DNA of 64,000 nt, from contig SDAL01000001.1 of assembly GCA_004153385.1 (NCBI GenBank), positions 1,426,001 through 1,490,000 of the forward strand. Direction: 5' to 3'. This stretch comes from Paracoccaceae bacterium (GTDB taxonomy: Bacteria > Pseudomonadota > Alphaproteobacteria > Rhodobacterales > Rhodobacteraceae). Both the position numbers and the translations under genes were made by a program. Shown one piece after another: positions 1 to 64,000 of this stretch (positions are counted from its first letter, which is position 1; the number at the start of each line of letters is the position of its first letter). Under the pieces are notes generated by a model. That model was not told the origin of the DNA and made no database searches. It saw only the letters and a program-made list of their open reading frames with translations.

Positions 1-35
1 CTCCTACCGGTTGGGATATCCCGAACCGGCAGGAG
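1..35. repeat. Near-perfect 35-nt palindrome at the left edge
   Basis: The first 35 bases form an almost perfect inverted repeat centred on GATATC. The outer arms are CTCCT/AGGAG and the inner arms CCGGTT/AACCGG. No T-tract follows on the + strand, so a + strand terminator is not supported. It may belong to a feature cut off by the window edge. Confidence 0.5.
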
Positions 36-416
36 GTCTGCCAAACCTGCGCCTGACAGAATGCAAGGGCAACGGCCCTTCCACCAAACTCGTCAACACT
101 ACACTCATCAACAGTACTCTTTACCAGGGCACTCTTCCCTACAGGCTCAACCGCAACGTTTGTGCCCGAGGGTCCGTTCCCCTTCACTGGTTATCTTACA
201 AACGCGACATAACACCGCCGCGCTTGCGTGCAGACAGACTGCACCCGAAGAAAGCCCGGACACACATACGCTTTGCCAGAACAAGGCCCTGACACTGCAC
301 GAACAACGTTTCATGATCTTGTTCGACCAGTCATGCATCGCTCGTCATCTGCACTGAGAATAGGAACGAGAAACATTAACAAAAAGTTTCAAAACGGTGA
401 ATTTTATATTCGCGCT
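36..416. other. Non-coding stretch before the anti-sigma gene
   Basis: I see no credible gene here. The overlapping short reading frames lack ribosome binding sites and have unbiased, Arg/His/Cys-rich translations. The anti-sigma gene ends into this region from the right. Confidence 0.4.
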
Positions 417-1118
417 TTACACTTCGAACAGCGGCCCCGATGCCAGAACCTCGCCCGTTGGCACGCCTGACGGCGACCCGCCCAGCGGCTCTGCGGTCAC
501 GGCAATCATGCCACCCTCATGCATCATCATATCGGACATATCTGCCTTCATCGGCATCATCGCATCTTTTTCATCCGGCATCAGACCAAGCGAGATCGGC
601 TGTCCACCCTTGGGAATAAGCCACAGCTCCATCGAGTGATCGGCCTGCGGCTGGGCGGCCTCCCTGATGATACGCAGCATTCCCGAATGTGCATCATAGC
701 CTGCCTGGATAAACAATACATCCGTGGAGGTTTTCAGGTCGGCATGCATTTCGGGATCGAAACCGCCGCTTGTGGTGGTGCGCTCGACCAGCCCCGGCAC
801 CAAAACGACGGCCGCCAGCCCCATGGCCACGACTGCGCCCGACAACCAGCCCCAAATCATGCGACCGCCCTTGCTGCGCCCTACATCAGGGCCAACCCGC
901 GCCAGAAGTGCTTTGCGCGCATGTGCGGGGGGCATAACCTCTGCCACATCATCTGTCAGCGCGGCAAAGCGTGCCTCCCAACCGAAAACTTCGGCGCGCA
1001 ACTGAGGCTCTGCATTCAGACGCGCGACGAATGCCGCCTCTTCATCGGACGGCAGAACGCGCAGCACGTATTCCGCGGCAAGTATGCTGTCATCCTGAGA
1101 GGGCATGGACGGGGTCAT
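417..1118 (-). CDS. Membrane anti-sigma factor, RskA-like
   Basis: Likely anti-sigma factor that holds the adjacent ECF sigma factor inactive at the membrane. The N-terminal part (about residues 10-75) resembles the cytoplasmic sigma-binding half of RskA-type proteins. A single membrane segment lies near residues 88-110, and the C-terminal half is an exported RskA-like domain with a Met-rich stretch. I chose the ATG at 1118 because it overlaps the sigma stop as ATGA, the usual coupling. An ATG at 1130 (237 aa) is in frame but has its AAGGA directly abutting it. The signal sensed is not evident. Confidence 0.8.
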   Translation of the reverse strand: MTPSMPSQDDSILAAEYVLRVLPSDEEAAFVARLNAEPQLRAEVFGWEARFAALTDDVAEVMPPAHARKALLARVGPDVGRSKGGRMIWGWLSGAVVAMGLAAVVLVPGLVERTTTSGGFDPEMHADLKTSTDVLFIQAGYDAHSGMLRIIREAAQPQADHSMELWLIPKGGQPISLGLMPDEKDAMMPMKADMSDMMMHEGGMIAVTAEPLGGSPSGVPTGEVLASGPLFEV

Positions 1119-1657
1119 CGGCTCAGACATTCCTTAAGTTTCTGCAAGCTGCGACGCAGCCATGTGCGCATCGTGTTCAGCGGCACATCATGTTTCTGTG
1201 CCAGATCAGCGTAACTTTCGCCATCCAGATACGCACCACGCACCGCAGATGCGCGATCCTCTTCCAACTCGTCGATACACAACCCTATGCGGCGCATCTC
1301 CGAACTGGCAATCGCGGTGGCTTCAGGTCCGGGATGGGCATCACGCAACTCTCCCATACCCTCGATTGTGTCGGTGGCCGCCCCCCGCGCCCTCAGGCGA
1401 TCGATGGACAGGTTCCGCGCCACAGTGATAAGCCATGTCATGGGGCTGTGACCGGTGACCGCATAACGGTCCGCTTTGGCCCAAATTCGCAAAAAAACGT
1501 CCTGAAGCGCTTCTTCTGCTTCGGCACGATTATTCAAAACCCGCAAGCATATGCCGAACAGTTTACGACTTGTCGCATCATAAAGTGCGGCGAATGCCTG
1601 TTTGTCGCGCAGGGCAACCCGCGCAATCAGTTCCTCGATTTCCGCACTCGCAGACAT
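1115..1657 (-). CDS. ECF-type RNA polymerase sigma factor
   Basis: A 180-residue sigma-70 family protein of the extracytoplasmic-function type. Region 2 spans about residues 20-92, including the core-binding segment EAEEALQDVFLRIW. Region 4 spans about 125-177, with a helix-turn-helix ending in TWLRRSLQKLK. It is followed with overlap by the anti-sigma gene, the standard arrangement for a membrane-gated ECF system. The exported-protein gene upstream on the same strand is a plausible regulon member. Target promoters cannot be told from this sequence alone. Confidence 0.9.
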   Translation of the reverse strand: MSASAEIEELIARVALRDKQAFAALYDATSRKLFGICLRVLNNRAEAEEALQDVFLRIWAKADRYAVTGHSPMTWLITVARNLSIDRLRARGAATDTIEGMGELRDAHPGPEATAIASSEMRRIGLCIDELEEDRASAVRGAYLDGESYADLAQKHDVPLNTMRTWLRRSLQKLKECLSR

Positions 1658-1683
1658 TTCGGCTCCCCTTTGTCATGGGTGCG

Positions 1684-1712
1684 ACGATTGCGACTGTGGC
1701 ACGGGGTGTCAA
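1684..1712 (-). promoter_or_regulatory. Possible promoter for the ECF sigma operon
   Basis: On the minus strand a perfect TTGACA (1707-1712) is followed after 17 nt by AATCGT (1684-1689), about 27 nt upstream of the sigma start. The -10 match is weak, and an ECF-type promoter is equally possible. Confidence 0.3.
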
Positions 1713-1820
1713 GCATCCTTCGGGGTTTCATTCAAGATTACTTAACCATACCCCCCCGACGCCATAATGGCGCCGGAGGAGGTCGAGGATTTCAAGTGTC
1801 GCGTTTTCCAACGGCCGCGT

Positions 1821-2234
1821 TTATTGCGCCGTGATCACTTTCATCACCAGTTTTCCATCGGGCTTGATGGGGCCGTCTTCTTTTGCACCAAGGGTATATT
1901 CGAATTTGCCGGTTTCCATGCCGCCTGCCTCGGAATGCACCATCAGCATCAGCATGTCGCCGGGGTTGACCTCTTCGGTCAGGATCGCGGCCACGTCATC
2001 TGTTTCGCCCATCCGCAAGGGGGCATAGCCCACCACCGGTCCGGGTGCCATTTCGCTATCGGTGCGGTGCACCACAAGCCAACCGTTTTCCGGGGCCACA
2101 ACCTTGTCTGCGCTGACCACACCGTTGGCAACAGATTGATCGGAGGCATCCACCATCGGCGTTTTCATCTGATCGTCGGCAAAGGCTGCGGTGCCTGCAA
2201 GGCCAAGGGCGGCAGTAAGAGCAAGTATCTTCAT
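1821..2234 (-). CDS. Small exported protein, DUF7282-like
   Basis: A 137-residue protein with a clear signal peptide (residues 1-19, cleavage after AAFA). The mature part is predicted beta-rich with no cysteines and resembles DUF7282-type secreted proteins. The start at 2234 is set by AAAGGA 8 nt upstream; a longer frame to 2354 would bury the signal peptide. It lies directly upstream of the ECF sigma/anti-sigma pair on the same strand, which suggests co-regulation. No enzymatic motif is visible, so its function is unknown. Confidence 0.75.
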   Translation of the reverse strand: MKILALTAALGLAGTAAFADDQMKTPMVDASDQSVANGVVSADKVVAPENGWLVVHRTDSEMAPGPVVGYAPLRMGETDDVAAILTEEVNPGDMLMLMVHSEAGGMETGKFEYTLGAKEDGPIKPDGKLVMKVITAQ

Positions 2235-2386
2235 GTCATGTCCTTTCAAATGGCGCGTCGTGCCCGTTATGGGCAAGTACACACAGTCACGAGGATCATC
2301 GGACACAAGTTTCAAAAAGTTGGAAACCCGAAGGCTAAACCTCCGGATTTCCATTCTAACATCATGATAAGTCTGACCTAAAAATA

Positions 2387-3877
2387 TCAGCCAAACTTGA
2401 TTGTTGCCTCGACCGCGGCCTGCCAGCGGGCATATCGGGCGTCGCGCGTTTTTTCAGCCATCTTGGGCTCGAAGCTGCGCTCCAACGCCCAGCTTTTGGC
2501 AAACCCCGCCTGATCGGGGCAGATCCCCGCCTGATATCCGGCCAGCCACGCAGCCCCCAGCGCGGTGGTTTCCAGAACTTTGGGCCGATCTACCGGCGCG
2601 CCCAGAATATCGGACAGGAACTGCATCACCCAATCGTTTTGCGCCATACCGCCGTCCACGCGCAAGGTTGGCTGAGCCCCCTCACCGGCCCAATCTGCCC
2701 GCATCGCCTCATAAAGATCGCGGGTCTGGAATCCGACGCTTTCCAACGCGGCACGGGCATATTCGGCAGGCCCTGTGTTGCGGGTCAGCCCGAAACTTGC
2801 CCCCCTGACCCCTGCTTGCCAATAGGGCGCGCCAAGCCCGGTAAAGGCAGGCACTAGGATCACATCCTGACCGTCATCGGCGCGCCTTGCCAGACCCTCT
2901 GTCTCGGCCGCGTGACGGATAATCTGCAAACCGTCACGCAACCACTGCACCACCGCGCCCGCGATAAAGATCGACCCTTCCAGCGCGTAGGTCGGCTTGC
3001 CGTCCAGCTGGTAGGCGATCGTGCTAAGCATCCGGTGCTTGGAGCGCACAATATGGTCGCCGGTATTCAACAGCGCAAAACATCCCGTGCCATAGGTGGA
3101 TTTCATCATCCCCGGCTCGAAGCACGCCTGCCCCACCGTCGCGGCCTGCTGGTCACCTGCCACGCCAGTAATCTGGATTTCATGTCCGAACAAATCGGCC
3201 CGCGTGGTGCCGAAATCGGCGGCACAATCGCGCACCTCGGGCAGCATCGACAGCGGAATGCCGAACCGTGCGCAAATCGTGGTGGACCAGCGCCCCTTCG
3301 CGATATCATACAGCATGGTGCGCGCGGCATTGGTCGCATCGGTGGCATGCACGCGTCCGCCAGTCAGCTTCCAGATCAGCCATGTATCGACGGTGCCAAA
3401 CAGCAGATCACCCGCCTCGGCACGCGCCCGCGCGCCGTCGACATTCTCCAATATCCAGTGCAGCTTGGTGGCAGAGAAATACGGATCCACAATCAATCCG
3501 GTGCGATCGCGGACCACATCCTCGAACCCGTCGGCATGCAGGTCGGCACAAAACTCCGCCGTGCGCCGATCCTGCCAGACAATCGCGTTGCACACAGGCT
3601 TGCCGGTATTTTTGTCCCACACAACCACCGTTTCGCGCTGGTTCGTAATGCCGATGGCCGTGATCTTCTTGGCATCGATCCCGGCATTTTCGATGGCCGC
3701 ACGAGAGGTGGCCGCAACTGTCGCCCACAGATCCTGCGGGCGATGCTCCACCCAGCCGGAGCGTGGAAATATCTGTTCGAACTCCTGCTGGGCGCTGCCA
3801 ATCGGTGTCAGCGTTTTGTCAAATACGATCCCGCGTGATGATGTTGTGCCCTGATCAATGGCCAGAATATAGCCCAT
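2387..3877 (-). CDS. glpK: Glycerol kinase
   Basis: Phosphorylates glycerol to sn-glycerol 3-phosphate using ATP, trapping it in the cytoplasm. At 496 aa it has normal length for the FGGY kinase family. The N-terminal phosphate loop DQGTTSSRG and the C-terminal nucleotide-site motif [16 protein letters not shown] are present. The start is supported by GGGGAGGAG just upstream. It follows glpD by about 40 nt on the same strand, so the two are one operon. No glpF facilitator is present in the window. Confidence 0.97.
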
Positions 3878-3919
3878 GTGTCTCCTCCCCTAAACTCGCC
3901 CGAAAAAACCGCGCGCCCC

Positions 3920-5497
3920 TCAGATTCGCGCAGCCATATAGTTTTCGATCTCTGCGACCTGCGCAGGCTCGAGCCTTAGCCCCAGTTTGGTGCGCCGCCA
4001 GATCGCATCCTCCGCATGGCGGGCCCATTCCTGTTCAATCAGCCAGTCCAGCTCTGCCTGCGTCAATCCTGCTCCAAAATCACGCCCCAGATCGGCCGCT
4101 GTTTCTGCCTGCCCCAGAATATGGCGCGCGTCCGTTCCGTAATGGCGGATCAGACGCTCTGCCCAGCGTGGCGTCAAGAACGGATAGTCGCGCTGAAGCT
4201 CCTCACAGATACGACCGGCGTCCTCGGGCGCGAAATCGCCCCCGGGCAAGGATGCGCCCGCCGTCCATTCCGGTCCCATCTGCGGAAAATACGGTGCCAG
4301 CTTGCCCAGTGCAGATTGGGCAAGCCTGCGATAGGTGGTGATCTTGCCACCGAAGACGTTCAGAATCGGCGCGCCGCCGTCTGCCTTGAGCGACAACACA
4401 TAGTCACGCGTCGCCGCCGTGGCCGACGTCGCCCCGTCATCATAAAGCGGACGCACACCGGAGTAGGTCCACACGATCTGATCACGCGTCACAGGTTTGG
4501 CAAAATACTCCGAGGCAAACGCACAAAGATACTCCTGCTCCTGCGGCGTGCAATACGCGGCTTTCGGATCGTCGTGATGATCCGCGTCCGTTGTGCCGAT
4601 CAGGGTGAAATCCTGCTCGTAGGGAATGGCGAAGATAATCCGGCCATCCTTGCCTTGAAAGAAATAACACCGGTCATGGTCGTAGAGTTTGGGCACAACG
4701 ATATGGCTGCCGCGCACCAGACGCACCCCTTCGTTGGTCGGCACTTGGGCGATATCGCGCAAGACACTGCCCACCCACGGACCGCCGGCATTCACCAATG
4801 CGCGCGCCAAATGGTCCTCGCGCCCGCGCGGCCCTTCGGTGGTGATCCGCCACAGATCCCCCTCGCGCTGCGCATGTGTGACCTTCGTGCGCACCATGAT
4901 CTGCGCGCCCCGCGCAGCCGCATCGCGCGCGTTCAGCACGACCAGCCGCGCATCCTGCACCCAGCAGTCGGAATATTCGAAGGCGTGGCGGAATTTCGGG
5001 TCCAGCGGCGCGCCTGCGGCATCTTTTTGCAAATCCAGCCGCTTGGTCCCGGGCAAAAGCGAATGTCGTGACAGGTGGTCATACATGAACAGCCCGACAC
5101 GGATCAGCCAGCCGGGCCTGCGTCCCTTCATCCACGGCATGACCTTTTCCAACAGATCGGACGTCGGCGTGCCCCCTTCAAAGCGCATATCGCGGTGATA
5201 GGGCAGCACGAACCGCATCGGCCAGCTGATATGTGGCATGGCTTTCAAAAGCACCTCGCGCTCTGCCAACGCCTCCTTCACCAAACGGAATTCAAAATAT
5301 TCCAGATAGCGCAGCCCGCCGTGAAAAAGCTTGGTGGAGGCCGAGGAGGTCGCCTGTGCCAGATCGCCCATCTCGGCCACCCGTACGCTGAGCCCGCGGC
5401 CTGCGGCATCGCGCGCAATGCCGCAGCCATTCACCCCGCCACCGATCACAAACAGATCGACCGGCGTCGCAGCAGGGTTGAAATCGTTATCGGACAT
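3920..5497 (-). CDS. glpD: Aerobic glycerol-3-phosphate dehydrogenase
   Basis: FAD-dependent, membrane-associated enzyme oxidising sn-glycerol 3-phosphate to dihydroxyacetone phosphate and passing electrons to quinone. The N-terminal dinucleotide fold VIGGGVNGCGIARDA is at about residues 17-31. The HGGLRYLE motif follows, and a C-terminal GlpD helical domain covers the last 130 residues. The ATG at 5497 (525 aa) is preferred over a TTG two codons earlier because GAGG lies at proper spacing. It is the first gene of a glpD-glpK operon divergent from glpR. Confidence 0.96.
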   Translation of the reverse strand: MSDNDFNPAATPVDLFVIGGGVNGCGIARDAAGRGLSVRVAEMGDLAQATSSASTKLFHGGLRYLEYFEFRLVKEALAEREVLLKAMPHISWPMRFVLPYHRDMRFEGGTPTSDLLEKVMPWMKGRRPGWLIRVGLFMYDHLSRHSLLPGTKRLDLQKDAAGAPLDPKFRHAFEYSDCWVQDARLVVLNARDAAARGAQIMVRTKVTHAQREGDLWRITTEGPRGREDHLARALVNAGGPWVGSVLRDIAQVPTNEGVRLVRGSHIVVPKLYDHDRCYFFQGKDGRIIFAIPYEQDFTLIGTTDADHHDDPKAAYCTPQEQEYLCAFASEYFAKPVTRDQIVWTYSGVRPLYDDGATSATAATRDYVLSLKADGGAPILNVFGGKITTYRRLAQSALGKLAPYFPQMGPEWTAGASLPGGDFAPEDAGRICEELQRDYPFLTPRWAERLIRHYGTDARHILGQAETAADLGRDFGAGLTQAELDWLIEQEWARHAEDAIWRRTKLGLRLEPAQVAEIENYMAARI

Positions 5498-5533
5498 GGG
5501 CAACCTCGGATATGAAAGTGCGCGAACACGCGT

Positions 5534-5565
5534 TTATCTTCGTATTGGACATAAAACGAAGATAA
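5534..5565. promoter_or_regulatory. Candidate GlpR operator
   Basis: A perfect 10-bp inverted repeat, TTATCTTCGT / ACGAAGATAA, is separated by 12 nt. It lies between the divergent glpD and glpR genes, 37 nt upstream of the glpD start. The half site resembles the TTCG-centred half sites bound by GlpR-type DeoR repressors. Its position suits repression of glpDK. Confidence 0.65.
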
Positions 5566-5667
5566 GCGCAAGTCATTCCCTCAACTGCCATGATCCGTTA
5601 TGACATAGTAGGCAGACGTATGCCGGACGCCGAGTAGTCGCCAACAGCCCAGCAATAGGATGAACTG

Positions 5668-6456
5668 ATGCAAAACCTGCGCCACAAGGAAATACTCGAT
5701 CTGGCCCGCTCCACCGGCCGGGTGGAGGTCGAAGATCTGGCGCAGCGGTTCGGGGTCTCTTTGCAGACGATCCGCAAGGATCTGGCGGATTTGTCCGATA
5801 GCGGCTATCTGAAGCGGGTCCATGGCGGGGCGCTGCCGCGCCAAGGGGTCAGCAATTTCGCCTACGAGGAACGCCGGCGCATGCAATCTGCGGCCAAGGC
5901 CGCCATCGCACAGCGGTGTGCAGAGGAAATTCCCAACAACAGTTCGCTTGTGCTGAATCTGGGCACCACGACAGAGGCTGTGGCGCGCGCACTTCTGGCA
6001 CATGAAAACCTGACCGTTGTGACCAATAATATCAACGTCGCCAATATCTTGATGGCCAATGACAGCTGCGATATCATCGTAGCGGGGGGCAACCTGCGCC
6101 GGTCCGACGGTGGCCTTGTGGGCGGATTGACCGCCGATTTCATGGACCAGTTCAAAACGGATATCGCCATCATCGGCACCTCTGCGCTGGATCAAGAAGG
6201 GGATCTTCTGGATTACGATCTCGCAGAGATACGGGTCAGCCGCACGATCATCCGCCAGTCGCGCCGCGCGTTTTTGGTAAGTGATGCCAGCAAATTCACC
6301 CGCAGCGCACCGGTGCGGCTGGCCTCGCTTTCGCAGCTGGATGCCCTGTTCACCGATGCAGCCCTGCCAGACGCGCTTGCGCAGAAATGCGCCCGATGGG
6401 AGACGGCGGTCCATGTGGCCGAACCGGTACACGACCTGCCGCACACTCCCGAATGA
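5668..6456 (+). CDS. glpR: Glycerol-3-phosphate regulon repressor, DeoR family
   Basis: A 262-residue DeoR-family regulator. An N-terminal helix-turn-helix (about residues 4-57, containing VEDLAQRFGVSLQTIRKDLADLSDSG) precedes a C-terminal sugar-phosphate-binding domain of the ribose-5-phosphate isomerase fold. It is divergent from glpDK with an inverted repeat between them, so control by glycerol 3-phosphate is the natural inference. The start has AGGA about 8 nt upstream. The gene ends before the convergent aroG. Confidence 0.9.
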   Translation: MQNLRHKEILDLARSTGRVEVEDLAQRFGVSLQTIRKDLADLSDSGYLKRVHGGALPRQGVSNFAYEERRRMQSAAKAAIAQRCAEEIPNNSSLVLNLGTTTEAVARALLAHENLTVVTNNINVANILMANDSCDIIVAGGNLRRSDGGLVGGLTADFMDQFKTDIAIIGTSALDQEGDLLDYDLAEIRVSRTIIRQSRRAFLVSDASKFTRSAPVRLASLSQLDALFTDAALPDALAQKCARWETAVHVAEPVHDLPHTPE

Positions 6457-6537
6457 TCCGCGCACGGCGGGCGTCTTGCTGCGTGCAAGACGGGCGCGCA
6501 AAACCCCGCCTTGCACGCAGCTCCGGTCCCATGATGT

Positions 6538-7638
6538 TCAGGCCACACCGCACAGTCGCGCCTCGACTGCGCGGGCCAGATCCTCCAGCATCGGCTCTGT
6601 TTCGGCCCAGCCCAGACATCCGTCGGTAATACTTTGACCATAGCGCAGCGCGCGCGGATCGGCCAAAGGCTGACGCCCGCCCACCAGATTGCTTTCGATC
6701 ATGAGGCCCCGCAGATCGGGCGCACCGGCGTGCAACTGTGACACCAGATCAGCCACCACATCACGCTGGCGCTGCGGGTCCTTGCCACTGTTGGCATGGC
6801 TTGCATCCACCATGATACCGCAAGGCGCACCGGCGCGGCGCGCCGCCTGCGCGGCATGCGCGATGTCGGCTGCGTGGAAGTTCGGGCCCATATGGCCCCC
6901 GCGCAAAACCAGATGGCCGTCGGGATTGCCCGCCGTGGTGCGCATCCCGATCCTGCCGCAATCGAGCACCGCAGGGATCACATGACACCCTTGCGCGGCG
7001 CCAAGCGCGTCAAGCGCGATTTGCACACCGCCATCGGTGCCGTTTTTGAAACCTACCGGCAACGGTAAACCCGACACCATCTGCCGGTGGATCTGGCTTT
7101 CGGTGGTTCGGGCACCTATTGCCCCCCATGCCACCAGATCGCTGATATAGGGGGCCAGCAGCGGATCAAGGAATTCTGTCGCAGCGGGCACGCCCATCGC
7201 GCCGATCTCAAGCAACAAACGACGCGCCACGCCCAGCCCCTCGGCCAGACGGTCGCTGCCGTCCAGCCGCGGATCGCTTAACAGGCCCTTCCACCCCACG
7301 GTCGTGCGGGGTTTTTCGAAATAGCACCGCATCACGATCTCCAGCCGGTCGCCAAACCTCTGGCGCGCGGTCGCCAGATGGTGCGCATAGGCCAGCGCCG
7401 CCTCAGGATCATGGATCGAACATGGCCCCACAATGACAAGCAACCTGTCATCACCGCCCGACATGATGGCACGCACCCTGTCACGGGCCGCGACCACGCT
7501 GGCGGTCAGCGGCCCATCGGCCATGAAATGGGCGCGCAAATCGTGTGGTGCTGGCAGTGGCTGCTCCGCACCGGAGCCTGCGGCAGGATCTGCAGCCGGA
7601 ACGGGGACCTTACACAAGGTGGATTGGGATGGTGTCAT
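6538..7638 (-). CDS. aroG: 3-deoxy-7-phosphoheptulonate synthase, class I
   Basis: Condenses phosphoenolpyruvate and erythrose 4-phosphate to DAHP, the first step of the shikimate pathway. At 366 aa it has the length of AroF/G/H-type enzymes. Visible motifs are GPCSIHD (about residues 71-77), KPRTTVGWKG, GARTTESQIHRQ, FKNGTDG and the metal-site DASHANSGK. The ATG at 7638 has an AAGAGAG upstream; a GTG in frame at 7686 lies inside the terminator tail and is unlikely. A leader peptide and attenuator precede the gene, so expression is probably tuned to aromatic amino acid supply. Which isozyme it is cannot be assigned. Confidence 0.95.
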   Translation of the reverse strand: MTPSQSTLCKVPVPAADPAAGSGAEQPLPAPHDLRAHFMADGPLTASVVAARDRVRAIMSGGDDRLLVIVGPCSIHDPEAALAYAHHLATARQRFGDRLEIVMRCYFEKPRTTVGWKGLLSDPRLDGSDRLAEGLGVARRLLLEIGAMGVPAATEFLDPLLAPYISDLVAWGAIGARTTESQIHRQMVSGLPLPVGFKNGTDGGVQIALDALGAAQGCHVIPAVLDCGRIGMRTTAGNPDGHLVLRGGHMGPNFHAADIAHAAQAARRAGAPCGIMVDASHANSGKDPQRQRDVVADLVSQLHAGAPDLRGLMIESNLVGGRQPLADPRALRYGQSITDGCLGWAETEPMLEDLARAVEARLCGVA

Positions 7639-7680
7639 CAGTCTAACTCTCTTTTGTCCAGAGATCCGACCGAAGGCATG

Positions 7681-7711
7681 AAACACAAAAGCCGCCGGTC
7701 AGACCAGCGGC
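7681..7711 (-). terminator. Attenuator terminator hairpin upstream of aroG
   Basis: On the minus strand GCCGCTGG and CCGGCGGC form an 8-bp stem (one G-U pair) around a 5-nt loop, followed by TTTTGTGTTT. It lies between the leader ORF and the aroG start, so it would end transcription before the structural gene. Its 5' arm (7704-7710) can instead pair with the 3' arm of the upstream hairpin, giving an antiterminator. Confidence 0.8.
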
Positions 7712-7738
7712 TCGGGGATCAATGCATATGTCTAGCGC

Positions 7739-7813
7739 CTAGACAGCATCCCGCTTCCGCTGAGGACAGCGGAACCAATAAAACGATGCAGTATAGGGGT
7801 TCAAATTCGACAT
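7739..7813 (-). CDS. aroG leader peptide with Phe-Tyr-Trp-Phe codons
   Basis: A 24-codon ORF whose codons 11-14 are TTT TAT TGG TTC (Phe-Tyr-Trp-Phe), the three end products of the aromatic pathway. The following perfect hairpin begins exactly at the TTC codon, and the ORF stops 28 nt before the terminator stem. This is the layout of an attenuation leader peptide. There is no Shine-Dalgarno; the ATG lies 7 nt after a -10-like TAACAT, so translation may be leaderless. It is too short for ordinary gene callers. Confidence 0.8.
   Translation of the reverse strand: MSNLNPYTASFYWFRCPQRKRDAV
7755..7774 (-). promoter_or_regulatory. Attenuator hairpin 1:2 in the aroG leader
   Basis: A perfect 8-bp stem TTCCGCTG / CAGCGGAA with a 4-nt loop. 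The 5' arm starts at the last aromatic codon of the leader. The 3' arm contains CAGCGG, complementary to CCGCTG in the terminator's 5' arm, so pairing of 2 with 3 would prevent the terminator. Confidence 0.75.
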
Positions 7814-7820
7814 AAGCCGG

Positions 7821-7849
7821 ATGTTAGCCGCGCCGGATACAAAAGTCAC
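7821..7849 (-). promoter_or_regulatory. Candidate promoter of the aroG leader transcript
   Basis: On the minus strand GTGACT (7844-7849), a 17-nt spacer and TAACAT (7821-7826), ending 7 nt before the leader ATG. Each hexamer matches the sigma-70 consensus at four of six positions. A second option is TTGCGA-17-TGTATC (7836-7864), which would give a 5' leader of about 15-20 nt. Confidence 0.4.
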
Positions 7850-7877
7850 GCCCTGATTTCGCAAGCCTCCCTGCCCC

Positions 7878-8696
7878 TTATCGCGTGCCGCGCAGCTGGC
7901 GCAGGTAATCGCGCGGACTTTGGCCCAGATGACGGCGAAACATGGTGCTGAAGGCGGCCGGACTCTCGTATCCCAGCTCTAGCGCAACGCGAGTAACGCC
8001 TTGCCCCGCAATTAAAAGTTGCAAACTACACAGCACACAGGCCCGCTGCCGCCAACGATCGAGTGACAATCCGGTCTGGGCCTGAAAATGGCGCGACAGC
8101 GTGCGACGGCTCATTCCGGCTTGCGCGGCCCAATCGTCCAGCGCCAGATGCGCCAAAGGGGCCTCCAGAAACCGTTGGCACAATGTCACAAGGCGCGGAT
8201 TACGCGGCAGGGGCAACGCCAAAGGCTCCTCTGGCAGGCGCTCGATTTCTTGCAGCAACAGCGTCTCCAGCAGCCGGTCACGCGGGTCTGCATAGCCACG
8301 TTTTTCGGCCAGTATCCCTTCGAGTATCAGCGCGCGTGCCAGATCATTGACCGCCAGCACCCGTGGCACGCTATGGCGCGAGGTCACCAAGCCCGGACGG
8401 ATATAGACCGAACGCATCTGGGCGGGTCCCAGAACATCCACACCATGCTGGCATCCCGCAGGGATCCACAGCGCGCAATCGGGCGGCAACAGCCAGTTTC
8501 CATGGGGCGTTTGCACATACATCCCACCCCTCAGCACATACAGCAACTGGTCAAGCGGATGGCTGTGAGGTGCCACATGCGCGCGGGCCTGATAGTCCCA
8601 TCCCAGCCGGATCACATCGTTTTGGGTCTGCATGACCTGCTGCATGCGCCACACCTGCGCGACAGTCACAGCATTCTGAGCTGGCAAGGTTTCCAT
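7878..8696 (-). CDS. AraC-family transcriptional regulator with cupin sensor
   Basis: A 272-residue regulator. An N-terminal cupin-like domain (about residues 20-110, with HSHPLDQLLYVLRGG) precedes a C-terminal AraC double helix-turn-helix (about 170-268, ending in the typical ALELGYESPAAFSTMFRRHLGQSPRDY). The ATG at 8696 places the cupin at the normal distance; the longer frame runs into the promoter of the divergent gene. It is divergent from an MFS exporter with 91 nt between them, so that gene is the likely target. Confidence 0.9.
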   Translation of the reverse strand: METLPAQNAVTVAQVWRMQQVMQTQNDVIRLGWDYQARAHVAPHSHPLDQLLYVLRGGMYVQTPHGNWLLPPDCALWIPAGCQHGVDVLGPAQMRSVYIRPGLVTSRHSVPRVLAVNDLARALILEGILAEKRGYADPRDRLLETLLLQEIERLPEEPLALPLPRNPRLVTLCQRFLEAPLAHLALDDWAAQAGMSRRTLSRHFQAQTGLSLDRWRQRACVLCSLQLLIAGQGVTRVALELGYESPAAFSTMFRRHLGQSPRDYLRQLRGTR

Positions 8697-8787
8697 CTTG
8701 GCCCGATCGCAAAGGTTTTTGACATACACACGAAAGATAGCCATCGCCCGATGCGATATCCAGAGTAAAACCCCAAGGAGCAGCCCC

Positions 8788-9993
8788 ATGACCGACGCCA
8801 CCGCGTCCCGCCCGCATCAAGATGGCATCAAGGCGAGCTATTTGATCCTGCTGGCAATAAGCAGCTGCCACTTACTCAATGATCTGATGCAATCCTTGCT
8901 GGCCGCGATCTATCCGATGCTGAAGACAGAGTTCGCGCTCGATTTCTGGCAGATCGGTTTGCTGACCTTCTTCTTCCAGCTCACCGCGTCGCTTTTGCAA
9001 CCGGTGGTCGGGCTGGTCACGGACCGGCGCGCCTTTCCCAAGGCGCTGCCGCTGGGCATGGCGGCGACCATGTGCGGGCTGGGGGTGCTGGCATTCGCGC
9101 CGAACTATGGCCTGCTTATCTGCGGGGCCGGTTTGATCGGCATCGGCTCGTCGATCTTCCATCCCGAAGCATCGCGGGTGGCGCGCGCGGCTTCGGGCGG
9201 GCGGTTTGGCACTGCACAATCGCTGTTTCAGGTGGGCGGAAATTTCGGAACTGCGGCGGGTCCGCTTTTGGCGGCGTTTATCGTGGTGCCGTTCGGGCGC
9301 AGCTCTGTTGGCTGGTTTGCGGGGGCGGCACTTCTGGGGATAGTGATCTTGATCGGCGTCAGCCGGTGGCATGCACAGGAACGGCTGAACGCAGCCCGAC
9401 GCAAACCCCAAGCCACGCCCAAACAATTGCCGCGCAAACAGGTTGTTATCGCCGTCTCCATCCTTCTGACACTGATCTTTTCCAAGCACGTCTATATGGC
9501 CTCTATGACCAGCTACTATACTTTTTTCCTGATCGACCGGTTCGGCCTTGATACGCCTGCGGCACAAAAGATGCTGTTTTTGTTCTTGGCGGCTGTGGCC
9601 TTTGGCACCGTGATCGGGGGGCCTGTGGGCGACAGGATCGGGCGCAGAACGGTGATATGGTGCTCTATTCTGGGGGTATTACCCTTCACGCTGATACTGC
9701 CTTACGCCGATCTGTTCTGGACAGGTGTGCTTAGCGTGGTCATCGGCGTCATCCTTGCATCGGCTTTCCCGGCGATTGTGGTGTTCGGGCAGGAGTTGAT
9801 GCCGGGGCGCGTGGGCATGGTTGCGGGGCTGTTTTTCGGCGTGGCGTTCGGGGTTGCAGGGATAGCGGCGGCCGCGCTGGGGGCGGTGGCCGACATCACA
9901 AGCATCACCCGCGTGTTCCAGATTTGCGCGTTTCTGCCGATGCTGGGCTTTCTGACGGTGTTTCTCCCCTCTCGCAGACACACGATGGGCTAG
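8788..9993 (+). CDS. MFS transporter, fosmidomycin-resistance (Fsr) type
   Basis: A 401-residue, 12-segment major facilitator protein. The N-terminal SSCHLLNDLMQSLLAAIYPML segment, the GIGSSIFHPEASRVARAASGG loop and QSLFQVGGNFGTAAGPLLAAF are hallmarks of the Fsr subfamily. AAGGAG lies 7 nt before the ATG at 8788. Fsr itself exports fosmidomycin; many family members have unknown substrates, and drug export here is inference. The divergent AraC regulator probably controls it. Confidence 0.88.
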   Translation: MTDATASRPHQDGIKASYLILLAISSCHLLNDLMQSLLAAIYPMLKTEFALDFWQIGLLTFFFQLTASLLQPVVGLVTDRRAFPKALPLGMAATMCGLGVLAFAPNYGLLICGAGLIGIGSSIFHPEASRVARAASGGRFGTAQSLFQVGGNFGTAAGPLLAAFIVVPFGRSSVGWFAGAALLGIVILIGVSRWHAQERLNAARRKPQATPKQLPRKQVVIAVSILLTLIFSKHVYMASMTSYYTFFLIDRFGLDTPAAQKMLFLFLAAVAFGTVIGGPVGDRIGRRTVIWCSILGVLPFTLILPYADLFWTGVLSVVIGVILASAFPAIVVFGQELMPGRVGMVAGLFFGVAFGVAGIAAAALGAVADITSITRVFQICAFLPMLGFLTVFLPSRRHTMG

Positions 9994-10120
9994 TGGGGGA
10001 CGCGCGGCGCATCACGCGATAAAATCCCCCCTTCTCCCTTGAGACAGAGCCGCAGCGTGCTACGTTTTTCACGAATACGTCAGTTCACGCCGTTGCAACT
10101 TTGCCAAAGGACCCCGCCGC

Positions 10121-11023
10121 ATGATTATGAAATCTCTGTTGAGCGCTGCACTTATCTTCGGGGCGGGAAGCGCCTGCGCGCAGGTGGTGGTATCGTCGAA
10201 AATCGACACAGAAGGCGGCGTTCTGGGCAATATAATCCTTGCTATGCTGGAAGATGCCGGGATCGAAACCGAAAACCGTATCCAGCTTGGCGGGACGCCG
10301 ATCGTGCGTCAGGCGATCATGGCCGGAGAGATCGACATCTATCCCGAATATACCGGCAATGCGGCCTTTTTCTTTGATCGCGCTTCAGATCCTGTGTGGA
10401 AAGATGCACAACAGGCCTATGATACGGCCAAGGAACTGGATTACGAGGCCAACAAGATCGTCTGGCTGCAACCCGCCCCCGCCAATAATACATGGGGCGT
10501 TGCCTTGCGTCAGGATGTGGCCGAACCCAATAACATCGTGACCTTCTCGGATTTCGGGCGCTGGGTGTCGGAAGGGGGCAAGGCGAAGCTTGCAGCCTCG
10601 GCCGAATTCGTGAATTCAGACGCCGCCCTGCCCGCCTTCCAGCAGGCCTATGGTTTCACGCTATCGACCGATCAGATGGTCGTTTTGTCGGGCGGCGACA
10701 CAGCGGCCACCATTCAGGCCGCGGTGCGCCAGACAAGCGGGGCAAATGCTGCGATGGTCTATGGCACCGATGGCACGCTTGCATTTTCGGATCTGACGGT
10801 TTTGCAAGACGATAAACAGGTCCAGCCCGTTTACGAGCCTGCGCCGATCATCCGCGAAGCCGTGCTGCAGGAGTACCCCCAGATCGAGGGCCTTCTGGCC
10901 CCGGTTTTTGCAGAGCTTTCGCTTGAAACCCTTCAGCAACTTAATGGACATGTGCAGGTGGATGGCATTCCTGCAGGCACGGTCGCGCGTGACTGGCTGA
11001 GTGCGCAAGGTTTCCTTGATTAA
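10121..11023 (+). CDS. ABC transporter substrate-binding protein, OsmX/YehZ type
   Basis: Periplasmic binding protein of the glycine betaine/choline (OpuAC-like) family, 300 aa. A signal peptide ends near ACAQ (residues 20-22). The body has the TPIVRQAIMAGEIDIYPEYTGNAAFFF segment typical of YehZ/OsmF proteins. It is the first gene of a four-gene operon: binding protein, permease, ATPase, permease. The substrate is probably a quaternary amine or compatible solute; YehZ-type systems often bind betaine weakly, so the exact ligand is open. Confidence 0.92.
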   Translation: MIMKSLLSAALIFGAGSACAQVVVSSKIDTEGGVLGNIILAMLEDAGIETENRIQLGGTPIVRQAIMAGEIDIYPEYTGNAAFFFDRASDPVWKDAQQAYDTAKELDYEANKIVWLQPAPANNTWGVALRQDVAEPNNIVTFSDFGRWVSEGGKAKLAASAEFVNSDAALPAFQQAYGFTLSTDQMVVLSGGDTAATIQAAVRQTSGANAAMVYGTDGTLAFSDLTVLQDDKQVQPVYEPAPIIREAVLQEYPQIEGLLAPVFAELSLETLQQLNGHVQVDGIPAGTVARDWLSAQGFLD

Positions 11024-12167
11024 TCGGGCGCGGATCGACCGGCTGGGTTTTTGGTTGTTCTGGCCGGGTATGGCGGCGCTTTTGCTGCCATTTGCAGGGG
11101 TGCGCAGGTCGCGCATCGCCCTGCCCGATGCGCAATCGCTAAGCAATACATTCGGCAATTGGGGCTATGTAGCAGGGGCCGTATATCTGGCGGTGCTGCT
11201 GGCCTTCGTGGTGCGCCTGTCACCTGTCTGGCGTGTTGGCTTGGGTGGTTTGCTATGCGTGGCTTTGGTGCTTGTGACAGGTCGTGGCGCGCACCTTCTG
11301 GCACCAGATGTCGCGCCCTACGGGCGCGTGTCCCCGGGCGCAGGCGCATGGCTTGCACTCGCAGTTGCGGGGTTGTTATGGGCCGATGCGATGGTGCGCT
11401 TGCGCCCGCCACCGCTGTGGAGGTTGGCCACAGGCGGGGCGGTGCTGGGCGGAGTATGCACGCTGATCGCCTCGGGGTATCTTGATGATCTGTCTGTCAT
11501 CGTCGAATACCACAATCGCGCGCGCAGTTTCTGGTCCGAGGCCCGCGCCCATATCCTGCTGGCGCTTGGCTCGTTCGGGGTGGCCTGCCTGATCGGGCTG
11601 CCACTTGGGCTATGGGCGGCAAAGTCACGCGCGATACGCGGTCCTCTGGCCAGCGTACTCACGGGGCTGCAAACCATTCCGTCAATCGCGATGTTCGGGC
11701 TGATGATCGTGCCGCTGGGCTGGGTTGCCGCAAATGTACCCGGTGCAGGGGCCATCGGCATTTCGGGCATCGGGATGGCCCCTGCCTTTCTGGCGCTCGT
11801 GCTTTATGCGCTGCTGCCCGTCGTCTCGAACACCGAAGCGGGCCTGCGCGCCGTGCCCCCCGCCACCGAAGAGGCCGCGCGCGCCATGGGGCTGAATGCC
11901 CGCCAACGCCTGTGGCAGGTGGAAATCCCGCTTGCCCTGCCGGTTTTACTGACAGGGGCGCGGATCGTTCTGGTCCAGAATATCGGTCTGGCCACCGTAG
12001 GCGCGCTGATCGGTGCGGGCGGCTTCGGGGCCTTTGTGTTCCAGGGTCTGGGCCAGTCCGCAGTTGATCTGATCCTGCTCGGGACCATCCCCACCGTCGC
12101 CTTGGCGTTTATGACCGCGCTTTTGCTTGATACCGCTGTCGCACTTTGCCGAAAGGATCACCGATGA
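11001..12167 (+). CDS. ABC transporter permease, YehY/OsmW type
   Basis: A 388-residue inner membrane permease. The first 170 residues hold about five extra membrane segments. The second half is the conserved binding-protein-dependent permease domain, with an EAA-like loop around EEAARAMGLNARQRLWQVEIPLALP. The start is uncertain: GTG at 11001 overlaps the binding-protein gene by 23 nt, and a TTG at 11016 is an alternative. It pairs with the shorter permease two genes downstream. Confidence 0.9.
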   Translation: MRKVSLINRARIDRLGFWLFWPGMAALLLPFAGVRRSRIALPDAQSLSNTFGNWGYVAGAVYLAVLLAFVVRLSPVWRVGLGGLLCVALVLVTGRGAHLLAPDVAPYGRVSPGAGAWLALAVAGLLWADAMVRLRPPPLWRLATGGAVLGGVCTLIASGYLDDLSVIVEYHNRARSFWSEARAHILLALGSFGVACLIGLPLGLWAAKSRAIRGPLASVLTGLQTIPSIAMFGLMIVPLGWVAANVPGAGAIGISGIGMAPAFLALVLYALLPVVSNTEAGLRAVPPATEEAARAMGLNARQRLWQVEIPLALPVLLTGARIVLVQNIGLATVGALIGAGGFGAFVFQGLGQSAVDLILLGTIPTVALAFMTALLLDTAVALCRKDHR

Positions 12168-13111
12168 TCGAGATCAAGGGGCTGAGCAAAATCTATAATG
12201 GCGAGCGTGTGGTGGATCATGCGGACATGCAGCTGGAAACCGGCACCATCACGGTGATTGTAGGGACCTCCGGCTCTGGCAAATCGACCTTGCTGCGCAT
12301 GATCAACCGCCTGATTGATGCCGATGAAGGCACCGTGCTTATCGACGGGCAGGATACCCGCGATATGGGGCTGGATGCGCTGCGCCGCAGGATCGGCTAT
12401 GTCATTCAGGATCACGGCCTGTTTCCGCATTGGACGGTTGCGCGCAATGTGGCCACGGTGCCGAAATTGCTGGGATGGTCCGCGCCCGACATCAAGGCCC
12501 GCGTACGCGAGATGCTGGAGACCTTCCAGCTGGACCCTGACCGCTACGGCCCACGGTTTCCCCATGAACTGTCCGGTGGTCAGGCACAACGCGTAGGCGT
12601 GGCACGCGCACTGGCCGCCCGGCCCGACATGCTGTTGATGGACGAGCCTTTCGGCGCGCTTGATCCGGTAATCCGCGCGCAGGCCCAAGACGAGTTGCGC
12701 ACCGTCCAGAAGCAATTCGGAGCCACCGTCCTGATGGTCACCCACGATATGGCCGAAGCGTTGAGCCTTGGCGACAAGATCGCCGTGATGAACGCGGGAA
12801 AGATCGTCCAGATCGGGCCGCCCGAGGAAATCGTGACCCGCCCTGCAAACCCGTTCGTGCGCTCGCTCATCGCCGCGACGGATCGCCCGTTCCGCCGTCT
12901 GGCGCTGATCGGGCTGGAAGACCATATCGTATCGGGCACAGCCCAAGGCCCCGCCATTGCCCCTGATGCAAGTCTGGCCGATGCGCTGTCGCAGATGATC
13001 TGGAGCGGGCGAGACGCCCTGCCGGTGGTGGACGCACAGACCGCCCCCGACGCACCCGCGCACAAGATCATCACGCTGCGCGACGTGCTGCGTTTGGGAC
13101 AGGCGCAATGA
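12164..13111 (+). CDS. ABC transporter ATP-binding protein, OsmV/YehX type
   Basis: A 315-residue ATPase of the quaternary-amine importer. Walker A GTSGSGKST is at about residues 34-42, the signature is ELSGGQAQRVGVARAL, and Walker B is LLMDEPFGALDP. After the nucleotide-binding domain a C-terminal CBS-like segment of about 70 residues follows, possibly for ionic-strength sensing as in OpuA. ATGA overlaps both the upstream permease and the downstream permease indicate tight coupling. Confidence 0.94.
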   Translation: MIEIKGLSKIYNGERVVDHADMQLETGTITVIVGTSGSGKSTLLRMINRLIDADEGTVLIDGQDTRDMGLDALRRRIGYVIQDHGLFPHWTVARNVATVPKLLGWSAPDIKARVREMLETFQLDPDRYGPRFPHELSGGQAQRVGVARALAARPDMLLMDEPFGALDPVIRAQAQDELRTVQKQFGATVLMVTHDMAEALSLGDKIAVMNAGKIVQIGPPEEIVTRPANPFVRSLIAATDRPFRRLALIGLEDHIVSGTAQGPAIAPDASLADALSQMIWSGRDALPVVDAQTAPDAPAHKIITLRDVLRLGQAQ

Positions 13112-13848
13112 TGGGGCGTCTGTTTCCTTGGGTGCTCGGGGCGATGATCGTGTTGTTTTTGGCAATGCCACAGCTTTTTGCCCCGTTGTTGCGCCCGTTT
13201 GCCAGCAACCCCGATCAGGTCATCTATGACCGCGCCAGCCTGATGGCACTGACATCGGCGCATCTGTTGCTGGTGGCGATGGGTATTGTGCCTGCGGCAC
13301 TCCTTGCGATCGTGATGGCCGCCTTTGTCAGCCGGCCCGGTGGTGCGGATTTCCTGCCCCTGTCACGCGTGATCGTCAATATCGGCCAGACCGTTCCGCC
13401 GGTCGCGGTCCTCGCCCTGACCGTGCCGATGTTGGGCTTTGGCACATGGCCCACGGTATGTGCGCTGTTTTTGTACGGGCTGCTGCCGATTTTCGAAAAT
13501 GCACTTGCGGGATTTTCAACACTACCGCAAAGCGTGGTTACCTCTGCGCGGGCAATGGGCATGACGAGCGCCCAGATATTCTGGCGGGTCGAATTGCCGC
13601 TCGCCGCGCCTTTGGTCCTTGACGGTCTACGGCTGGCACTGGTGATCGCACTTTCGACCGCGACGATCGGCTCTACCGTGGCGGCGCGCTCCTTGGGCGA
13701 GGTAATCATCGCAGGGCTCACGGTGAACAATCAGGCCTACCTGTTGCAAGGCGGGGTTTTGACTGCAGCGCTGGCGCTGGTGTTGCATGCAGCCCTGCAG
13801 GGCCTGACCAACCGGATGCGGCGTAAAACGGGGCGCCCCCTCGCCTGA
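13108..13848 (+). CDS. ABC transporter permease, YehW/OsmY type
   Basis: A 246-residue second permease of the importer. It has one N-terminal membrane segment, then the permease domain with the EAA-like loop SARAMGMTSAQIFWRVELPLAAPLV. It starts at the ATGA overlap with the ATPase gene. Two different permeases with one ATPase and one binding protein is the YehZYXW arrangement. It is the last gene of the operon; no T-rich terminator is obvious after it. Confidence 0.92.
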   Translation: MMGRLFPWVLGAMIVLFLAMPQLFAPLLRPFASNPDQVIYDRASLMALTSAHLLLVAMGIVPAALLAIVMAAFVSRPGGADFLPLSRVIVNIGQTVPPVAVLALTVPMLGFGTWPTVCALFLYGLLPIFENALAGFSTLPQSVVTSARAMGMTSAQIFWRVELPLAAPLVLDGLRLALVIALSTATIGSTVAARSLGEVIIAGLTVNNQAYLLQGGVLTAALALVLHAALQGLTNRMRRKTGRPLA

Positions 13849-13905
13849 TGTGCCGCCCGGACTGCGCCCCCCCCCTGCTACGTCTTGCCCAGTACACATC
13901 CCCAC

Positions 13906-14078
13906 CAACGCCGCAGGTGCAGGCAGTGCGTTCTGCCAAAGCGCCGGATGCAGGCTGTGGTCCGCGCGGTTTTCCCAACAAGGCGCGCGGCAGAAGCGTG
14001 CTCACTCGTCCAGACCGCCGAAGGCCGGACCCCGTGATCCTCGGGGGCGGGTCTGACGCGGCGCACCTGCGAACACAC
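13906..14078 (-). ncRNA. ssrS: Candidate 6S RNA
   Basis: Structured non-coding stretch on the minus strand, downstream of RNase P RNA. CGCAGGTGC near its start and GCACCTGCG near its end can close a long hairpin, and CCGCGCG/CGCGCGG closes the tip. Segments resemble enterobacterial 6S RNA in the same order: GTTCGCA near the 5' end, GTGAGCACGCT in the 5' arm and ACAGCCTGC in the 3' arm. Length (about 170 nt) and fold suit 6S RNA, which binds sigma-70 RNA polymerase. This is pattern recognition from memory; ends are approximate. Confidence 0.5.
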
Positions 14079-14091
14079 CGCAACCGGTGCG

Positions 14092-14115
14092 CCAAAGCTG
14101 TTGTTTGTGCTTTGG
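14092..14115 (-). other. Hairpin between RNase P RNA and the 6S-like candidate
   Basis: CCAAAGC and GCTTTGG form a perfect 7-bp stem around 10 nt. No T-tract follows, so it is not a canonical terminator. It may act in 3' processing of RNase P RNA. Confidence 0.35.
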
Positions 14116-14124
14116 TAATCAATT

Positions 14125-14537
14125 TGCGCGGATGGCCTGTAAGCCGGGTTCTGTTCAGGGGTTCCCCCCTTCGATGACCATTCCTCTAGTCTTGCAATTG
14201 CTTGCAAGATCAAGCTGCCAACCCGGATCACTCGGGGCGAAGGTCCCCTGCCGTGCGGTTGCCCGCCAGCACGTGATCCCTATTCGGCGTTGCTCCCGGT
14301 GGGGCTTGCCATGCCGGTCCTGTTACCAGTCCCGCGGTGGGCTCTTACCCCACCGTTTCACCCTTACCCGTGCATATTGCAGGGCGGTCTGTTCTCTGTG
14401 GCGCTATCCCTGGGGTTGCCCCCGCCGGGCGTTATCCGGCACCGTTCCTTCATGGAGCCCGGACTTTCCTCGGAGCATCGGCTATCTGCATTGCGCAGAG
14501 CTACGATTACACCGCGGTCATCCGGCCATCCGCGCAA
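14125..14537 (-). ncRNA. rnpB: RNase P RNA, bacterial class A
   Basis: Catalytic RNA that trims tRNA 5' ends. The minus strand carries the diagnostic GAGGAAAGTCCGGGCTCC near the 5' end, GGTAAGGGTGAAACGGTG and AACAGAACCCGGCTTACAGG near the 3' end. The terminal segments GCGCGGATGGCC and GGCCATCCGCGC pair as helix P1, setting the ends within a few nucleotides. Length is about 413 nt. Confidence 0.95.
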
Positions 14538-14688
14538 GATGCCCATACGCTGCAAGCCTTGCAAAGGTCAAGGGGCCGAACGTCCGCATCAGGGCCGCGA
14601 TGATCCCCGAGGCCCCGCGGGCGGGCGGGTGTCGCGGGGCAAATTCAATCTGGCGCGCGCGAGGTGTATGTAATGCCTCAGGCGGCCA

Positions 14689-15369
14689 TCAGTCTGCGCG
14701 CCACTGGGCACCGTCCTGACCGAAACGGGCCGCAAGATCACATGCCAATGCCATATCACGGGCATCCAGCGGCCCCGCGTGGCAGGGACGAAAACGCATG
14801 CGAAAGGCCGCAAGACGCGGTATATCCGCACAGTCTGGATATCCGATCATCGTAAGAAGGTGACGAAAACGGGCCTGATCGGCTGGGATGGCGACAAGCG
14901 GTTCGGGCCAGATCGAAAGCCCCTGACGCGCAAGCCTGCACCAGTCGAACTTCGGGCCGGGATCGTATTTTCGATCCGGCGCCATATCGGAATGGCCGAT
15001 CACCCCCTCTGGAGGTATGGACCATCTGTCCAGAATCTGCGCCAAAAGCACTTCTAGGCTGTGCATCTGCGGCTCCGGGAAGGGCTCGTGGCCGCGGTTG
15101 TCCAACTCGATCCCGATGGAGCGCGAATTGACATCCGGCTGACCAGCCCAGCTGCCCGCCCCCGCATGCCATGCACGCAGCCCCTCGTCCACAAGCGGCT
15201 CGGTCACGCCATCGGCGCCTATCAGCCAATGCGCGGACACCTCCGCTGCGGGGTCGCACAACCTGTCGCGTGCCGCCCCGACGCTCGACATGGCTGTATA
15301 ATGGATCACCACAAGTTCGGGGCGGGCACCGTTTCGACGCGCCCCGAAATTAGGAGAGCCGCCAGCCAT
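14689..15369 (-). CDS. N-acetylmuramoyl-L-alanine amidase, AmpD-like
   Basis: Zinc amidase of the AmpD/amidase_2 family, 226 aa, cleaving the lactyl-amide bond in muropeptides. Visible are VIHYTAM with the first zinc His, SAHWLIGADG, the WHAG motif and GHSDMAPDRKYDPG with the second His and the DPG end of the site. No signal peptide is seen, so it is probably cytosolic and acts in cell-wall recycling. It follows a lipoprotein gene by 3 nt on the same strand. Confidence 0.9.
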   Translation of the reverse strand: MAGGSPNFGARRNGARPELVVIHYTAMSSVGAARDRLCDPAAEVSAHWLIGADGVTEPLVDEGLRAWHAGAGSWAGQPDVNSRSIGIELDNRGHEPFPEPQMHSLEVLLAQILDRWSIPPEGVIGHSDMAPDRKYDPGPKFDWCRLARQGLSIWPEPLVAIPADQARFRHLLTMIGYPDCADIPRLAAFRMRFRPCHAGPLDARDMALACDLAARFGQDGAQWRAD

Positions 15370-15372
15370 CGG

Positions 15373-16041
15373 TCAGCCGTTCTGGCCGACTTGGAACGAG
15401 GCGGGTTTCCATGCGCAGGCAAATCCGTCACCATCGGGATCCAGATTTTCGGGATCCTTATCCGGGCCGCCTTTGGTCAGGAACGCCCGCTGTGCGCGAT
15501 CGGCGGAGGCATATTTTGCGCAGGCTTTCTGAGTGGAGGTGAACTTGATCCCGCCACGACGGTAGACCGCCTCGCCCGGTTTGTTTGTAACCTGCAACGC
15601 ATAGGCCACAAGGTTAGGGCCGGCCTGCCCCATAACCGGCGGCGGCGTCACATCGGCCTGTGCTGGCTGGCTTTGTGCGGACGAAGACACCCGCGCGCCT
15701 GCAGGGGCTGTTTTGTTCAGCGCATCAAGCGTGTCGGCCCCAAGCTGTGCGACAGGATCGCGCGGCGCGGCGGTGTTTGGATCATTGGTATAGCCCGCGT
15801 CGGCACGGGTGCGCAGATGCGTGGCATCCAGCGGCGCGGCGGCGCCAGCTTGCGGGGCCGCTGTGACCGCCCGTGTCGGATCGGCCCCGGTGATCGAGGT
15901 GACAGGTTGGCCCTGCAACTGCGCTTCGCGCTTTACAAGGTAATCCTGCGACAAGCCGCCGGGATTAAGGGAATTTGGCATCTGCGGTGCACAGGCACAC
16001 AGCAAAGCAAACACAGGTAGGCTATATCCGAATGCACGCAT
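15373..16041 (-). CDS. Lipoprotein with C-terminal excalibur-like domain
   Basis: A 222-residue lipoprotein. The signal peptide ends in a lipobox (FALLCAC, lipidated Cys at about residue 17). A Pro/Ala-rich linker follows, and the C-terminal 70 residues contain CAKY and DPDGDGFACAW, the calcium-loop-like DxDxDGxxC motif of excalibur domains. Together with the amidase just downstream it suggests an envelope role. The exact function is not known. Confidence 0.75.
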   Translation of the reverse strand: MRAFGYSLPVFALLCACAPQMPNSLNPGGLSQDYLVKREAQLQGQPVTSITGADPTRAVTAAPQAGAAAPLDATHLRTRADAGYTNDPNTAAPRDPVAQLGADTLDALNKTAPAGARVSSSAQSQPAQADVTPPPVMGQAGPNLVAYALQVTNKPGEAVYRRGGIKFTSTQKACAKYASADRAQRAFLTKGGPDKDPENLDPDGDGFACAWKPASFQVGQNG

Positions 16042-16053
16042 GGGATGTTTCCT

Positions 16054-17532
16054 TTACCACCACTTCTGGGGCTTATGGGTGAACCCGGCAGCCTGCTCGA
16101 GAACAAGCGCCTGGTTGAGCAATGCACCCTCTTCCCAAGGGCGCCCGATCAGTTGCAGCCCCAACGGCAGGCCTTTCTTGTCAAGCCCGACGGGAACAGA
16201 CACCCCCGGCAAACCGGCAAGATTCAGCGTCACCGTAAAGACGTCGTTCAGATACATTTTCACCGGATCCGCGTCTTTCATCTCTCCCAAGGCAAAGGCA
16301 GAGGACGGGGTGGCCGGTGTCAAGATCGCGTCGATCCCGTCGGCAAACACCTGATCGAAATCGCGCTTGATCAGGGCACGCACCTTGCGGGCCTTGTTGT
16401 AATAGGCATCATAGAACCCTGCAGACAGGACATAGGTCCCGATCATCACGCGGCGCTGGACCTCTGGCCCGAAGCCTTCGGCGCGGGTTTTGGCATACAT
16501 ATCGTCAATGCCTTCCCCCTTGGCGAGGCTGGCGCGGTGACCAAAGCGCACGCCGTCATAGCGGGCAAGGTTGGATGACGCCTCGGCAGGCGCAATCACG
16601 TAATAGGCCGGCAGGGCGTATTTTGTATGGGGCAGCGAGATATCCACAATCTCCGCGCCCGCATCGCGCATCATTGCGATACCGTCATCCCATAGCGCCG
16701 CGATTTCGTCGGGCATGCCATCAATACGGTATTCTTTCGGAATACCGATCTTCTTGCCGCGAATATCACCGGTCAGCGCGGCCTCGAAATCCGGTACCGC
16801 AAAATCGGCGGAGGTGGAGTCCTTCGGGTCATAGCTGCACATCGCATTGAGCATGATCGCTGCGTCGCGCACGTCTTTCGTCATAGGCCCCGCCTGATCG
16901 AGCGACGATGCATAGGCCACGATGCCCCAACGCGAGCAGCGCCCGTAGGTTGGCTTGATGCCGGTGATACCGGTGAACGCGGCGGGCTGGCGGATGGAGC
17001 CGCCGGTATCCGTGCCCGTAGCACCAAGACATAGATCGGCCGCAACCGCCGCAGCGGAACCGCCCGACGATCCGCCGGGCGCGCGCTGGAATTCATCCAC
17101 TTTCCACGGGTTTACCGCCGCGCCACCACAGGCCGTCTCGTTGGACGATCCCATCGCGAACTCGTCCATCGACAATTTGCCCAGCATGACCGCGCCCGCA
17201 TCCCACAGGTTCTGGGTCACGGTGGATTCGTATTCGGGTTTGAACCCTGCAAGGATATTCGAGCCGGCTTGCGTGGCCACACCTTTGGTGGCGAAGATAT
17301 CTTTTACCCCCATCGGGATACCGCACAGATCGGGTGCATCGCCGGCCTTGATACGCGCATCAGCCGCAACCGCCTGCGCTTGTGCCAGTTCCGGGGTCGG
17401 CGTGGACCACAGGTTCAACGCGCCCGCCCCGTCGATGGCTGACAAACAGGCCTGCGTCAATTCGACCGACGTGACGTCGCCCCGGCGCAATGCGTCGCGG
17501 GCTTCGGAGATTTTCAGCGTATTCAGGCTCAT
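16054..17532 (-). CDS. gatA: Aspartyl/glutamyl-tRNA amidotransferase subunit A
   Basis: Amidase subunit of GatCAB, which frees ammonia from glutamine to convert misacylated Glu-tRNA(Gln) and/or Asp-tRNA(Asn). At 492 aa it is full length. The amidase-signature Ser-cisSer-Lys triad is visible: Lys in [10 protein letters not shown], and the serines in the [13 protein letters not shown] loop. It starts at an ATGA overlap with gatC. gatB is not in the window, so the operon is split, as is common. Confidence 0.97.
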
Positions 17533-17816
17533 TCCACCACCTTCGGCACGGCAAAGAAGCCCTCGCGGGCATCGGGGGCGTTTTTCAGGATTTTGTCTTG
17601 ATAATTCCCGTCCGTCACCTCGTCCACACGGCGCTTGAGCCGCATGGGTGTGACAGATGTCATGGGCTCGACGCCGTCGACATCGACCTCGCCTAGCTGT
17701 TCCATGAACGTCAGGATGTTCGATAGCTCCGAGGCCAACTCGGGCAGATCGTCTTCGGCCACTTTAATACGGGCCAGATGCGCCACCTTGCGGGCGGTGT
17801 CGGTGTCGATGGACAT
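17529..17816 (-). CDS. gatC: Aspartyl/glutamyl-tRNA amidotransferase subunit C
   Basis: A 95-residue stabilising subunit of GatCAB that wraps around GatA. Typical features are the N-terminal VAHLARIKV helix, [26 protein letters not shown] and the C-terminal [12 protein letters not shown]. The ATG at 17816 is chosen over an upstream one at 17855 because it gives the conserved start and has a GGAGA before it. Confidence 0.95.
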
Positions 17817-18000
17817 GGGTATCTCCGCTGAACTTAGCGCCGAGTTTAGCGCCATGACCGCAAGCTTTCAAGCCGCCCGTCACAACTGCGGCCAGATCGG
17901 GGCACGCTCACGCCAGCTTGCGCACGTCTTGGCTGGTCGCAACGGCCATTGGCCCTACCCTAACCGCCATTCCCGGGCACGACCCAATCTGGAGGACATT

Positions 18001-18693
18001 ATGAAGCTGACACCCCTTGGACATTCCGGTTTTCGCCTTGAAATCGAACAGGCAGTGATCCTGATCGACCCGTGGCTTTCCGGCAACCCCCTGTTCCCCG
18101 AAGACCGGCGGGCAGAGGCCATCACAGGCGCCACGCATATTCTGCTGAGCCACGGGCATGGCGATCACTCTGCCGATACGGTCGCGATCGCGCGCGAATT
18201 GGGCATCGAGGTGGTCTGTATCGCCGATCTCGCCAGCTATTGGGCCAGCGCCGAAGGGATCACCACGCTGGGCTTCAACAAAGGTGGCACGGTGGACCTT
18301 AACGGGGCACAGGTCACAATGGTCAATGCGACACATTCTTCCAGCTATGACGGTCCGAACGGCCCTGTTTATACGGGCACAGAATCAGGGTTCATGATCC
18401 GTGGCGAAGGACGCTGTGTGTATTTCTCGGGCGACACGGATATCATGGCGGATATGGGCTGGATGGGCGAATACCACGCCCCCGATATCGGCATCCTGTG
18501 CGCAGGCGGGCATTTCACGATGGACATGCAGGCGGCGGCGTGGGCGGCCAAAAAGTACTTCAACTTCGATACCGTGATCCCGTGCCATTACAAAACCTTT
18601 CCGCTTTTGGAACAATCCGCCCAGAAGCTGGTCGATGGCCTGCCCGGAGTGCGCGTGATCGAACCAGAAGTGTTCGACACAATCACGCTGTAG
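18001..18693 (+). CDS. Metal-dependent hydrolase, UPF0173 family
   Basis: A 230-residue metallo-beta-lactamase-fold protein. Metal ligands are visible in LSHGHGDHSADT (HxHxDH) and in YFSGDTDIMADM, with a late His in VIPCHYKTFP. The family (YtkL/UPF0173) has no settled substrate. GGAGG 5 nt before the ATG at 18001 fixes the start. It is divergent from gatCA and convergent with tadA. Confidence 0.9.
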   Translation: MKLTPLGHSGFRLEIEQAVILIDPWLSGNPLFPEDRRAEAITGATHILLSHGHGDHSADTVAIARELGIEVVCIADLASYWASAEGITTLGFNKGGTVDLNGAQVTMVNATHSSSYDGPNGPVYTGTESGFMIRGEGRCVYFSGDTDIMADMGWMGEYHAPDIGILCAGGHFTMDMQAAAWAAKKYFNFDTVIPCHYKTFPLLEQSAQKLVDGLPGVRVIEPEVFDTITL

Positions 18694-18867
18694 GCCCATA
18701 CCCCGTCGTAGCGGCGTTCATGCGGTGCGCGATACATCTATCCCCCTTCACCACCGCGAGGGGCAATAGGCGCCCGTCTTCGCAAAACCGGCTCCCAATC
18801 ACGCCAGCCCGCCCATGGCGGGTGAACGGGGCCGGTGCGCGGGGTCGCTGCGGCCACGCCGGAGCGG

Positions 18868-18900
18868 CGGGGCAATCGGGTTCGATGCCCGATTGCCCCG
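18868..18900. repeat. Long GC-rich hairpin between convergent genes
   Basis: CGGGGCAATCGGG pairs perfectly with CCCGATTGCCCCG over 13 bp around a 7-nt loop, with further CATCCCGATTG-like copies just after it. No T-tract follows either way. It lies between the ends of the UPF0173 gene and tadA and could act as a transcript end or processing site. Confidence 0.5.
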
Positions 18901-18950
18901 CATCCCGATTGTCCCGCATCCCGTGTCCCTAGCCAATGCCCCGTGACGCC

Positions 18951-19403
18951 TCACCGCCCGCGCTTTTGTGCAAAGAAATCACGCAGCAGCGCCTCGCAGG
19001 CTTTTGCGCCCAAACCGTCATAAACCTCCGGCCGGTGATGGGACTGGGCATGGCTGAATATGCGCGGCCCATGGGCGACACCGCCCGATTTAGGATCATC
19101 CGCGCCGTAATAAACCCGCGCGATGCGCGCCTGCGAAAGCGCCGATGCACACATCGGACACGGCTCGAGCGTGACGTAGAGGTCACATCCCGGCAAGCGT
19201 TCCGATCCGAGCACCCTGCACGCTTGGCGCAGCGCCAGAATTTCGGCATGAGCGGTCGGATCGCATAATTCGCGGGTGCGGTTACCCGCCCGCGCCAGAA
19301 CGTCTCCCTTGTCGGAAATGACAACCGCCCCCACCGGCACCTCGTCGCGCAGCGCGGCTGCACGCGCCTCCGCCAGAGCCATATCCATAAAACTTCTAAA
19401 CAT
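18951..19403 (-). CDS. tadA: tRNA-specific adenosine deaminase
   Basis: Deaminates the wobble adenosine (A34) of tRNA-Arg(ACG) to inosine. At 150 aa it has normal length. Zinc and catalytic motifs are clear: HAE in TAHAEILALRQA, and PCPMC in LEPCPMCASALSQARI. The start at 19403 gives the usual N-terminal FMDMALAEA helix. It is divergent from rluB with 100 nt between. Confidence 0.95.
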   Translation of the reverse strand: MFRSFMDMALAEARAAALRDEVPVGAVVISDKGDVLARAGNRTRELCDPTAHAEILALRQACRVLGSERLPGCDLYVTLEPCPMCASALSQARIARVYYGADDPKSGGVAHGPRIFSHAQSHHRPEVYDGLGAKACEALLRDFFAQKRGR

Positions 19404-19503
19404 CCGTTCTTTTCACCTTCGTCCGCGCGGGCTGTGCAAGCCTCTTCCATGAACCGCGAAGACATTATAGAGAAGCCCCTCACACCGTCCCCGGGAGCCT
19501 GCC

Positions 19504-21480
19504 ATGACCACTGATTCCAATTCCGCACCTAAAAGCGAACGTATCGCAAAGGTGATTGCCCGCGCGGGTGTGGCCTCGCGCCGCGACGCTGAAAAGCTTA
19601 TTCTGTCAGGCAAGGTTGCGGTCAATGGCAAACAGGTGGCAAGCCCCGCACTGGATGTGGTTCCCAGCGACAAGATCACCATCGACGGCACCGCGATCGA
19701 TGCGCCGCAAGAAACCCGTGTCTGGCTTTATTACAAACCCTTGGGGCTGGTGACGACCGAAAAAGACGAACAGGGCCGGCGCACGATTTTTGACGAGTTG
19801 CCCGAGGGCATGCCGCGCGTCCTGAACGTCGGACGACTGGACATCAACTCCGAAGGGTTGCTGCTGCTGACCAATGACGGCGGCCTCAAACGCCGTCTGG
19901 AGCTGCCCGAAACCGGCTGGTTGCGCAAATACCGTGTCCGGGTCAACGGCCGGCCGAGCAAGGAAACATTCGAGCCATTGCGTCAGGGCATCACAATCGA
20001 AGGTGTCGATTTCCAACCCATGGAAGTGGTGCTGGACCGCCAGCAAGGTGCCAATGCATGGCTGACCGTGGGCCTGCGCGAAGGTAAGAACCGCGAGATT
20101 CGCCGCGCTATGGCCGAAGTGGGCATGACCGTGAACCGCTTGATCCGTCTAAGCTATGGTCCGTTCCGCCTCAACGACATGAACCCCGGCGATGTCACCG
20201 AAATCCGCCGCCGCATCCTGCGCGACCAGCTTGGCCCCTTACTCGAGGAAGGCGGCACAGCCGTTGACGGCGACGACGATCGCGGCCCGCGCCGTGATCG
20301 TGACCGCCGCGATGGCGAGCGTGGCGGCCGGTTTGAAAAACGCGGCGACAGGCCCGATCGTGGCAACCGCCCTGATCGGGGTGAACGTCCCGATCGTGGC
20401 AGCCGTCCGGACCGCGGTGAACGCTCCGACCGTGGCGAGCGTGGCGAGCGTCCCAACCGTGGCCCGCGCCGCGACGATGGTGACAAGCCGCGCAGCTTCG
20501 GTCGCCCCCGCGAATTCGGCGATAGAAATGACCGTGGTGATCGTGGCGACCGCTTTGAGCGCAACGACCGTGGCGGGAAAAGCTTTGGCGGCGGCAAGCC
20601 CGGCGGTTTCAAACCCCGTGGCGACGCCCCCGCCCGTGCGGAGGGCGATGACAAGCCCCGCAAAAGCCGTTGGGGGGCCGACAAGCGTCAGGATGCAGGC
20701 CAGTCGCGCCGTGAAGACGGTGCAAGTGGCCCGGCCCGCCGCTTTGACAGCCGCGATGATCGCGGCGGCAAAAGCTTTGGTGGCGGCAAACCCGGCGGGT
20801 TCAAACCGCGCGGCGACAGCCGGTTTGACAAACCCGCCCGCGGACGCGACGGAGAATCCGGCGCGCGCGGGGATCAGGGTGGCGAACGCCGCCGTGACGG
20901 CGAAGGCTATAGCGGCAAACCGCGCAGCGAAGGCTATCGCAGCAACAACGCGGAGCGGTCGGATCGTTCCGGTGGGAAAAGCTTTGGCGGCCCGCGTCGT
21001 TTCGGCGACAAACCTGACGGAGACCGCTTCAAAAGCGATAGATCCTCCGGCGGAAAGCCGTCCTATGGCAAGCCGTCAGGCGACAGGCCCTCGGGTGATC
21101 GTCCGTCCTACGGCAAACCGTCCTATGGCAAGCCGTCGGGCGACAGGCCCTCGGGTGATCGCCCGTCCTACGGCAAACCATCCTACGGCAAGCCGTCGGG
21201 CGACAGACCCTCGGGTGATCGTCCGTCCTACGGCAAACCGTCCTATGGCAAGCCGTCAGGCGACAGACCCTCGGGTGACCGCCCGTCCTACGGCAAACCG
21301 TCCTATGGCAAACCGTCAGGCGACAAACCCTCGGGTGGCAAGCCGTCCTATGGCAAACCGTCCGGCGGTCGCGGCTTTGACAAAGGCCCGAGCCGGGGCG
21401 GCCCTAGCCGTGGTGGCTCTGACCGCGGACCGGGCGGTTTTGGCGGACGCGGCAAAGGCCCTGGCAAACCGCGCGACTGA
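19504..21480 (+). CDS. rluB: 23S rRNA pseudouridine synthase RluB with long repetitive tail
   Basis: RsuA/RluB-family pseudouridine synthase. The first 250 residues are a normal enzyme: an S4 domain (about 12-60), then the catalytic domain with the active-site Asp in GRLDINSEGLLLLTNDGGL and GLREGKNREIRRAM. About 400 more residues form a low-complexity tail rich in Arg, Gly, Asp, Ser, Lys and Pro. It includes RPDRG repeats, GGKSFGGGKPGGFKPRGD twice and a tandem SYGKPSGDRPSGDRP block. The tail is probably disordered and RNA-binding. At 658 aa it is far longer than typical RluB. Confidence 0.93.
   Translation: MTTDSNSAPKSERIAKVIARAGVASRRDAEKLILSGKVAVNGKQVASPALDVVPSDKITIDGTAIDAPQETRVWLYYKPLGLVTTEKDEQGRRTIFDELPEGMPRVLNVGRLDINSEGLLLLTNDGGLKRRLELPETGWLRKYRVRVNGRPSKETFEPLRQGITIEGVDFQPMEVVLDRQQGANAWLTVGLREGKNREIRRAMAEVGMTVNRLIRLSYGPFRLNDMNPGDVTEIRRRILRDQLGPLLEEGGTAVDGDDDRGPRRDRDRRDGERGGRFEKRGDRPDRGNRPDRGERPDRGSRPDRGERSDRGERGERPNRGPRRDDGDKPRSFGRPREFGDRNDRGDRGDRFERNDRGGKSFGGGKPGGFKPRGDAPARAEGDDKPRKSRWGADKRQDAGQSRREDGASGPARRFDSRDDRGGKSFGGGKPGGFKPRGDSRFDKPARGRDGESGARGDQGGERRRDGEGYSGKPRSEGYRSNNAERSDRSGGKSFGGPRRFGDKPDGDRFKSDRSSGGKPSYGKPSGDRPSGDRPSYGKPSYGKPSGDRPSGDRPSYGKPSYGKPSGDRPSGDRPSYGKPSYGKPSGDRPSGDRPSYGKPSYGKPSGDKPSGGKPSYGKPSGGRGFDKGPSRGGPSRGGSDRGPGGFGGRGKGPGKPRD
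21061..21360 (+). repeat. Five tandem 60-bp repeats in the rluB tail
   Basis: Five in-register copies of a 60-bp unit encode a 20-residue Tyr/Gly/Lys/Pro/Ser/Asp/Arg block. The first four copies differ mostly at third positions; the fifth is more diverged. The repeat is in frame with the gene, so copy number could vary between strains without breaking it. Confidence 0.9.
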
Positions 21481-21559
21481 CCTTTCCCCGTCCGGCTTTG
21501 CCTTTCACACAGGGTGATAGGGCGGCTTTATCGGCGAAAATCCGTTGATATCAAATCAC

Positions 21560-21583
21560 GGCGGCAGGATATTTTCTGCCGCC
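21560..21583 (+). terminator. Hairpin after rluB
   Basis: GGCGGCAG and CTGCCGCC form a perfect 8-bp stem around 8 nt. Only TCTGG follows, so termination would be weak or factor-assisted. It separates rluB from the next transcription unit. Confidence 0.45.
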
Positions 21584-21648
21584 TCTGGCACGCGGGCCTA
21601 TGGGGTCTTATTATTTGATAAACGCGTCCCCGGATCGAAAGAGGCCCC

Positions 21649-21732
21649 ATGTCGCACAAAGCTGTGCAACGCATTGCATTCTATCTGATGTTGGCACTGA
21701 CATTGTCGGTCGCCTTGACAGGCGGAGTATAG
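21649..21732 (+). CDS. Small hydrophobic ORF upstream of xpaC
   Basis: A 27-codon ORF with a GAAAGAGG ribosome site about 5 nt before its ATG. It encodes a short basic N-terminus and then a hydrophobic run (residues 9-25) that could be a membrane segment. Its stop is 3 nt before the xpaC ATG, and the xpaC ribosome site (AGGCGGAG) lies inside its last codons, so translation of the two would be coupled. It is too short for gene callers and has no recognised family. Confidence 0.5.
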   Translation: MSHKAVQRIAFYLMLALTLSVALTGGV

Positions 21733-21735
21733 CAG

Positions 21736-22629
21736 ATGGCCAAACGCTTCGGCGGGAAATTCAGCCCGCATTCCGAACCTGCGCCACACACATCCGATAT
21801 CCCCAAAGAACGCCTGCCACGCATTGAGCACCCCTATGAGGGCCGCCCGTTCTGGTTGGCAATCTGCGCGCTGCCATTTCTGTTCGGCGCCTTCGGTGAC
21901 GGGCCGCTGGCCTTGGCGCAAGGCGTGGGCGCATTCGCCCTATGTGTGGGCGCGGCTGTTTTACTGCGTGAGGGGCTACGGGCACAGGCGGCCTTTGACG
22001 CACGCAGCAAGGCCCATCGGCCCGCATTACCGCGCAAGATACTGGGCGCAGTCGGTTTCGGATGTGCGATGATGATCGGCAGTGCCGATGCCTCGGGCGG
22101 GGTGTGGACACCCCTTGGCACGGGGCTGATCGCGGGGGCCCTTGCGCTGGTGGGCTTCGGGCTTGATCCGCTCCGCTCCAAGGGGATGGGCGACAGCGAC
22201 CGCCTCCAGCAAAGCCGTGTGGCCGCCGCAGTCGAGATAGGCGAGGCCCATCTGGTCCAGATGCAGCGCGCGATTGCCCGCACGAATACGCCGCAGCTGG
22301 AAACCCGGATCGAGGTTTTTACCGGCCATGCACGCGCCTTGTTTCGTGTGGTCGAGGAAGATCCCGAAGACCTTCGTTCGGCGCGCAGATATATGACGCT
22401 GTATCTGGAGGGAGCCAAGGACGCGACGGAGAAATTCGCCGACCATTACAGCCAGACCCGTGATGCGCGCGTGCGCGCGCAGTACGAAGCGCTTCTGGAT
22501 GATCTTCAGACAAATTTTACCGCTCAGTCGCAACGTCTGCTTGCGCATGGCCGCGAAGGGCTTGATATCGAGATAGAGGTATTGCGCGAACGCCTCGCAC
22601 GTGAAGGGGTCGCACCGGCCCCGAACTGA
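21736..22629 (+). CDS. XpaC-like membrane protein
   Basis: A 297-residue protein of the XpaC family (named for 5-bromo-4-chloroindolyl phosphate hydrolysis). The N-terminus is basic. Hydrophobic segments lie at about 41-80 and 100-138, and the rest is a helical, coiled-coil-like cytoplasmic domain. XpaC genes regularly precede telA, as here. The biochemical role is not established; the context suggests envelope or toxic-anion stress. Confidence 0.8.
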   Translation: MAKRFGGKFSPHSEPAPHTSDIPKERLPRIEHPYEGRPFWLAICALPFLFGAFGDGPLALAQGVGAFALCVGAAVLLREGLRAQAAFDARSKAHRPALPRKILGAVGFGCAMMIGSADASGGVWTPLGTGLIAGALALVGFGLDPLRSKGMGDSDRLQQSRVAAAVEIGEAHLVQMQRAIARTNTPQLETRIEVFTGHARALFRVVEEDPEDLRSARRYMTLYLEGAKDATEKFADHYSQTRDARVRAQYEALLDDLQTNFTAQSQRLLAHGREGLDIEIEVLRERLAREGVAPAPN

Positions 22630-22695
22630 AACACATCATATCCACCGATTTAGCACCGACCGTTTATCCGGCTGCTGCGCCCGAAGGAGAGAAAC

Positions 22696-23865
22696 ATGAC
22701 CCAGACCGTGCGAGACGCCGCCTCCAAGGACCTGTCGGAAATCGAAAGCATCGCCGCGATCAGATTGCCCGGCCCAAGTGCCGATCTGCCCCCCATCGAG
22801 GAGGCTCCCTCGGCCACCGCAGGCGAGATACGCGCCCGCATGGAGGAGTTGAGCTTGGGTGATTCCGGCTCCATCATGCGGTTCGGCGCGCGCGCGCAGA
22901 CCGAGCTGCAGCATATCTCTCAGGCGATGCTGAGTGATGTGAAAAACAAGGATGTCGGGCCTGCGGGCGACAGCCTGCGCCAGATCGTCACAGCATTGCG
23001 CGGGTTTTCGGTCAGTGAACTTGATGTCCGCCGCAACCGCAAATGGTGGGAAAAGCTCATGGGCCGCGCCGCGCCCTTTGCCAATTTCCTCGCGCGTTAC
23101 GAAGAGGTGCAGGGCCAGATCGACAAGATCAGCGACACCCTGCTAAGCCACGAGACAAAGCTTCTCAAAGACATCAAATCGCTCGACCTTCTCTATAGTA
23201 AGACATTGGGGTTTTATGACGAGCTGGGGCTATACATTGCAGCCGGTGTGGAAAAGCTCAAGCAGACGGATACGGATGTTTTGCCCGCCAAACAGGCACA
23301 GGTCGACGCCGCCCCCGAACAAGACAAGGTTCTGCGCGCGCAAGAGCTGCGTGATCTGAGGGCGGCGCGCGATGATCTGGAGCGGCGCGTTCATGACCTG
23401 AAGCTGACGCGGCAGGTCACGATGCAATCGCTGCCCTCGATCCGGCTGGTGCAGGAAAACGACAAATCGCTGGTGTCGAAAATCAACTCGACCTTGGTCA
23501 ACACGGTGCCTTTGTGGGAAACACAACTGGCGCAGGCGGTCACGATCCAGCGTTCGGCAGAGGCCGCAAAAGCCGTCAAGGCGGCCAATGACCTGACCAA
23601 TGAGCTGCTGACGGCCAATGCCGAAAACCTGCGCGAGGCCAATGTCGCCGTGCGCACCGAGATGGAGCGCGGTGTATTTGACATCGAGGCCGTGAAATCT
23701 GCCAACCAGACCCTGATTGCCACGATAGAGGACAGCTTGCAGATTGCAGACGAAGGCAAGCGCAAACGTGCAGAGGCCGAAGCCGAGCTGGTGGATCTGG
23801 AAGGCAAGCTGCGCGAGACGCTGATTGCAACCCAAAGCCCGCGTAACAGCAAAGATACGGTCTGA
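22696..23865 (+). CDS. telA: Toxic anion resistance protein, TelA family
   Basis: A 389-residue, almost wholly helical protein of the TelA/YceH family. Recognisable stretches are DVRRNRKWWEKLMGR and the C-terminal region with TVPLWETQLAQAV and LRETLIATQ. No membrane segment is seen, so it is cytosolic or peripheral. Family members are linked to tellurite and other envelope stresses, but the mechanism is unknown. GAAGGAGAG precedes the ATG. It forms a pair with xpaC. Confidence 0.92.
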   Translation: MTQTVRDAASKDLSEIESIAAIRLPGPSADLPPIEEAPSATAGEIRARMEELSLGDSGSIMRFGARAQTELQHISQAMLSDVKNKDVGPAGDSLRQIVTALRGFSVSELDVRRNRKWWEKLMGRAAPFANFLARYEEVQGQIDKISDTLLSHETKLLKDIKSLDLLYSKTLGFYDELGLYIAAGVEKLKQTDTDVLPAKQAQVDAAPEQDKVLRAQELRDLRAARDDLERRVHDLKLTRQVTMQSLPSIRLVQENDKSLVSKINSTLVNTVPLWETQLAQAVTIQRSAEAAKAVKAANDLTNELLTANAENLREANVAVRTEMERGVFDIEAVKSANQTLIATIEDSLQIADEGKRKRAEAEAELVDLEGKLRETLIATQSPRNSKDTV

Positions 23866-23867
23866 TC

Positions 23868-24872
23868 ATGCAAACGGGTGTGGTCGCGGGCCGTCCCGCA
23901 TGTGCGATCAGGCGTGCAACGCGCACCGTGGCTGTTGTGGCCATGCTGGCGGCGCTGTGGGGGTGTACAAGCCCGCAGGCGCTTGCACCAGACGACCCCA
24001 GCGACACCCGCCCCACCCCGCGCCCCGGTACGCCCGCGCCCTCACAGACGACAGAGGTTGTGGCGCAATCGCCCGAGAGCCTCCTGATGGCCGAATATTA
24101 CCAGCGGATGCAAAACGCGATGCTTGGCAACGGGTTGATGCGTCAGGATGTGGCCCCGCGGGATGCGCCCTACAGCCGCTGGCAACTGGTCGAGAATTTC
24201 GTCCATGTCGCGCTTTATGACGAATATACCAACCAAAACGGCCGCTTTGTGGCCGGTATGACGCCGTCACGGTTGCGCCGCTGGCAGGCCCCCGTCGAGA
24301 TGGACATCCGTTTTGGCCCGTCGATCCCGTTGGCACAGCGCACGCAGGACCGCGAGGGGATTACCGCCTACGCGGGGCAACTGGCGCGCGCCTCAGGCCA
24401 TCCGGTGCGTGTGGTGCCCGATCACGGCAACTTCACGGTGCTTGTGCTGAACGAGGACGAACGTCGCGCCGCAGCACCGATGCTGCGCGACCTGGTGCCC
24501 GGTATCGACGATAGTTCCGTCAATGCTATCACACAGCTGCCGGCCAGTACCTTTTGTGTAGTGTTCGCCTTTTCTCAGGGAAGCGAGTCGCGCTATTCAC
24601 GCGCCGTGGCAATCATTCGCGGTGAACATCCCGACCGGCTGCGCGAAAGCTGCGTGCACGAAGAACTGGCCCAAGGGCTGGGGCTGGCGAATGATTATCC
24701 GCGTGCCCGGCCCTCGATCTTCAACGATGACGAGGAATTCGCACGCCTGACGCGACAAGACGAGCTGATGTTGCAAATGCTTTATGATCCGCGGCTGCGC
24801 CCTGGCATGACCGAAGAGGAGGTGCGCCCGATCGCGCAAGTGATCGCCTCCGAGCTGATGCCCGACGGCTGA
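23868..24872 (+). CDS. DUF2927 lipoprotein
   Basis: A 334-residue lipoprotein starting 2 nt after telA. The signal sequence ends in LAALWGC, with the lipidated Cys at about residue 33, followed by a Pro/Thr-rich linker. The remainder matches the DUF2927 type: RWQAPVEMDIRFGPS, and SRYSRAVAIIRGEHPDRLRESCVHEELAQGLGLANDYP with an HEELAQ motif. It resembles a zincin-like active site, but catalysis is unproven. Co-transcription with telA is likely. Confidence 0.8.
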   Translation: MQTGVVAGRPACAIRRATRTVAVVAMLAALWGCTSPQALAPDDPSDTRPTPRPGTPAPSQTTEVVAQSPESLLMAEYYQRMQNAMLGNGLMRQDVAPRDAPYSRWQLVENFVHVALYDEYTNQNGRFVAGMTPSRLRRWQAPVEMDIRFGPSIPLAQRTQDREGITAYAGQLARASGHPVRVVPDHGNFTVLVLNEDERRAAAPMLRDLVPGIDDSSVNAITQLPASTFCVVFAFSQGSESRYSRAVAIIRGEHPDRLRESCVHEELAQGLGLANDYPRARPSIFNDDEEFARLTRQDELMLQMLYDPRLRPGMTEEEVRPIAQVIASELMPDG

Positions 24873-25048
24873 TCAAGACGGTTTGGGGGAACGGATGCAG
24901 GCGCGGCACATAGATCCGTGAGGGCATGGCCTTGGGGCTTTTGCCCGGCAGGTCTTTATGCCAGAAATTACAAGTGATGGGGCGTGTGCGAACTGGCGTC
25001 CCTTCCCCCAAGACCGGCAGACCGGGTCGAGCGAAGGAGAGCGGACAT

Positions 25049-26227
25049 ATGGGTATTTTGGATTTCCTCAGCGGCGAGTTCATCGACGTCATCTCTTGGG
25101 TGGATGATACACGCGACACAATGGTGTGGCGGTTCGAACGCGAAGGCCATGCCATTAAATACGGGGCCAAACTGACGGTGCGCGAAGGTCAGGTGGCCGT
25201 GTTCATTCATGAAGGCCAGCTGGCGGATGTCTTCACCCCCGGTCTTTATTTGCTGGAAACCAACAACCTGCCGATTTTGACAACACTGAAACACTGGGAT
25301 CACGGCTTCAAATCCCCGTTCCAGTCGGAAGTGTATTTTATCAACACCACACGGTTTACGGACCTGAAATGGGGTACGAAAAATCCTGTTATCGCGCGTG
25401 ATCCGGAATTCGGGCCGGTGAGGTTGCGGGCCTTTGGCACCTACGCCGTAAAGATCAGTGATCCGGCGAAGTTCCTGACCGAGATCGTGGGCACTGACGG
25501 GCAATTCACCGCCGACGAGGTGAGTTTCCAGCTGCGCAATATCATCGTACAGGAATTCTCGCGTGCATTGGCGGGCGCCGGTATTCCGGTCCTGGATATG
25601 GCCGCCAACACAGGCAAGGTCAGCGCCCTTGTGGCCGAGGCGATTGCCCCGACACTCGCGGAGTACGGTCTGAGTTTGCCAGAGTTTTACATCGAGAACA
25701 TCTCGTTACCTTCTGAGGTAGAGGCAGTGTTGGACAAACGCACCTCGATGGGAATCGTAGGCGATATGAACCGGTACATGCAGTTCAATGCAGCCCAAGC
25801 AATGGGCGAGCAGGGATCAGGGGCAAGCGCCGGTATGGGCACCGCCATGGGCGCAGGCATCGGTGCCGGTATCGGGATGTCCATGGGGGGGCAGATGGGC
25901 CAACAGGCCGCCCATGCCGCAGGTCCGTGGGGCGGAGTTGCGCATGGCCAGAGCCACGCGCCCCAAGGCGGAGGCGGCGCGGCTGGCGCCGCGCCGCCTC
26001 CGCCGCCCCCGCCACCTGTCGAGAAAGTCTGGCATCTGGCGGAAAATGGCCAGACACTTGGTCCCTTCGGACGCGGACAACTGGCACAGATGAAGACCGA
26101 AGGCCGTTTCAGCCGCACAACGTTGGTGTGGGCGCCGGGTCAGGACGGTTGGAGTGCGGCCGAGGAAATCCGCGAATTGGCGCAACTGTTCACGATTGCC
26201 CCGCCCCCTCCACCGCCTGCGGGATAG
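25049..26227 (+). CDS. SPFH-domain protein with C-terminal GYF_2 domain, YdjI-like
   Basis: A 392-residue flotillin-like protein. The SPFH domain covers about residues 25-230, followed by a Gly/Met/Ala-rich segment (242-315), a polyproline run and a GYF_2/DUF4339 domain (about 326-372) for binding partner peptides. It has no membrane segment, so it must be recruited to the membrane. AAGGAGAG upstream fixes the ATG at 25049. The zinc-ribbon membrane gene 6 nt downstream matches the Bacillus YdjI-YdjG pairing, where YdjG brings YdjI to the membrane. Confidence 0.85.
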   Translation: MGILDFLSGEFIDVISWVDDTRDTMVWRFEREGHAIKYGAKLTVREGQVAVFIHEGQLADVFTPGLYLLETNNLPILTTLKHWDHGFKSPFQSEVYFINTTRFTDLKWGTKNPVIARDPEFGPVRLRAFGTYAVKISDPAKFLTEIVGTDGQFTADEVSFQLRNIIVQEFSRALAGAGIPVLDMAANTGKVSALVAEAIAPTLAEYGLSLPEFYIENISLPSEVEAVLDKRTSMGIVGDMNRYMQFNAAQAMGEQGSGASAGMGTAMGAGIGAGIGMSMGGQMGQQAAHAAGPWGGVAHGQSHAPQGGGGAAGAAPPPPPPPPVEKVWHLAENGQTLGPFGRGQLAQMKTEGRFSRTTLVWAPGQDGWSAAEEIRELAQLFTIAPPPPPPAG

Positions 26228-26233
26228 GTCCTG

Positions 26234-27373
26234 ATGCAACTGCCCAAAGTCACACGCCGCGCCACCAGTGATGCAGACAAATCTGCTGCTGCGCAGGTAT
26301 ATCCATGTGAATCCTGTGGTGCCGATCTGCGGTTCAATCCCGGCCAGACCCGCATGGTGTGTGACCATTGCGGCCACGTGCAGGACATGCCAACCGCCAC
26401 TCATCGCGGCGAAACCGGCCTGAGCGAGCTTGCGCTGGCACCCGTGCTGGCGGACGGTTTCCCTGACGTGGACATCGAGGACACGCGGGTTCTGGCGTGC
26501 CCCAACTGCTCGGCGCAGATCGAGCTTGGCCCGGACCAGCACGCGACCGAATGCCCGTTTTGCGCCACACCGATTGTGGCCGACACCGGGCCCGGGCGTC
26601 AGTTCAAGCCGCAAGGCGTCATGCCGTTCGCCATAAACGAGGCCAAAGCCACTGCGGCCTTGTCCAAATGGCTGAAAGGACGATGGTTCGCGCCGAACGG
26701 TCTGGCAGATTACGCGCGCAAGGGCCGCAAGATGACGGGCGTCTACGCCCCGTTCTGGACCTTTGATGCCGAAACATCGACCCGATACACCGGACAGCGC
26801 GGGGACTATTACTACGAGACGCGAACCGTCACCGTGAATGAAAACGGGCGCGCGGTCCAACGCCAGCAACAGGTGCGCCGCATCCGGTGGCGGTCGGTCT
26901 CCGGCCATGTTGCGCGGCATTTCGACGATGTGTTGATCTATGCAGCGCGCTCCCTGCCCGAGCAGCATGTGGCAAACCTATTACCGTGGGATCTGTCCGG
27001 TGTCGCGCCCTATCAGGGCAGCTATCTGGCAGGGTTTACCGCAGAAGGCTATACGGTCGAACTGCCGCAGGCCCATCATCAGGCACAGGCCAAAATGGTT
27101 CAGGTGATCCAAAGCGATGTCCGCCGTGCAATCGGAGGCGATGCGCAGCGCATCGGCGCGATGGACCCGCAATTTCGCGACGAGACATTCAAACATATCC
27201 TGCTGCCCATCTGGAGCGCAGCCTACCGGTTTCGGGGCACAAGCTACCGGTTCGTGGTCAATGGCCAGACCGGAGCAGTGTCAGGCGATCGCCCGTGGTC
27301 TTACTGGAAAATCGGCTTTGCCGTGGTGGCAGGGGCTATTGTGGCCGCAGCCGCAGCCTATGGCCTGCGCTGA
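26234..27373 (+). CDS. Zinc-ribbon membrane protein, YdjG-like
   Basis: A 379-residue protein with four CxxC knuckles (Cys 25/28, 43/46, 89/92, 107/110), making two zinc ribbons. A conserved middle domain with [27 protein letters not shown] follows, and a C-terminal membrane helix (about 360-378). Such proteins are often misnamed PriA-like because of the ribbons; there is no helicase domain. Position directly after the SPFH gene supports a YdjG-like anchor for it. Confidence 0.82.
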
Positions 27374-27414
27374 TCACACCCAACATTTGTTCTTTACACG
27401 AAAGGAAAAAAGAT

Positions 27415-27882
27415 ATGCGCGCACTGCTGCAACGCGTAAGCGAGGCTCGGGTCCGTGTGGAGGACACGCTGACCGGTGAAATCGGTCCGGGGTTGCTGAT
27501 TTTGGTCTGCGCCATGCAAGGCGATACCGAGGCCGAAGCCGAAAAACTCGCCCAACGCATCTCCAAACTGCGGATTTTTAAAGATGATGCGGGCAAGATG
27601 AACCGCTCTGTGCTGGACAGTGGCGGCGCGTGTCTGGTGGTCAGCCAGTTCACGCTTGCCGCAGATACACGCAGCGGGAACCGTCCGGGGTTTTCTTCGG
27701 CCGCAGCACCGGAGCTGGGAAAGCATCTCTACGAGCATTTCAGTACCGCTTTGCGGACGCTCGGGCTCGAGGTCGCGCAGGGCATATTTGCAGCCGATAT
27801 GGCAGTCAGCCTGACCAATGACGGGCCGATCACGATCTGGATGGATACCGACAAGACCGAACGCACCGGCCAGCCCGCCTGA
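27415..27882 (+). CDS. dtd: D-aminoacyl-tRNA deacylase
   Basis: Hydrolyses D-aminoacyl-tRNAs (and Gly-tRNA(Ala)) to keep D-amino acids out of proteins. At 155 aa it is slightly longer than the usual 145-150. The two active-site motifs are present: SQFTL and the Gly-cisPro motif in [14 protein letters not shown] before the ATG fixes the start. It lies about 40 nt after the YdjG-like gene on the same strand. Confidence 0.95.
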
Positions 27883-28091
27883 ACGCGGGCCCCCCTGATT
27901 ATATCACGCACGGTGTGCAAATAGTGTTTGATACCGCCATCGGGACGATGATGGGCTGCGTGGCCGCGCAAACGCGATGGTCTGGCCACCACCTCCCGTG
28001 GCGCCCCCCCCTCTGCCTGTCTGGCCGCGCGATAAAAACCCAAGGCACAGATGCTTGCGCCCGTCTGCGGGCGGGGCTATTTCACAGCGCC

Positions 28092-28670
28092 ATGGCCAAG
28101 CTTTATTTCAACTACTCCACGATGAACGCCGGCAAAAGCACGATCCTGCTGCAGGCTTCGCATAACTATATCGAACGCGGCATGCAGACGTTTCTGGTCA
28201 CCGCGCGGCTGGATGACCGCGCAGGTGCGGGGCGGATCGCCAGCCGCATCGGGATCGGGGCACAGGCCGCGTGTTTCGATGCCACAACCGATATGCAGGC
28301 GCTGATTGCGAACCGCTTGGCCCAAGGCGCCTGCGCGTGTGTGTTCATCGACGAGGCCCAGTTCCTGACCACCGATCAGGTCTGGCAGCTGGTGCGCGTG
28401 GTCGATGATCTGTGCGTGCCGGTGATGTGCTACGGGCTGCGGGTGGATTTCATGGGGCAGCTGTTTCCAGGCTCTGCCGCGCTTCTGGCGCTGGCCGACG
28501 AGATGCGCGAAATCCGCACGATCTGCCATTGCGGCAAGAAGGCCACGATGGTCGTGCGCCGCGGGCCGGACGGACGGGCGATGCGCGGCGGGGATCAGGT
28601 GCAGATCGGCGGAAACGAAACCTATGTCTCGTTGTGTCGCCGCCACTGGCGCGAGGCGATGGAGGGCTAG
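28092..28670 (+). CDS. tdk: Thymidine kinase
   Basis: Type II thymidine kinase, 192 aa, making dTMP from thymidine and ATP for salvage. The P-loop lies in MNAGKST, the metal-binding FIDEAQFL follows, and the C-terminal lasso has zinc-site cysteines in TICHCGKKA plus a late Cys in YVSLCRRHW. The start at 28092 removes a 59-codon N-terminal extension of the open frame that lacks similarity. Confidence 0.95.
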   Translation: MAKLYFNYSTMNAGKSTILLQASHNYIERGMQTFLVTARLDDRAGAGRIASRIGIGAQAACFDATTDMQALIANRLAQGACACVFIDEAQFLTTDQVWQLVRVVDDLCVPVMCYGLRVDFMGQLFPGSAALLALADEMREIRTICHCGKKATMVVRRGPDGRAMRGGDQVQIGGNETYVSLCRRHWREAMEG

Positions 28671-28764
28671 CACGGGCCCCTTTCCCCTCGACCCTGTGGG
28701 CAAAGCGCGCCCCGTGCGCGGCCTGACACGGCGCACAGGGCGAACAGGGCGTCTTATCCGGCCC

Positions 28765-29100
28765 TTAGAACAGGCGACCGCCTGTCGGCACCTCTTGGCC
28801 GGGCGAGATCAGCACCACCTCCCCTGCGGCATCTGGCACACCCAGCACCAGCACCTCGGATTTGACAGGGCCAATCTGGCGGGGCGGGAAATTCACCACC
28901 GCCATCACCTGCCGCCCGACAAGTTCCTCGGGCGTATAATGCGCGGTGATCTGCGCAGAGGAGCGTTTCTCGCCCAGATCGCCACCGAAATCGACCCACA
29001 GCTTATAGGCGGGCTTGCGGGCTTCGGGAAATGGCTCAGCACGGGTGATTTTGCCCACGCGGATATCCAGCTTCATGAAATCATCGAAACTTGCGGTCAT
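28765..29100 (-). CDS. csaA: tRNA-binding domain protein, CsaA-like
   Basis: A 111-residue stand-alone EMAPII/Arc1p-type OB-fold. The motif KLDIRVGKITRAEPFPEARKPAYKL begins near residue 9, and the C-terminal SEVLVLGVPD segment is typical. CsaA binds tRNA and has been described as an export chaperone in Bacillus; the role here is uncertain. The start overlaps the proC stop as ATGA, so the two are co-translated. Confidence 0.88.
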   Translation of the reverse strand: MTASFDDFMKLDIRVGKITRAEPFPEARKPAYKLWVDFGGDLGEKRSSAQITAHYTPEELVGRQVMAVVNFPPRQIGPVKSEVLVLGVPDAAGEVVLISPGQEVPTGGRLF

Positions 29101-29909
29101 GCGCCCAGCTCCCGTCCACGATCTGCGGCGGCCTTCACGGCGCGTTCCAACAATGCAGGAAAGCCCGATTGCGGGTCCATCAGCACTTCGAGCGCTGCGG
29201 CCGTGGTGCCCCCCGGTGAAGTCACATTGCTGCGCAGCGTGCCAGGGTCTTCCTCGGCATCCTCCGCCAGCTGACCCGCGCCGCCCACGGTGGCCTTGGC
29301 CAGCCGCATGGCAAGATCGGCAGGCAGGCCCTGTGCCGCGCCGGCGTTTGCCAATGCCTCGATCATATGGAACACATAGGCAGGCCCGGAGCCAGATACC
29401 GCCGTGACCGCATCCATCTGGCCTTCGTCGTCGATCCGCACAACCTGACCGATGGCTTGCAAAAGCCCGTCTGCCACATCCAGATCATCCGCAGTTGTGG
29501 AGGGGTTGCCGCAAATCGCCGTGATGCCGCGCCCGATGGCGGCAGGCGTATTGGGCATGGCACGCACCACGGGCGTTTTCTCGCCCAGCAACTCGGTATA
29601 TGTGCGGATGGTGATGCCGGCTGCGACAGAGATAAACAGCGTTTGCCCCTCGCCCATGGCACGCAAGCTGGGCAGCGCCTCGCCCATCATCTGCGGTTTG
29701 ACGGCGATCAACACAACCGCCGGCGCGTGTGGCAGATCCCCGTTGAGGTGCACGCCTGTGGATTTCAGCCATGCCGAGGGGTTGGGGTCGATCACATGCA
29801 CCGCATCCGCAGACAAGCCACCGTTGAGCCAGCCCGACAACATCGCAGACCCCATTTTACCGCACCCCAGCAGAACCAGACCACGTTCCGAAATCTCTGA
29901 AAAATCCAT
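29097..29909 (-). CDS. proC: Pyrroline-5-carboxylate reductase
   Basis: Last step of proline synthesis: reduces pyrroline-5-carboxylate with NAD(P)H. It has 270 aa. The Rossmann motif VLLGCGKMGSAMLSGWL lies at about residues 11-27, with VRAMPNTPAAIGRG and the C-terminal signature region with LRSNVTSPGGTTAAALEVL. AAGGGGG upstream of the ATG at 29909 rejects the 62-codon extension of the open frame. Confidence 0.95.
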   Translation of the reverse strand: MDFSEISERGLVLLGCGKMGSAMLSGWLNGGLSADAVHVIDPNPSAWLKSTGVHLNGDLPHAPAVVLIAVKPQMMGEALPSLRAMGEGQTLFISVAAGITIRTYTELLGEKTPVVRAMPNTPAAIGRGITAICGNPSTTADDLDVADGLLQAIGQVVRIDDEGQMDAVTAVSGSGPAYVFHMIEALANAGAAQGLPADLAMRLAKATVGGAGQLAEDAEEDPGTLRSNVTSPGGTTAAALEVLMDPQSGFPALLERAVKAAADRGRELGA

Positions 29910-29941
29910 TTTGCCCCCTTTTACGACTTTCGGGGCCAAAC

Positions 29942-30442
29942 CTAGGCGCGTCCGTAAGCCTCTGCAATGGCCACTTGGATCGCTTGGGCGGCAGGTTGCC
30001 CGCCCCAGCAGCCCAGCTGGAAGGCCGGATAGAACCGCTCTGCCGCCATCAGTGCGGAGCCGATCATCTCGTCGAGTTGTTCCATCGTGGCGCATTGCCC
30101 GCCATTAAGCACCAGACCATAGCGCCACGCCATCAGCCGCTGCTCGGGCCAGAACCCGAACGCGCCCGACCAGACCTGATCATTGGCGCGGTTGAGCATG
30201 TCGTAAAGCACCGGCAACCGGTCTGCTGGCGGATCCATTTCGAATGTCATGATCAGGCGCAGCATTTCGTCGCGATCCGACCATGCCAAGGTCAGCGCGT
30301 AACTGCGCCACTGCCCCTCGACCACCATCGATATCTGGTCATCGGCCACACGGTTGAAATCCCACGCATGGGCCTCGGCCAGATCTTCCACCACATCGAT
30401 GGGATGGGGGTCGTTGCCGAAGAAATCGTCGCTCAATGCCAT
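29942..30442 (-). CDS. YbjN-domain protein
   Basis: A 166-residue cytosolic protein resembling the YbjN (secretion-chaperone-like) family: PIDVVEDLAEAHAWDFNRVADDQISMVVEGQW, then a conserved WPEQRLMAWRYGLVLNGG segment. Function is unknown; similar genes regularly sit beside proC in this order. The ATG at 30442 with AAGGACC upstream is chosen over an upstream one at 30505. Confidence 0.75.
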   Translation of the reverse strand: MALSDDFFGNDPHPIDVVEDLAEAHAWDFNRVADDQISMVVEGQWRSYALTLAWSDRDEMLRLIMTFEMDPPADRLPVLYDMLNRANDQVWSGAFGFWPEQRLMAWRYGLVLNGGQCATMEQLDEMIGSALMAAERFYPAFQLGCWGGQPAAQAIQVAIAEAYGRA

Positions 30443-30959
30443 GCGTTTGTGGTCCTTCTTTGTGTTTGAATTCCGGGAAGGTCCACCCCCGAAAAATGTC
30501 GACACTACCAGCAGCGGCGTCTGGAATCGCTTTTGCTACCACATATCGTGGGCCTGACCCTGCTTTGTGTAAAGGCGTTTATCGTGGATAACTGGGGCAC
30601 CACCGCCGATATCTGGGGATAAGAACGCGGACGAATCGCTTAAACTCGATGATCCATCCCCAAGCCTGTGGATAAGCGAAAACGCAGCCCCAAGGCCTGT
30701 TTTCGCGCGCCCTCTCCAACGACAAATCGGGGTGGATTCGCAGGGGGGATTCGTTTTTCGCCAAGGGGCACGGGCGGCACAGGCCTATCACACATGCAGG
30801 CGTAGGTAAGGCGCGCCCGCGTGGCGGGCAGCGGGGGCTACGGGTCCGGGCCGCCAGAACAGCGCCGCAGCCGTGGTGGCTGCGTGCTCATGCAACAGCG
30901 CGCCGCCCAAGCCAGTGGCGCACGTAGAATGCAGCCCCTGCCCCTACGCGCCCCGCATC
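30443..30959. other. Long intergenic gap with DnaA boxes
   Basis: About 520 nt without a credible gene, between the YbjN-like gene and the gltX terminator. It holds three DnaA-box-like 9-mers and several GANTC sites (near 30523, 30632, 30733 and 30747), described separately. Reading frames inside lack ribosome sites. Confidence 0.5.
30583..30675 (-). promoter_or_regulatory. Cluster of three DnaA-box-like 9-mers
   Basis: On the minus strand a perfect TTATCCACA (30667-30675), TTATCCCCA (30614-30622) and TTATCCACG (30583-30591) lie in one orientation within 93 nt, in a non-coding gap. They could be part of a replication origin, a DnaA-titrating site or a DnaA-controlled promoter. Confidence 0.5.
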
Positions 30960-30991
30960 AACAAGAAGGGCGGCCCACCAGTGGACCGCCC
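30960..30991 (-). terminator. Terminator of gltX
   Basis: GGGCGGTCCAC pairs with GTGGGCCGCCC (one G-U pair) with a 2-nt tip, followed on the minus strand by TTCTTGTTG. It lies about 30 nt after the gltX stop. Confidence 0.75.
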
Positions 30992-31021
30992 CCCAAAAAA
31001 CAATCGTCGGATTAAAACCGC

Positions 31022-32347
31022 TTAGTCCCGCGCGCGCACCTTGTGCAAAAGCGGCATCAGCTGTGACATGTCAGGGCCATGGTTCATGCCGGTCACCGCC
31101 TTGCGCAGCGGCATGAAAAGCCCCTTGCCCTTGCGACCGGTGGCCGCCTTCACATCCGCCGTCCAGTTTTTCCATGTCTCTTCGGTAAACGGACCTTGCG
31201 GCAAAAGCGGCATCGCTTCGGCCACGAACGCGCGGTCTTCTTCATCAATCAACGGATCGGCGCCGTTCAGGCACAGATCTGCCCAACCCTTGAGGTCATC
31301 AAGCGTGTCGATATTTTGCGACGCCACCTGCCAGAACAGCTCCCCTTGCTCGGCGGGAATGCCAAGCCCAAGGATCTGTTCCTGAACCGCCGAATAGGGC
31401 AAATGCTGATTGCGGGTACGTGTCAGCGGGATCAGGTCGTTGCTGTCGAATTTCGTTGGGGCAGAGCCGAAATGCTTCAGCTCGAACCCGTCAGCCAGTT
31501 CATCAAGCGACATTTTCAATTCCACCGGCTGGCTGGACCCCAGACGTGCCATCATCGACAACAAGGCCTCCGGTGCCACGCCGCTTTCGCGCAGATCGCG
31601 GATCGAAAGCGCGCCAAGACGCTTGGACAGTTCCTCGCCATTGGGGCCGGTCAGCAGCGAGTGGTGGGCGAAATTGGGCGGCGTGCCTCCGATTGCGCGG
31701 ATGATCTGTACCTGCGTGGCGGTGTTGGTGACGTGATCGCCACCGCGCACAATATCCGTCACGCCCATATCGCTGTCATCGACCGAGGAGGCGAACGTAT
31801 ATAGCACCTGCCCCGAGGCCTTGATCAACACCGGATCGGAAACCGACGCCGCATCGATGGACAGATCCCCCAGAATGCCATCGGTCCACTCGATCCGTTC
31901 CAGATCCAGCAAAAAGCGCCAGTAGCCCTCTTTGCCCTCGGCACGAAGGGCGGCCTTTTCCTCTTCGCTCAACCGGTAGGAGCTGCGGTCATAAACCGGA
32001 GGCTTGCCCATATTCAGTTGTTTTTTGCGCTTCAGGTCCAGCTCTGTCGGGCTTTCGAAACACTCGTATAGCTTGCCATCGGCCTTCAGTTTCTCGGCCA
32101 TTTCCTGATACCGCTCAAGGCGCAGGGACTGGCGTTCCTCGCGGTCCCATTCGATACCGAGCCATTCAAGGTCCTGCTTCAGCGCATCGATATATTCCTG
32201 CTTCGAGCGTTCCTGATCGGTGTCATCAAGGCGCAAGATGAACTGGCCGCCGCTTTTACGGGCGATCAGATAATTCATCAACGCGGTGCGCAGATTGCCA
32301 ACGTGGATATAGCCGGTCGGCGACGGGGCGAAGCGGGTAACGGTCAT
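31022..32347 (-). CDS. gltX: Glutamyl-tRNA synthetase
   Basis: Class I synthetase charging tRNA-Glu, 441 aa (the short alphaproteobacterial form). The HIGH-like motif is APSPTGYIHVGNLRTAL at residues 6-22, and the KMSKS-like motif is ELSKRLGALSIR. The ATG at 32347 is the conserved start; the open frame runs 61 codons further without similarity. Many alphaproteobacteria have two GltX paralogues, and with GatCAB present this one may also or instead charge tRNA-Gln. Confidence 0.95.
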   Translation of the reverse strand: MTVTRFAPSPTGYIHVGNLRTALMNYLIARKSGGQFILRLDDTDQERSKQEYIDALKQDLEWLGIEWDREERQSLRLERYQEMAEKLKADGKLYECFESPTELDLKRKKQLNMGKPPVYDRSSYRLSEEEKAALRAEGKEGYWRFLLDLERIEWTDGILGDLSIDAASVSDPVLIKASGQVLYTFASSVDDSDMGVTDIVRGGDHVTNTATQVQIIRAIGGTPPNFAHHSLLTGPNGEELSKRLGALSIRDLRESGVAPEALLSMMARLGSSQPVELKMSLDELADGFELKHFGSAPTKFDSNDLIPLTRTRNQHLPYSAVQEQILGLGIPAEQGELFWQVASQNIDTLDDLKGWADLCLNGADPLIDEEDRAFVAEAMPLLPQGPFTEETWKNWTADVKAATGRKGKGLFMPLRKAVTGMNHGPDMSQLMPLLHKVRARD

Positions 32348-32409
32348 GCGATGTCTCCTGATGCGCGTCTGCTCTTTCACAAATGCGGGGTTTTGTCCAT
32401 ATCGGTGGG

Positions 32410-32829
32410 ATGACAGAGCACTCAAACCAGAATTGCACCACATGCACCCCGCCATCGCTTGACGATATCGCCGCGCTGGCCGAGGCCGCGCGGGCAGACC
32501 TGCCGGATGTTTTCGCAGCGCCCGCCGCAAGCGTTGTGCTGCGGGTGGAGGAGTTTGCCTCCCAAGCGTTGCTTGACGCGCTCGGGATCGCGGACCCGTT
32601 TATCCTGACGGGGCTTTACGAGGGGGTGCCGCTGCCCGAAAAATCGGTGATGGACCCTGGCGGACCCGATATCATCTGGTTGTTTCGCCGCCCCATCATA
32701 GAGGAATGGGCCGAACGCGGGGATGTCCCCTTCAATGATCTGGTAACGCATGTCTACATTCACGAACTGGCGCATCATTTCGGCTGGTCGGATGACGATA
32801 TCGCGCGGATTGATCGTTGGTGGGAATAG
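32410..32829 (+). CDS. Zincin-like metallopeptidase family protein
   Basis: A 139-residue protein of the DUF1025-type minimal zinc peptidases. The HExxH motif is in THVYIHELAHHFGWSDDDI near the C-terminus (about residue 119). There is no signal peptide, so it is cytosolic. Substrates of this family are unknown. It is divergent from gltX with 62 nt between. The start has no strong ribosome site, so it may be off by a few codons. Confidence 0.82.
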   Translation: MTEHSNQNCTTCTPPSLDDIAALAEAARADLPDVFAAPAASVVLRVEEFASQALLDALGIADPFILTGLYEGVPLPEKSVMDPGGPDIIWLFRRPIIEEWAERGDVPFNDLVTHVYIHELAHHFGWSDDDIARIDRWWE

Positions 32830-32914
32830 CCCTAACATGGCAACGATCATGGAGGTGTCGTCGTAATAGGCCTCCCAGACGCACGATATGGTTCCCCAAC
32901 CCAGAGGTTTCGCG

Positions 32915-33886
32915 ATGAACACGAAATTGACACGCCGGACGGCCTTGTTTGCCAGCGCGGTTACACCGTTTGCCGCAGCAGGCCTCGTCGGTGCCGGCGC
33001 AGCGGTTGCCCAGCAAACACAAAACGCGCCCCAGACCGGTGACGGGCCCCAAACGCCACCGCCTGCCGTCGCGCCCTATCGCCGTTATGCGATCGGCGAG
33101 ATGACCGTGACCACCCTTCTGGCCGGCACCAAAGCCCTGCCCGAGCCTCATGGCACCTTCGGGCTGAACGCCTCTGACGGGGAATTCACAGCGCTGTCGG
33201 AGGAAAACTTCCTACCCTCCGATGTCGCGCTGAACGGGTTTACCCCGGTGATGGTCGAAACCGATGATGCGGTGGTGCTGTTCGACACCGGCCTTGATGC
33301 GGCAGGGATCACAGCCGCGCTGGAGGCCGCCGGAAAATCCCCCGACGACATCACCCATGTGGTGATCACGCACATGCATGGCGATCATATCGGGGGGCTG
33401 ATGGCGGATGGCACACCCACCTTTTCCAACGCCGCCTATTTCACAGGCCGTGTCGAATGGGATCACTGGTCGAGCGCCGGAAACGAAGGGTTCGATACCA
33501 AGGTCCGTCCGCTTGAGCAGAAGTTCACGTTCCTCAAGGGCGATGACGAGGTCCTGCCCGGCATTCGCGCCGTAGAGGCATTCGGCCATACCCCCGGCAT
33601 GCTGGCCTTCTGGCTAAGCAGTGGTGACGCGCAGCTGGCACTGACCGCCGATACCGCCAACCACTATGTCTGGTCGCTTCAACGCCCTGAATGGGAAGTG
33701 CGGTTCGATATGGACAAACAGGCCGCGATCGAGACACGCAAGAAAATTCTCAAGCAGATCGCGCAGGCAAAAATCCCCTTTATCGGGTATCACATGCCGT
33801 TCCCCGGCATCGGGTTCCTGCAAACCAAGGACGAGGGCTATCGCTTCGTTCCGGCAAGCTACCAGTTCGATCTGAAAGACGCCTGA
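32915..33886 (+). CDS. Exported metallo-beta-lactamase-fold hydrolase
   Basis: A 323-residue MBL-fold enzyme with a Tat-like signal peptide: TRRTALFASA at residues 5-14 and cleavage near AVAQQ. Metal ligands are visible in THMHGDHIGG (HxHxDH) and in later motifs AFGHTPGM, LTADTANH and GYHMPFPG. It resembles quorum-quenching lactonase or methyl-parathion-hydrolase-like proteins, but the substrate cannot be told. AGAGG precedes the ATG. Confidence 0.87.
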   Translation: MNTKLTRRTALFASAVTPFAAAGLVGAGAAVAQQTQNAPQTGDGPQTPPPAVAPYRRYAIGEMTVTTLLAGTKALPEPHGTFGLNASDGEFTALSEENFLPSDVALNGFTPVMVETDDAVVLFDTGLDAAGITAALEAAGKSPDDITHVVITHMHGDHIGGLMADGTPTFSNAAYFTGRVEWDHWSSAGNEGFDTKVRPLEQKFTFLKGDDEVLPGIRAVEAFGHTPGMLAFWLSSGDAQLALTADTANHYVWSLQRPEWEVRFDMDKQAAIETRKKILKQIAQAKIPFIGYHMPFPGIGFLQTKDEGYRFVPASYQFDLKDA

Positions 33887-33914
33887 CGCCACGCGATGTT
33901 CGGCACAGCTTTGC

Positions 33915-33948
33915 AAAACGGCCCGCATCGTTGAATGCGGGCCGTTTT
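33915..33948. terminator. Bidirectional-looking terminator
   Basis: A perfect 14-bp stem, AAAACGGCCCGCAT / ATGCGGGCCGTTTT, around the loop CGTTGA, just after the MBL-fold gene. Flanking A and T runs would work in both directions. The core GCATCGTTGAATGC recurs in the terminator at 61515. Confidence 0.85.
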
Positions 33949-34087
33949 CGTATCGGTCACCTGCCACACAGCGCCCTGCAGCACTCGTGCCCCGGCCCCA
34001 CGCACGGCCTGCATTCCGCTTTTACTGCGCGCCCGTATGCGGCAAGCTGGCCACAGGCACATCCCCCTTTGCTGGAGCCCACGCGAC

Positions 34088-35035
34088 ATGACACCGATCC
34101 TGACCATCACATTGAACCCCGCCCTTGATCTTGCGACCGATACGGCCTGCGTCACCCCCGAGCGCAAGCTGCGCTGCACCCAGCCCGCCATTGATCCCGG
34201 CGGTGGGGGGATCAACGTCAGCCGTGCGATTGCGGCAATGGGCGGGCAGTCGGTGGCGTTTGTGGCATTGGGCGGCCCCACGGGCGAGCGGGTCGCACGG
34301 CGACTGGCGGCACAGGGGATCGTGGTCGCCCCGTTCAAAGCGCCGGGCGACACCCGCCAAAGCATCACCGTGACCGATCAAAGCACCGCAGAGCAATACC
34401 GCTTTGTGATGCCGGGGCCGCAGTGGTCTGCGTCGGACCATGCCCAGCTTCTGGACCAGATCGCCCTGTCCTTGCCTCCGGGCGCGATTGTGGTTTTGTC
34501 AGGCAGCCAGCCCCCCGGTATTCCCGATGATTTTCCCGCGCGCCTGTCCGACAGGCTGGCCAAAACCCATGCGCAGGTGTTTCTCGATACCTCCGGCCCC
34601 GCGCTGCGCGAACTGCTGCACGCGCGCCACCGTGCCGCGGATGTATTGCGGATGGATGATATCGAGGCCGAGGAACTGGCGGGCAGACCGCTGCCCACCC
34701 GCCGCGACAGTGCCGATTTCGCACAAGAGCTGGTGCGCAAGGGCCTGGCGCAGGCCGTCCTTGTGGCGCGGGGCGGCGATGGCAACGTGCTGGCCACACG
34801 TGAGGGGCGCTGGGTTGCGGACGCCGCCGATGTGGCGATCATCTCCAAGGTGGGGGCCGGCGACAGTTTCGTGGCTGGATTCACCCTCTCGTTGGCCCAA
34901 GGCGCGCCTTGGCCGGAAGCCTTGCAGCACGGCGCGGCGGCGGCCTCTGCGGCCGTAATGACACCAGCCACAGAGCTTTGCAGGCCAGCCGATGTGGCGG
35001 CGCTGCGTGCCGCCTGCAGGGTGCACGAGATCTAG
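34088..35035 (+). CDS. PfkB-family sugar-phosphate kinase
   Basis: A 315-residue kinase of the 1-phosphofructokinase/6-phosphofructokinase-2/tagatose-6-phosphate kinase group. The N-terminal TLNPALDLATD and PGGGGINVSRAIAAMGG mark this subgroup, and the C-terminal ATP/anion-hole motif VGAGDSFVAGFTLSLAQG contains the catalytic Asp. No PTS or other sugar genes are adjacent, so Pfk2-type activity on fructose 6-phosphate is possible but unproven. Confidence 0.88.
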   Translation: MTPILTITLNPALDLATDTACVTPERKLRCTQPAIDPGGGGINVSRAIAAMGGQSVAFVALGGPTGERVARRLAAQGIVVAPFKAPGDTRQSITVTDQSTAEQYRFVMPGPQWSASDHAQLLDQIALSLPPGAIVVLSGSQPPGIPDDFPARLSDRLAKTHAQVFLDTSGPALRELLHARHRAADVLRMDDIEAEELAGRPLPTRRDSADFAQELVRKGLAQAVLVARGGDGNVLATREGRWVADAADVAIISKVGAGDSFVAGFTLSLAQGAPWPEALQHGAAAASAAVMTPATELCRPADVAALRAACRVHEI

Positions 35036-35189
35036 GGTTTGCGCGCCTCTATAACGGCCATCAGGGACCCCGTCGGCGCGATTGCCCTTCGCTGCTGTCG
35101 CGTGCGCGCCTCCTAACAAGGGCACCGTGACGGAACAGCCCCCGTCTGCGCCAATCGGGCCGCCTGCGGGCGTAAACCCGCATGCCCCC

Positions 35190-36848
35190 CTAGCTGGGAT
35201 CACGCCAGCGGTTGACCATCGGATAGCGCCTGTCCAGCCAGAACGCCCTGCTGGTCAACTTCGTACCGGGTGCTGACTGGAAGCGTTTCCATTCCGAGAT
35301 ATACAACAGATGCTCGATGCGCTTGACGGTATCGCGCGCATGGCCTGCGGCGGTAATCTCAGCCACGGATTGATCACGCTCCACCAGACGTTCCAAAATA
35401 TCGTCGAGCACCGGATAGGGCGGCAGGCTGTCTTCGTCTTTCTGATCGGGTCGCAGTTCCGCTGATGGCGGCTTGTCGATGATCACAGGCGGAATCACCT
35501 CGCCCGCCGGCCCCTGCATCCACGGGCGGTGGTTGGCATTGCGCCAGCGGCAGGTTTCGAACACCCGCGTTTTATACAGATCCTTGATCGGATTATAGCC
35601 ACCGTTCATATCGCCATAGATCGTACAATAGCCGACCGCCATTTCCGATTTGTTGCCTGTGGTCAGAAGCAGGCCGCCGAATTTGTTGGAAATCGCCATC
35701 AACATAACGCCGCGCAGACGCGACTGGATGTTTTCTTCCGTGACGCCGGGCTGGGTGCCTTCGAATACATGCGACAGGGCTTGTGTCACGCCATCGCGCG
35801 CAGGCTCGATATGCACGGTATCCAGCTTGGTGCCCAACCGCCGCGCCAGATCGGCCGCATCATCAAGCGATCCCTGACTGGTGTATTCAGACGGCAGCAT
35901 CACGCAATGCACGTTCTCGGCGCCCAGCGCATCCGCCGCGATCGTCGCCACGATCGCCGAATCGATGCCGCCGGAAAGACCCAGCACCGCCTTTTTAAAG
36001 CCGGATTTCGTCAGATAGTCATGTGTGGCCATCACCATCGCGCGGTAGTCTTGCTCCCACGCATCAGGCTGGGGATCAAACCGGCCCGTGCGGGCATGCC
36101 AGCCGTCGGGCGTATGGTCGAAATCGATATGATCAATCACCTCGTCAAAGGCGGCAAATTGCGCGGCGGGTGTGCCATGGGGGTTCAGCACGAAACTCGC
36201 CCCGTCAAACACCTGATCGTCCTGCCCGCCCACCGAGTTGAGATAGACAAGCGGCAGACCGGTGTCGATCACGCGGGCCACCATCTTGTTCTGGCGCACC
36301 TCCTGCTTGCCACGGAAATAGGGCGATCCGTTGGGCACCAGCAGGATTTCGGCACCGGTTTCGGCCAGTGTCTCGGCCACATCGGGATGCCATGCATCCT
36401 CGCAAATCGGAATCCCTACACGCACGGGGCCAATCTGCAGCGGCCCCGAAATCGGACCTACGTCATAAATACGATGCTCGTCGAACACGTCTTTGTGGGG
36501 CAGCTCGTGTTTCAGCATACGGGCCACAACCTTGCCGCCCGACAAAATCCAGTAAGCGTTGTAATGGCCGCTTGCGTCTTGATAGGGTGCCCCGATGCCC
36601 AACGCCGGACCATCCGCCACTTCGGTGGCCAGCGCCTCGATGCGCGCCATGCAATCTGCGATGAAGGCGGGCTTCATCACCAGATCCTGTGTCTGGTAGC
36701 CGGTCAGGAACATCTCTGGCAGGGCCACCAGATCGGCGCCCGCCTCGCGACCTTCAAGCCACGCGTCGCGGGCTTTACGGGCATTGTCTTCCAATGCGCC
36801 CACGGTGGGGTTCAACTGTGCAAGCGTCAGACGGAATGTTGCGGCCAT
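35190..36848 (-). CDS. nadE: Glutamine-dependent NAD+ synthetase
   Basis: Last step of NAD synthesis: amidates nicotinic acid adenine dinucleotide with ATP and glutamine. At 552 aa it is the two-domain form. The N-terminal nitrilase-type glutaminase has the nucleophile in ICEDAWHPD, with Glu in ALPEMFLTGY and Lys in LKHELPHKDVFDE. The C-terminal synthetase has the P-loop GLSGGIDSAIVA. Ammonia is channelled between them. Confidence 0.96.
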   Translation of the reverse strand: MAATFRLTLAQLNPTVGALEDNARKARDAWLEGREAGADLVALPEMFLTGYQTQDLVMKPAFIADCMARIEALATEVADGPALGIGAPYQDASGHYNAYWILSGGKVVARMLKHELPHKDVFDEHRIYDVGPISGPLQIGPVRVGIPICEDAWHPDVAETLAETGAEILLVPNGSPYFRGKQEVRQNKMVARVIDTGLPLVYLNSVGGQDDQVFDGASFVLNPHGTPAAQFAAFDEVIDHIDFDHTPDGWHARTGRFDPQPDAWEQDYRAMVMATHDYLTKSGFKKAVLGLSGGIDSAIVATIAADALGAENVHCVMLPSEYTSQGSLDDAADLARRLGTKLDTVHIEPARDGVTQALSHVFEGTQPGVTEENIQSRLRGVMLMAISNKFGGLLLTTGNKSEMAVGYCTIYGDMNGGYNPIKDLYKTRVFETCRWRNANHRPWMQGPAGEVIPPVIIDKPPSAELRPDQKDEDSLPPYPVLDDILERLVERDQSVAEITAAGHARDTVKRIEHLLYISEWKRFQSAPGTKLTSRAFWLDRRYPMVNRWRDPS

Positions 36849-37125
36849 GATGGGTCCTTCTTCTATCGCCCCTCCGATTTAGCAGACTTTGACCGGAACG
36901 AAAGGCATAGGCGCAAGCATTTGCCGCGCGCCTCATACCCTCACACGACCCAACCACAGGCATGGGCCACCTGCCCGACGACCGCGTATCGATTTCGCAA
37001 GATCAGGTCACTTATCCGAAACTTCTGGCCTGCGCCTGCTTGTCACGCCCCCGCCATCCCCTTACCGTGTCCACGCCTGCCAGCCTGCGGGGCAAGCGAG
37101 GCCAACATCCGGGAGAGTTACACGT

Positions 37126-38679
37126 ATGACGGTCAACAGGATTCGCACCATCGCTTTTGCAGTGGCAATCGCCGGGGTCGCCTTGGGGCTTTCGCAAGGC
37201 CAGATCCGCGCGCAGGGCACAAGCGCCGTCGTCACAAAAGAATATGATGACGGCGGTATCTATGTCGGCACATTCCGAAATGGCAAACAGGACGGACAGG
37301 GGAAATATACCCTGCCTTCGGGCTATGAATACGACGGCACATGGGTCGAGGGGCAGATCGAAGGCACTGGGCGGGCGCGCTTTCCCAACGGGTCGCTTTA
37401 TGAGGGGGAATTCCATGCGGGCAAACCCGACGGTCAGGGCAAGATCACCTTTGTCGATGGCGGAACCTACGAGGGGGCGTGGGCGGACGGCAAGATCACC
37501 GGCACAGGCACCGCGCATTACGCCAATGGCACAAGCTATACCGGTATGTTCGAAAATGCCGTGCACAATGGCACCGGTGTTTTGCAAAGCGATAACGGTT
37601 ACCGCTATGAGGGCGACTGGGCCGAGGGCGTAAAACAGGGCCAGGGCAAGATCACCTATCCCGATGGTGCCACTTATGAAGGCCAGATGTCCGGCGGATT
37701 GCGTGAGGGCCAAGGCACGCTGAGCATGGCGGACGGGTTGCGCTATACCGGCCAGTGGCAAAAAGGGCAGATGCATGGTCAGGGCACGCTGACACAACCC
37801 AATGGCGATGTGTATGAAGGCCAGATGGAAAACGGGCGTCGTCAGGGTCAGGGCCGTGTCACCTATCCCAACGGTGATGTCTACGAAGGCCATTTCAAGG
37901 CCGACACCCGCGACGGTCAGGGCGTTTTCCGTGGTAGTGACGGCTATGTGTATGACGGGGAATGGACCGATGGCCGGATCGAGGGCCAAGGCCATGTCAC
38001 CTACCCCGACGGGTCTGTCTACCGCGGCGCATTCGTCAACGACCTCCCCGAGGGCAAAGGCAAGATCACCCGCCCCGACGGATCGAGCTATGACGGCGAC
38101 TGGATTGCGGGACAGATCGAGGGCACAGGTCGCGCTGTGTATGCCAACGGGCTGATCTATGAGGGAACTTTCAAAGATGCCCGCAATGACGGTCAGGGGA
38201 AAATGACCTATCCCGACGGCTATACCTATGAGGGCGCTTGGAAAGCAGGCCAGCGCGACGGCCACGGCATCGCAACCTATGCCGATGGCACCGTATATGA
38301 CGGTGCGTTCAGCAATGGTGAGCGGAATGGCACCGGCACATTGACCATGCCCAACGGCTTTACCTACGAGGGCCAATGGACCGATGGCCAGATCGACGGC
38401 CACGGGGTCGCGACCTATGCCACAGGTGATGTCTATGAGGGGAATTTCGCCCAAGGCAAACGTCAGGGCGAAGGAACGATGCGCTATGCCACAGGCGAGG
38501 TGGCACAAGGCACATGGTCCGACAATACGCTGACCGAAGAAAGCGCGCAGGCCGCCCCCGCCCCCGCATCGGACGCAGACGATGCTCCGGCCCCCGACCT
38601 GCCACAGACCCCGGAGGTGTTGCCCGAGGCCGCCCCACAGGAGGGGGTGAAAGACAGCCGTCCCCCTCAGGGCGAATAA
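37126..38679 (+). CDS. Exported MORN-repeat protein
   Basis: A 517-residue protein with a signal peptide (about residues 1-30, ending near IRAQG). About 20 consecutive MORN repeats follow, with a period of 23 residues of the form YEGxWxxGxxxGxGxxxxxDG. A short Pro/Ala/Glu-rich acidic tail ends it. Uninterrupted MORN arrays form long beta-sheets that bind membranes or proteins. The signal peptide places this one in the periplasm or at the surface. No catalytic domain is fused; its role is unknown. Confidence 0.85.
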   Translation: MTVNRIRTIAFAVAIAGVALGLSQGQIRAQGTSAVVTKEYDDGGIYVGTFRNGKQDGQGKYTLPSGYEYDGTWVEGQIEGTGRARFPNGSLYEGEFHAGKPDGQGKITFVDGGTYEGAWADGKITGTGTAHYANGTSYTGMFENAVHNGTGVLQSDNGYRYEGDWAEGVKQGQGKITYPDGATYEGQMSGGLREGQGTLSMADGLRYTGQWQKGQMHGQGTLTQPNGDVYEGQMENGRRQGQGRVTYPNGDVYEGHFKADTRDGQGVFRGSDGYVYDGEWTDGRIEGQGHVTYPDGSVYRGAFVNDLPEGKGKITRPDGSSYDGDWIAGQIEGTGRAVYANGLIYEGTFKDARNDGQGKMTYPDGYTYEGAWKAGQRDGHGIATYADGTVYDGAFSNGERNGTGTLTMPNGFTYEGQWTDGQIDGHGVATYATGDVYEGNFAQGKRQGEGTMRYATGEVAQGTWSDNTLTEESAQAAPAPASDADDAPAPDLPQTPEVLPEAAPQEGVKDSRPPQGE

Positions 38680-39646
38680 CCGCCCTGCTGCCTGCTTTGT
38701 GAAAACGTCACGGCGCTTGTGCAGACGCCCGTCGTATCGCAGGGGGCAAATGGTGACGCCGCACGCACATCGGATCAGGCACACGAGCGACACTGATCCG
38801 GCGCGGCGTTCGAGGGCAACGCATCGCCAGACCCGCCCTCTTTGCCCCGACATCTGCCTTGATCTTCATCCTCCCCTGCAAGGCCATACGGCTTTGTCAT
38901 TTGCAGAGTGTTTGATCAGGACATTTGCAAAAAGACCGCCCCATGGCGCGCCGATGCAGATCACGCTTCTCAAGCGGGCGCGGTCCAGACGGGGCCCGCA
39001 TCAGATCCGCAGGACAGCGGGATGCATATAGGTTCGCTCGTGCACCGCTGGCATCACCCTGCACGCCTTCTGGCCGCGGCAAACAGCCATCAAACCCGAC
39101 ACAAAGCGCCGCGCCAAATAGGCACGGTGCCAGATAGGCACCGCGCGGTCCCGCATCCTGTCCCTGATAGAACTCGGGGCCAGGCTCTGCGACCCTCCCC
39201 ACCTTAAAGCGCGCCGGTGGCTGCCATCTACCTTTTGCCGTGCACCCGTATCTGCACAAGCGGGCACGCGCCGTCCTGAACCTGTGCGGATCCTCTTGCG
39301 CGCGAGGCATGGCGCCGTGCGTGAACCATGCGGCCCGCCTTAGGCAATGGCGATATCGAAAGGGGTCACGCCACCGGATCATCGCGAAATATTTCAAGTG
39401 CGACCGGGGAGCGACACAGGTCGGGGATGAAAGACTGCCCCCCCCTTGGCCGGACCGGGGGATACACCTCCCTTGCAAAGGGCTTGCCTTGCAAACGGCT
39501 TGAGCGATCAGCGCCACGCATGCCGCCACCCCACGACCGCCACGTTCGCAAGGCCCGTCCAAGCAGAAAATTCAAGGATCAAGACCGCGAGGCGCCCCCC
39601 GACATGTCACAGCCGGATCGAAGCGCGCGCCCTTACGCCGGACCGA
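38680..39646. other. Longest gap without a recognised gene
   Basis: About 970 nt between the MORN gene and an SDR gene. Open frames on both strands have random-looking Arg/Cys/Pro-rich translations and no ribosome sites. I see no tRNA or clear structured RNA. It may be decayed coding sequence or hold an RNA I cannot recognise. Confidence 0.4.
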
Positions 39647-40351
39647 TCAGTCTTTATAGATCATCTTTCTGCCCATCCCCCCGTCAACCTGCAAAACCTG
39701 GCCCGTCACGAACCCCGCGCCCGCAAGATAAAGCACCGCCTCGACGATATCATCCACCTGCCCCACGCGTCCCGCAGGGTGCTGGGCATGGTCGTCTGCC
39801 TCAAGGGAGGCATCATTGCTATTGATCCAGCCAGGCGCCACGGCATTGACCCGCACATCCGGCCCCATCCCGACGGCCAGCGCATGGCTGAGCGCGACGA
39901 CACCGCCCTTGGCTGCGGCATAGCCGTAGGTATCCGGCTCCGACTGGAAGGCGCGGCTTGACGCGATATTGACCACCGCCCCACGCGCCACGCGCAAGGC
40001 AGGAGCAGTTTCGCGCACCATCAGGAACGTGCCTGTCAGATGCGGCGCGATCCAGTGCTGCCAGTCTGCCATGCTCATATCATCGATCCGGCCCGAAAAC
40101 GGATCGGCAGGGCCGCCATTATTGACCAGCAGATCCAGACGCGCAAAGCCGGTCGCGGCCACAGCCTGCCGGATCTCACTTTCTTGCGACAGATCGCACA
40201 CGATATCCTGGCGCGCCGGATGGGCAGGCCACGCCCGAAGCGCGGCGCCATCCATATCCAGCGCCGCCACCTGCCAGCCGTCATCCACCAGCCGCGCCGT
40301 GATCGCACGTCCGATCCCGCGGGCCGCCCCCGTTACAATCGCCTGTTTCAC
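39647..40351 (-). CDS. SDR-family oxidoreductase
   Basis: A 234-residue short-chain dehydrogenase/reductase. The cofactor motif TGAARGIGRA lies at about residues 7-16, NNGGPADPF replaces the usual NNAG, and catalytic Ser and YxxxK are in NIASSRAFQSEPDTYGYAAAKG. The GTG start has AAAGGAGG 5 nt upstream. It forms a same-strand pair with a second SDR gene 49 nt upstream. The substrate is unknown. Confidence 0.88.
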   Translation of the reverse strand: MKQAIVTGAARGIGRAITARLVDDGWQVAALDMDGAALRAWPAHPARQDIVCDLSQESEIRQAVAATGFARLDLLVNNGGPADPFSGRIDDMSMADWQHWIAPHLTGTFLMVRETAPALRVARGAVVNIASSRAFQSEPDTYGYAAAKGGVVALSHALAVGMGPDVRVNAVAPGWINSNDASLEADDHAQHPAGRVGQVDDIVEAVLYLAGAGFVTGQVLQVDGGMGRKMIYKD

Positions 40352-40400
40352 ACATGCCTCCTTTGATCCGCCCATCCTTTATCTTGCCCCCCTCACGGCA

Positions 40401-41045
40401 TCACCACACAACGGCCGCGCCCGAGTAATCCCAAAACCCGCCCGATTGCTCCGGCACCAGCGCATCCAGAACCCCCAAAAGCTTTTGCGCAGACTGGCGC
40501 GGGGAAAGTTTTTCGCGCGCATAGCCTTGGGTAAACGCCGTATCCACCGTGCCCGGATGCAGCGCGGCCACCACCAGATGGGGATATTTGCGCCCCAGTT
40601 CGATCGCCGCCCCGTGCACCAGCTGGTTCAGCGCCGCCTTGGCCGCACGATAGGAATACCATCCCCCCAGCCGATTGTCCCCGATCGACCCCACCCGCGC
40701 AGACAACACCCCGAGGCTTGCGCGCCGGTCGCGCGGCAAGAAGTCGGCGAAATGTTTGATGGCAAGCACCGGCCCCATGGCATTGACCGCGAACTGCGAT
40801 TGCAGCTCCTGCGCGCTGAGTGTGCTCAAGCTTTTTTCCGGCGCGCCAAGGCTGCCTGTGGCGATGATGATCTGCTCGAACTCCCCGCGCAGGCGGCTCG
40901 CCTGTTCGGCAATGCTCGCCTCGTCGGTCAGATCCAGACCATCGCCGCGCCGCGACAGCCCCACGACCTCCCACTCCTGCGCCCGAAGATGCTCTGCCAT
41001 GGCCGCGCCGATCCCGCCGCTTTCGCCAATGATCAATGCCCGCAT
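40401..41045 (-). CDS. SDR-family oxidoreductase, CsgA-like
   Basis: A 214-residue short-chain dehydrogenase/reductase. The cofactor motif is IIGESGGIGAAMAEHL at residues 5-20, and the catalytic Tyr and Lys lie in GGWYSYRAAKAALNQLVHG. It resembles the small CsgA/C-factor subgroup. It is probably co-transcribed with the downstream SDR gene and divergent from leuA. Function is unknown. Confidence 0.87.
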   Translation of the reverse strand: MRALIIGESGGIGAAMAEHLRAQEWEVVGLSRRGDGLDLTDEASIAEQASRLRGEFEQIIIATGSLGAPEKSLSTLSAQELQSQFAVNAMGPVLAIKHFADFLPRDRRASLGVLSARVGSIGDNRLGGWYSYRAAKAALNQLVHGAAIELGRKYPHLVVAALHPGTVDTAFTQGYAREKLSPRQSAQKLLGVLDALVPEQSGGFWDYSGAAVVW

Positions 41046-41203
41046 ATCTATGCCCCAACTTCTGCCGTTTGTCCTTAGGTGCAGCGCAAAGGCGCCATAT
41101 CAACCCGGCCGGAAAATCCTGCCCGATACAAGCGTCCCTGCGTCCTTTTCAAAAAAAGGACCGATGCGGTTGTTTTCGGGCTTTTCATTCGCGACATGAC
41201 CCC

Positions 41204-41209
41204 TATAGT
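41204..41209 (+). promoter_or_regulatory. -10 element of the leuA leader transcript
   Basis: TATAGT lies exactly 7 nt before the ATG of the leuA leader peptide. A -35 match is weak (TTTTCA 16 nt upstream). If used, transcription would start at or next to the ATG, giving a leaderless leader ORF. Confidence 0.45.
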
Positions 41210-41216
41210 CCAAATC

Positions 41217-41309
41217 ATGTCACGAAGCATCGCATATAATCCCACCCATCAGGCCGCCCCCGTGCGTGGCCTGTCGCTTCGTGGTCTCCTACTTCTTACG
41301 CGCCTCTGA
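41217..41309 (+). CDS. leuA leader peptide with leucine codon run
   Basis: A 30-codon ORF whose C-terminal part reads Gly-Leu-Ser-Leu-Arg-Gly-Leu-Leu-Leu-Leu-Thr-Arg-Leu. Seven of the last 13 codons are Leu, including the rare CTA, with CTC CTA CTT CTT consecutive at 41286-41297. It lies 132 nt upstream of leuA and is followed by competing hairpins, the layout of a leucine attenuation leader. No Shine-Dalgarno precedes the ATG. Confidence 0.78.
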   Translation: MSRSIAYNPTHQAAPVRGLSLRGLLLLTRL

Positions 41310-41402
41310 GCGTGCCTTCGGGCGCGACCGCTCGGAGGTAGACAGCGCCCGGATCCCTTGAGGGATCACCCCTGTTGCCCCAAGCGTTTGCTGGCCAACA
41401 GG
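41303..41402 (+). promoter_or_regulatory. Competing hairpins in the leuA leader
   Basis: Four possible stems lie between leader and gene. A: 41303-41312 with 41329-41338, 10 bp. B: CGGGCGC (41319-41325) with GCGCCCG (41345-41351). C: GATCCC/GGGATC (41352-41367). D: CCTGTTG/CAACAGG (41371-41402). A and B cannot both form. No stem is followed by a T-tract, so control could act by Rho or on translation rather than by intrinsic termination. Confidence 0.55.
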
Positions 41403-41441
41403 TGCGAACCGCGATAAGAGCCTGCCCCAGAGGAGACTGAC

Positions 41442-43013
41442 ATGGCTGACAAAACGACCGACACTTCCCGCGTATTGATTTTTGACACCACCTTGCGTGA
41501 TGGTGAGCAATCGCCAGGCGCGACCATGAGCCACGAAGAAAAGCTCGAGATTGCTGCGATGCTTGACGAGATGGGCGTGGACGTGATCGAGGCTGGTTTC
41601 CCGATTGCCTCCGAAGGTGATTTCGCCGCCGTCTCGGACATTGCCAAAAACTCCAAGAACTCGATCATCTGTGGTCTGAGCCGTGCCAATATCAAGGATA
41701 TTGATCGCTGCTGGGAGGCCGTAAAACACGCCGCCAAACCGCGCATCCATACCTTTATCGGCACCTCGCCCAGCCACCGCGCGATTACAAATCTCGACAA
41801 AGACGAGATGGTCGAGCGGATCTACCAGACCGTAACCCATGCCCGTAACCTGTGCGAGGATGTGCAGTGGTCGGCTATGGATGCGATCCGCACCGAGCGT
41901 GATTATCTGTGCCGCGTTGTTGAAACCGCAATCAAGGCCGGTGCGACCACAATCAACATCCCCGACACGGTGGGCTATACGACCCCCAATGAATCTGCCG
42001 AGATCATCCGCGAACTTCTGGAGAAAGTGCCGGGCGCCGATCAGGTGATTTTCGCGACCCACTGCCACAACGACCTTGGCATGGCGACGGCCAATTCCCT
42101 CGCCGCGGTCGAGGCCGGTGCCCGTCAGGTCGAATGCACGATCAACGGTTTGGGCGAGCGTGCGGGCAATACCGCACTTGAGGAAGTCGTCATGGCCTTG
42201 CGCGTGCGTCAGGATCTGATGCCGTTCAATACCCGTATCGACACAACGAAAATCATGAACCTGTCGCGCAAGGTGGCACAGGTGTCCGGTTTCGCAGTCC
42301 AGTTCAACAAGGCGATCGTCGGCAAAAACGCGTTTTTGCATGAATCCGGCATCCATCAGGACGGGGTTTTGAAAAACGTCGAAACCTTTGAAATCATGAA
42401 GCCGTCGGATATCGGGATCACCGAGACCAATATTGCGATGGGCAAACACTCCGGACGTGCGGCATTGCGCTCCAAGCTCAAGGAACTGGGCTACGAATTG
42501 GCCGACAACCAGTTGCAAGACGTGTTCGTGCGCTTCAAAGCCTTGGCTGATCGCAAAAAAGAGGTCTATGACGAAGATATCATGGCCTTGATGAGCGATA
42601 GCGTTGTCAACACCGGCGAGGATGTCTTGCAGGTGAAAAAGCTGCGTGTGGTGTGCGGGTCTGACGGTCAGGAAGCCGCCCTTACCATGAGCGTGAAAGG
42701 CGAGGAAAAATCGGCCACCTGCGAAGGCGACGGTCCGGTGGATGCCTGCTTCAATGCGGTCAAGGAAATCTTCCCCCACGCGGCGCGCCTCAAGCTCTAT
42801 CAGGTTCAGGCCGTCACCGACGGCACCGATGCACAGGCCACAGTGGTCGTGCGGCTGGAAGAGGACGGCCGGATCGTCTCGGGGTCTGCTGCCGATACCG
42901 ACACCATTCTGGCCAGCGTAAAGGCCTATGTCGGCGCGTTGAACCGCTTGATCGTGCGCCGCACCAAAACGGCCCCGGATTCAGATATGAAAACGGTAAG
43001 TTTCAAGCAATAA
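41442..43013 (+). CDS. leuA: 2-isopropylmalate synthase
   Basis: First committed step of leucine synthesis: condenses 2-ketoisovalerate and acetyl-CoA. At 523 aa it is the full form, with the TIM-barrel catalytic domain (FDTTLRDGEQSPGA at about residues 10-23, metal site THCHNDLGMATANS) and the C-terminal leucine-binding regulatory domain (about 385-505). AGAGGAG precedes the ATG. Transcription probably passes through the leader peptide region upstream. Confidence 0.96.
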   Translation: MADKTTDTSRVLIFDTTLRDGEQSPGATMSHEEKLEIAAMLDEMGVDVIEAGFPIASEGDFAAVSDIAKNSKNSIICGLSRANIKDIDRCWEAVKHAAKPRIHTFIGTSPSHRAITNLDKDEMVERIYQTVTHARNLCEDVQWSAMDAIRTERDYLCRVVETAIKAGATTINIPDTVGYTTPNESAEIIRELLEKVPGADQVIFATHCHNDLGMATANSLAAVEAGARQVECTINGLGERAGNTALEEVVMALRVRQDLMPFNTRIDTTKIMNLSRKVAQVSGFAVQFNKAIVGKNAFLHESGIHQDGVLKNVETFEIMKPSDIGITETNIAMGKHSGRAALRSKLKELGYELADNQLQDVFVRFKALADRKKEVYDEDIMALMSDSVVNTGEDVLQVKKLRVVCGSDGQEAALTMSVKGEEKSATCEGDGPVDACFNAVKEIFPHAARLKLYQVQAVTDGTDAQATVVVRLEEDGRIVSGSAADTDTILASVKAYVGALNRLIVRRTKTAPDSDMKTVSFKQ

Positions 43014-43046
43014 CAGCCCGATTACCGGATAACGGGTTGAAACAGC

Positions 43047-43078
43047 GCGGCGCGGAGATGTCTCTCCGCGCCGCTTTT
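43047..43078 (+). terminator. Terminator of leuA
   Basis: A perfect 12-bp stem, GCGGCGCGGAGA / TCTCCGCGCCGC, around a TGTC loop, followed by TTTT. It lies about 35 nt after the leuA stop. Confidence 0.9.
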
Positions 43079-43120
43079 CATTGTCAGGACCAATACCTTA
43101 CAACGCGTCCTGCTGGCAGG

Positions 43121-45551
<2,431 letters not shown>

Positions 45552-45737
45552 TGCGCTGGCGGATGCGCCCTGCCCGCAAGGCGCATCCCCGAAAACGGCC
45601 TGTCCACGGATGCGGGCGCCCGACCGATAAAGATGCGGGCGCGCCAGATTGCGGCCTTTAGGCCCCAACTCGAACAGCTGGCACATCCCTTGCCACCGCG
45701 CCCCAAAAACCACCCATACTCCCTGCAGGAGGCGGAT

Positions 45738-46670
45738 TTGGCGCATCGCCGCGACGACGAAGACTATATTGGCCCGTTACGCCGGATCGTCATTGCCATT
45801 GTGGCGCTGGCACTGGTGGCGACTGTTATCCTATGGCGGATCGACAGCCCACGGGTGGAACGGATGCGCCATGCGTTCATCGACCGGTATGTGCCCAGCT
45901 TCAACTGGGCCATGGCGCCTGTCAGCAAGGTGCTGACAATGGCGGAAGGATTTCAGTCCTACGCCCGCATCTACGAGCAAAATCAGGAACTGCGCCGCGA
46001 ATTGCAGCAGATGAAAGCGTGGAAAGAGGCGGCCGTTCAACTGGAGCAGGAAAACGCCAAACTGCTTGCGCAAAATCAGGTGCGCCTCGATCCCAAGCTG
46101 ACCTCTGTATCAGGGGTGGTGATGGCGGATTCAGGATCGCCCTTCCGCCAGTCGGTGCTGCTGAATGTGGGCTCTCGCGACGGGATCGTGGACGGCTGGG
46201 CCACCATGGACGGGCTGGGGGTGGTCGGGCGTATCTCGGGTGTGGGCAAGACCACAGCCAGGGTCGTCCTGCTGACCGATAATTCATCGCGTATTCCGGT
46301 CACACTCCAGCCCTCGGGGCAACGCGCCATTCTGACGGGCGACAACTCCCCCCTGCCGCCCCTCAATTTCGTCGAACATCCCGAGCGGATCAAACCCGGT
46401 GATCAGGTGGTCAGCTCCGGTGATGGCGGTGTATTCCCGTCCGGCCTGCTGGTGGGTCAGGTTGTCGAGAAAAACGGCCGCCTGCGGGTGCGGCTGGCCG
46501 CCGATTACGAACGGCTGGAGTTCTTGCGCGTATTACGCTCCCATCCCGCAGAGCAATTGTCGGGCGTGGGCAAACTGATCCCGCCGGCCGCAAATACAGC
46601 CCCCCCACCAGAGCCGGAGCGCACGACCGCCCAATCGCCCCCAGCCCCGACAGGCGAGATCAATGATTGA
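45738..46670 (+). CDS. mreC: Rod-shape-determining protein MreC
   Basis: Bitopic scaffold linking MreB filaments to the periplasmic wall synthases, 310 aa. It has a short cytosolic N-terminus, one membrane helix (about residues 15-34), a coiled coil (about 75-107, with EQNQELRRELQQMKAWKEAA) and the beta-barrel MreC domain with DSGSPFRQSVLLNVGSRDGI. The TTG at 45738 is chosen because AGGAGG lies 5 nt upstream. An in-frame ATG at 45633 would add 35 unrelated residues. A Pro-rich C-tail follows. Confidence 0.92.
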   Translation: MAHRRDDEDYIGPLRRIVIAIVALALVATVILWRIDSPRVERMRHAFIDRYVPSFNWAMAPVSKVLTMAEGFQSYARIYEQNQELRRELQQMKAWKEAAVQLEQENAKLLAQNQVRLDPKLTSVSGVVMADSGSPFRQSVLLNVGSRDGIVDGWATMDGLGVVGRISGVGKTTARVVLLTDNSSRIPVTLQPSGQRAILTGDNSPLPPLNFVEHPERIKPGDQVVSSGDGGVFPSGLLVGQVVEKNGRLRVRLAADYERLEFLRVLRSHPAEQLSGVGKLIPPAANTAPPPEPERTTAQSPPAPTGEIND

Positions 46671-47202
46671 TCCGCTCACCTCGCGCAACTGGAGCCACAG
46701 GATCTTGTTCGTGGTTCTGATATCCTCGATCATCTTCCTGCGCCTGTTGCCGATTTCGCCCACCTACCATGGCATCCCCGGCCCCGATATCGCCTTGGCG
46801 CTGACCTTGGCATGGGTACAGCGGCGGCCCAGCTATGTGCCCGCCCTCCTGATCGTCATCGTGTTTTTTGTGCAGGATTTGGTATATTGGCGGGTGCCGG
46901 GGCTGATGACGCTGGCGGTGTTGCTGGCAACAGAGTGGTTGCGCCGGCGAGAGCACCGGATGCGGGAGATGTCATTTGCCATGGAATTGGTGATGGTGGC
47001 CGCCGTTCTGGTGGGTATTTTGCTGTTCCAGCGCATGGCTATGGCGGTGATGATGCTTGAACAGCCGGAACTGGGCCGGGAGTTGTTGCAATCGCTCACA
47101 ACCTTGGCGGCCTACCCGTTCGTGCTTGCCGCATCGCGGTTGGCGTTCGGATTGCGGCGGGCCACCCCCGGCGAAGTGGATGATCTGGGCCATCCGATCT
47201 GA
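46663..47202 (+). CDS. mreD: Rod-shape-determining protein MreD
   Basis: A 179-residue inner membrane protein with five or six hydrophobic segments; part of the MreBCD elongasome. Conserved features are the N-terminal RNWSHRILFVVLISSIIFLRLLP and PGPDIALALTLAWVQRRP. It overlaps the mreC end by 8 nt, so translation is coupled. Confidence 0.92.
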   Translation: MIDPLTSRNWSHRILFVVLISSIIFLRLLPISPTYHGIPGPDIALALTLAWVQRRPSYVPALLIVIVFFVQDLVYWRVPGLMTLAVLLATEWLRRREHRMREMSFAMELVMVAAVLVGILLFQRMAMAVMMLEQPELGRELLQSLTTLAAYPFVLAASRLAFGLRRATPGEVDDLGHPI

Positions 47203-47230
47203 TGGCACCAAATTTAACAGGACAGGCGGA

Positions 47231-49177
47231 ATGAAACAGACCGAACGCACGATCAGGGAAAGTCAGGGCCGGATCAGCCGTCGCGCGCTTTTGCTGGGCG
47301 GGGTTCAGGTCGGGATCATGGGATTACTGACCGCCCGCATGCGCAAGATGCAGCTTGAGGAAGCCGACAACTACCGGATGCTCGCGGAGGGCAACTCCGT
47401 CAAGATCAGGCTGATCCCGCCGGCGCGCGGGCTGATTTATGATCGCAACGGCGTGCTTCTGGCCGGCAACGAACAAAACTACCGCATCACGATCACCCGC
47501 GAGGATAGCGATGATGTCGACGGGTTGATGGGGGATTTACGCAAGCTGGTCGCGATGAGCGATGCGGACGCGCAGTCCATGCTGACAGAGCTTCATAAAC
47601 GCCCGCCCACCGTGCCCGTGACGGTGGCAGACCGTGTCAGCTGGGAGGAGTTTTCGCGCGTCGCGGTGAACACCCCCGCCCTGCCCGGTGTCACCCCCGA
47701 GGTCGGTTTGTCGCGTATCTATCCCCGCCACGAGGATTTTTCGCACCTGCTGGGCTATGTCGGTCCCGCCTCGGATTATGACCTTTCCAAGATCGAAAAC
47801 CCCGACCCCTTGCTGATGATCCCCGGATTCCAGCTGGGCAAACTGGGCGTGGAGGCAAAGCTGGAGGAGGAACTGCGCGGCAAGGCGGGCCAGCGCCGTG
47901 TGGAGGTCAACAGCGGTGGTCGCGAGATGCGCGAACTGGGGCGGCGCGAAGGTGTGCCCGGTGAAAACCTGCAGCTGACGCTGGACTACCGTTTGCAAAA
48001 CTACTGTCTTCAGCGGCTGGGGCAGGATTCAGCGGCGGCTGTCGTGATCGATGTGACCAATGGCGATGTGCTGGCGTGCTCGTCTGCGCCTGCATTTGAC
48101 GCCAACATGTTCGTGCGCGGCATTTCCAGCACCGAATACCGGAAACTGACAGAGGATGATCACCGCCCCTTGTCGGATAAATCCGTGCAAGGGCTGTATC
48201 CACCGGGCTCCACCTACAAGGTGGTGTCGGCACTGGCGGCGCTGGAGGCGGGCATGGTCACGCCAGAGGAAACGGTCTACTGCCGCGGATACTCCGAAAT
48301 TGCCGGACGCCGGTTCCACTGCTGGAAACGCGGCGGGCACGGCCATGTCAATCTGGTGCAAAGCCTCGAGCAATCATGCGATTGCTACTATTACGAGATG
48401 GCCCAGCGTATCGGGATCGACCGCATGTCGGCTATGGCGCATCGTCTGGGCGTGGGGGTGCGCCCCGATCTGCCGATGTCGGCGGTACAGGAAGGTCTGG
48501 CCCCCACCAAGGACTGGAAACGCGAGCGCTACGGCAAGGAATGGCTGATCGGGGATTCGGTCAACGCCTCCATCGGGCAGGGCTTTGTTCTGGCGTCCCC
48601 CATGCATCTGGCGATCATGGCCGCGCGTATTGCAAGCGGTCGCGCGCTGGAACCACGGATCATCAAATCGAAAAACGGGGTGGAAGTGCCCCACCCCGAG
48701 GCCCCGCCGCTCGGGCTGGAACAGGCGTGGCTTGATCAGGTCCGCGCGGGCATGAATGCGGTGGTCAACGGGCGTCATGGCTCTGGCGGGCGCTCCAAGA
48801 TCGTGATGTCGGAATGGAAGATGGCGGGTAAAACCGGCACATCACAAGTGCGCAACATCACCGCCGCCGAACGTGCGCGCGGCGTGATCCGCAATGACCA
48901 GCTGCCATGGCGGCGGCGCGACCACGCGTTGTTCATCTGCTATGCACCTGTCGACAATCCGCGCTATGCGGTATCGATCGTAGTCGAACACGGCTCGGGC
49001 GGCTCGACAACCGCGGCACCGATTGCCCGCGACATCATCCTGTTTGCGCTGAGCGGGGGCCTGCCACCGCTTGAGGCCTATCCCTCCAGCCAGCGTGGCG
49101 GGGTCGAGGCCGAGCGCAAAAACCTCAACCTTGTCGATCCGGACGTTGTCGCCAGATCAGGCACCAGCCGGGCATAA
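47231..49177 (+). CDS. mrdA: Penicillin-binding protein 2
   Basis: Transpeptidase of the elongasome, 648 aa, cross-linking new peptidoglycan with RodA. It has an N-terminal membrane anchor (about residues 18-38), a dimerisation/pedestal domain and a transpeptidase domain. The three penicillin-site motifs are STYK (catalytic Ser, PPGSTYKVVSALAAL), SCD in EQSCDCYYYEM and KTGTSQV. The ATG at 47231 replaces a longer frame that overlaps mreD. Confidence 0.96.
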   Translation: MKQTERTIRESQGRISRRALLLGGVQVGIMGLLTARMRKMQLEEADNYRMLAEGNSVKIRLIPPARGLIYDRNGVLLAGNEQNYRITITREDSDDVDGLMGDLRKLVAMSDADAQSMLTELHKRPPTVPVTVADRVSWEEFSRVAVNTPALPGVTPEVGLSRIYPRHEDFSHLLGYVGPASDYDLSKIENPDPLLMIPGFQLGKLGVEAKLEEELRGKAGQRRVEVNSGGREMRELGRREGVPGENLQLTLDYRLQNYCLQRLGQDSAAAVVIDVTNGDVLACSSAPAFDANMFVRGISSTEYRKLTEDDHRPLSDKSVQGLYPPGSTYKVVSALAALEAGMVTPEETVYCRGYSEIAGRRFHCWKRGGHGHVNLVQSLEQSCDCYYYEMAQRIGIDRMSAMAHRLGVGVRPDLPMSAVQEGLAPTKDWKRERYGKEWLIGDSVNASIGQGFVLASPMHLAIMAARIASGRALEPRIIKSKNGVEVPHPEAPPLGLEQAWLDQVRAGMNAVVNGRHGSGGRSKIVMSEWKMAGKTGTSQVRNITAAERARGVIRNDQLPWRRRDHALFICYAPVDNPRYAVSIVVEHGSGGSTTAAPIARDIILFALSGGLPPLEAYPSSQRGGVEAERKNLNLVDPDVVARSGTSRA

Positions 49178-49182
49178 CGCGC

Positions 49183-50322
49183 ATGAGCTATCTGGAATCG
49201 AACCTGAAATCGGTGCCCACAGGGTTTCGCAAGATCCTGTATGTGAACTGGCCGCTGGTGATCTTGCTGTCGGCTGTGGCCTCTATCGGGTTTTTGATGC
49301 TGTATTCGGTGGCGGGTGGCCGGTTGGACACATGGGCCGAACCGCAGATGGAGCGTTTCGGGCTGGGGATGGCTGCGATGTTCGCCGTGGCCTTCACCCC
49401 GATCTGGTTCTGGCGCAATGTCTCGGGGCTGATCTACCTGATTGCGCTGCTTTTGCTGGTCGCGGTGGAGCTGTTTGGCGCCATAGGTATGGGGGCGCAG
49501 CGCTGGCTGGAACTGGGGCCGGTCCGTGTCCAGCCATCGGAGCTGATGAAAATCGCTGTAGTGATGCTGCTTGCGGCCTATTACGACTGGCTTGACGTCG
49601 ACAAGGTCTCGCGACCGTTATGGGTGCTGGTTCCTGTGTTGCTCATTCTGGCCCCCACATTCCTTGTGCTGGCCCAGCCCGATCTTGGCACCGCCGTTCT
49701 GCTGGTGATGGGGGGGGCGATCATCATGCTGTGTGCGGGGGTGAGTTTTTGGTATTTCGGCACCGTTATCGCCATTGTCTGCGCGCTGGTATTCACCGTG
49801 TTGCAAAGCCGCGATACCGACTGGCAGTTGCTGCACGATTACCAGTTCCGCCGGATCGATACCTTCCTTGACCCGTCCGCCGATCCGCTTGGCGCGGGCT
49901 ATAACATTACGCAGGCGCAAATCGCGCTTGGCTCGGGCGGGCTCAACGGGCGCGGCTTCATGCAAGGCACCCAGTCACGGCTGAACTTCCTGCCCGAAAA
50001 ACACACCGATTTCATCTTCACCACACTGGCCGAGGAATTCGGCTTTGTGGGGGCATTCTCGCTGCTTGCGCTTTACGGCGGGATTTTGGGCTTTTGTCTT
50101 TATTCGGCACTATTGAACAAGGACAGGTTTTCTTCACTGCTGACGCTTGGCGTGGCGGGCACATTCTTTTTGTTTTTCTCGATCAACATGGCGATGGTCA
50201 TGGGGCTGATGCCCGTGGTGGGCGTGCCGCTTCCGCTTGTGTCATATGGCGGGACCGCGATGATGATCCTGCTTGCGGCCTTCGGTCTGGTCCAAAGCGC
50301 CCATATCCACCGTCCCAGATAA
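49183..50322 (+). CDS. mrdB: Rod-shape peptidoglycan polymerase RodA
   Basis: SEDS-family glycosyltransferase, 379 aa, about ten membrane segments. Conserved motifs are GAQRWLELGPVRVQPSELMKI with the catalytic-region charged residues, LAQPDLGTAVLL and the C-terminal MGLMPVVGVPLPLVSYGGT. It starts 5 nt after mrdA and is its partner enzyme. It ends the shape operon. Confidence 0.96.
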   Translation: MSYLESNLKSVPTGFRKILYVNWPLVILLSAVASIGFLMLYSVAGGRLDTWAEPQMERFGLGMAAMFAVAFTPIWFWRNVSGLIYLIALLLLVAVELFGAIGMGAQRWLELGPVRVQPSELMKIAVVMLLAAYYDWLDVDKVSRPLWVLVPVLLILAPTFLVLAQPDLGTAVLLVMGGAIIMLCAGVSFWYFGTVIAIVCALVFTVLQSRDTDWQLLHDYQFRRIDTFLDPSADPLGAGYNITQAQIALGSGGLNGRGFMQGTQSRLNFLPEKHTDFIFTTLAEEFGFVGAFSLLALYGGILGFCLYSALLNKDRFSSLLTLGVAGTFFLFFSINMAMVMGLMPVVGVPLPLVSYGGTAMMILLAAFGLVQSAHIHRPR

Positions 50323-50340
50323 TCTTGCGAAAGGCCGTTC

Positions 50341-51291
50341 ATGCCCTGCATCCTTTTTGCCGCCCCCGAAGCCAAATGGCCCGCCTACCATGAGGCGTTG
50401 ACCAACGCCTTGGCACAGCACGACATCGCGGCCTCGTTTGTCACGCCGTGGCAGGATCGCCCGGCTGATCCCGCGGGCATTGACTACATTATCTATGATC
50501 CCGAAGGCCCGGTGCGCGATTTCACCCCTTACACCAATGCGCGCGCCGTACTGAGCCTTTGGGCCGGGGTGGAGCGGATCGTGGGTGACGCATCCATCAC
50601 CCAGCCTTTGTGCCGGATGGTCGACGACGGGCTGGAACGCGGCATGGTCGAATGGGTCTGTGGCCATGTTCTGCGCCACCATCTGGATATCGATTTTTTC
50701 CTCGTCCACCAGAACGGCGACTGGCAGGGCGCACAGCACGCAGCCCCCCTTGCCCGCGACAGGCGGGTGACGGTGTTGGGACTTGGGGCGCTTGGCACGG
50801 CGGCAGCACAGGCACTGGCCGGATTGGGATTTGATACATGCGGATGGAGCCGCCGCCCGAAACAGATCGACGGAGTGCAGACCTGTCACGGGCCTGACGG
50901 GCTGGAACACGTGCTGCGGCGCGCCGATATACTGGTCACCATCCTGCCACAAACACCGCAGACCACGGGGCTGTTGAACCATGACACACTCGCGTGGATG
51001 CCCGAAGGGGCAGTGGTGATCAATCCCGGCCGCGGGAGTGTTCTGGTGGACAATGATCTGCTGCGCGCGCTGGATCGCGGCCATTTGGCCCATGCGACGC
51101 TTGATGTGTTCACCATCGAACCGTTGCCCGAAACCCATCCGTTCTGGGCGCATCCGAAAATCACGGTCACACCGCATATCGCCGCCCAGACGCGGCCCGA
51201 CACCAGCGCGCGGGTCATTGCAGAAAACATCCGGCGCGGCGAGGCGGGCGAGCCATTGCTGCATCTGGTGGATCGCGCTCAGGGCTACTGA
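50341..51291 (+). CDS. ghrA: Glyoxylate/hydroxypyruvate reductase A
   Basis: D-2-hydroxyacid dehydrogenase, 316 aa, reducing glyoxylate or hydroxypyruvate with NAD(P)H. The cofactor motif is VLGLGALGTAAAQALAGLGF, with Arg following in CGWSRRPK as in NADPH-users. The catalytic Arg is in NPGRGSVLVD, Glu in IEPLPETHPFW and His in TPHIAAQT. It starts 18 nt after rodA and may be read from the same transcript. Confidence 0.88.
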   Translation: MPCILFAAPEAKWPAYHEALTNALAQHDIAASFVTPWQDRPADPAGIDYIIYDPEGPVRDFTPYTNARAVLSLWAGVERIVGDASITQPLCRMVDDGLERGMVEWVCGHVLRHHLDIDFFLVHQNGDWQGAQHAAPLARDRRVTVLGLGALGTAAAQALAGLGFDTCGWSRRPKQIDGVQTCHGPDGLEHVLRRADILVTILPQTPQTTGLLNHDTLAWMPEGAVVINPGRGSVLVDNDLLRALDRGHLAHATLDVFTIEPLPETHPFWAHPKITVTPHIAAQTRPDTSARVIAENIRRGEAGEPLLHLVDRAQGY

Positions 51292-51314
51292 GCGCGTGAC
51301 ATGGCAGACAAGAC

Positions 51315-51350
51315 AAGGGCCACCGCAATGATATGCGATGGCCCTTTCTT
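51315..51350. terminator. Bidirectional terminator between ghrA and hisG
   Basis: AAGGGCCACCGCA and TGCGATGGCCCTT pair with one mismatch around ATGATA. T-rich sequence follows on the + strand, and on the minus strand TTGTCTTGTC follows. It serves convergent genes. Confidence 0.8.
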
Positions 51351-51373
51351 CATGGTCTCGTGATCGGCGCGGT

Positions 51374-52081
51374 TCAAATCGCGCCTGCATCCACGCCCAG
51401 CTGTGCTGCGAATTTTTCAAACTGCGGACGCAGCCCCGCCCAATCTGCGCTGCGTGCGGCAAAAAGCGTGGCCTGAGAGCTGTGGATCATACCGTCCGAC
51501 AGGATCTTCAGGTGGTTGGCGCGCAAAGTCTCGCCCGAAGACGTGATATCAGCAATGACCTCGGCGGTCAGGTTCTTCACCGTCCCCTCTGTCGCGCCCT
51601 GACTGTCGACAATCTGGTAATCGGCCACACCTTCACGGGTCAGATACTCGCGCACAAGGCGGTGGTATTTCGTGGCGATCCGCAACCGCAACCCGTGGGT
51701 GGTCCGAAACGCGTGCGCGACCGCATCCAGATCTTCCAGCGTTTCGACATCGGCCCAGCAATCGGGCACCGCAATGATCAGATCGGCATGGCCGAACCCC
51801 ATGGGGGCCAGCGCGGCAAGCTGGCGATCCCAGTCGGCCAGTTTGTCGCGCACCAGATCAGAGCCGGTGACCCCGAGGTGAATGCGGCCAGCCGCCAGTT
51901 CGCGCGGGATTTCGCTGGCCGATAACAAGACCAGCTCGACCCCCTCCGCCCCTTCGACCGCGCCGGCATATTCACGCGCCGATCCGGTGCGTTTAAGGGT
52001 AACACCGCGCGTGGCGAACCATTCGAACGTTTTTTCCATCAACCGCCCCTTGGACGGCACTCCCAGTTTGATCACGCTCAT
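51374..52081 (-). CDS. hisG: ATP phosphoribosyltransferase, short form
   Basis: First step of histidine synthesis: ATP plus PRPP to phosphoribosyl-ATP. At 235 aa it is the short form, lacking the C-terminal regulatory domain and needing HisZ. Conserved parts are KLGVPSKGRLME at the start, HLGVTGSDLVRD and the PRPP-loop-like DSQGATEGTVKNLTAE. It overlaps hisZ by ATGA, as expected for its partner. Confidence 0.95.
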   Translation of the reverse strand: MSVIKLGVPSKGRLMEKTFEWFATRGVTLKRTGSAREYAGAVEGAEGVELVLLSASEIPRELAAGRIHLGVTGSDLVRDKLADWDRQLAALAPMGFGHADLIIAVPDCWADVETLEDLDAVAHAFRTTHGLRLRIATKYHRLVREYLTREGVADYQIVDSQGATEGTVKNLTAEVIADITSSGETLRANHLKILSDGMIHSSQATLFAARSADWAGLRPQFEKFAAQLGVDAGAI

Positions 52082-53148
52082 GCGCCTGCCTCCAGATCGG
52101 CCAGTACGCCGGGACGGATCATGCCGCCCACTGCCGGTATTTCCGCACCCTGCCCCAATATCCGCGTCAGCGCGTCATAGCGCCCGCCGGTTGCCACAAA
52201 CGGCAGATCGGGATCAGCGGCTGCAAAGCTGAACACGAACCCGTCGTAATATTCCATTGTGCTGCGGCCATGGCTTGCATCAAATTGCACGGCATCCAGA
52301 TCAATCCGCCGTGCGCGCAATGCGGCCAGACGGCTTTCCAGCCGCGTGATGGCCGGTGCGATGGCCGCGATATCCAAGGCCCGCAAGGCCTCTGGCGCCT
52401 GGGCCGCCGGACACGACAGCGCAAACAGCGCATCCAGACGGGCCACGTCTTCAGCCGCCACGGGCGGGCATTGCGCCTCTTCTTGCAGCAGTTTGATGCG
52501 CAGATCCATCTCCTGTGCGCTGCGCTGCCCGATCCATGGCGCCTCCGGGCGGGCGCCTGCCAGCACGGCGGCACGGCCCGCAGGCGGGGCAGAAATACCG
52601 GCATAGCGTTTGAGCAGCTTTTGAAACCGCACGGGCCGCCAGATATGGCGCAAAAGGGCAGCCTTGCGTGCGGGCATGGTGTCCAGCCCCTCAACCGCTG
52701 CGCGCAAAATTCCCATATCACCGATGGTCGCAGACAGGGCGAAACGTGCAAGCAACCCGTTGAAAAGCGAAAACACCTCCGCATCGGCGGCGGCAGGGTC
52801 TTCACGGTCAAAAACCTCGTAGCCCACCTGCTGGTATTCTATCGCACGGCCCGCGCCCGAGTGGTCCTGCTTCCGAAACACCTCGCCCAGATAGCAATAG
52901 CGCGCAGGCTCCGCGCCTGTGCGCATATGCGCCTGCACCACGGGCACGGTGAAATCCGGACGCAACATATATTCGCCCTGACCGGGATCGGCCGTCACAA
53001 ACGCCCGTGCGCGGATATCCTCGCCGTAAAGATCCAAAAGCACTTCTGCGGGTTGCAGGATATCAGGCTGGACCTCTTGGGCACCGGCCGCCAGAAAGGC
53101 CTGTAATATGCGCTGTCCGGTGCTGCGTGCCTGTGATTTTAGCGCCAT
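52078..53148 (-). CDS. hisZ: ATP phosphoribosyltransferase regulatory subunit
   Basis: A 356-residue HisRS paralogue without tRNA charging, which forms the hetero-octamer with short HisG and gives histidine feedback. The class II core is visible: MLRPDFTVPVVQAHM, ARYCYLGEVFR and the C-terminal ATGGRYDALTRILG. It sits between hisS and hisG with overlaps on both sides (TGATG with hisS). Confidence 0.95.
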   Translation of the reverse strand: MALKSQARSTGQRILQAFLAAGAQEVQPDILQPAEVLLDLYGEDIRARAFVTADPGQGEYMLRPDFTVPVVQAHMRTGAEPARYCYLGEVFRKQDHSGAGRAIEYQQVGYEVFDREDPAAADAEVFSLFNGLLARFALSATIGDMGILRAAVEGLDTMPARKAALLRHIWRPVRFQKLLKRYAGISAPPAGRAAVLAGARPEAPWIGQRSAQEMDLRIKLLQEEAQCPPVAAEDVARLDALFALSCPAAQAPEALRALDIAAIAPAITRLESRLAALRARRIDLDAVQFDASHGRSTMEYYDGFVFSFAAADPDLPFVATGGRYDALTRILGQGAEIPAVGGMIRPGVLADLEAGA

Positions 53149-54650
53149 CAGTTACCCTCGTTCCGTGCCATCATGTTGCGAACCTCTGCCACCAGATCGG
53201 CGCGGGCAATCTCCATCTGCGCAGGCTGGGACTTCCATTCCTCAAGACTTGCATCTTGTGCAAGCTTCGCCCCGAGCGCCAGATCCTTGATCTGGACCAC
53301 ACCACGCGCAGCCTCGTCAGAGCCTTGGATCACAGCCACCGGGCTTTCGCGTTTGTCCGCATATTTCAACTGGTTGCCAAAATTCTTGGGATTGCCGAGA
53401 TACACCTCGGCGCGGATACCTGCGGCACGCAATTCGGCGGCCATGGCCAGATAGTCACCCATCCTGTCACGGTCCATGACCGTGATCACCACAGGCCCCT
53501 GATGGTGCGGCGACACCTGCCCCTTGGCGCGCAGTGCCGCCAGCAACCGGTCCACACCGATGGAGACACCGGTCGCGGGCACCGGCTGGCCGGTAAACCG
53601 CTTGACCAGATCATCATAGCGCCCGCCGCCTGCGACAGAGCCGAACTGGCGCTTGCGGCCTTTCTCGTCAAGAATGTCGAATGTCAGTTCCGCTTCGAAA
53701 ACAGGGCCGGTATAATAGCCAAGCCCGCGCACGACCGCAGGATCGATTTCGATCCGGTCAGGTCCGTAGCCCTGCTGCAACAGCAGATCGGCAATCATCT
53801 CCAGCTCGTCCACGCCTTCTGCGCCGGTGCGCGATGTGCCGACCAGTTCACGCAACCGCGCAACCGTGGCCGCCCCGCTTTCGCGTTTGGCGGTCATGAA
53901 GCCCATCACGCAATCGGCCTGTGCATCACTCAAGCCCGCGCCTTTGGTGAAATCGCCGGACGCATCCAGACGCCCCTCGCCCATCAGCGCACGCACACCG
54001 GCCTCGCCGAATTTATCGAACTTGTCGATGGCGCGCAGAACGATCCCGCGCTCGTCTTCGAAACGGTCGGGATCGGCGGGATCAAGGACACCTGCCACCT
54101 CCATCACGCCGTTGAGGACCTTGCGGTTGTTGACCCGCACAAGATAATCGCCGCGCGGAATGCCGACGGCTTCGAGTGCGTCAGCCAGCATGCCGCAAAT
54201 CTCTGCATCGGCGGCCACGGAAGGCGCACCGACCGTATCCGCATCGCATTGATAGAACTGGCGAAACCGGCCCGGACCCGGCTTTTCATTGCGCCACACC
54301 GGCCCCATCGCGTAGCGGCGATAGGGCGATGGCAGATCATTGCGAAACTGTGCGGCCACCCGCGCCAGAGGCGCTGTCAGATCATAGCGCAGCGCCAGCC
54401 ATTTGCCGTCATCTTCTTCCTGCCAGCCGAACACACCGGCATTGGGACGTTCGACATCGGGAAGGAACTTGCCCAGAGCCTCGACCGTTTCCACAGCCGA
54501 TGTCTCCAGCGGATCAAACCCGTAGGCACGATACACCTGCGCGATCTTCTCCAGCATGTGCTGACGTTCGATGACATCGCTGCCAAAATAATCCCGAAAC
54601 CCCTTGGGAGGTTCTGCCTTGGGGCGGGGCTGTTTTTTCTGCTTGGCCAT
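53148..54650 (-). CDS. hisS: Histidyl-tRNA synthetase
   Basis: Class II synthetase charging tRNA-His, 500 aa. Motifs: [17 protein letters not shown], motif 2 in [22 protein letters not shown], the histidine loops [15 protein letters not shown] and [15 protein letters not shown], and a C-terminal anticodon-binding domain from about residue 390. The ATG at 54650 follows GATGAGACC; the open frame runs 70 codons further without similarity. Confidence 0.96.
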
Positions 54651-54816
54651 GGTCTCATCCAGTGCTGCTTTTGTCGTTGCAATAGCCGTTCGGGCCTGAG
54701 GGAGCAAGCCAGCAGGCCGATTTCCTATTGATCGCAACCATGTCATACTGGCGCAGACAGGGCGGGTGTGCCGTGCCAGCCCCGAGATACCCGCTTTCAT
54801 AGCGAAAGGACGACAC

Positions 54817-55020
54817 ATGACCTCCACCACCGCATTCGAAGAACAACTCGCCCATCTCACCCGCGTGGTCGATGACCTGTCCGACGTGATCGCCCGTCAG
54901 GATGGCGAGATCACACGGCTGACCAAGCGGCTGGATCTGATCATGCAGCGCGAGGCGGAACGGGAATACGCCTCGGGCGATCAGGTTCCGTTGTCAGACC
55001 AGCGCCCGCCGCATTGGTAA
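54817..55020 (+). CDS. slyX: SlyX family protein
   Basis: A 67-residue coiled-coil protein. Residues 5-50 form heptads ([36 protein letters not shown]), and the tail ends in the conserved QRPPHW. Function is unknown. AAAGGA about 7 nt before the ATG at 54817 fixes the start. It is divergent from hisS. Confidence 0.9.
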
Positions 55021-55056
55021 GGCCCGTGTCCCCATTGGTAAGGCCCGTGTCCCCAT
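55013..55056. repeat. Tandem 22-bp duplication across the slyX stop
   Basis: A 22-bp unit beginning CATTGGTAAGGCCCG occurs twice back to back. The first copy contains the last codons and stop of slyX, and the second is just downstream. It looks like a recent tandem duplication. Confidence 0.8.
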
Positions 55057-55338
55057 CTGGCCCTACAGGGTGATCAGGCACATCGCCTGATCTTGGGCAT
55101 CGAGCCCCGAGATCAGGCGGTCGGGGACCAAAGCCCCCTTCCGAGGGCACGCGCCCCGCCCCCTGCAGGGCCCGAAAAGATCCCCCGGGGCCCGCAAAGC
55201 GTTGCACCGGCTGGAGGCCACACATAATGCCACCCCTTTACAGGCAGATGATTGAAGAACCTCCCCAGCCGCCCTATCTGCTAAGAAATCAGGAAAGGCC
55301 CTCAGGCAAGGGGCCGCATCGAGGGGGCATCAGACGCT
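55057..55338. other. Intergenic region between slyX and ycjX
   Basis: About 280 nt without a gene. GATCAGGC/GCCTGATC form a perfect 8-bp hairpin at 55072-55092, and GATCAGGCGGTCGGGGACC follows with complementary stretches. It may end slyX transcription. The remainder is GC-rich with nothing clear. Confidence 0.4.
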
Positions 55339-56748
55339 TTGGGCATTTCCGATCTTGCAGACGGCATCACGCGGCGCGTTGAAAGCTTGGGCGACAGCGT
55401 CACCCAATCGCTTTTCGAGCCGGTCATAAGGCTGGGCGTTACGGGGCTTTCGCGGGCCGGAAAAACGGTTTTCATCACCTCGCTTGTGGCCAATCTTCTG
55501 GACCGTGGCAGAATGCCTGCATTGACCCAGCGCGGGCGTATCCATGCCGCATTCCTGCAATCCCAGCCAGACGACACGATCCCCCGCTTTCCCTACGAGG
55601 CGCATCTGGACGCGCTCACAGGGCCCTCCGCGCATTGGCCCACCGGCACCAGCAGCGTATCGCAATTGCGGCTGAGTTTTCGCGTGCAAACCTCCGGCAT
55701 CCTGTCAGGCCTGCGTGGCATGCGCACCGTGCATCTGGATATTGTCGACTATCCTGGCGAATGGCTTCTGGATCTGGGACTGATGGACAAAAACTACCGC
55801 ACATGGTCGGATGCGGTTCTGGCCCATTTGCCGAACCGTCCGGGCGGGGCGGCATTTCTGGAGCATCTTGGCCGGATCGACCCCGCCCAGCCCCATACAC
55901 AACAGGCCGCAGAAGACCTTGCACGCCACTTTACCGACCATCTTCATCAGGCCAAGGAGGCAGGCTTTTCGGATTGCTCGCCGGGGCGGTTCCTATTGCC
56001 CGGCGAAATGGCGGGCTCTCCTGTGCTGACGTTTGCGCCGCTGCCGGAAAGCCGGTCCCCCGCCCCGCGCGGCAGCCTTGGCCGCGAGATGGAGCGCCGC
56101 TTTGACGCGTATAAACGCGAGGTGGTAAAGCCCTTCTTTCGCGATCATTTTGCGCGCATCGACCGGCAGGTGGTTTTAGCAGATGTGTTAAGCGCGATCC
56201 ACGCAGGCCCTGCAGCACTTGATGATCTGCGCCGTGCCATGGCCGATATTCTTGCAGCCTTCCGCCCGGGGCGCACCAGCTGGCTGGGGCACCTTCTTGG
56301 CAGCCACAGGGTCGAACGGATCCTGTTTGTCGCCACCAAGGCAGACCATTTGCACCACACCCAGCACGCCAGATTGAGTGCGATCACCACCGCGCTTTTG
56401 CGAGAGGCGCGCGATCGTGCCGATTTTGCAGGGGCCGATACCCAAGCCCTTTCGATCGCCGCGCTGCGCACCACAACAGAAACCATGCTACCCCATGATG
56501 GCCAAGAGCTGGCCGCCGTGCGCGGCACGCTTGCCGATGGCCGCAATGTGGCGCTGTATCCGGGCGAGCTGCCGCAAGATCCTGCACAGCTTCTGGCGCC
56601 TGCGCGCGCAGGCCAGCAGCACTGGCTGAATGACGATTACGACATCATGACCTTCGCCCCCGCGAGCGTGAGCCTGACCCCCGGTGATGGGCCGCCGCAC
56701 ATCCGGCTGGATCGGGCCGCGGAATTTCTGATCGGAGACAAGCTATGA
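55339..56748 (+). CDS. ycjX: YcjX-like P-loop NTPase (DUF463)
   Basis: A 469-residue P-loop protein of the YcjX family. Walker A is GLSRAGKTVFITSLV at about residues 36-50, DIVDYPGEWLLDLGL is the conserved family motif and LFVATKADHLHH is NKxD-like. The start is a TTG at 55339 with a GAGGGGG upstream at wide spacing, so it may be off. In E. coli ycjX is in the phage-shock regulon with ycjF. Here it overlaps a ycjF-like gene by ATGA. Confidence 0.9.
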   Translation: MGISDLADGITRRVESLGDSVTQSLFEPVIRLGVTGLSRAGKTVFITSLVANLLDRGRMPALTQRGRIHAAFLQSQPDDTIPRFPYEAHLDALTGPSAHWPTGTSSVSQLRLSFRVQTSGILSGLRGMRTVHLDIVDYPGEWLLDLGLMDKNYRTWSDAVLAHLPNRPGGAAFLEHLGRIDPAQPHTQQAAEDLARHFTDHLHQAKEAGFSDCSPGRFLLPGEMAGSPVLTFAPLPESRSPAPRGSLGREMERRFDAYKREVVKPFFRDHFARIDRQVVLADVLSAIHAGPAALDDLRRAMADILAAFRPGRTSWLGHLLGSHRVERILFVATKADHLHHTQHARLSAITTALLREARDRADFAGADTQALSIAALRTTTETMLPHDGQELAAVRGTLADGRNVALYPGELPQDPAQLLAPARAGQQHWLNDDYDIMTFAPASVSLTPGDGPPHIRLDRAAEFLIGDKL

Positions 56749-57809
56749 AAAAACCGGTCATGATCGAATTGGAGAGCACGCCCGAAAGCCCCGCCCACGC
56801 CCCGCCTGTGCAAGATCGCGCAGCCGACCTGCCCGAAGCCACCCAAGAGCAATTGCACGGTCGTGCGATGCAGATCGCCGCAAGATTGGCCGCGCGCCCG
56901 TCCTCGCGGTTGGGCAAGCTGTTCTGGCGGTCGCTCGTGGCGCTTGTCGGGTTTCTGGCCTCTGTCGCGGCATGGCAGTTTATTACCGGGCTTTTTGCTG
57001 CGAATCCGGTGCTGGGATGGATCGGCGGCGGGCTTCTGGCGCTGTTCGTTCTGGCCGCAATATTGATTGCGCTGCGCGAGATATCGGCGTTTTCGCGTCT
57101 CAAACGGCTTGATGTGCTGCACCGCGAGGTGACCGAGGCACGCCAGCACGACGATCTGAGCCGCGCGCGCAAAATCTCCGGCCGGATATCTTCGCTTTAT
57201 GCCGCCCGACAGGAAATGGCATGGTCGCGCAACCGTCTGGCGGAACAAAGCCCCCACGAGCTGGACACGCTGACTTTGCTGGAGATGACCGAGACAGAGC
57301 TGATGACCCCTCTGGACGAGGCCGCACGACTGGAGATCGAGGCCGCGGCACGCACGGTTGCCGCCACCACCGCTCTGGTCCCGCTGGCGCTTGCCGATGT
57401 TGCCAGTGCGCTGATTTCCAACATCCGGATGATCCGGCGGATCGCGGAAATCTATGGCGGGCGGTCGGGGGCATTGGGATCGCTGCGGCTGGCGCGCGCC
57501 GTTATGACCCATCTGGTGGCCACCGGCGCCGTTGCTGTAGGCGATGATCTGATCGAGACCGTCGCAGGCGGTCACTTGGCGGCGAAACTGTCGCGGCGTT
57601 TCGGCGAAGGTGTGATCAACGGGGCGCTCACCGCCCGCGTGGGGATTGCCACGATGGAAGTCTGCCGCCCCATGCCGTTCGTCGTGGCGCGTAAACCGCG
57701 GGTGACAAACATCCTGTCGCGCGGATTGCGTGGCCTGTTCGGCGGCAAATCCACGCCCGAGACCGAAGATCGCACGGCGGATACAGCCGAAAATGCGCAC
57801 AGGCCATAG
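56745..57809 (+). CDS. ycjF: YcjF-like membrane protein (DUF697)
   Basis: A 354-residue membrane protein. Two hydrophobic segments near residues 62-82 and 87-107 are followed by a helical domain and a DUF697-type region (about 200-335, with NIRMIRRIAEIYGGRSGALGSLRLAR). It is the usual partner of YcjX and is translationally coupled to it. The role is unknown, probably envelope stress. It is convergent with the globin gene. Confidence 0.88.
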   Translation: MKKPVMIELESTPESPAHAPPVQDRAADLPEATQEQLHGRAMQIAARLAARPSSRLGKLFWRSLVALVGFLASVAAWQFITGLFAANPVLGWIGGGLLALFVLAAILIALREISAFSRLKRLDVLHREVTEARQHDDLSRARKISGRISSLYAARQEMAWSRNRLAEQSPHELDTLTLLEMTETELMTPLDEAARLEIEAAARTVAATTALVPLALADVASALISNIRMIRRIAEIYGGRSGALGSLRLARAVMTHLVATGAVAVGDDLIETVAGGHLAAKLSRRFGEGVINGALTARVGIATMEVCRPMPFVVARKPRVTNILSRGLRGLFGGKSTPETEDRTADTAENAHRP

Positions 57810-57962
57810 CGGTTGATCAGCGCGGTCACCTGTCATCCGCCTGCAAATGGTGCGCCCTTATCTGCCAAGGCACCGGTCTGCGCCCCGACGCAAAGGCCAA
57901 TCGCCTTGCATGTGCGGCAGACGCATCAGGGCCGTGTGGCCGATTGCGATAGGTCCGCGCGT

Positions 57963-58373
57963 TTACAGCCGCAAGTTCGGGATTTCACCTTTGGGACGGC
58001 CCACATCCTCCACCCCCATCTTGAGCCCTTTTCCGATGCGATGCGCCAGCGCAGACCAACCGGCGGCGGCAATGGGATCCAGTTCTTGGCGCAAGGTATC
58101 GTCAAACAGGCCAAGCCAGACCGGAAAATGCCCCGGCTGGACCGTGCCCGCACGGCGGTGCGCAATCATGGGCGAGCCTTCATACCCGGGTTTGTGCAAG
58201 ATCGAGCCCTTCCAGAACCGGGCGATCTTGGCTTCATGTTCGGGCCAGTCATCGATGCGGTCCGCAAAGATCGGCCCCAGCATGTGATGGGCACGCACGC
58301 GGCTGTAGAAGGCGGCCACCACGCGGTCGATGTCATCTTCGGTGATGGGGAAACGGGCAAGCGGCTGGGTCAT
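57963..58373 (-). CDS. Group III truncated hemoglobin
   Basis: A 136-residue trHbIII. Conserved residues include the N-terminal ITEDDIDRVVAAFYSRVRAH, LGPIFADRIDDWPEHEAKIARFWKGSIL with helix-E partners, and the proximal His in the FPVWLGLF region, preceded by VQPGHFPVW. Such proteins bind O2 or NO with a heme; group III roles are poorly known. It lies downstream of ruvB on the same strand but 163 nt away. Confidence 0.9.
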   Translation of the reverse strand: MTQPLARFPITEDDIDRVVAAFYSRVRAHHMLGPIFADRIDDWPEHEAKIARFWKGSILHKPGYEGSPMIAHRRAGTVQPGHFPVWLGLFDDTLRQELDPIAAAGWSALAHRIGKGLKMGVEDVGRPKGEIPNLRL

Positions 58374-58536
58374 GGCGTTTAGATAATCAGCCGGCCTGCA
58401 CAGGGCAAGGGGCCATCACAGGCCCCATGGCCATTTTCACCCCAGCCCTGCCCTGCGGGCCTGAAGGGCAGACAGGGGCCGAACGCGCCTTTCCCCGACT
58501 TCCCACCTGCGCGCCCCGGTTCCGATGGCCCGCCTC

Positions 58537-59574
58537 TCAGCGCCCGAACAGATCGGAGGGCGGCGGCGCGGGCTGCGGCATGGGCAGCCCCAGATGCGAC
58601 CATGCCCGCTTGCCCAGCATCCGTCCGCGTGGCGTTCGGCTGATCAACCCCTGTTGTAACAGGTAGGGCTCGATCACCTCCTCCAACGCATCGCGGCTTT
58701 CTGAAAGGGCGGCGGACAAAGTTTCCACCCCCACAGGCCCACCGCTGTAATGATCCGCCATCAGCTGCAAATAGCGTCTGTCGGCCCCGTCAAGACCCAG
58801 CGCGTCCACCCCCAACCGTGTCAGCGCGCTATCAGCGATTTCGCGGGTCAGGCGACCATTGCCCTCGACAAGCGCAAAATCGACCACACGGCGCAGCAGG
58901 CGGCCTGCAATACGCGGGGTGCCGCGTGCGCGCATCGCGATTTCCCGGGTGCCTTCGGGATCGGCAGAAATTCCCAATAGCCGCGCGCCACGGCTGACAA
59001 TCAGATCCAGCTCGTCTTCGGTATAAAATTGCAAACGGGTCGGGATGCCGAAACGGTCGCGCAAAGGCGTGGTCAACAACCCCAGCCGTGTGGTTGCGCC
59101 CACAAGCGTGAAAGGCTGTAATTCAATCCGCACCGTACGGGCCGCAGGCCCCTCGCCGATCACCAGATCCAGTTCGAAATCCTCCATCGCGGGATAAAGA
59201 ACCTCTTCCACGGCAGGGTTCATCCGGTGGATTTCGTCGATAAACAAGACATCACGCGTTTCCAGATTGGTCAGGATCGCGGCAAGATCACCTGCCTTGG
59301 CCAGAACCGGACCCGAGGTCATCTTGAAATTCACGCCCAGTTCCCGCGCCATGATCTGCGCAAGGGTGGTTTTACCCAAGCCGGGCGGGCCGTGAAACAG
59401 GGTATGATCCATGGCTTGCGCGCGCATCTTGGCGGATTCGATGAACACCCGCAGATTGGCACGCGCCTCGGCCTGCCCCACGAAATCTTCCAGCACCTGT
59501 GGCCGCAAGGCGCGATCCGCGTCATCGGGCAGGCGTTCAGGACGCAGGTTGGGATCGGGTTCTGGATCGCTCAT
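58537..59574 (-). CDS. ruvB: Holliday junction branch migration helicase RuvB
   Basis: AAA+ motor of RuvAB, 345 aa. Walker A is [13 protein letters not shown], Walker B is [10 protein letters not shown], sensor 1 is VGATTRLG and the arginine finger is in LRDRFG. The C-terminal winged helix ends in [15 protein letters not shown]. It is separated from ruvA by about 150 nt containing a strong hairpin, so it may be partly uncoupled. Confidence 0.97.
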
Positions 59575-59610
59575 TATTCGTCACTTTCACGCAAACGGCG
59601 GGGCTTTGTC

Positions 59611-59631
59611 CATGGGGGCGGCGCCCCCATG
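59611..59631. repeat. Hairpin in the ruvA-ruvB spacer
   Basis: CATGGGGGC and GCCCCCATG form a perfect 9-bp stem around GGC. There is no T-tract. It lies 37 nt upstream of ruvB and might limit read-through from ruvA. Confidence 0.5.
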
Positions 59632-59725
59632 CGGCCGGTACGGGGGGGGCAATTCCCCGGAACCTGCCACCCCCGCGCCCTGCAACATCATAAAACCCGC
59701 TTTTGAAACACCCCCCAAACGGGGA

Positions 59726-60403
59726 TCAGTCTTTCGGGGCAAGAAGGCGCAATGCCAGCCGGATCAGTTTTGCTGTATCGGTGGCATCGGGATCGTCATT
59801 GGCCTGCGCCACTGCGGAGGCGGCCTCGGACGGCGCATACCCCAGATTGCTCAGTGCCGATATCGCCTCGGCGGTAAAATTCGGCTTTGGCGCGGCGGCG
59901 GTTTTGGCTGGCGTGCGCTTTGCGCCCGTCCCTGCTGCGCGTGGCTCCACCAGTTCGGGGTCGGCCGCATCCACAGTATATTCAGTGCCCATCGACATGA
60001 CCGTGGGGGCTTTGTCCTTCAACTCGTTGACAACACGCTGCGCAAGTTTCGGCCCCACACCCTGGGCCGCACGCACCGCGCTCCAATCCCCCAACGAAAT
60101 TGCGCGGCCGACCGCGTCAGGACCCAGCTGCCCCAAAATAGCAAGCGCCGCTTTTGAGCCCACCCCCTGAACCGAAATCAACAGCCGATACCATTCCTTT
60201 TCCTGCAAGGTGGTAAAGCCGAAAAGCTGCAGCAGATCCTCGCGCACCAGCATATCGGTATAAAGCGCGCAGGCACCGCCCACGGCAGGCAGGCTTTGCG
60301 CGGTGCGCTGGCTGACATGCACGATATATCCCACGCCGCGCACATCGATCATCACCTGATCAAGGCCGCGGTGGATTATGACCCCTGAAAGACGTCCGAT
60401 CAT
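59726..60403 (-). CDS. ruvA: Holliday junction-binding protein RuvA
   Basis: Junction-binding subunit, 225 aa. The N-terminal OB fold begins [21 protein letters not shown] with the acidic-pin region, then helix-hairpin-helix motifs around [17 protein letters not shown] and [17 protein letters not shown]. The C-terminal RuvB-binding domain lies at about 175-220, after an Ala/Lys/Pro-rich linker. It overlaps ruvC by ATGA. Confidence 0.96.
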
Positions 60404-60939
60404 GAGCGCATCCTTTGCACACGGCCATTTCCACTTGCTGCACGCGACAGTTGGGCCGCACTTATCCGGTGGGCCGATTGCAGATGCAGGGCATGACAGA
60501 TCGCGATGGCCAGCGCATCGGCGGCATCGGGACTGTCAAATACCACTGCGGGCAATTGATGGCGCACCATATGCTGGACCTGCTTTTTATCGGCATGCCC
60601 GACACCCACCACGGTTTTCTTCACCGCATTGGGCGCGTATTCGCCAACCTCCAGCCCCGCTTGCGCCGGTGCCAAAAGCGCGATGCCACGCGCCTGCCCC
60701 AGTTTCAATGTGGCCACAGCGTCCTTGTTGACGAAGGTCTGTTCTACTGCGGCAGCCTCTGGCGCATGGGATGCGATGACATCGCTCAACCCCTGAAAAA
60801 GATGCAGCAGCCGCCGGGACAGATCATCACCAGCCGTATGGATGGTGCCATTGGCCACATGTCGCAACCGCGTGCCCTCCATCTCTATCACACCCCACCC
60901 GAGGTTTCGCAGACCCGGATCGATCCCTATCACGCGCAT
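60400..60939 (-). CDS. ruvC: Holliday junction resolvase RuvC
   Basis: Endonuclease resolving Holliday junctions, 179 aa. The RNase H-like fold has catalytic acids in [13 protein letters not shown] (residues 4-16), [10 protein letters not shown], and [13 protein letters not shown] near the C-terminus. The ATG at 60939 is the conserved start; the open frame continues 26 codons upstream. It is the first gene of ruvC-ruvA. Confidence 0.96.
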
Positions 60940-61287
60940 ATTATGCTCTGCCCTTTTATCGTTAATTCTGCTTAGCACGAAAAGAGAACATCCGCCAAGA
61001 GCCGGTTGTGGCTGCAATCAACCGCCGGTCCGCCATTCCATAGGCGCACCCGGGCGTGCCAAAGATGTCACAGACCCCCTTGTTCACCGGCACAAGGTTG
61101 CGCACATGAAACCGGCACGCTGCCATTTTGAACATGATATCAGCGCCTTGTTAGCCTGCCTTGCACCCATGCAAAACCCGCATGGCAGGGCTTCCAAACC
61201 GCGCGTTGTTTTTCAACTCTGCTCAACTTAACTGCAGATCAACAGCAAAGGCGCTGTAAATATAAACACTGTATAAAGAGGCATCCC
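60940..61287. other. Divergent intergenic region ruvC / DUF1127 gene
   Basis: About 350 nt without a gene. The right end is AT-rich (TGTAAATATAAACACTGTATAAAGAGG) and carries the ribosome site and probably the promoter of the DUF1127 gene. No other element is clear. Confidence 0.4.
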
Positions 61288-61473
61288 ATGTCCGCACAAA
61301 GCACAAACACCTTCGGTCTGGCACCGGTTTCGGCAACTCCGCTGCGCGATCTGTTCGCACAGTTGAAAGTCTGGAATGATCTGCGCCTGACGCGCGCTGC
61401 ACTGAACAAACTGACCGACCGTGAACTTGATGATATCGGCCTGAACCGTTTCGACATCGCAAAATTCCGTTGA
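61288..61473 (+). CDS. DUF1127 small protein
   Basis: A 61-residue protein of the DUF1127/YjiS type. The C-terminal arginine-rich helix region LRLTRAALNKLTDRELDDIGLNR is diagnostic. Short DUF1127 proteins in alphaproteobacteria have been linked to RNA turnover and to phosphate and carbon metabolism; the role here is not known. AAAGAGG precedes the ATG. A strong terminator follows, so it is monocistronic. Confidence 0.9.
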   Translation: MSAQSTNTFGLAPVSATPLRDLFAQLKVWNDLRLTRAALNKLTDRELDDIGLNRFDIAKFR

Positions 61474-61514
61474 TCCGCTGCGATATGAAAAACATCGCAC
61501 CGGTATCGACATTC

Positions 61515-61550
61515 AAAAGGGCCGCGCATCGTTGAATGCACGGCCCTTTT
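61515..61550. terminator. Terminator after the DUF1127 gene
   Basis: AAAAGGGCCGCGCAT pairs with ATGCACGGCCCTTTT with one mismatch around CGTTGA. A and T runs flank it, so it can work both ways. Its core matches that of the terminator at 33915. Confidence 0.88.
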
Positions 61551-61721
61551 CTATACTGAGCACCTTGCCTTTAGGGGCCAATACTCTCGTTACCCGTTCG
61601 ACAAGTACACAAGTACAAAAGACATTTCCCCCCAAAGATCGGAAAGAAACGCGCGGCATCACCAGCCGAGCCTGATCCGACAGCCCCCGGCATCCGATGC
61701 GCGCGCAGATGCGCTTGGCCG

Positions 61722-62591
61722 TTAGCCGCGCTGTAGCACAAGCGTCGTCCAGTCCCCATGTTCGTTACGCGCAACCAGATCAAAGCCTTCGGGCCGGTAG
61801 GCCGCAATCACATCATCGGCCTGATCGTGTAAAATACCGCTCAGGATGATATAGCCCGATTGTGCACAGTAGCGCCCCATGTCGGGTGCCAATGCGATAA
61901 GGGGCGATTTCAGGATATTGGCGAAGATCAGATCATACGGCGCGGCGGTGCGCAGATCGTCGGCATCAAAGCCTGCGGCCTGCAGGCAGTTGACGCGTCC
62001 GGCAAGGCCGTTGCCCTCGACATTCGCACAAGCCGTTTCTACCGCGACCGGATCGATATCGGACGCCAGAACCGTTTCCGGCCAGATTTTGGCCGCAGCC
62101 ATTGCCAGCACAGCTGTCCCGCAACCTACATCAATCGTATTACGGGCATGAAAGCCGCTTTGTTCCAGCGTATCGAGCGCCAGAAGACAGCCCAGCGTTG
62201 TGCCATGGTGGCCGGTGCCAAAGGCCATGGCCGCATCGATGCGCAAGGCGATGGCGTCTTGTGGCACCTTGTCGGCATCGTGGCTGCCATACACGAAAAA
62301 TCGCCCTGCCGCGACGGGCGCCAGCTCGCGGCGCACATGCGCGACCCAGTCCTGATCGGGTAATTCGGACACAGCGAAATCCTGCGCGCCGTTGACGGCT
62401 GCCAGAAGCGCAAGCCCGATCGCATCGGGGTTTTCCGTGAAATAGGCGCCAACCTCGTAGCGCCCCGAACCATCCTCGATTTCGAACACACCTGTCCCGT
62501 AGGGCGCAGGGGTCAACGCTTCCAGTTGCGCCTCCAGTGCCTCGGCGGCGTCACGTTCTGCAAGGGTGGTGTAGGCGGTATAGGTGGGCAT
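61722..62591 (-). CDS. prmA: Ribosomal protein L11 methyltransferase
   Basis: SAM-dependent enzyme trimethylating ribosomal protein L11, 289 aa. The SAM motif I is TIDVGCGTAVLAMAAAK, with the post-I acid in LASDIDPVAVETA and the NPPY-like motif FANILKSPLIALAP. AAAGGAACC 5 nt before the ATG at 62591 fixes the start against a 39-codon extension. It is a single gene on this strand. Confidence 0.93.
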   Translation of the reverse strand: MPTYTAYTTLAERDAAEALEAQLEALTPAPYGTGVFEIEDGSGRYEVGAYFTENPDAIGLALLAAVNGAQDFAVSELPDQDWVAHVRRELAPVAAGRFFVYGSHDADKVPQDAIALRIDAAMAFGTGHHGTTLGCLLALDTLEQSGFHARNTIDVGCGTAVLAMAAAKIWPETVLASDIDPVAVETACANVEGNGLAGRVNCLQAAGFDADDLRTAAPYDLIFANILKSPLIALAPDMGRYCAQSGYIILSGILHDQADDVIAAYRPEGFDLVARNEHGDWTTLVLQRG

Positions 62592-62742
62592 GATCTGGTT
62601 CCTTTCGGCGTCATCTCTGCTTTGGCGGGGATTGGGCGCGGGGTCAAGCGTAAGACGGGCGCGTTGCATCACGCACACACGCCCCCCCCTGTCCTTTTGT
62701 AAAAGCATGCACCATTGGTATACCGCCCTTATCTGTCAGGCG

Positions 62743-63378
62743 TTACACGTGCAGCCCGATCGGGCAAGTAACCCCTGTGCCACCCAAGCCGCAGTAGCCG
62801 CGCGGGTTCTTGGCCAGATACTGCTGGTGCGGATCTTCGGCGAAGTAAAACACCGGCGCTGGCCGGATTTCCGTGGTGATGCCGCGATGGCCCGCTTGCG
62901 CGAGACGCGCCGCATAGGCGGTACGGCTGGCCTCTGCGGCGCGCGCCTGCTCGGGGCTGAACACATAGATGCCGGAGCGGTATTGCGTGCCGCGATCATT
63001 GCCTTGGCGCATGCCTTGGGTCGGGTCATGCCCTTCCCAGAACACTTTCAAAAGCGCCTCATAGGTGATCACATCCGGATCATAGATCACCCGCACCACC
63101 TCGTTATGACCGGTCATGCCGGTGCATATCTCGTCATAGGTGGGATTAGGCGTGGTTCCGCCAGCATAGCCCACCATCGTAAGCCATACGCCGTCGAGTT
63201 GCCAAAACAGCCGTTCCACGCCCCAAAAGCAGCCCATCCCGAAAATTGCCTGCGCCATGCCCTTGGGCACGTCGGCACGCAGATCGCGGTCGAAGACATA
63301 ATGGGGTTGGGTGATAGCCATGGGCATATCGCGCCCCGGCAGCGCCTCTTCCAGCGTCGGCAAACGGGTCATTTTCAT
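62743..63378 (-). CDS. msrA: Peptide methionine sulfoxide reductase A
   Basis: Reduces methionine S-sulfoxide in proteins, 211 aa. The catalytic Cys is in [15 protein letters not shown], followed by [29 protein letters not shown]. Two C-terminal cysteines in [13 protein letters not shown] serve as resolving residues. GGGAG precedes the ATG at 63378; the open frame extends far upstream without similarity. It is divergent from truA. Confidence 0.95.
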
Positions 63379-63576
63379 ATCTGCACTCCCAGATGGTCCT
63401 ACCGCGTTAGATAAGCATGGCGCGCCGATTTTCCAGAGCAGGTACCGCCAAGACATCACGCCATGCCCACCGCAGGCCTCTGCGCCCTTTTCAGGTCGCG
63501 CGAAGCCCCCCGTTTGACGTAGGGGGCCGGACGCAAAAGACTTGCGATGGCAAAGACACGGGGCTATTCGGTCGCA

Positions 63577-64000
63577 ATGCCCAGATTTGCCCTTAAAATC
63601 GAATATAACGGCACCCCGTTTTCGGGGTGGCAACGCCAGACGGATCACCCGTCGGTTCAAGGTGCGATTGAAGCCGCGCTTGGACGGTTGGAGAATGGCC
63701 CCCACACGATCAACGCAGCAGGGCGCACGGATGCGGGCGTTCACGCCACATCCCAAGTGGCCACTGTCGATCTGCAACGTGAGTGGACCGGTTTCAGGCT
63801 GGCAGAGGCATTGAACTTTCACCTTAAGCCTGATCCGGTCGCGATTTTGCAAGTGGCGCGCGTCGCCCCCGATTTCCATGCACGGTTTTCCGCGCTGGAG
63901 CGGCGCTATATGTTTCGTCTTGTGGCACGCCGCGCCCCTGTGACCTGTGACGCAGGCCTGGTCTGGCAGGTCAAAAGCCCGCTTGATGTGGCCGCCATGC
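63577..64000 (+). CDS. truA: tRNA pseudouridine(38-40) synthase, 5' part
   Basis: Makes pseudouridine at positions 38-40 of tRNA anticodon arms. Only the first 141 codons are in the window; the gene runs off the right edge. The catalytic Asp is in [16 protein letters not shown], and the N-terminal [18 protein letters not shown] is typical. The ATG at 63577 gives the family's usual start; another ATG at 63547 would add ten residues. Confidence 0.93.

Follow-up and report, generated by a model that had tools for sequence, protein, structure and literature searches.

A putative transcription attenuator with Phe, Tyr and Trp codons ahead of the class I DAHP synthase gene of a Paracoccaceae bacterium, and its counterparts in relatives

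The window considered here, a stretch of 64,000 nucleotides (64 kb) from a Paracoccaceae bacterium, carries on its minus strand a gene for a class I DAHP synthase of the aroFGH type, whose product scores above the cut-off for PF00793, TIGR00034 (426.4 bits, cut-off 173.2) and NF009395 (454.8 bits, cut-off 343). The genome of the organism holds one class I and one class II copy of DAHP synthase, and, among the matches listed (80 of at least 595 loci), the closest named relatives of the class I enzyme are those of Pseudogemmobacter and Paracoccus. Upstream of this gene, also on the minus strand, lie all of the attenuator elements that had been named in an earlier, sequence-only reading of the locus. 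From upstream to downstream, the features are as follows.

7878-8801, minus strand: araC-family gene, on the same strand as the leader and upstream of it, ending at 7878
7844-7849, minus strand: predicted -35 promoter element GTGACT (GTGACA being the commonest form among relatives)
7821-7826, minus strand: predicted -10 promoter element TAACAT, after a 17-nt spacer, with 7 nt from its end to the leader ATG
7813-7739, minus strand: leader peptide ORF of 24 codons, MSNLNPYTASFYWFRCPQRKRDAV, followed by TAG
7783-7772, minus strand: regulatory codons TTT TAT TGG TTC (Phe Tyr Trp Phe), inside the leader ORF
7774-7767, minus strand: segment 1, TTCCGCTG, starting at the TTC codon
7762-7755, minus strand: segment 2, CAGCGGAA, in perfect 8-bp pairing with segment 1
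7744-7730, minus strand: small hairpin GTCTAG-GCG-CTAGAC, taken from folds, spanning the leader stop codon and lying between segments 2 and 3
7713-7703, minus strand: segment 3, the 5' arm of the terminator, whose CCGCTGG (7710-7704) pairs with segment 2 too
7699-7689, minus strand: segment 4, the 3' arm of the terminator, with the T-rich tract TTTTGTGTTT running down to 7681
7638-6538, minus strand: class I DAHP synthase gene, 366 aa

Just upstream of the leader, the AraC-family regulator gene (7878-8801) and a divergent gene for an MFS transporter (8698-9993) overlap at their 5' ends when longest ORFs are called. Elsewhere in the window, an ordinary bacterial RNase P class A RNA is found at 14124-14533 on the minus strand (296.6 bits).

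The 24-codon ORF with its consecutive TTT TAT TGG TTC codons is present as it had been described, and it is the sole site of its kind on either strand of the 64 kb when a start codon, a run of at least four aromatic codons including Phe, Tyr and Trp, and a stop within 40 codons are demanded; the chance expectation, obtained from 60 Markov-simulated windows, is a mean of 0.17 such ORFs per window. The perfect 8-bp hairpin that begins at the TTC codon (TTCCGCTG/CAGCGGAA) was likewise recovered, its stretch folding at -16 kcal/mol with none of 200 shuffles folding as well. So was the GC-rich stem ahead of the DAHP synthase gene, an 11-bp pairing of 7713-7703 with 7699-7689 followed by TTTTGTGTTT, for which the folding energy is -19.1 kcal/mol and again 0 of 200 shuffles do as well; the T-tract behind this stem is interrupted. 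The remaining element of the sequence-only reading was an antiterminator made of CAGCGG (7762-7757) and CCGCTG (7710-7705). This complementarity exists, and can be extended by a final U-G pair to TCAGCGG (7763-7757) and CCGCTGG (7710-7704), but for the window alone it is not significant against shuffles of the GC-rich linker (p 0.14), so that the 2:3 helix gains weight from relatives only. An argument from rare codons was dropped, since neither TTT nor TAT is a rare codon in six neighbouring ORFs (33 TTT, 51 TTC, 36 TAT and 14 TAC).

With an araC-family gene on the same strand and ending at 7878, the stem might merely terminate transcription of that gene, in which case the aromatic ORF would be fortuitous. 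However, between that gene and the stem lie a promoter-like site and an aromatic ORF that is conserved, and in six of six Paracoccus loci the upstream gene is divergent and points away, yet the stem persists; it cannot, then, be the terminator of the upstream gene. We regard this explanation as highly improbable.

Across the family of the window and the named Paracoccaceae, an aromatic leader followed by a terminator was found at every one of the 23 loci examined, which comprise those of 14 family genomes, Pseudogemmobacter, Paracoccus sp. IB05, six Paracoccus plasmid loci (two of which, L098 and L099, are near-copies of each other) and the locus L249. Class I DAHP synthase is itself rare in the family, being matched in 14 of 248 genomes at E 1e-60, and leader and terminator are present in all 14. 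The loss of the aromatic run in close relatives, which would have spoken against an attenuator, was not seen, as the leader is kept in the 22 other family or Paracoccaceae loci with the gene; within the genus this comparison is inapplicable, because none of the 15 other genomes searched matches class I DAHP synthase at E 1e-60 (1 of 16 with that of the window). Two types of leader occur in the family, FYWF/WFYYF, to which the window's belongs, and FWYFYY; the leader of the laboratory strain Paracoccus denitrificans PD1222 (L096) is of the window's type. Among 289 genomes of the class, seven further class I genes were found, five with a leader plus terminator, one without this pair and one that could not be judged (L102, whose upstream region of about 200 bases lies at a contig end). 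The same plan recurs in Bradyrhizobium and Mesorhizobium (YFWYF, YWYF), in Devosia and Dyella, and in Stenotrophomonas (FYWYYF), Bordetella (FYFYFYGF) and Burkholderia (FYFYFFWY).

In a broader sample, a leader with a strong terminator 40-170 nt beyond the aromatic short ORF was found at 87 of 198 class I loci, but on none of 198 opposite strands and at none of 30 class II loci; 60 of the class I loci had been picked by hand for spread over families, with one family (f167) mostly skipped, so that 87 of 198 is no rate for the phylum. Twenty places below the cut-off (L110-L129) and one locus that repeats another (L109, repeating L001) stand outside these counts. When the terminator is ignored and only an aromatic short ORF (four of six codons) is asked for, 111 of 197 class I loci have one. 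The same condition is satisfied on 19 of 197 opposite strands, at 2 of 30 class II loci and, over five Markov shuffles, in 8-17 of 197. Within the tree rows of enteric, Pasteurella-like, Vibrio, Shewanella and Aeromonas type, 1 of 28 passes, namely a Buchnera locus (L061) whose leader is probably a chance match in AT-rich DNA; it is counted in the 87 and was dropped from the stall-geometry, linker-shuffle and promoter sets described below. In a contig from a Chloroflexota MAG (L070), a YCYYFF leader and a terminator precede class I DAHP synthase, which is possibly a case outside Pseudomonadota.

The specificity of the arrangement was further assessed with a covariance model (R1) built from 13 leaders and run over the 248 family genomes under stricter filters, with 15 scored candidates per genome. 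Four hits of 88-94 bits were returned, all of them before class I DAHP synthase; as these four (the window, L003, L004 and L005) all belong to the training set, the search shows a lack of further strong copies and brings no new members. The next-best hit scored 30.9 bits, and seven weaker hits (L255-L258 and L260-L262; 24.5-30.9 bits) were rejected as extra copies for want of a run of four aromatic codons; they show inverted repeats rich in GC, in most cases with a T-tract, and one falls within a coding frame. Searched against Rfam at gathering score, the whole window yields RNase P only, with no leader family and no P15, and the sub-threshold matches within 7600-7900 are sroD (E 0.45) and mir-21 (E 3.5).

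The sequence-only reading had proposed aligning the upstream regions for conservation of the Phe-Tyr-Trp-Phe codons and for compensatory changes in the stems, and both are found. In a structural alignment of 13 FYWF-type leaders, including one from another family (L195), TTTTATTGGTTC is identical in ten; of the other three, one has TAC as its last codon, and two carry TAC where TGG would stand, a TGG coming earlier in the run. Taken together, stems 1:2 and 3:4 are paired in 94.0% of alignment cells and have three pairs changed on both sides, a combination reached by 0 of 500 shuffles. The changes are a U-A pair at columns 16/23 that has become C-G in three leaders, a terminator G-C that has become A-U in L005, and another terminator G-C that has become A-U in L195; further pair types in the two stems are no more numerous than in shuffles (500 of 500). 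Of the window's 8-bp hairpin, the outermost pair fails in five and the innermost in seven of the 13 leaders, and hence six core pairs carry its conservation. The antiterminator 2:3 is 98.9% paired with one double change (A-U to G-C in L005), and by itself its covariation does not exceed that of shuffles (140 of 500). Against linker shuffles, an antiterminator helix is significant at p 0.05 in 33 of the 87 leaders, the window's not being one of these, where 4.4 would be expected; each of the 33 is a classical leader (71 in all), and none is among the 15 leaders of the P15 type that are taken up below.

How the alternative helices would respond to a stalled ribosome was examined by folding. A ribosome footprint reaches 15 nt past the first P-site base, and the RNA was accordingly treated as covered up to that point, the remainder being folded up to segment 3. 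With the A site at TTT, TAT, TGG and TTC of the window's leader, 2:3 forms with 7, 7, 7 and 5 pairs, respectively, at a probability of about 1, while with the ribosome at either of the next two codons the best fold retains one 2:3 pair, the most probable such pair reaching 0.47 and 0.69, respectively; the codons that permit antitermination thus end where the aromatic run does. The full-length RNA, when unhindered, folds as 1:2 plus 3:4. In silico, then, the claim that a ribosome stalled at any of the aromatic codons frees segment 2 for segment 3 is borne out. Over the 71 classical leaders, the mean sequestration of the terminator arm is 0.63 for stalls in the run, 0.56 before it, 0.19 after it and 0.48 without a ribosome. 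It is higher in the run than after it in all 71 and higher in the run than before it in only 38, so that stalls ahead of the run also predict antitermination in many relatives, though not in the window. The corresponding values for the window are 0.59 in the run, 0.12 before, 0.35 after and 0.51 without a ribosome, and a second rise, to 0.50-0.74, accompanies stalls at codons 16-19. When the linkers are shuffled, the mean run value over the 71 leaders is 0.43, and 64 of 71 exceed their own shuffle mean; the run value of the window itself was reached by four of six linker shuffles.

Taken together, the conserved aromatic run, the compensation in stems 1:2 and 3:4, the position-specific terminator and the stall geometry support the attenuator reading, and we put at about 0.9 the probability that the locus is a ribosome-mediated transcription attenuator, as judged from sequence and modelling, through which class I DAHP synthase is expressed according to how well charged tRNAs for Phe, Tyr and Trp are supplied. 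The transcript would begin at or beside the leader ATG, with the ribosome probably loading on a leaderless mRNA. When the aromatic tRNAs are charged, the ribosome would pass the Phe-Tyr-Trp-Phe codons, and either the 1:2 hairpin or the ribosome itself would occupy segment 2, allowing the 3:4 terminator to form and transcription to end near 7681. When any of the aromatic codons is read slowly, the ribosome would instead cover segment 1; segments 2 and 3 would then pair while segment 4 is still to be transcribed, and RNA polymerase would continue into aroG.

Joint sensing of the three amino acids is suggested by the codons and by the modelled geometry. It is possible, if on the whole doubtful, that the attenuator is effectively tuned to one amino acid, e.g. 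Phe or Trp, with the other aromatic codons stalling the ribosome too little. A precedent lies in the aroR leader before aroF of Corynebacterium glutamicum, a Phe-Tyr-Phe attenuator that is reported, in a review citing Neshat et al. 2014, to respond to Phe and not to Tyr (PMC11802643); this leader is also predicted in PMC4046766. Moreover, within the run's first eight codons, Trp is absent from 12 of the 87 leaders and Tyr from one. Against such tuning, stalls at all four codons free the antiterminator in silico, and all three residues are held within those first eight codons by 74 of the 87 leaders. As reported, the C. glutamicum leader resembles that of the window in having consecutive aromatic residues in a leader peptide before a DAHP synthase gene and in acting by ribosome-mediated attenuation, and is set apart as an actinobacterial leader with Phe-Tyr-Phe and no Trp.

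The promoter-like site of the window (7849-7821, minus strand; GTGACT-17-TAACAT-7-ATG) has a p of about 0.01 against shuffles, and its placement recurs in relatives. Promoter scoring took in 70 of the 71 classical and 13 of the 15 P15-type leaders, and 58 of the 70 classical ones have, at p 0.05, a -35/-10 pair ending 6-8 nt ahead of the leader ATG; among those 58, the spacing is 17 in 54 and the -35 element is GTGACA in 37. Because the promoter ends so close to the ATG, the leader mRNA is probably leaderless, starting at or beside that codon. The trp attenuator RNA of Sinorhizobium meliloti is reported likewise to have its 5' end at the trpL ATG, similar to the start at about the A of the ATG that is predicted for the window's leader, and to act in trans. 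By analogy with that system (rnTrpL/peTrpL), the leader could chiefly yield a trans-acting small RNA or peptide, attenuation being secondary, and the counterpart of the leader in Pseudomonas has indeed been catalogued as an sRNA, P15. A cis action, however, explains the codons, the stems and the linkage to the DAHP synthase gene, and a chiefly trans-acting product is considered unlikely. A search for terms pointing to the leader short RNA in the main text of a Paracoccus denitrificans sRNA paper (PMC6686037) matched none of them.

For 12 of 18 sources, the Rfam family P15 (RF00627) ahead of class I DAHP synthase lies over both the leader's aromatic end and the terminator.

L018 1193-1312, and 11 further Pseudomonas-type loci: P15, lying on the end of the leader ORF (...GYWFS...) and on its terminator

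P15 thus stands where the window's leader does, before class I DAHP synthase and on an aromatic leader-ORF end with a terminator. The P15-type leaders differ in being long, in having a promoter that abuts the ATG in 2 of 13, and in the lack of a significant 2:3 helix in 15 of 15, which means that their switch, if any, must differ. In the stall foldings, sequestration is higher in the run than before or after it in all 15, and in the linker-shuffle test the result is not significant (9 of 15, p 0.053). From its position, P15 is likely to be the product of an attenuator, a statement that we did not find in the literature searched, although Livny 2006 may hold part of it; the aromatic leader would then offer a cis function for this catalogued Pseudomonas sRNA. 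Between P15 and the DAHP synthase gene, L018 also has a second short ORF rich in Tyr and Trp (MTTYRTDRYYRYDWRF..., 1361-1456), and similar ORFs occur at L072, L078, L240 and L248, all loci of Pseudomonas type.

In a quick tree of 138 proteins, the label for presence of the leader clusters (11 changes against a shuffled mean of 48.5), with the label 'none' including misses such as Devosia L024, L032 and L033 and a few others, which have a leader but no terminator that passes the threshold. Both sides of the tree include leaders, and L061 is the only one in the enteric group. The trees suggested that the FYWF and FWYFYY leaders of the window's family arose separately, which is not claimed, since a single clade for the two is not rejected by the AU test (p 0.101). 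Also set aside was a mutual exclusion between leader and TrpR, which is not clean: the window's genome has no TrpR match, and the leader is present as well in the three f175 genomes that do match TrpR (L206, L209 and L210). The DAHP synthases of contigs labelled Mycobacterium sp. KBS0706 (L021), a Klebsiella pneumoniae MAG (L044) and a Bordetella parapertussis MAG (L039) group with other lineages in the quick tree, and these contigs are perhaps mislabelled or mis-binned. As a tentative hypothesis, to which we give somewhat less than even odds, a Phe/Tyr/Trp attenuator on a leaderless mRNA may be the ancestral and most widespread means by which Pseudomonadota control class I DAHP synthase, with isozyme repressors of the E. 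coli type a later replacement in the branch of enterics, Vibrio and Shewanella, and P15 a divergent form of the same switch.

The trp and pheA attenuators of enterics have the same four-segment anatomy, intrinsic terminator and leader peptide as the window's leader, and differ from it in serving one amino acid each and in controlling genes of terminal branches. Closer in logic is the multivalent Ile/Val/Leu leader of E. coli ilvGMEDA, in which one leader senses several end products of one pathway, though that pathway is the branched-chain one and the sequence is unrelated. Among arrangements before DAHP synthase itself, the Acholeplasma motif uORFC-13-1 before aroF is described in PMC8632094 as a uORF with at least one Phe codon followed by a terminator and the DAHP synthase gene; it shares the order of uORF, terminator and gene with the window and is set apart, by that description, by its phylum and by the Phe codon alone. 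For Shewanella, attenuation or termination before DAHP synthase genes has also been proposed, the aroF 5' region being listed as Tyr-only sensing and aroH as possible termination in PMC2659441; no aromatic leader with a terminator was found at the Shewanella loci sampled. Ribosome-mediated attenuation, multivalent leaders and, as reported for C. glutamicum aroR, an aromatic leader before DAHP synthase are already known. A proteobacterial Phe/Tyr/Trp leader before class I DAHP synthase, its leaderless layout and the link to P15 were not found in the literature searched, although Vitreschak 2004, Neshat 2014, Panina 2001 or Livny 2006 may already contain part of this; what appears to be new here, on the strength of sequence comparison, is the leaderless layout of the leader and the occurrence of Rfam P15 in the equivalent Pseudomonas position.

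If the attenuator reading is true, a Phe/Tyr/Trp leader of this kind would be useful for engineering the production of aromatic compounds. The shikimate pathway begins with DAHP synthase, and the textbook account of how this enzyme is controlled comes from E. coli, with three isozymes and the repressors TyrR and TrpR. If true, one RNA switch responding to Phe, Tyr and Trp alike would be a different solution from that of E. coli, and one that is recurrent outside the enterics.
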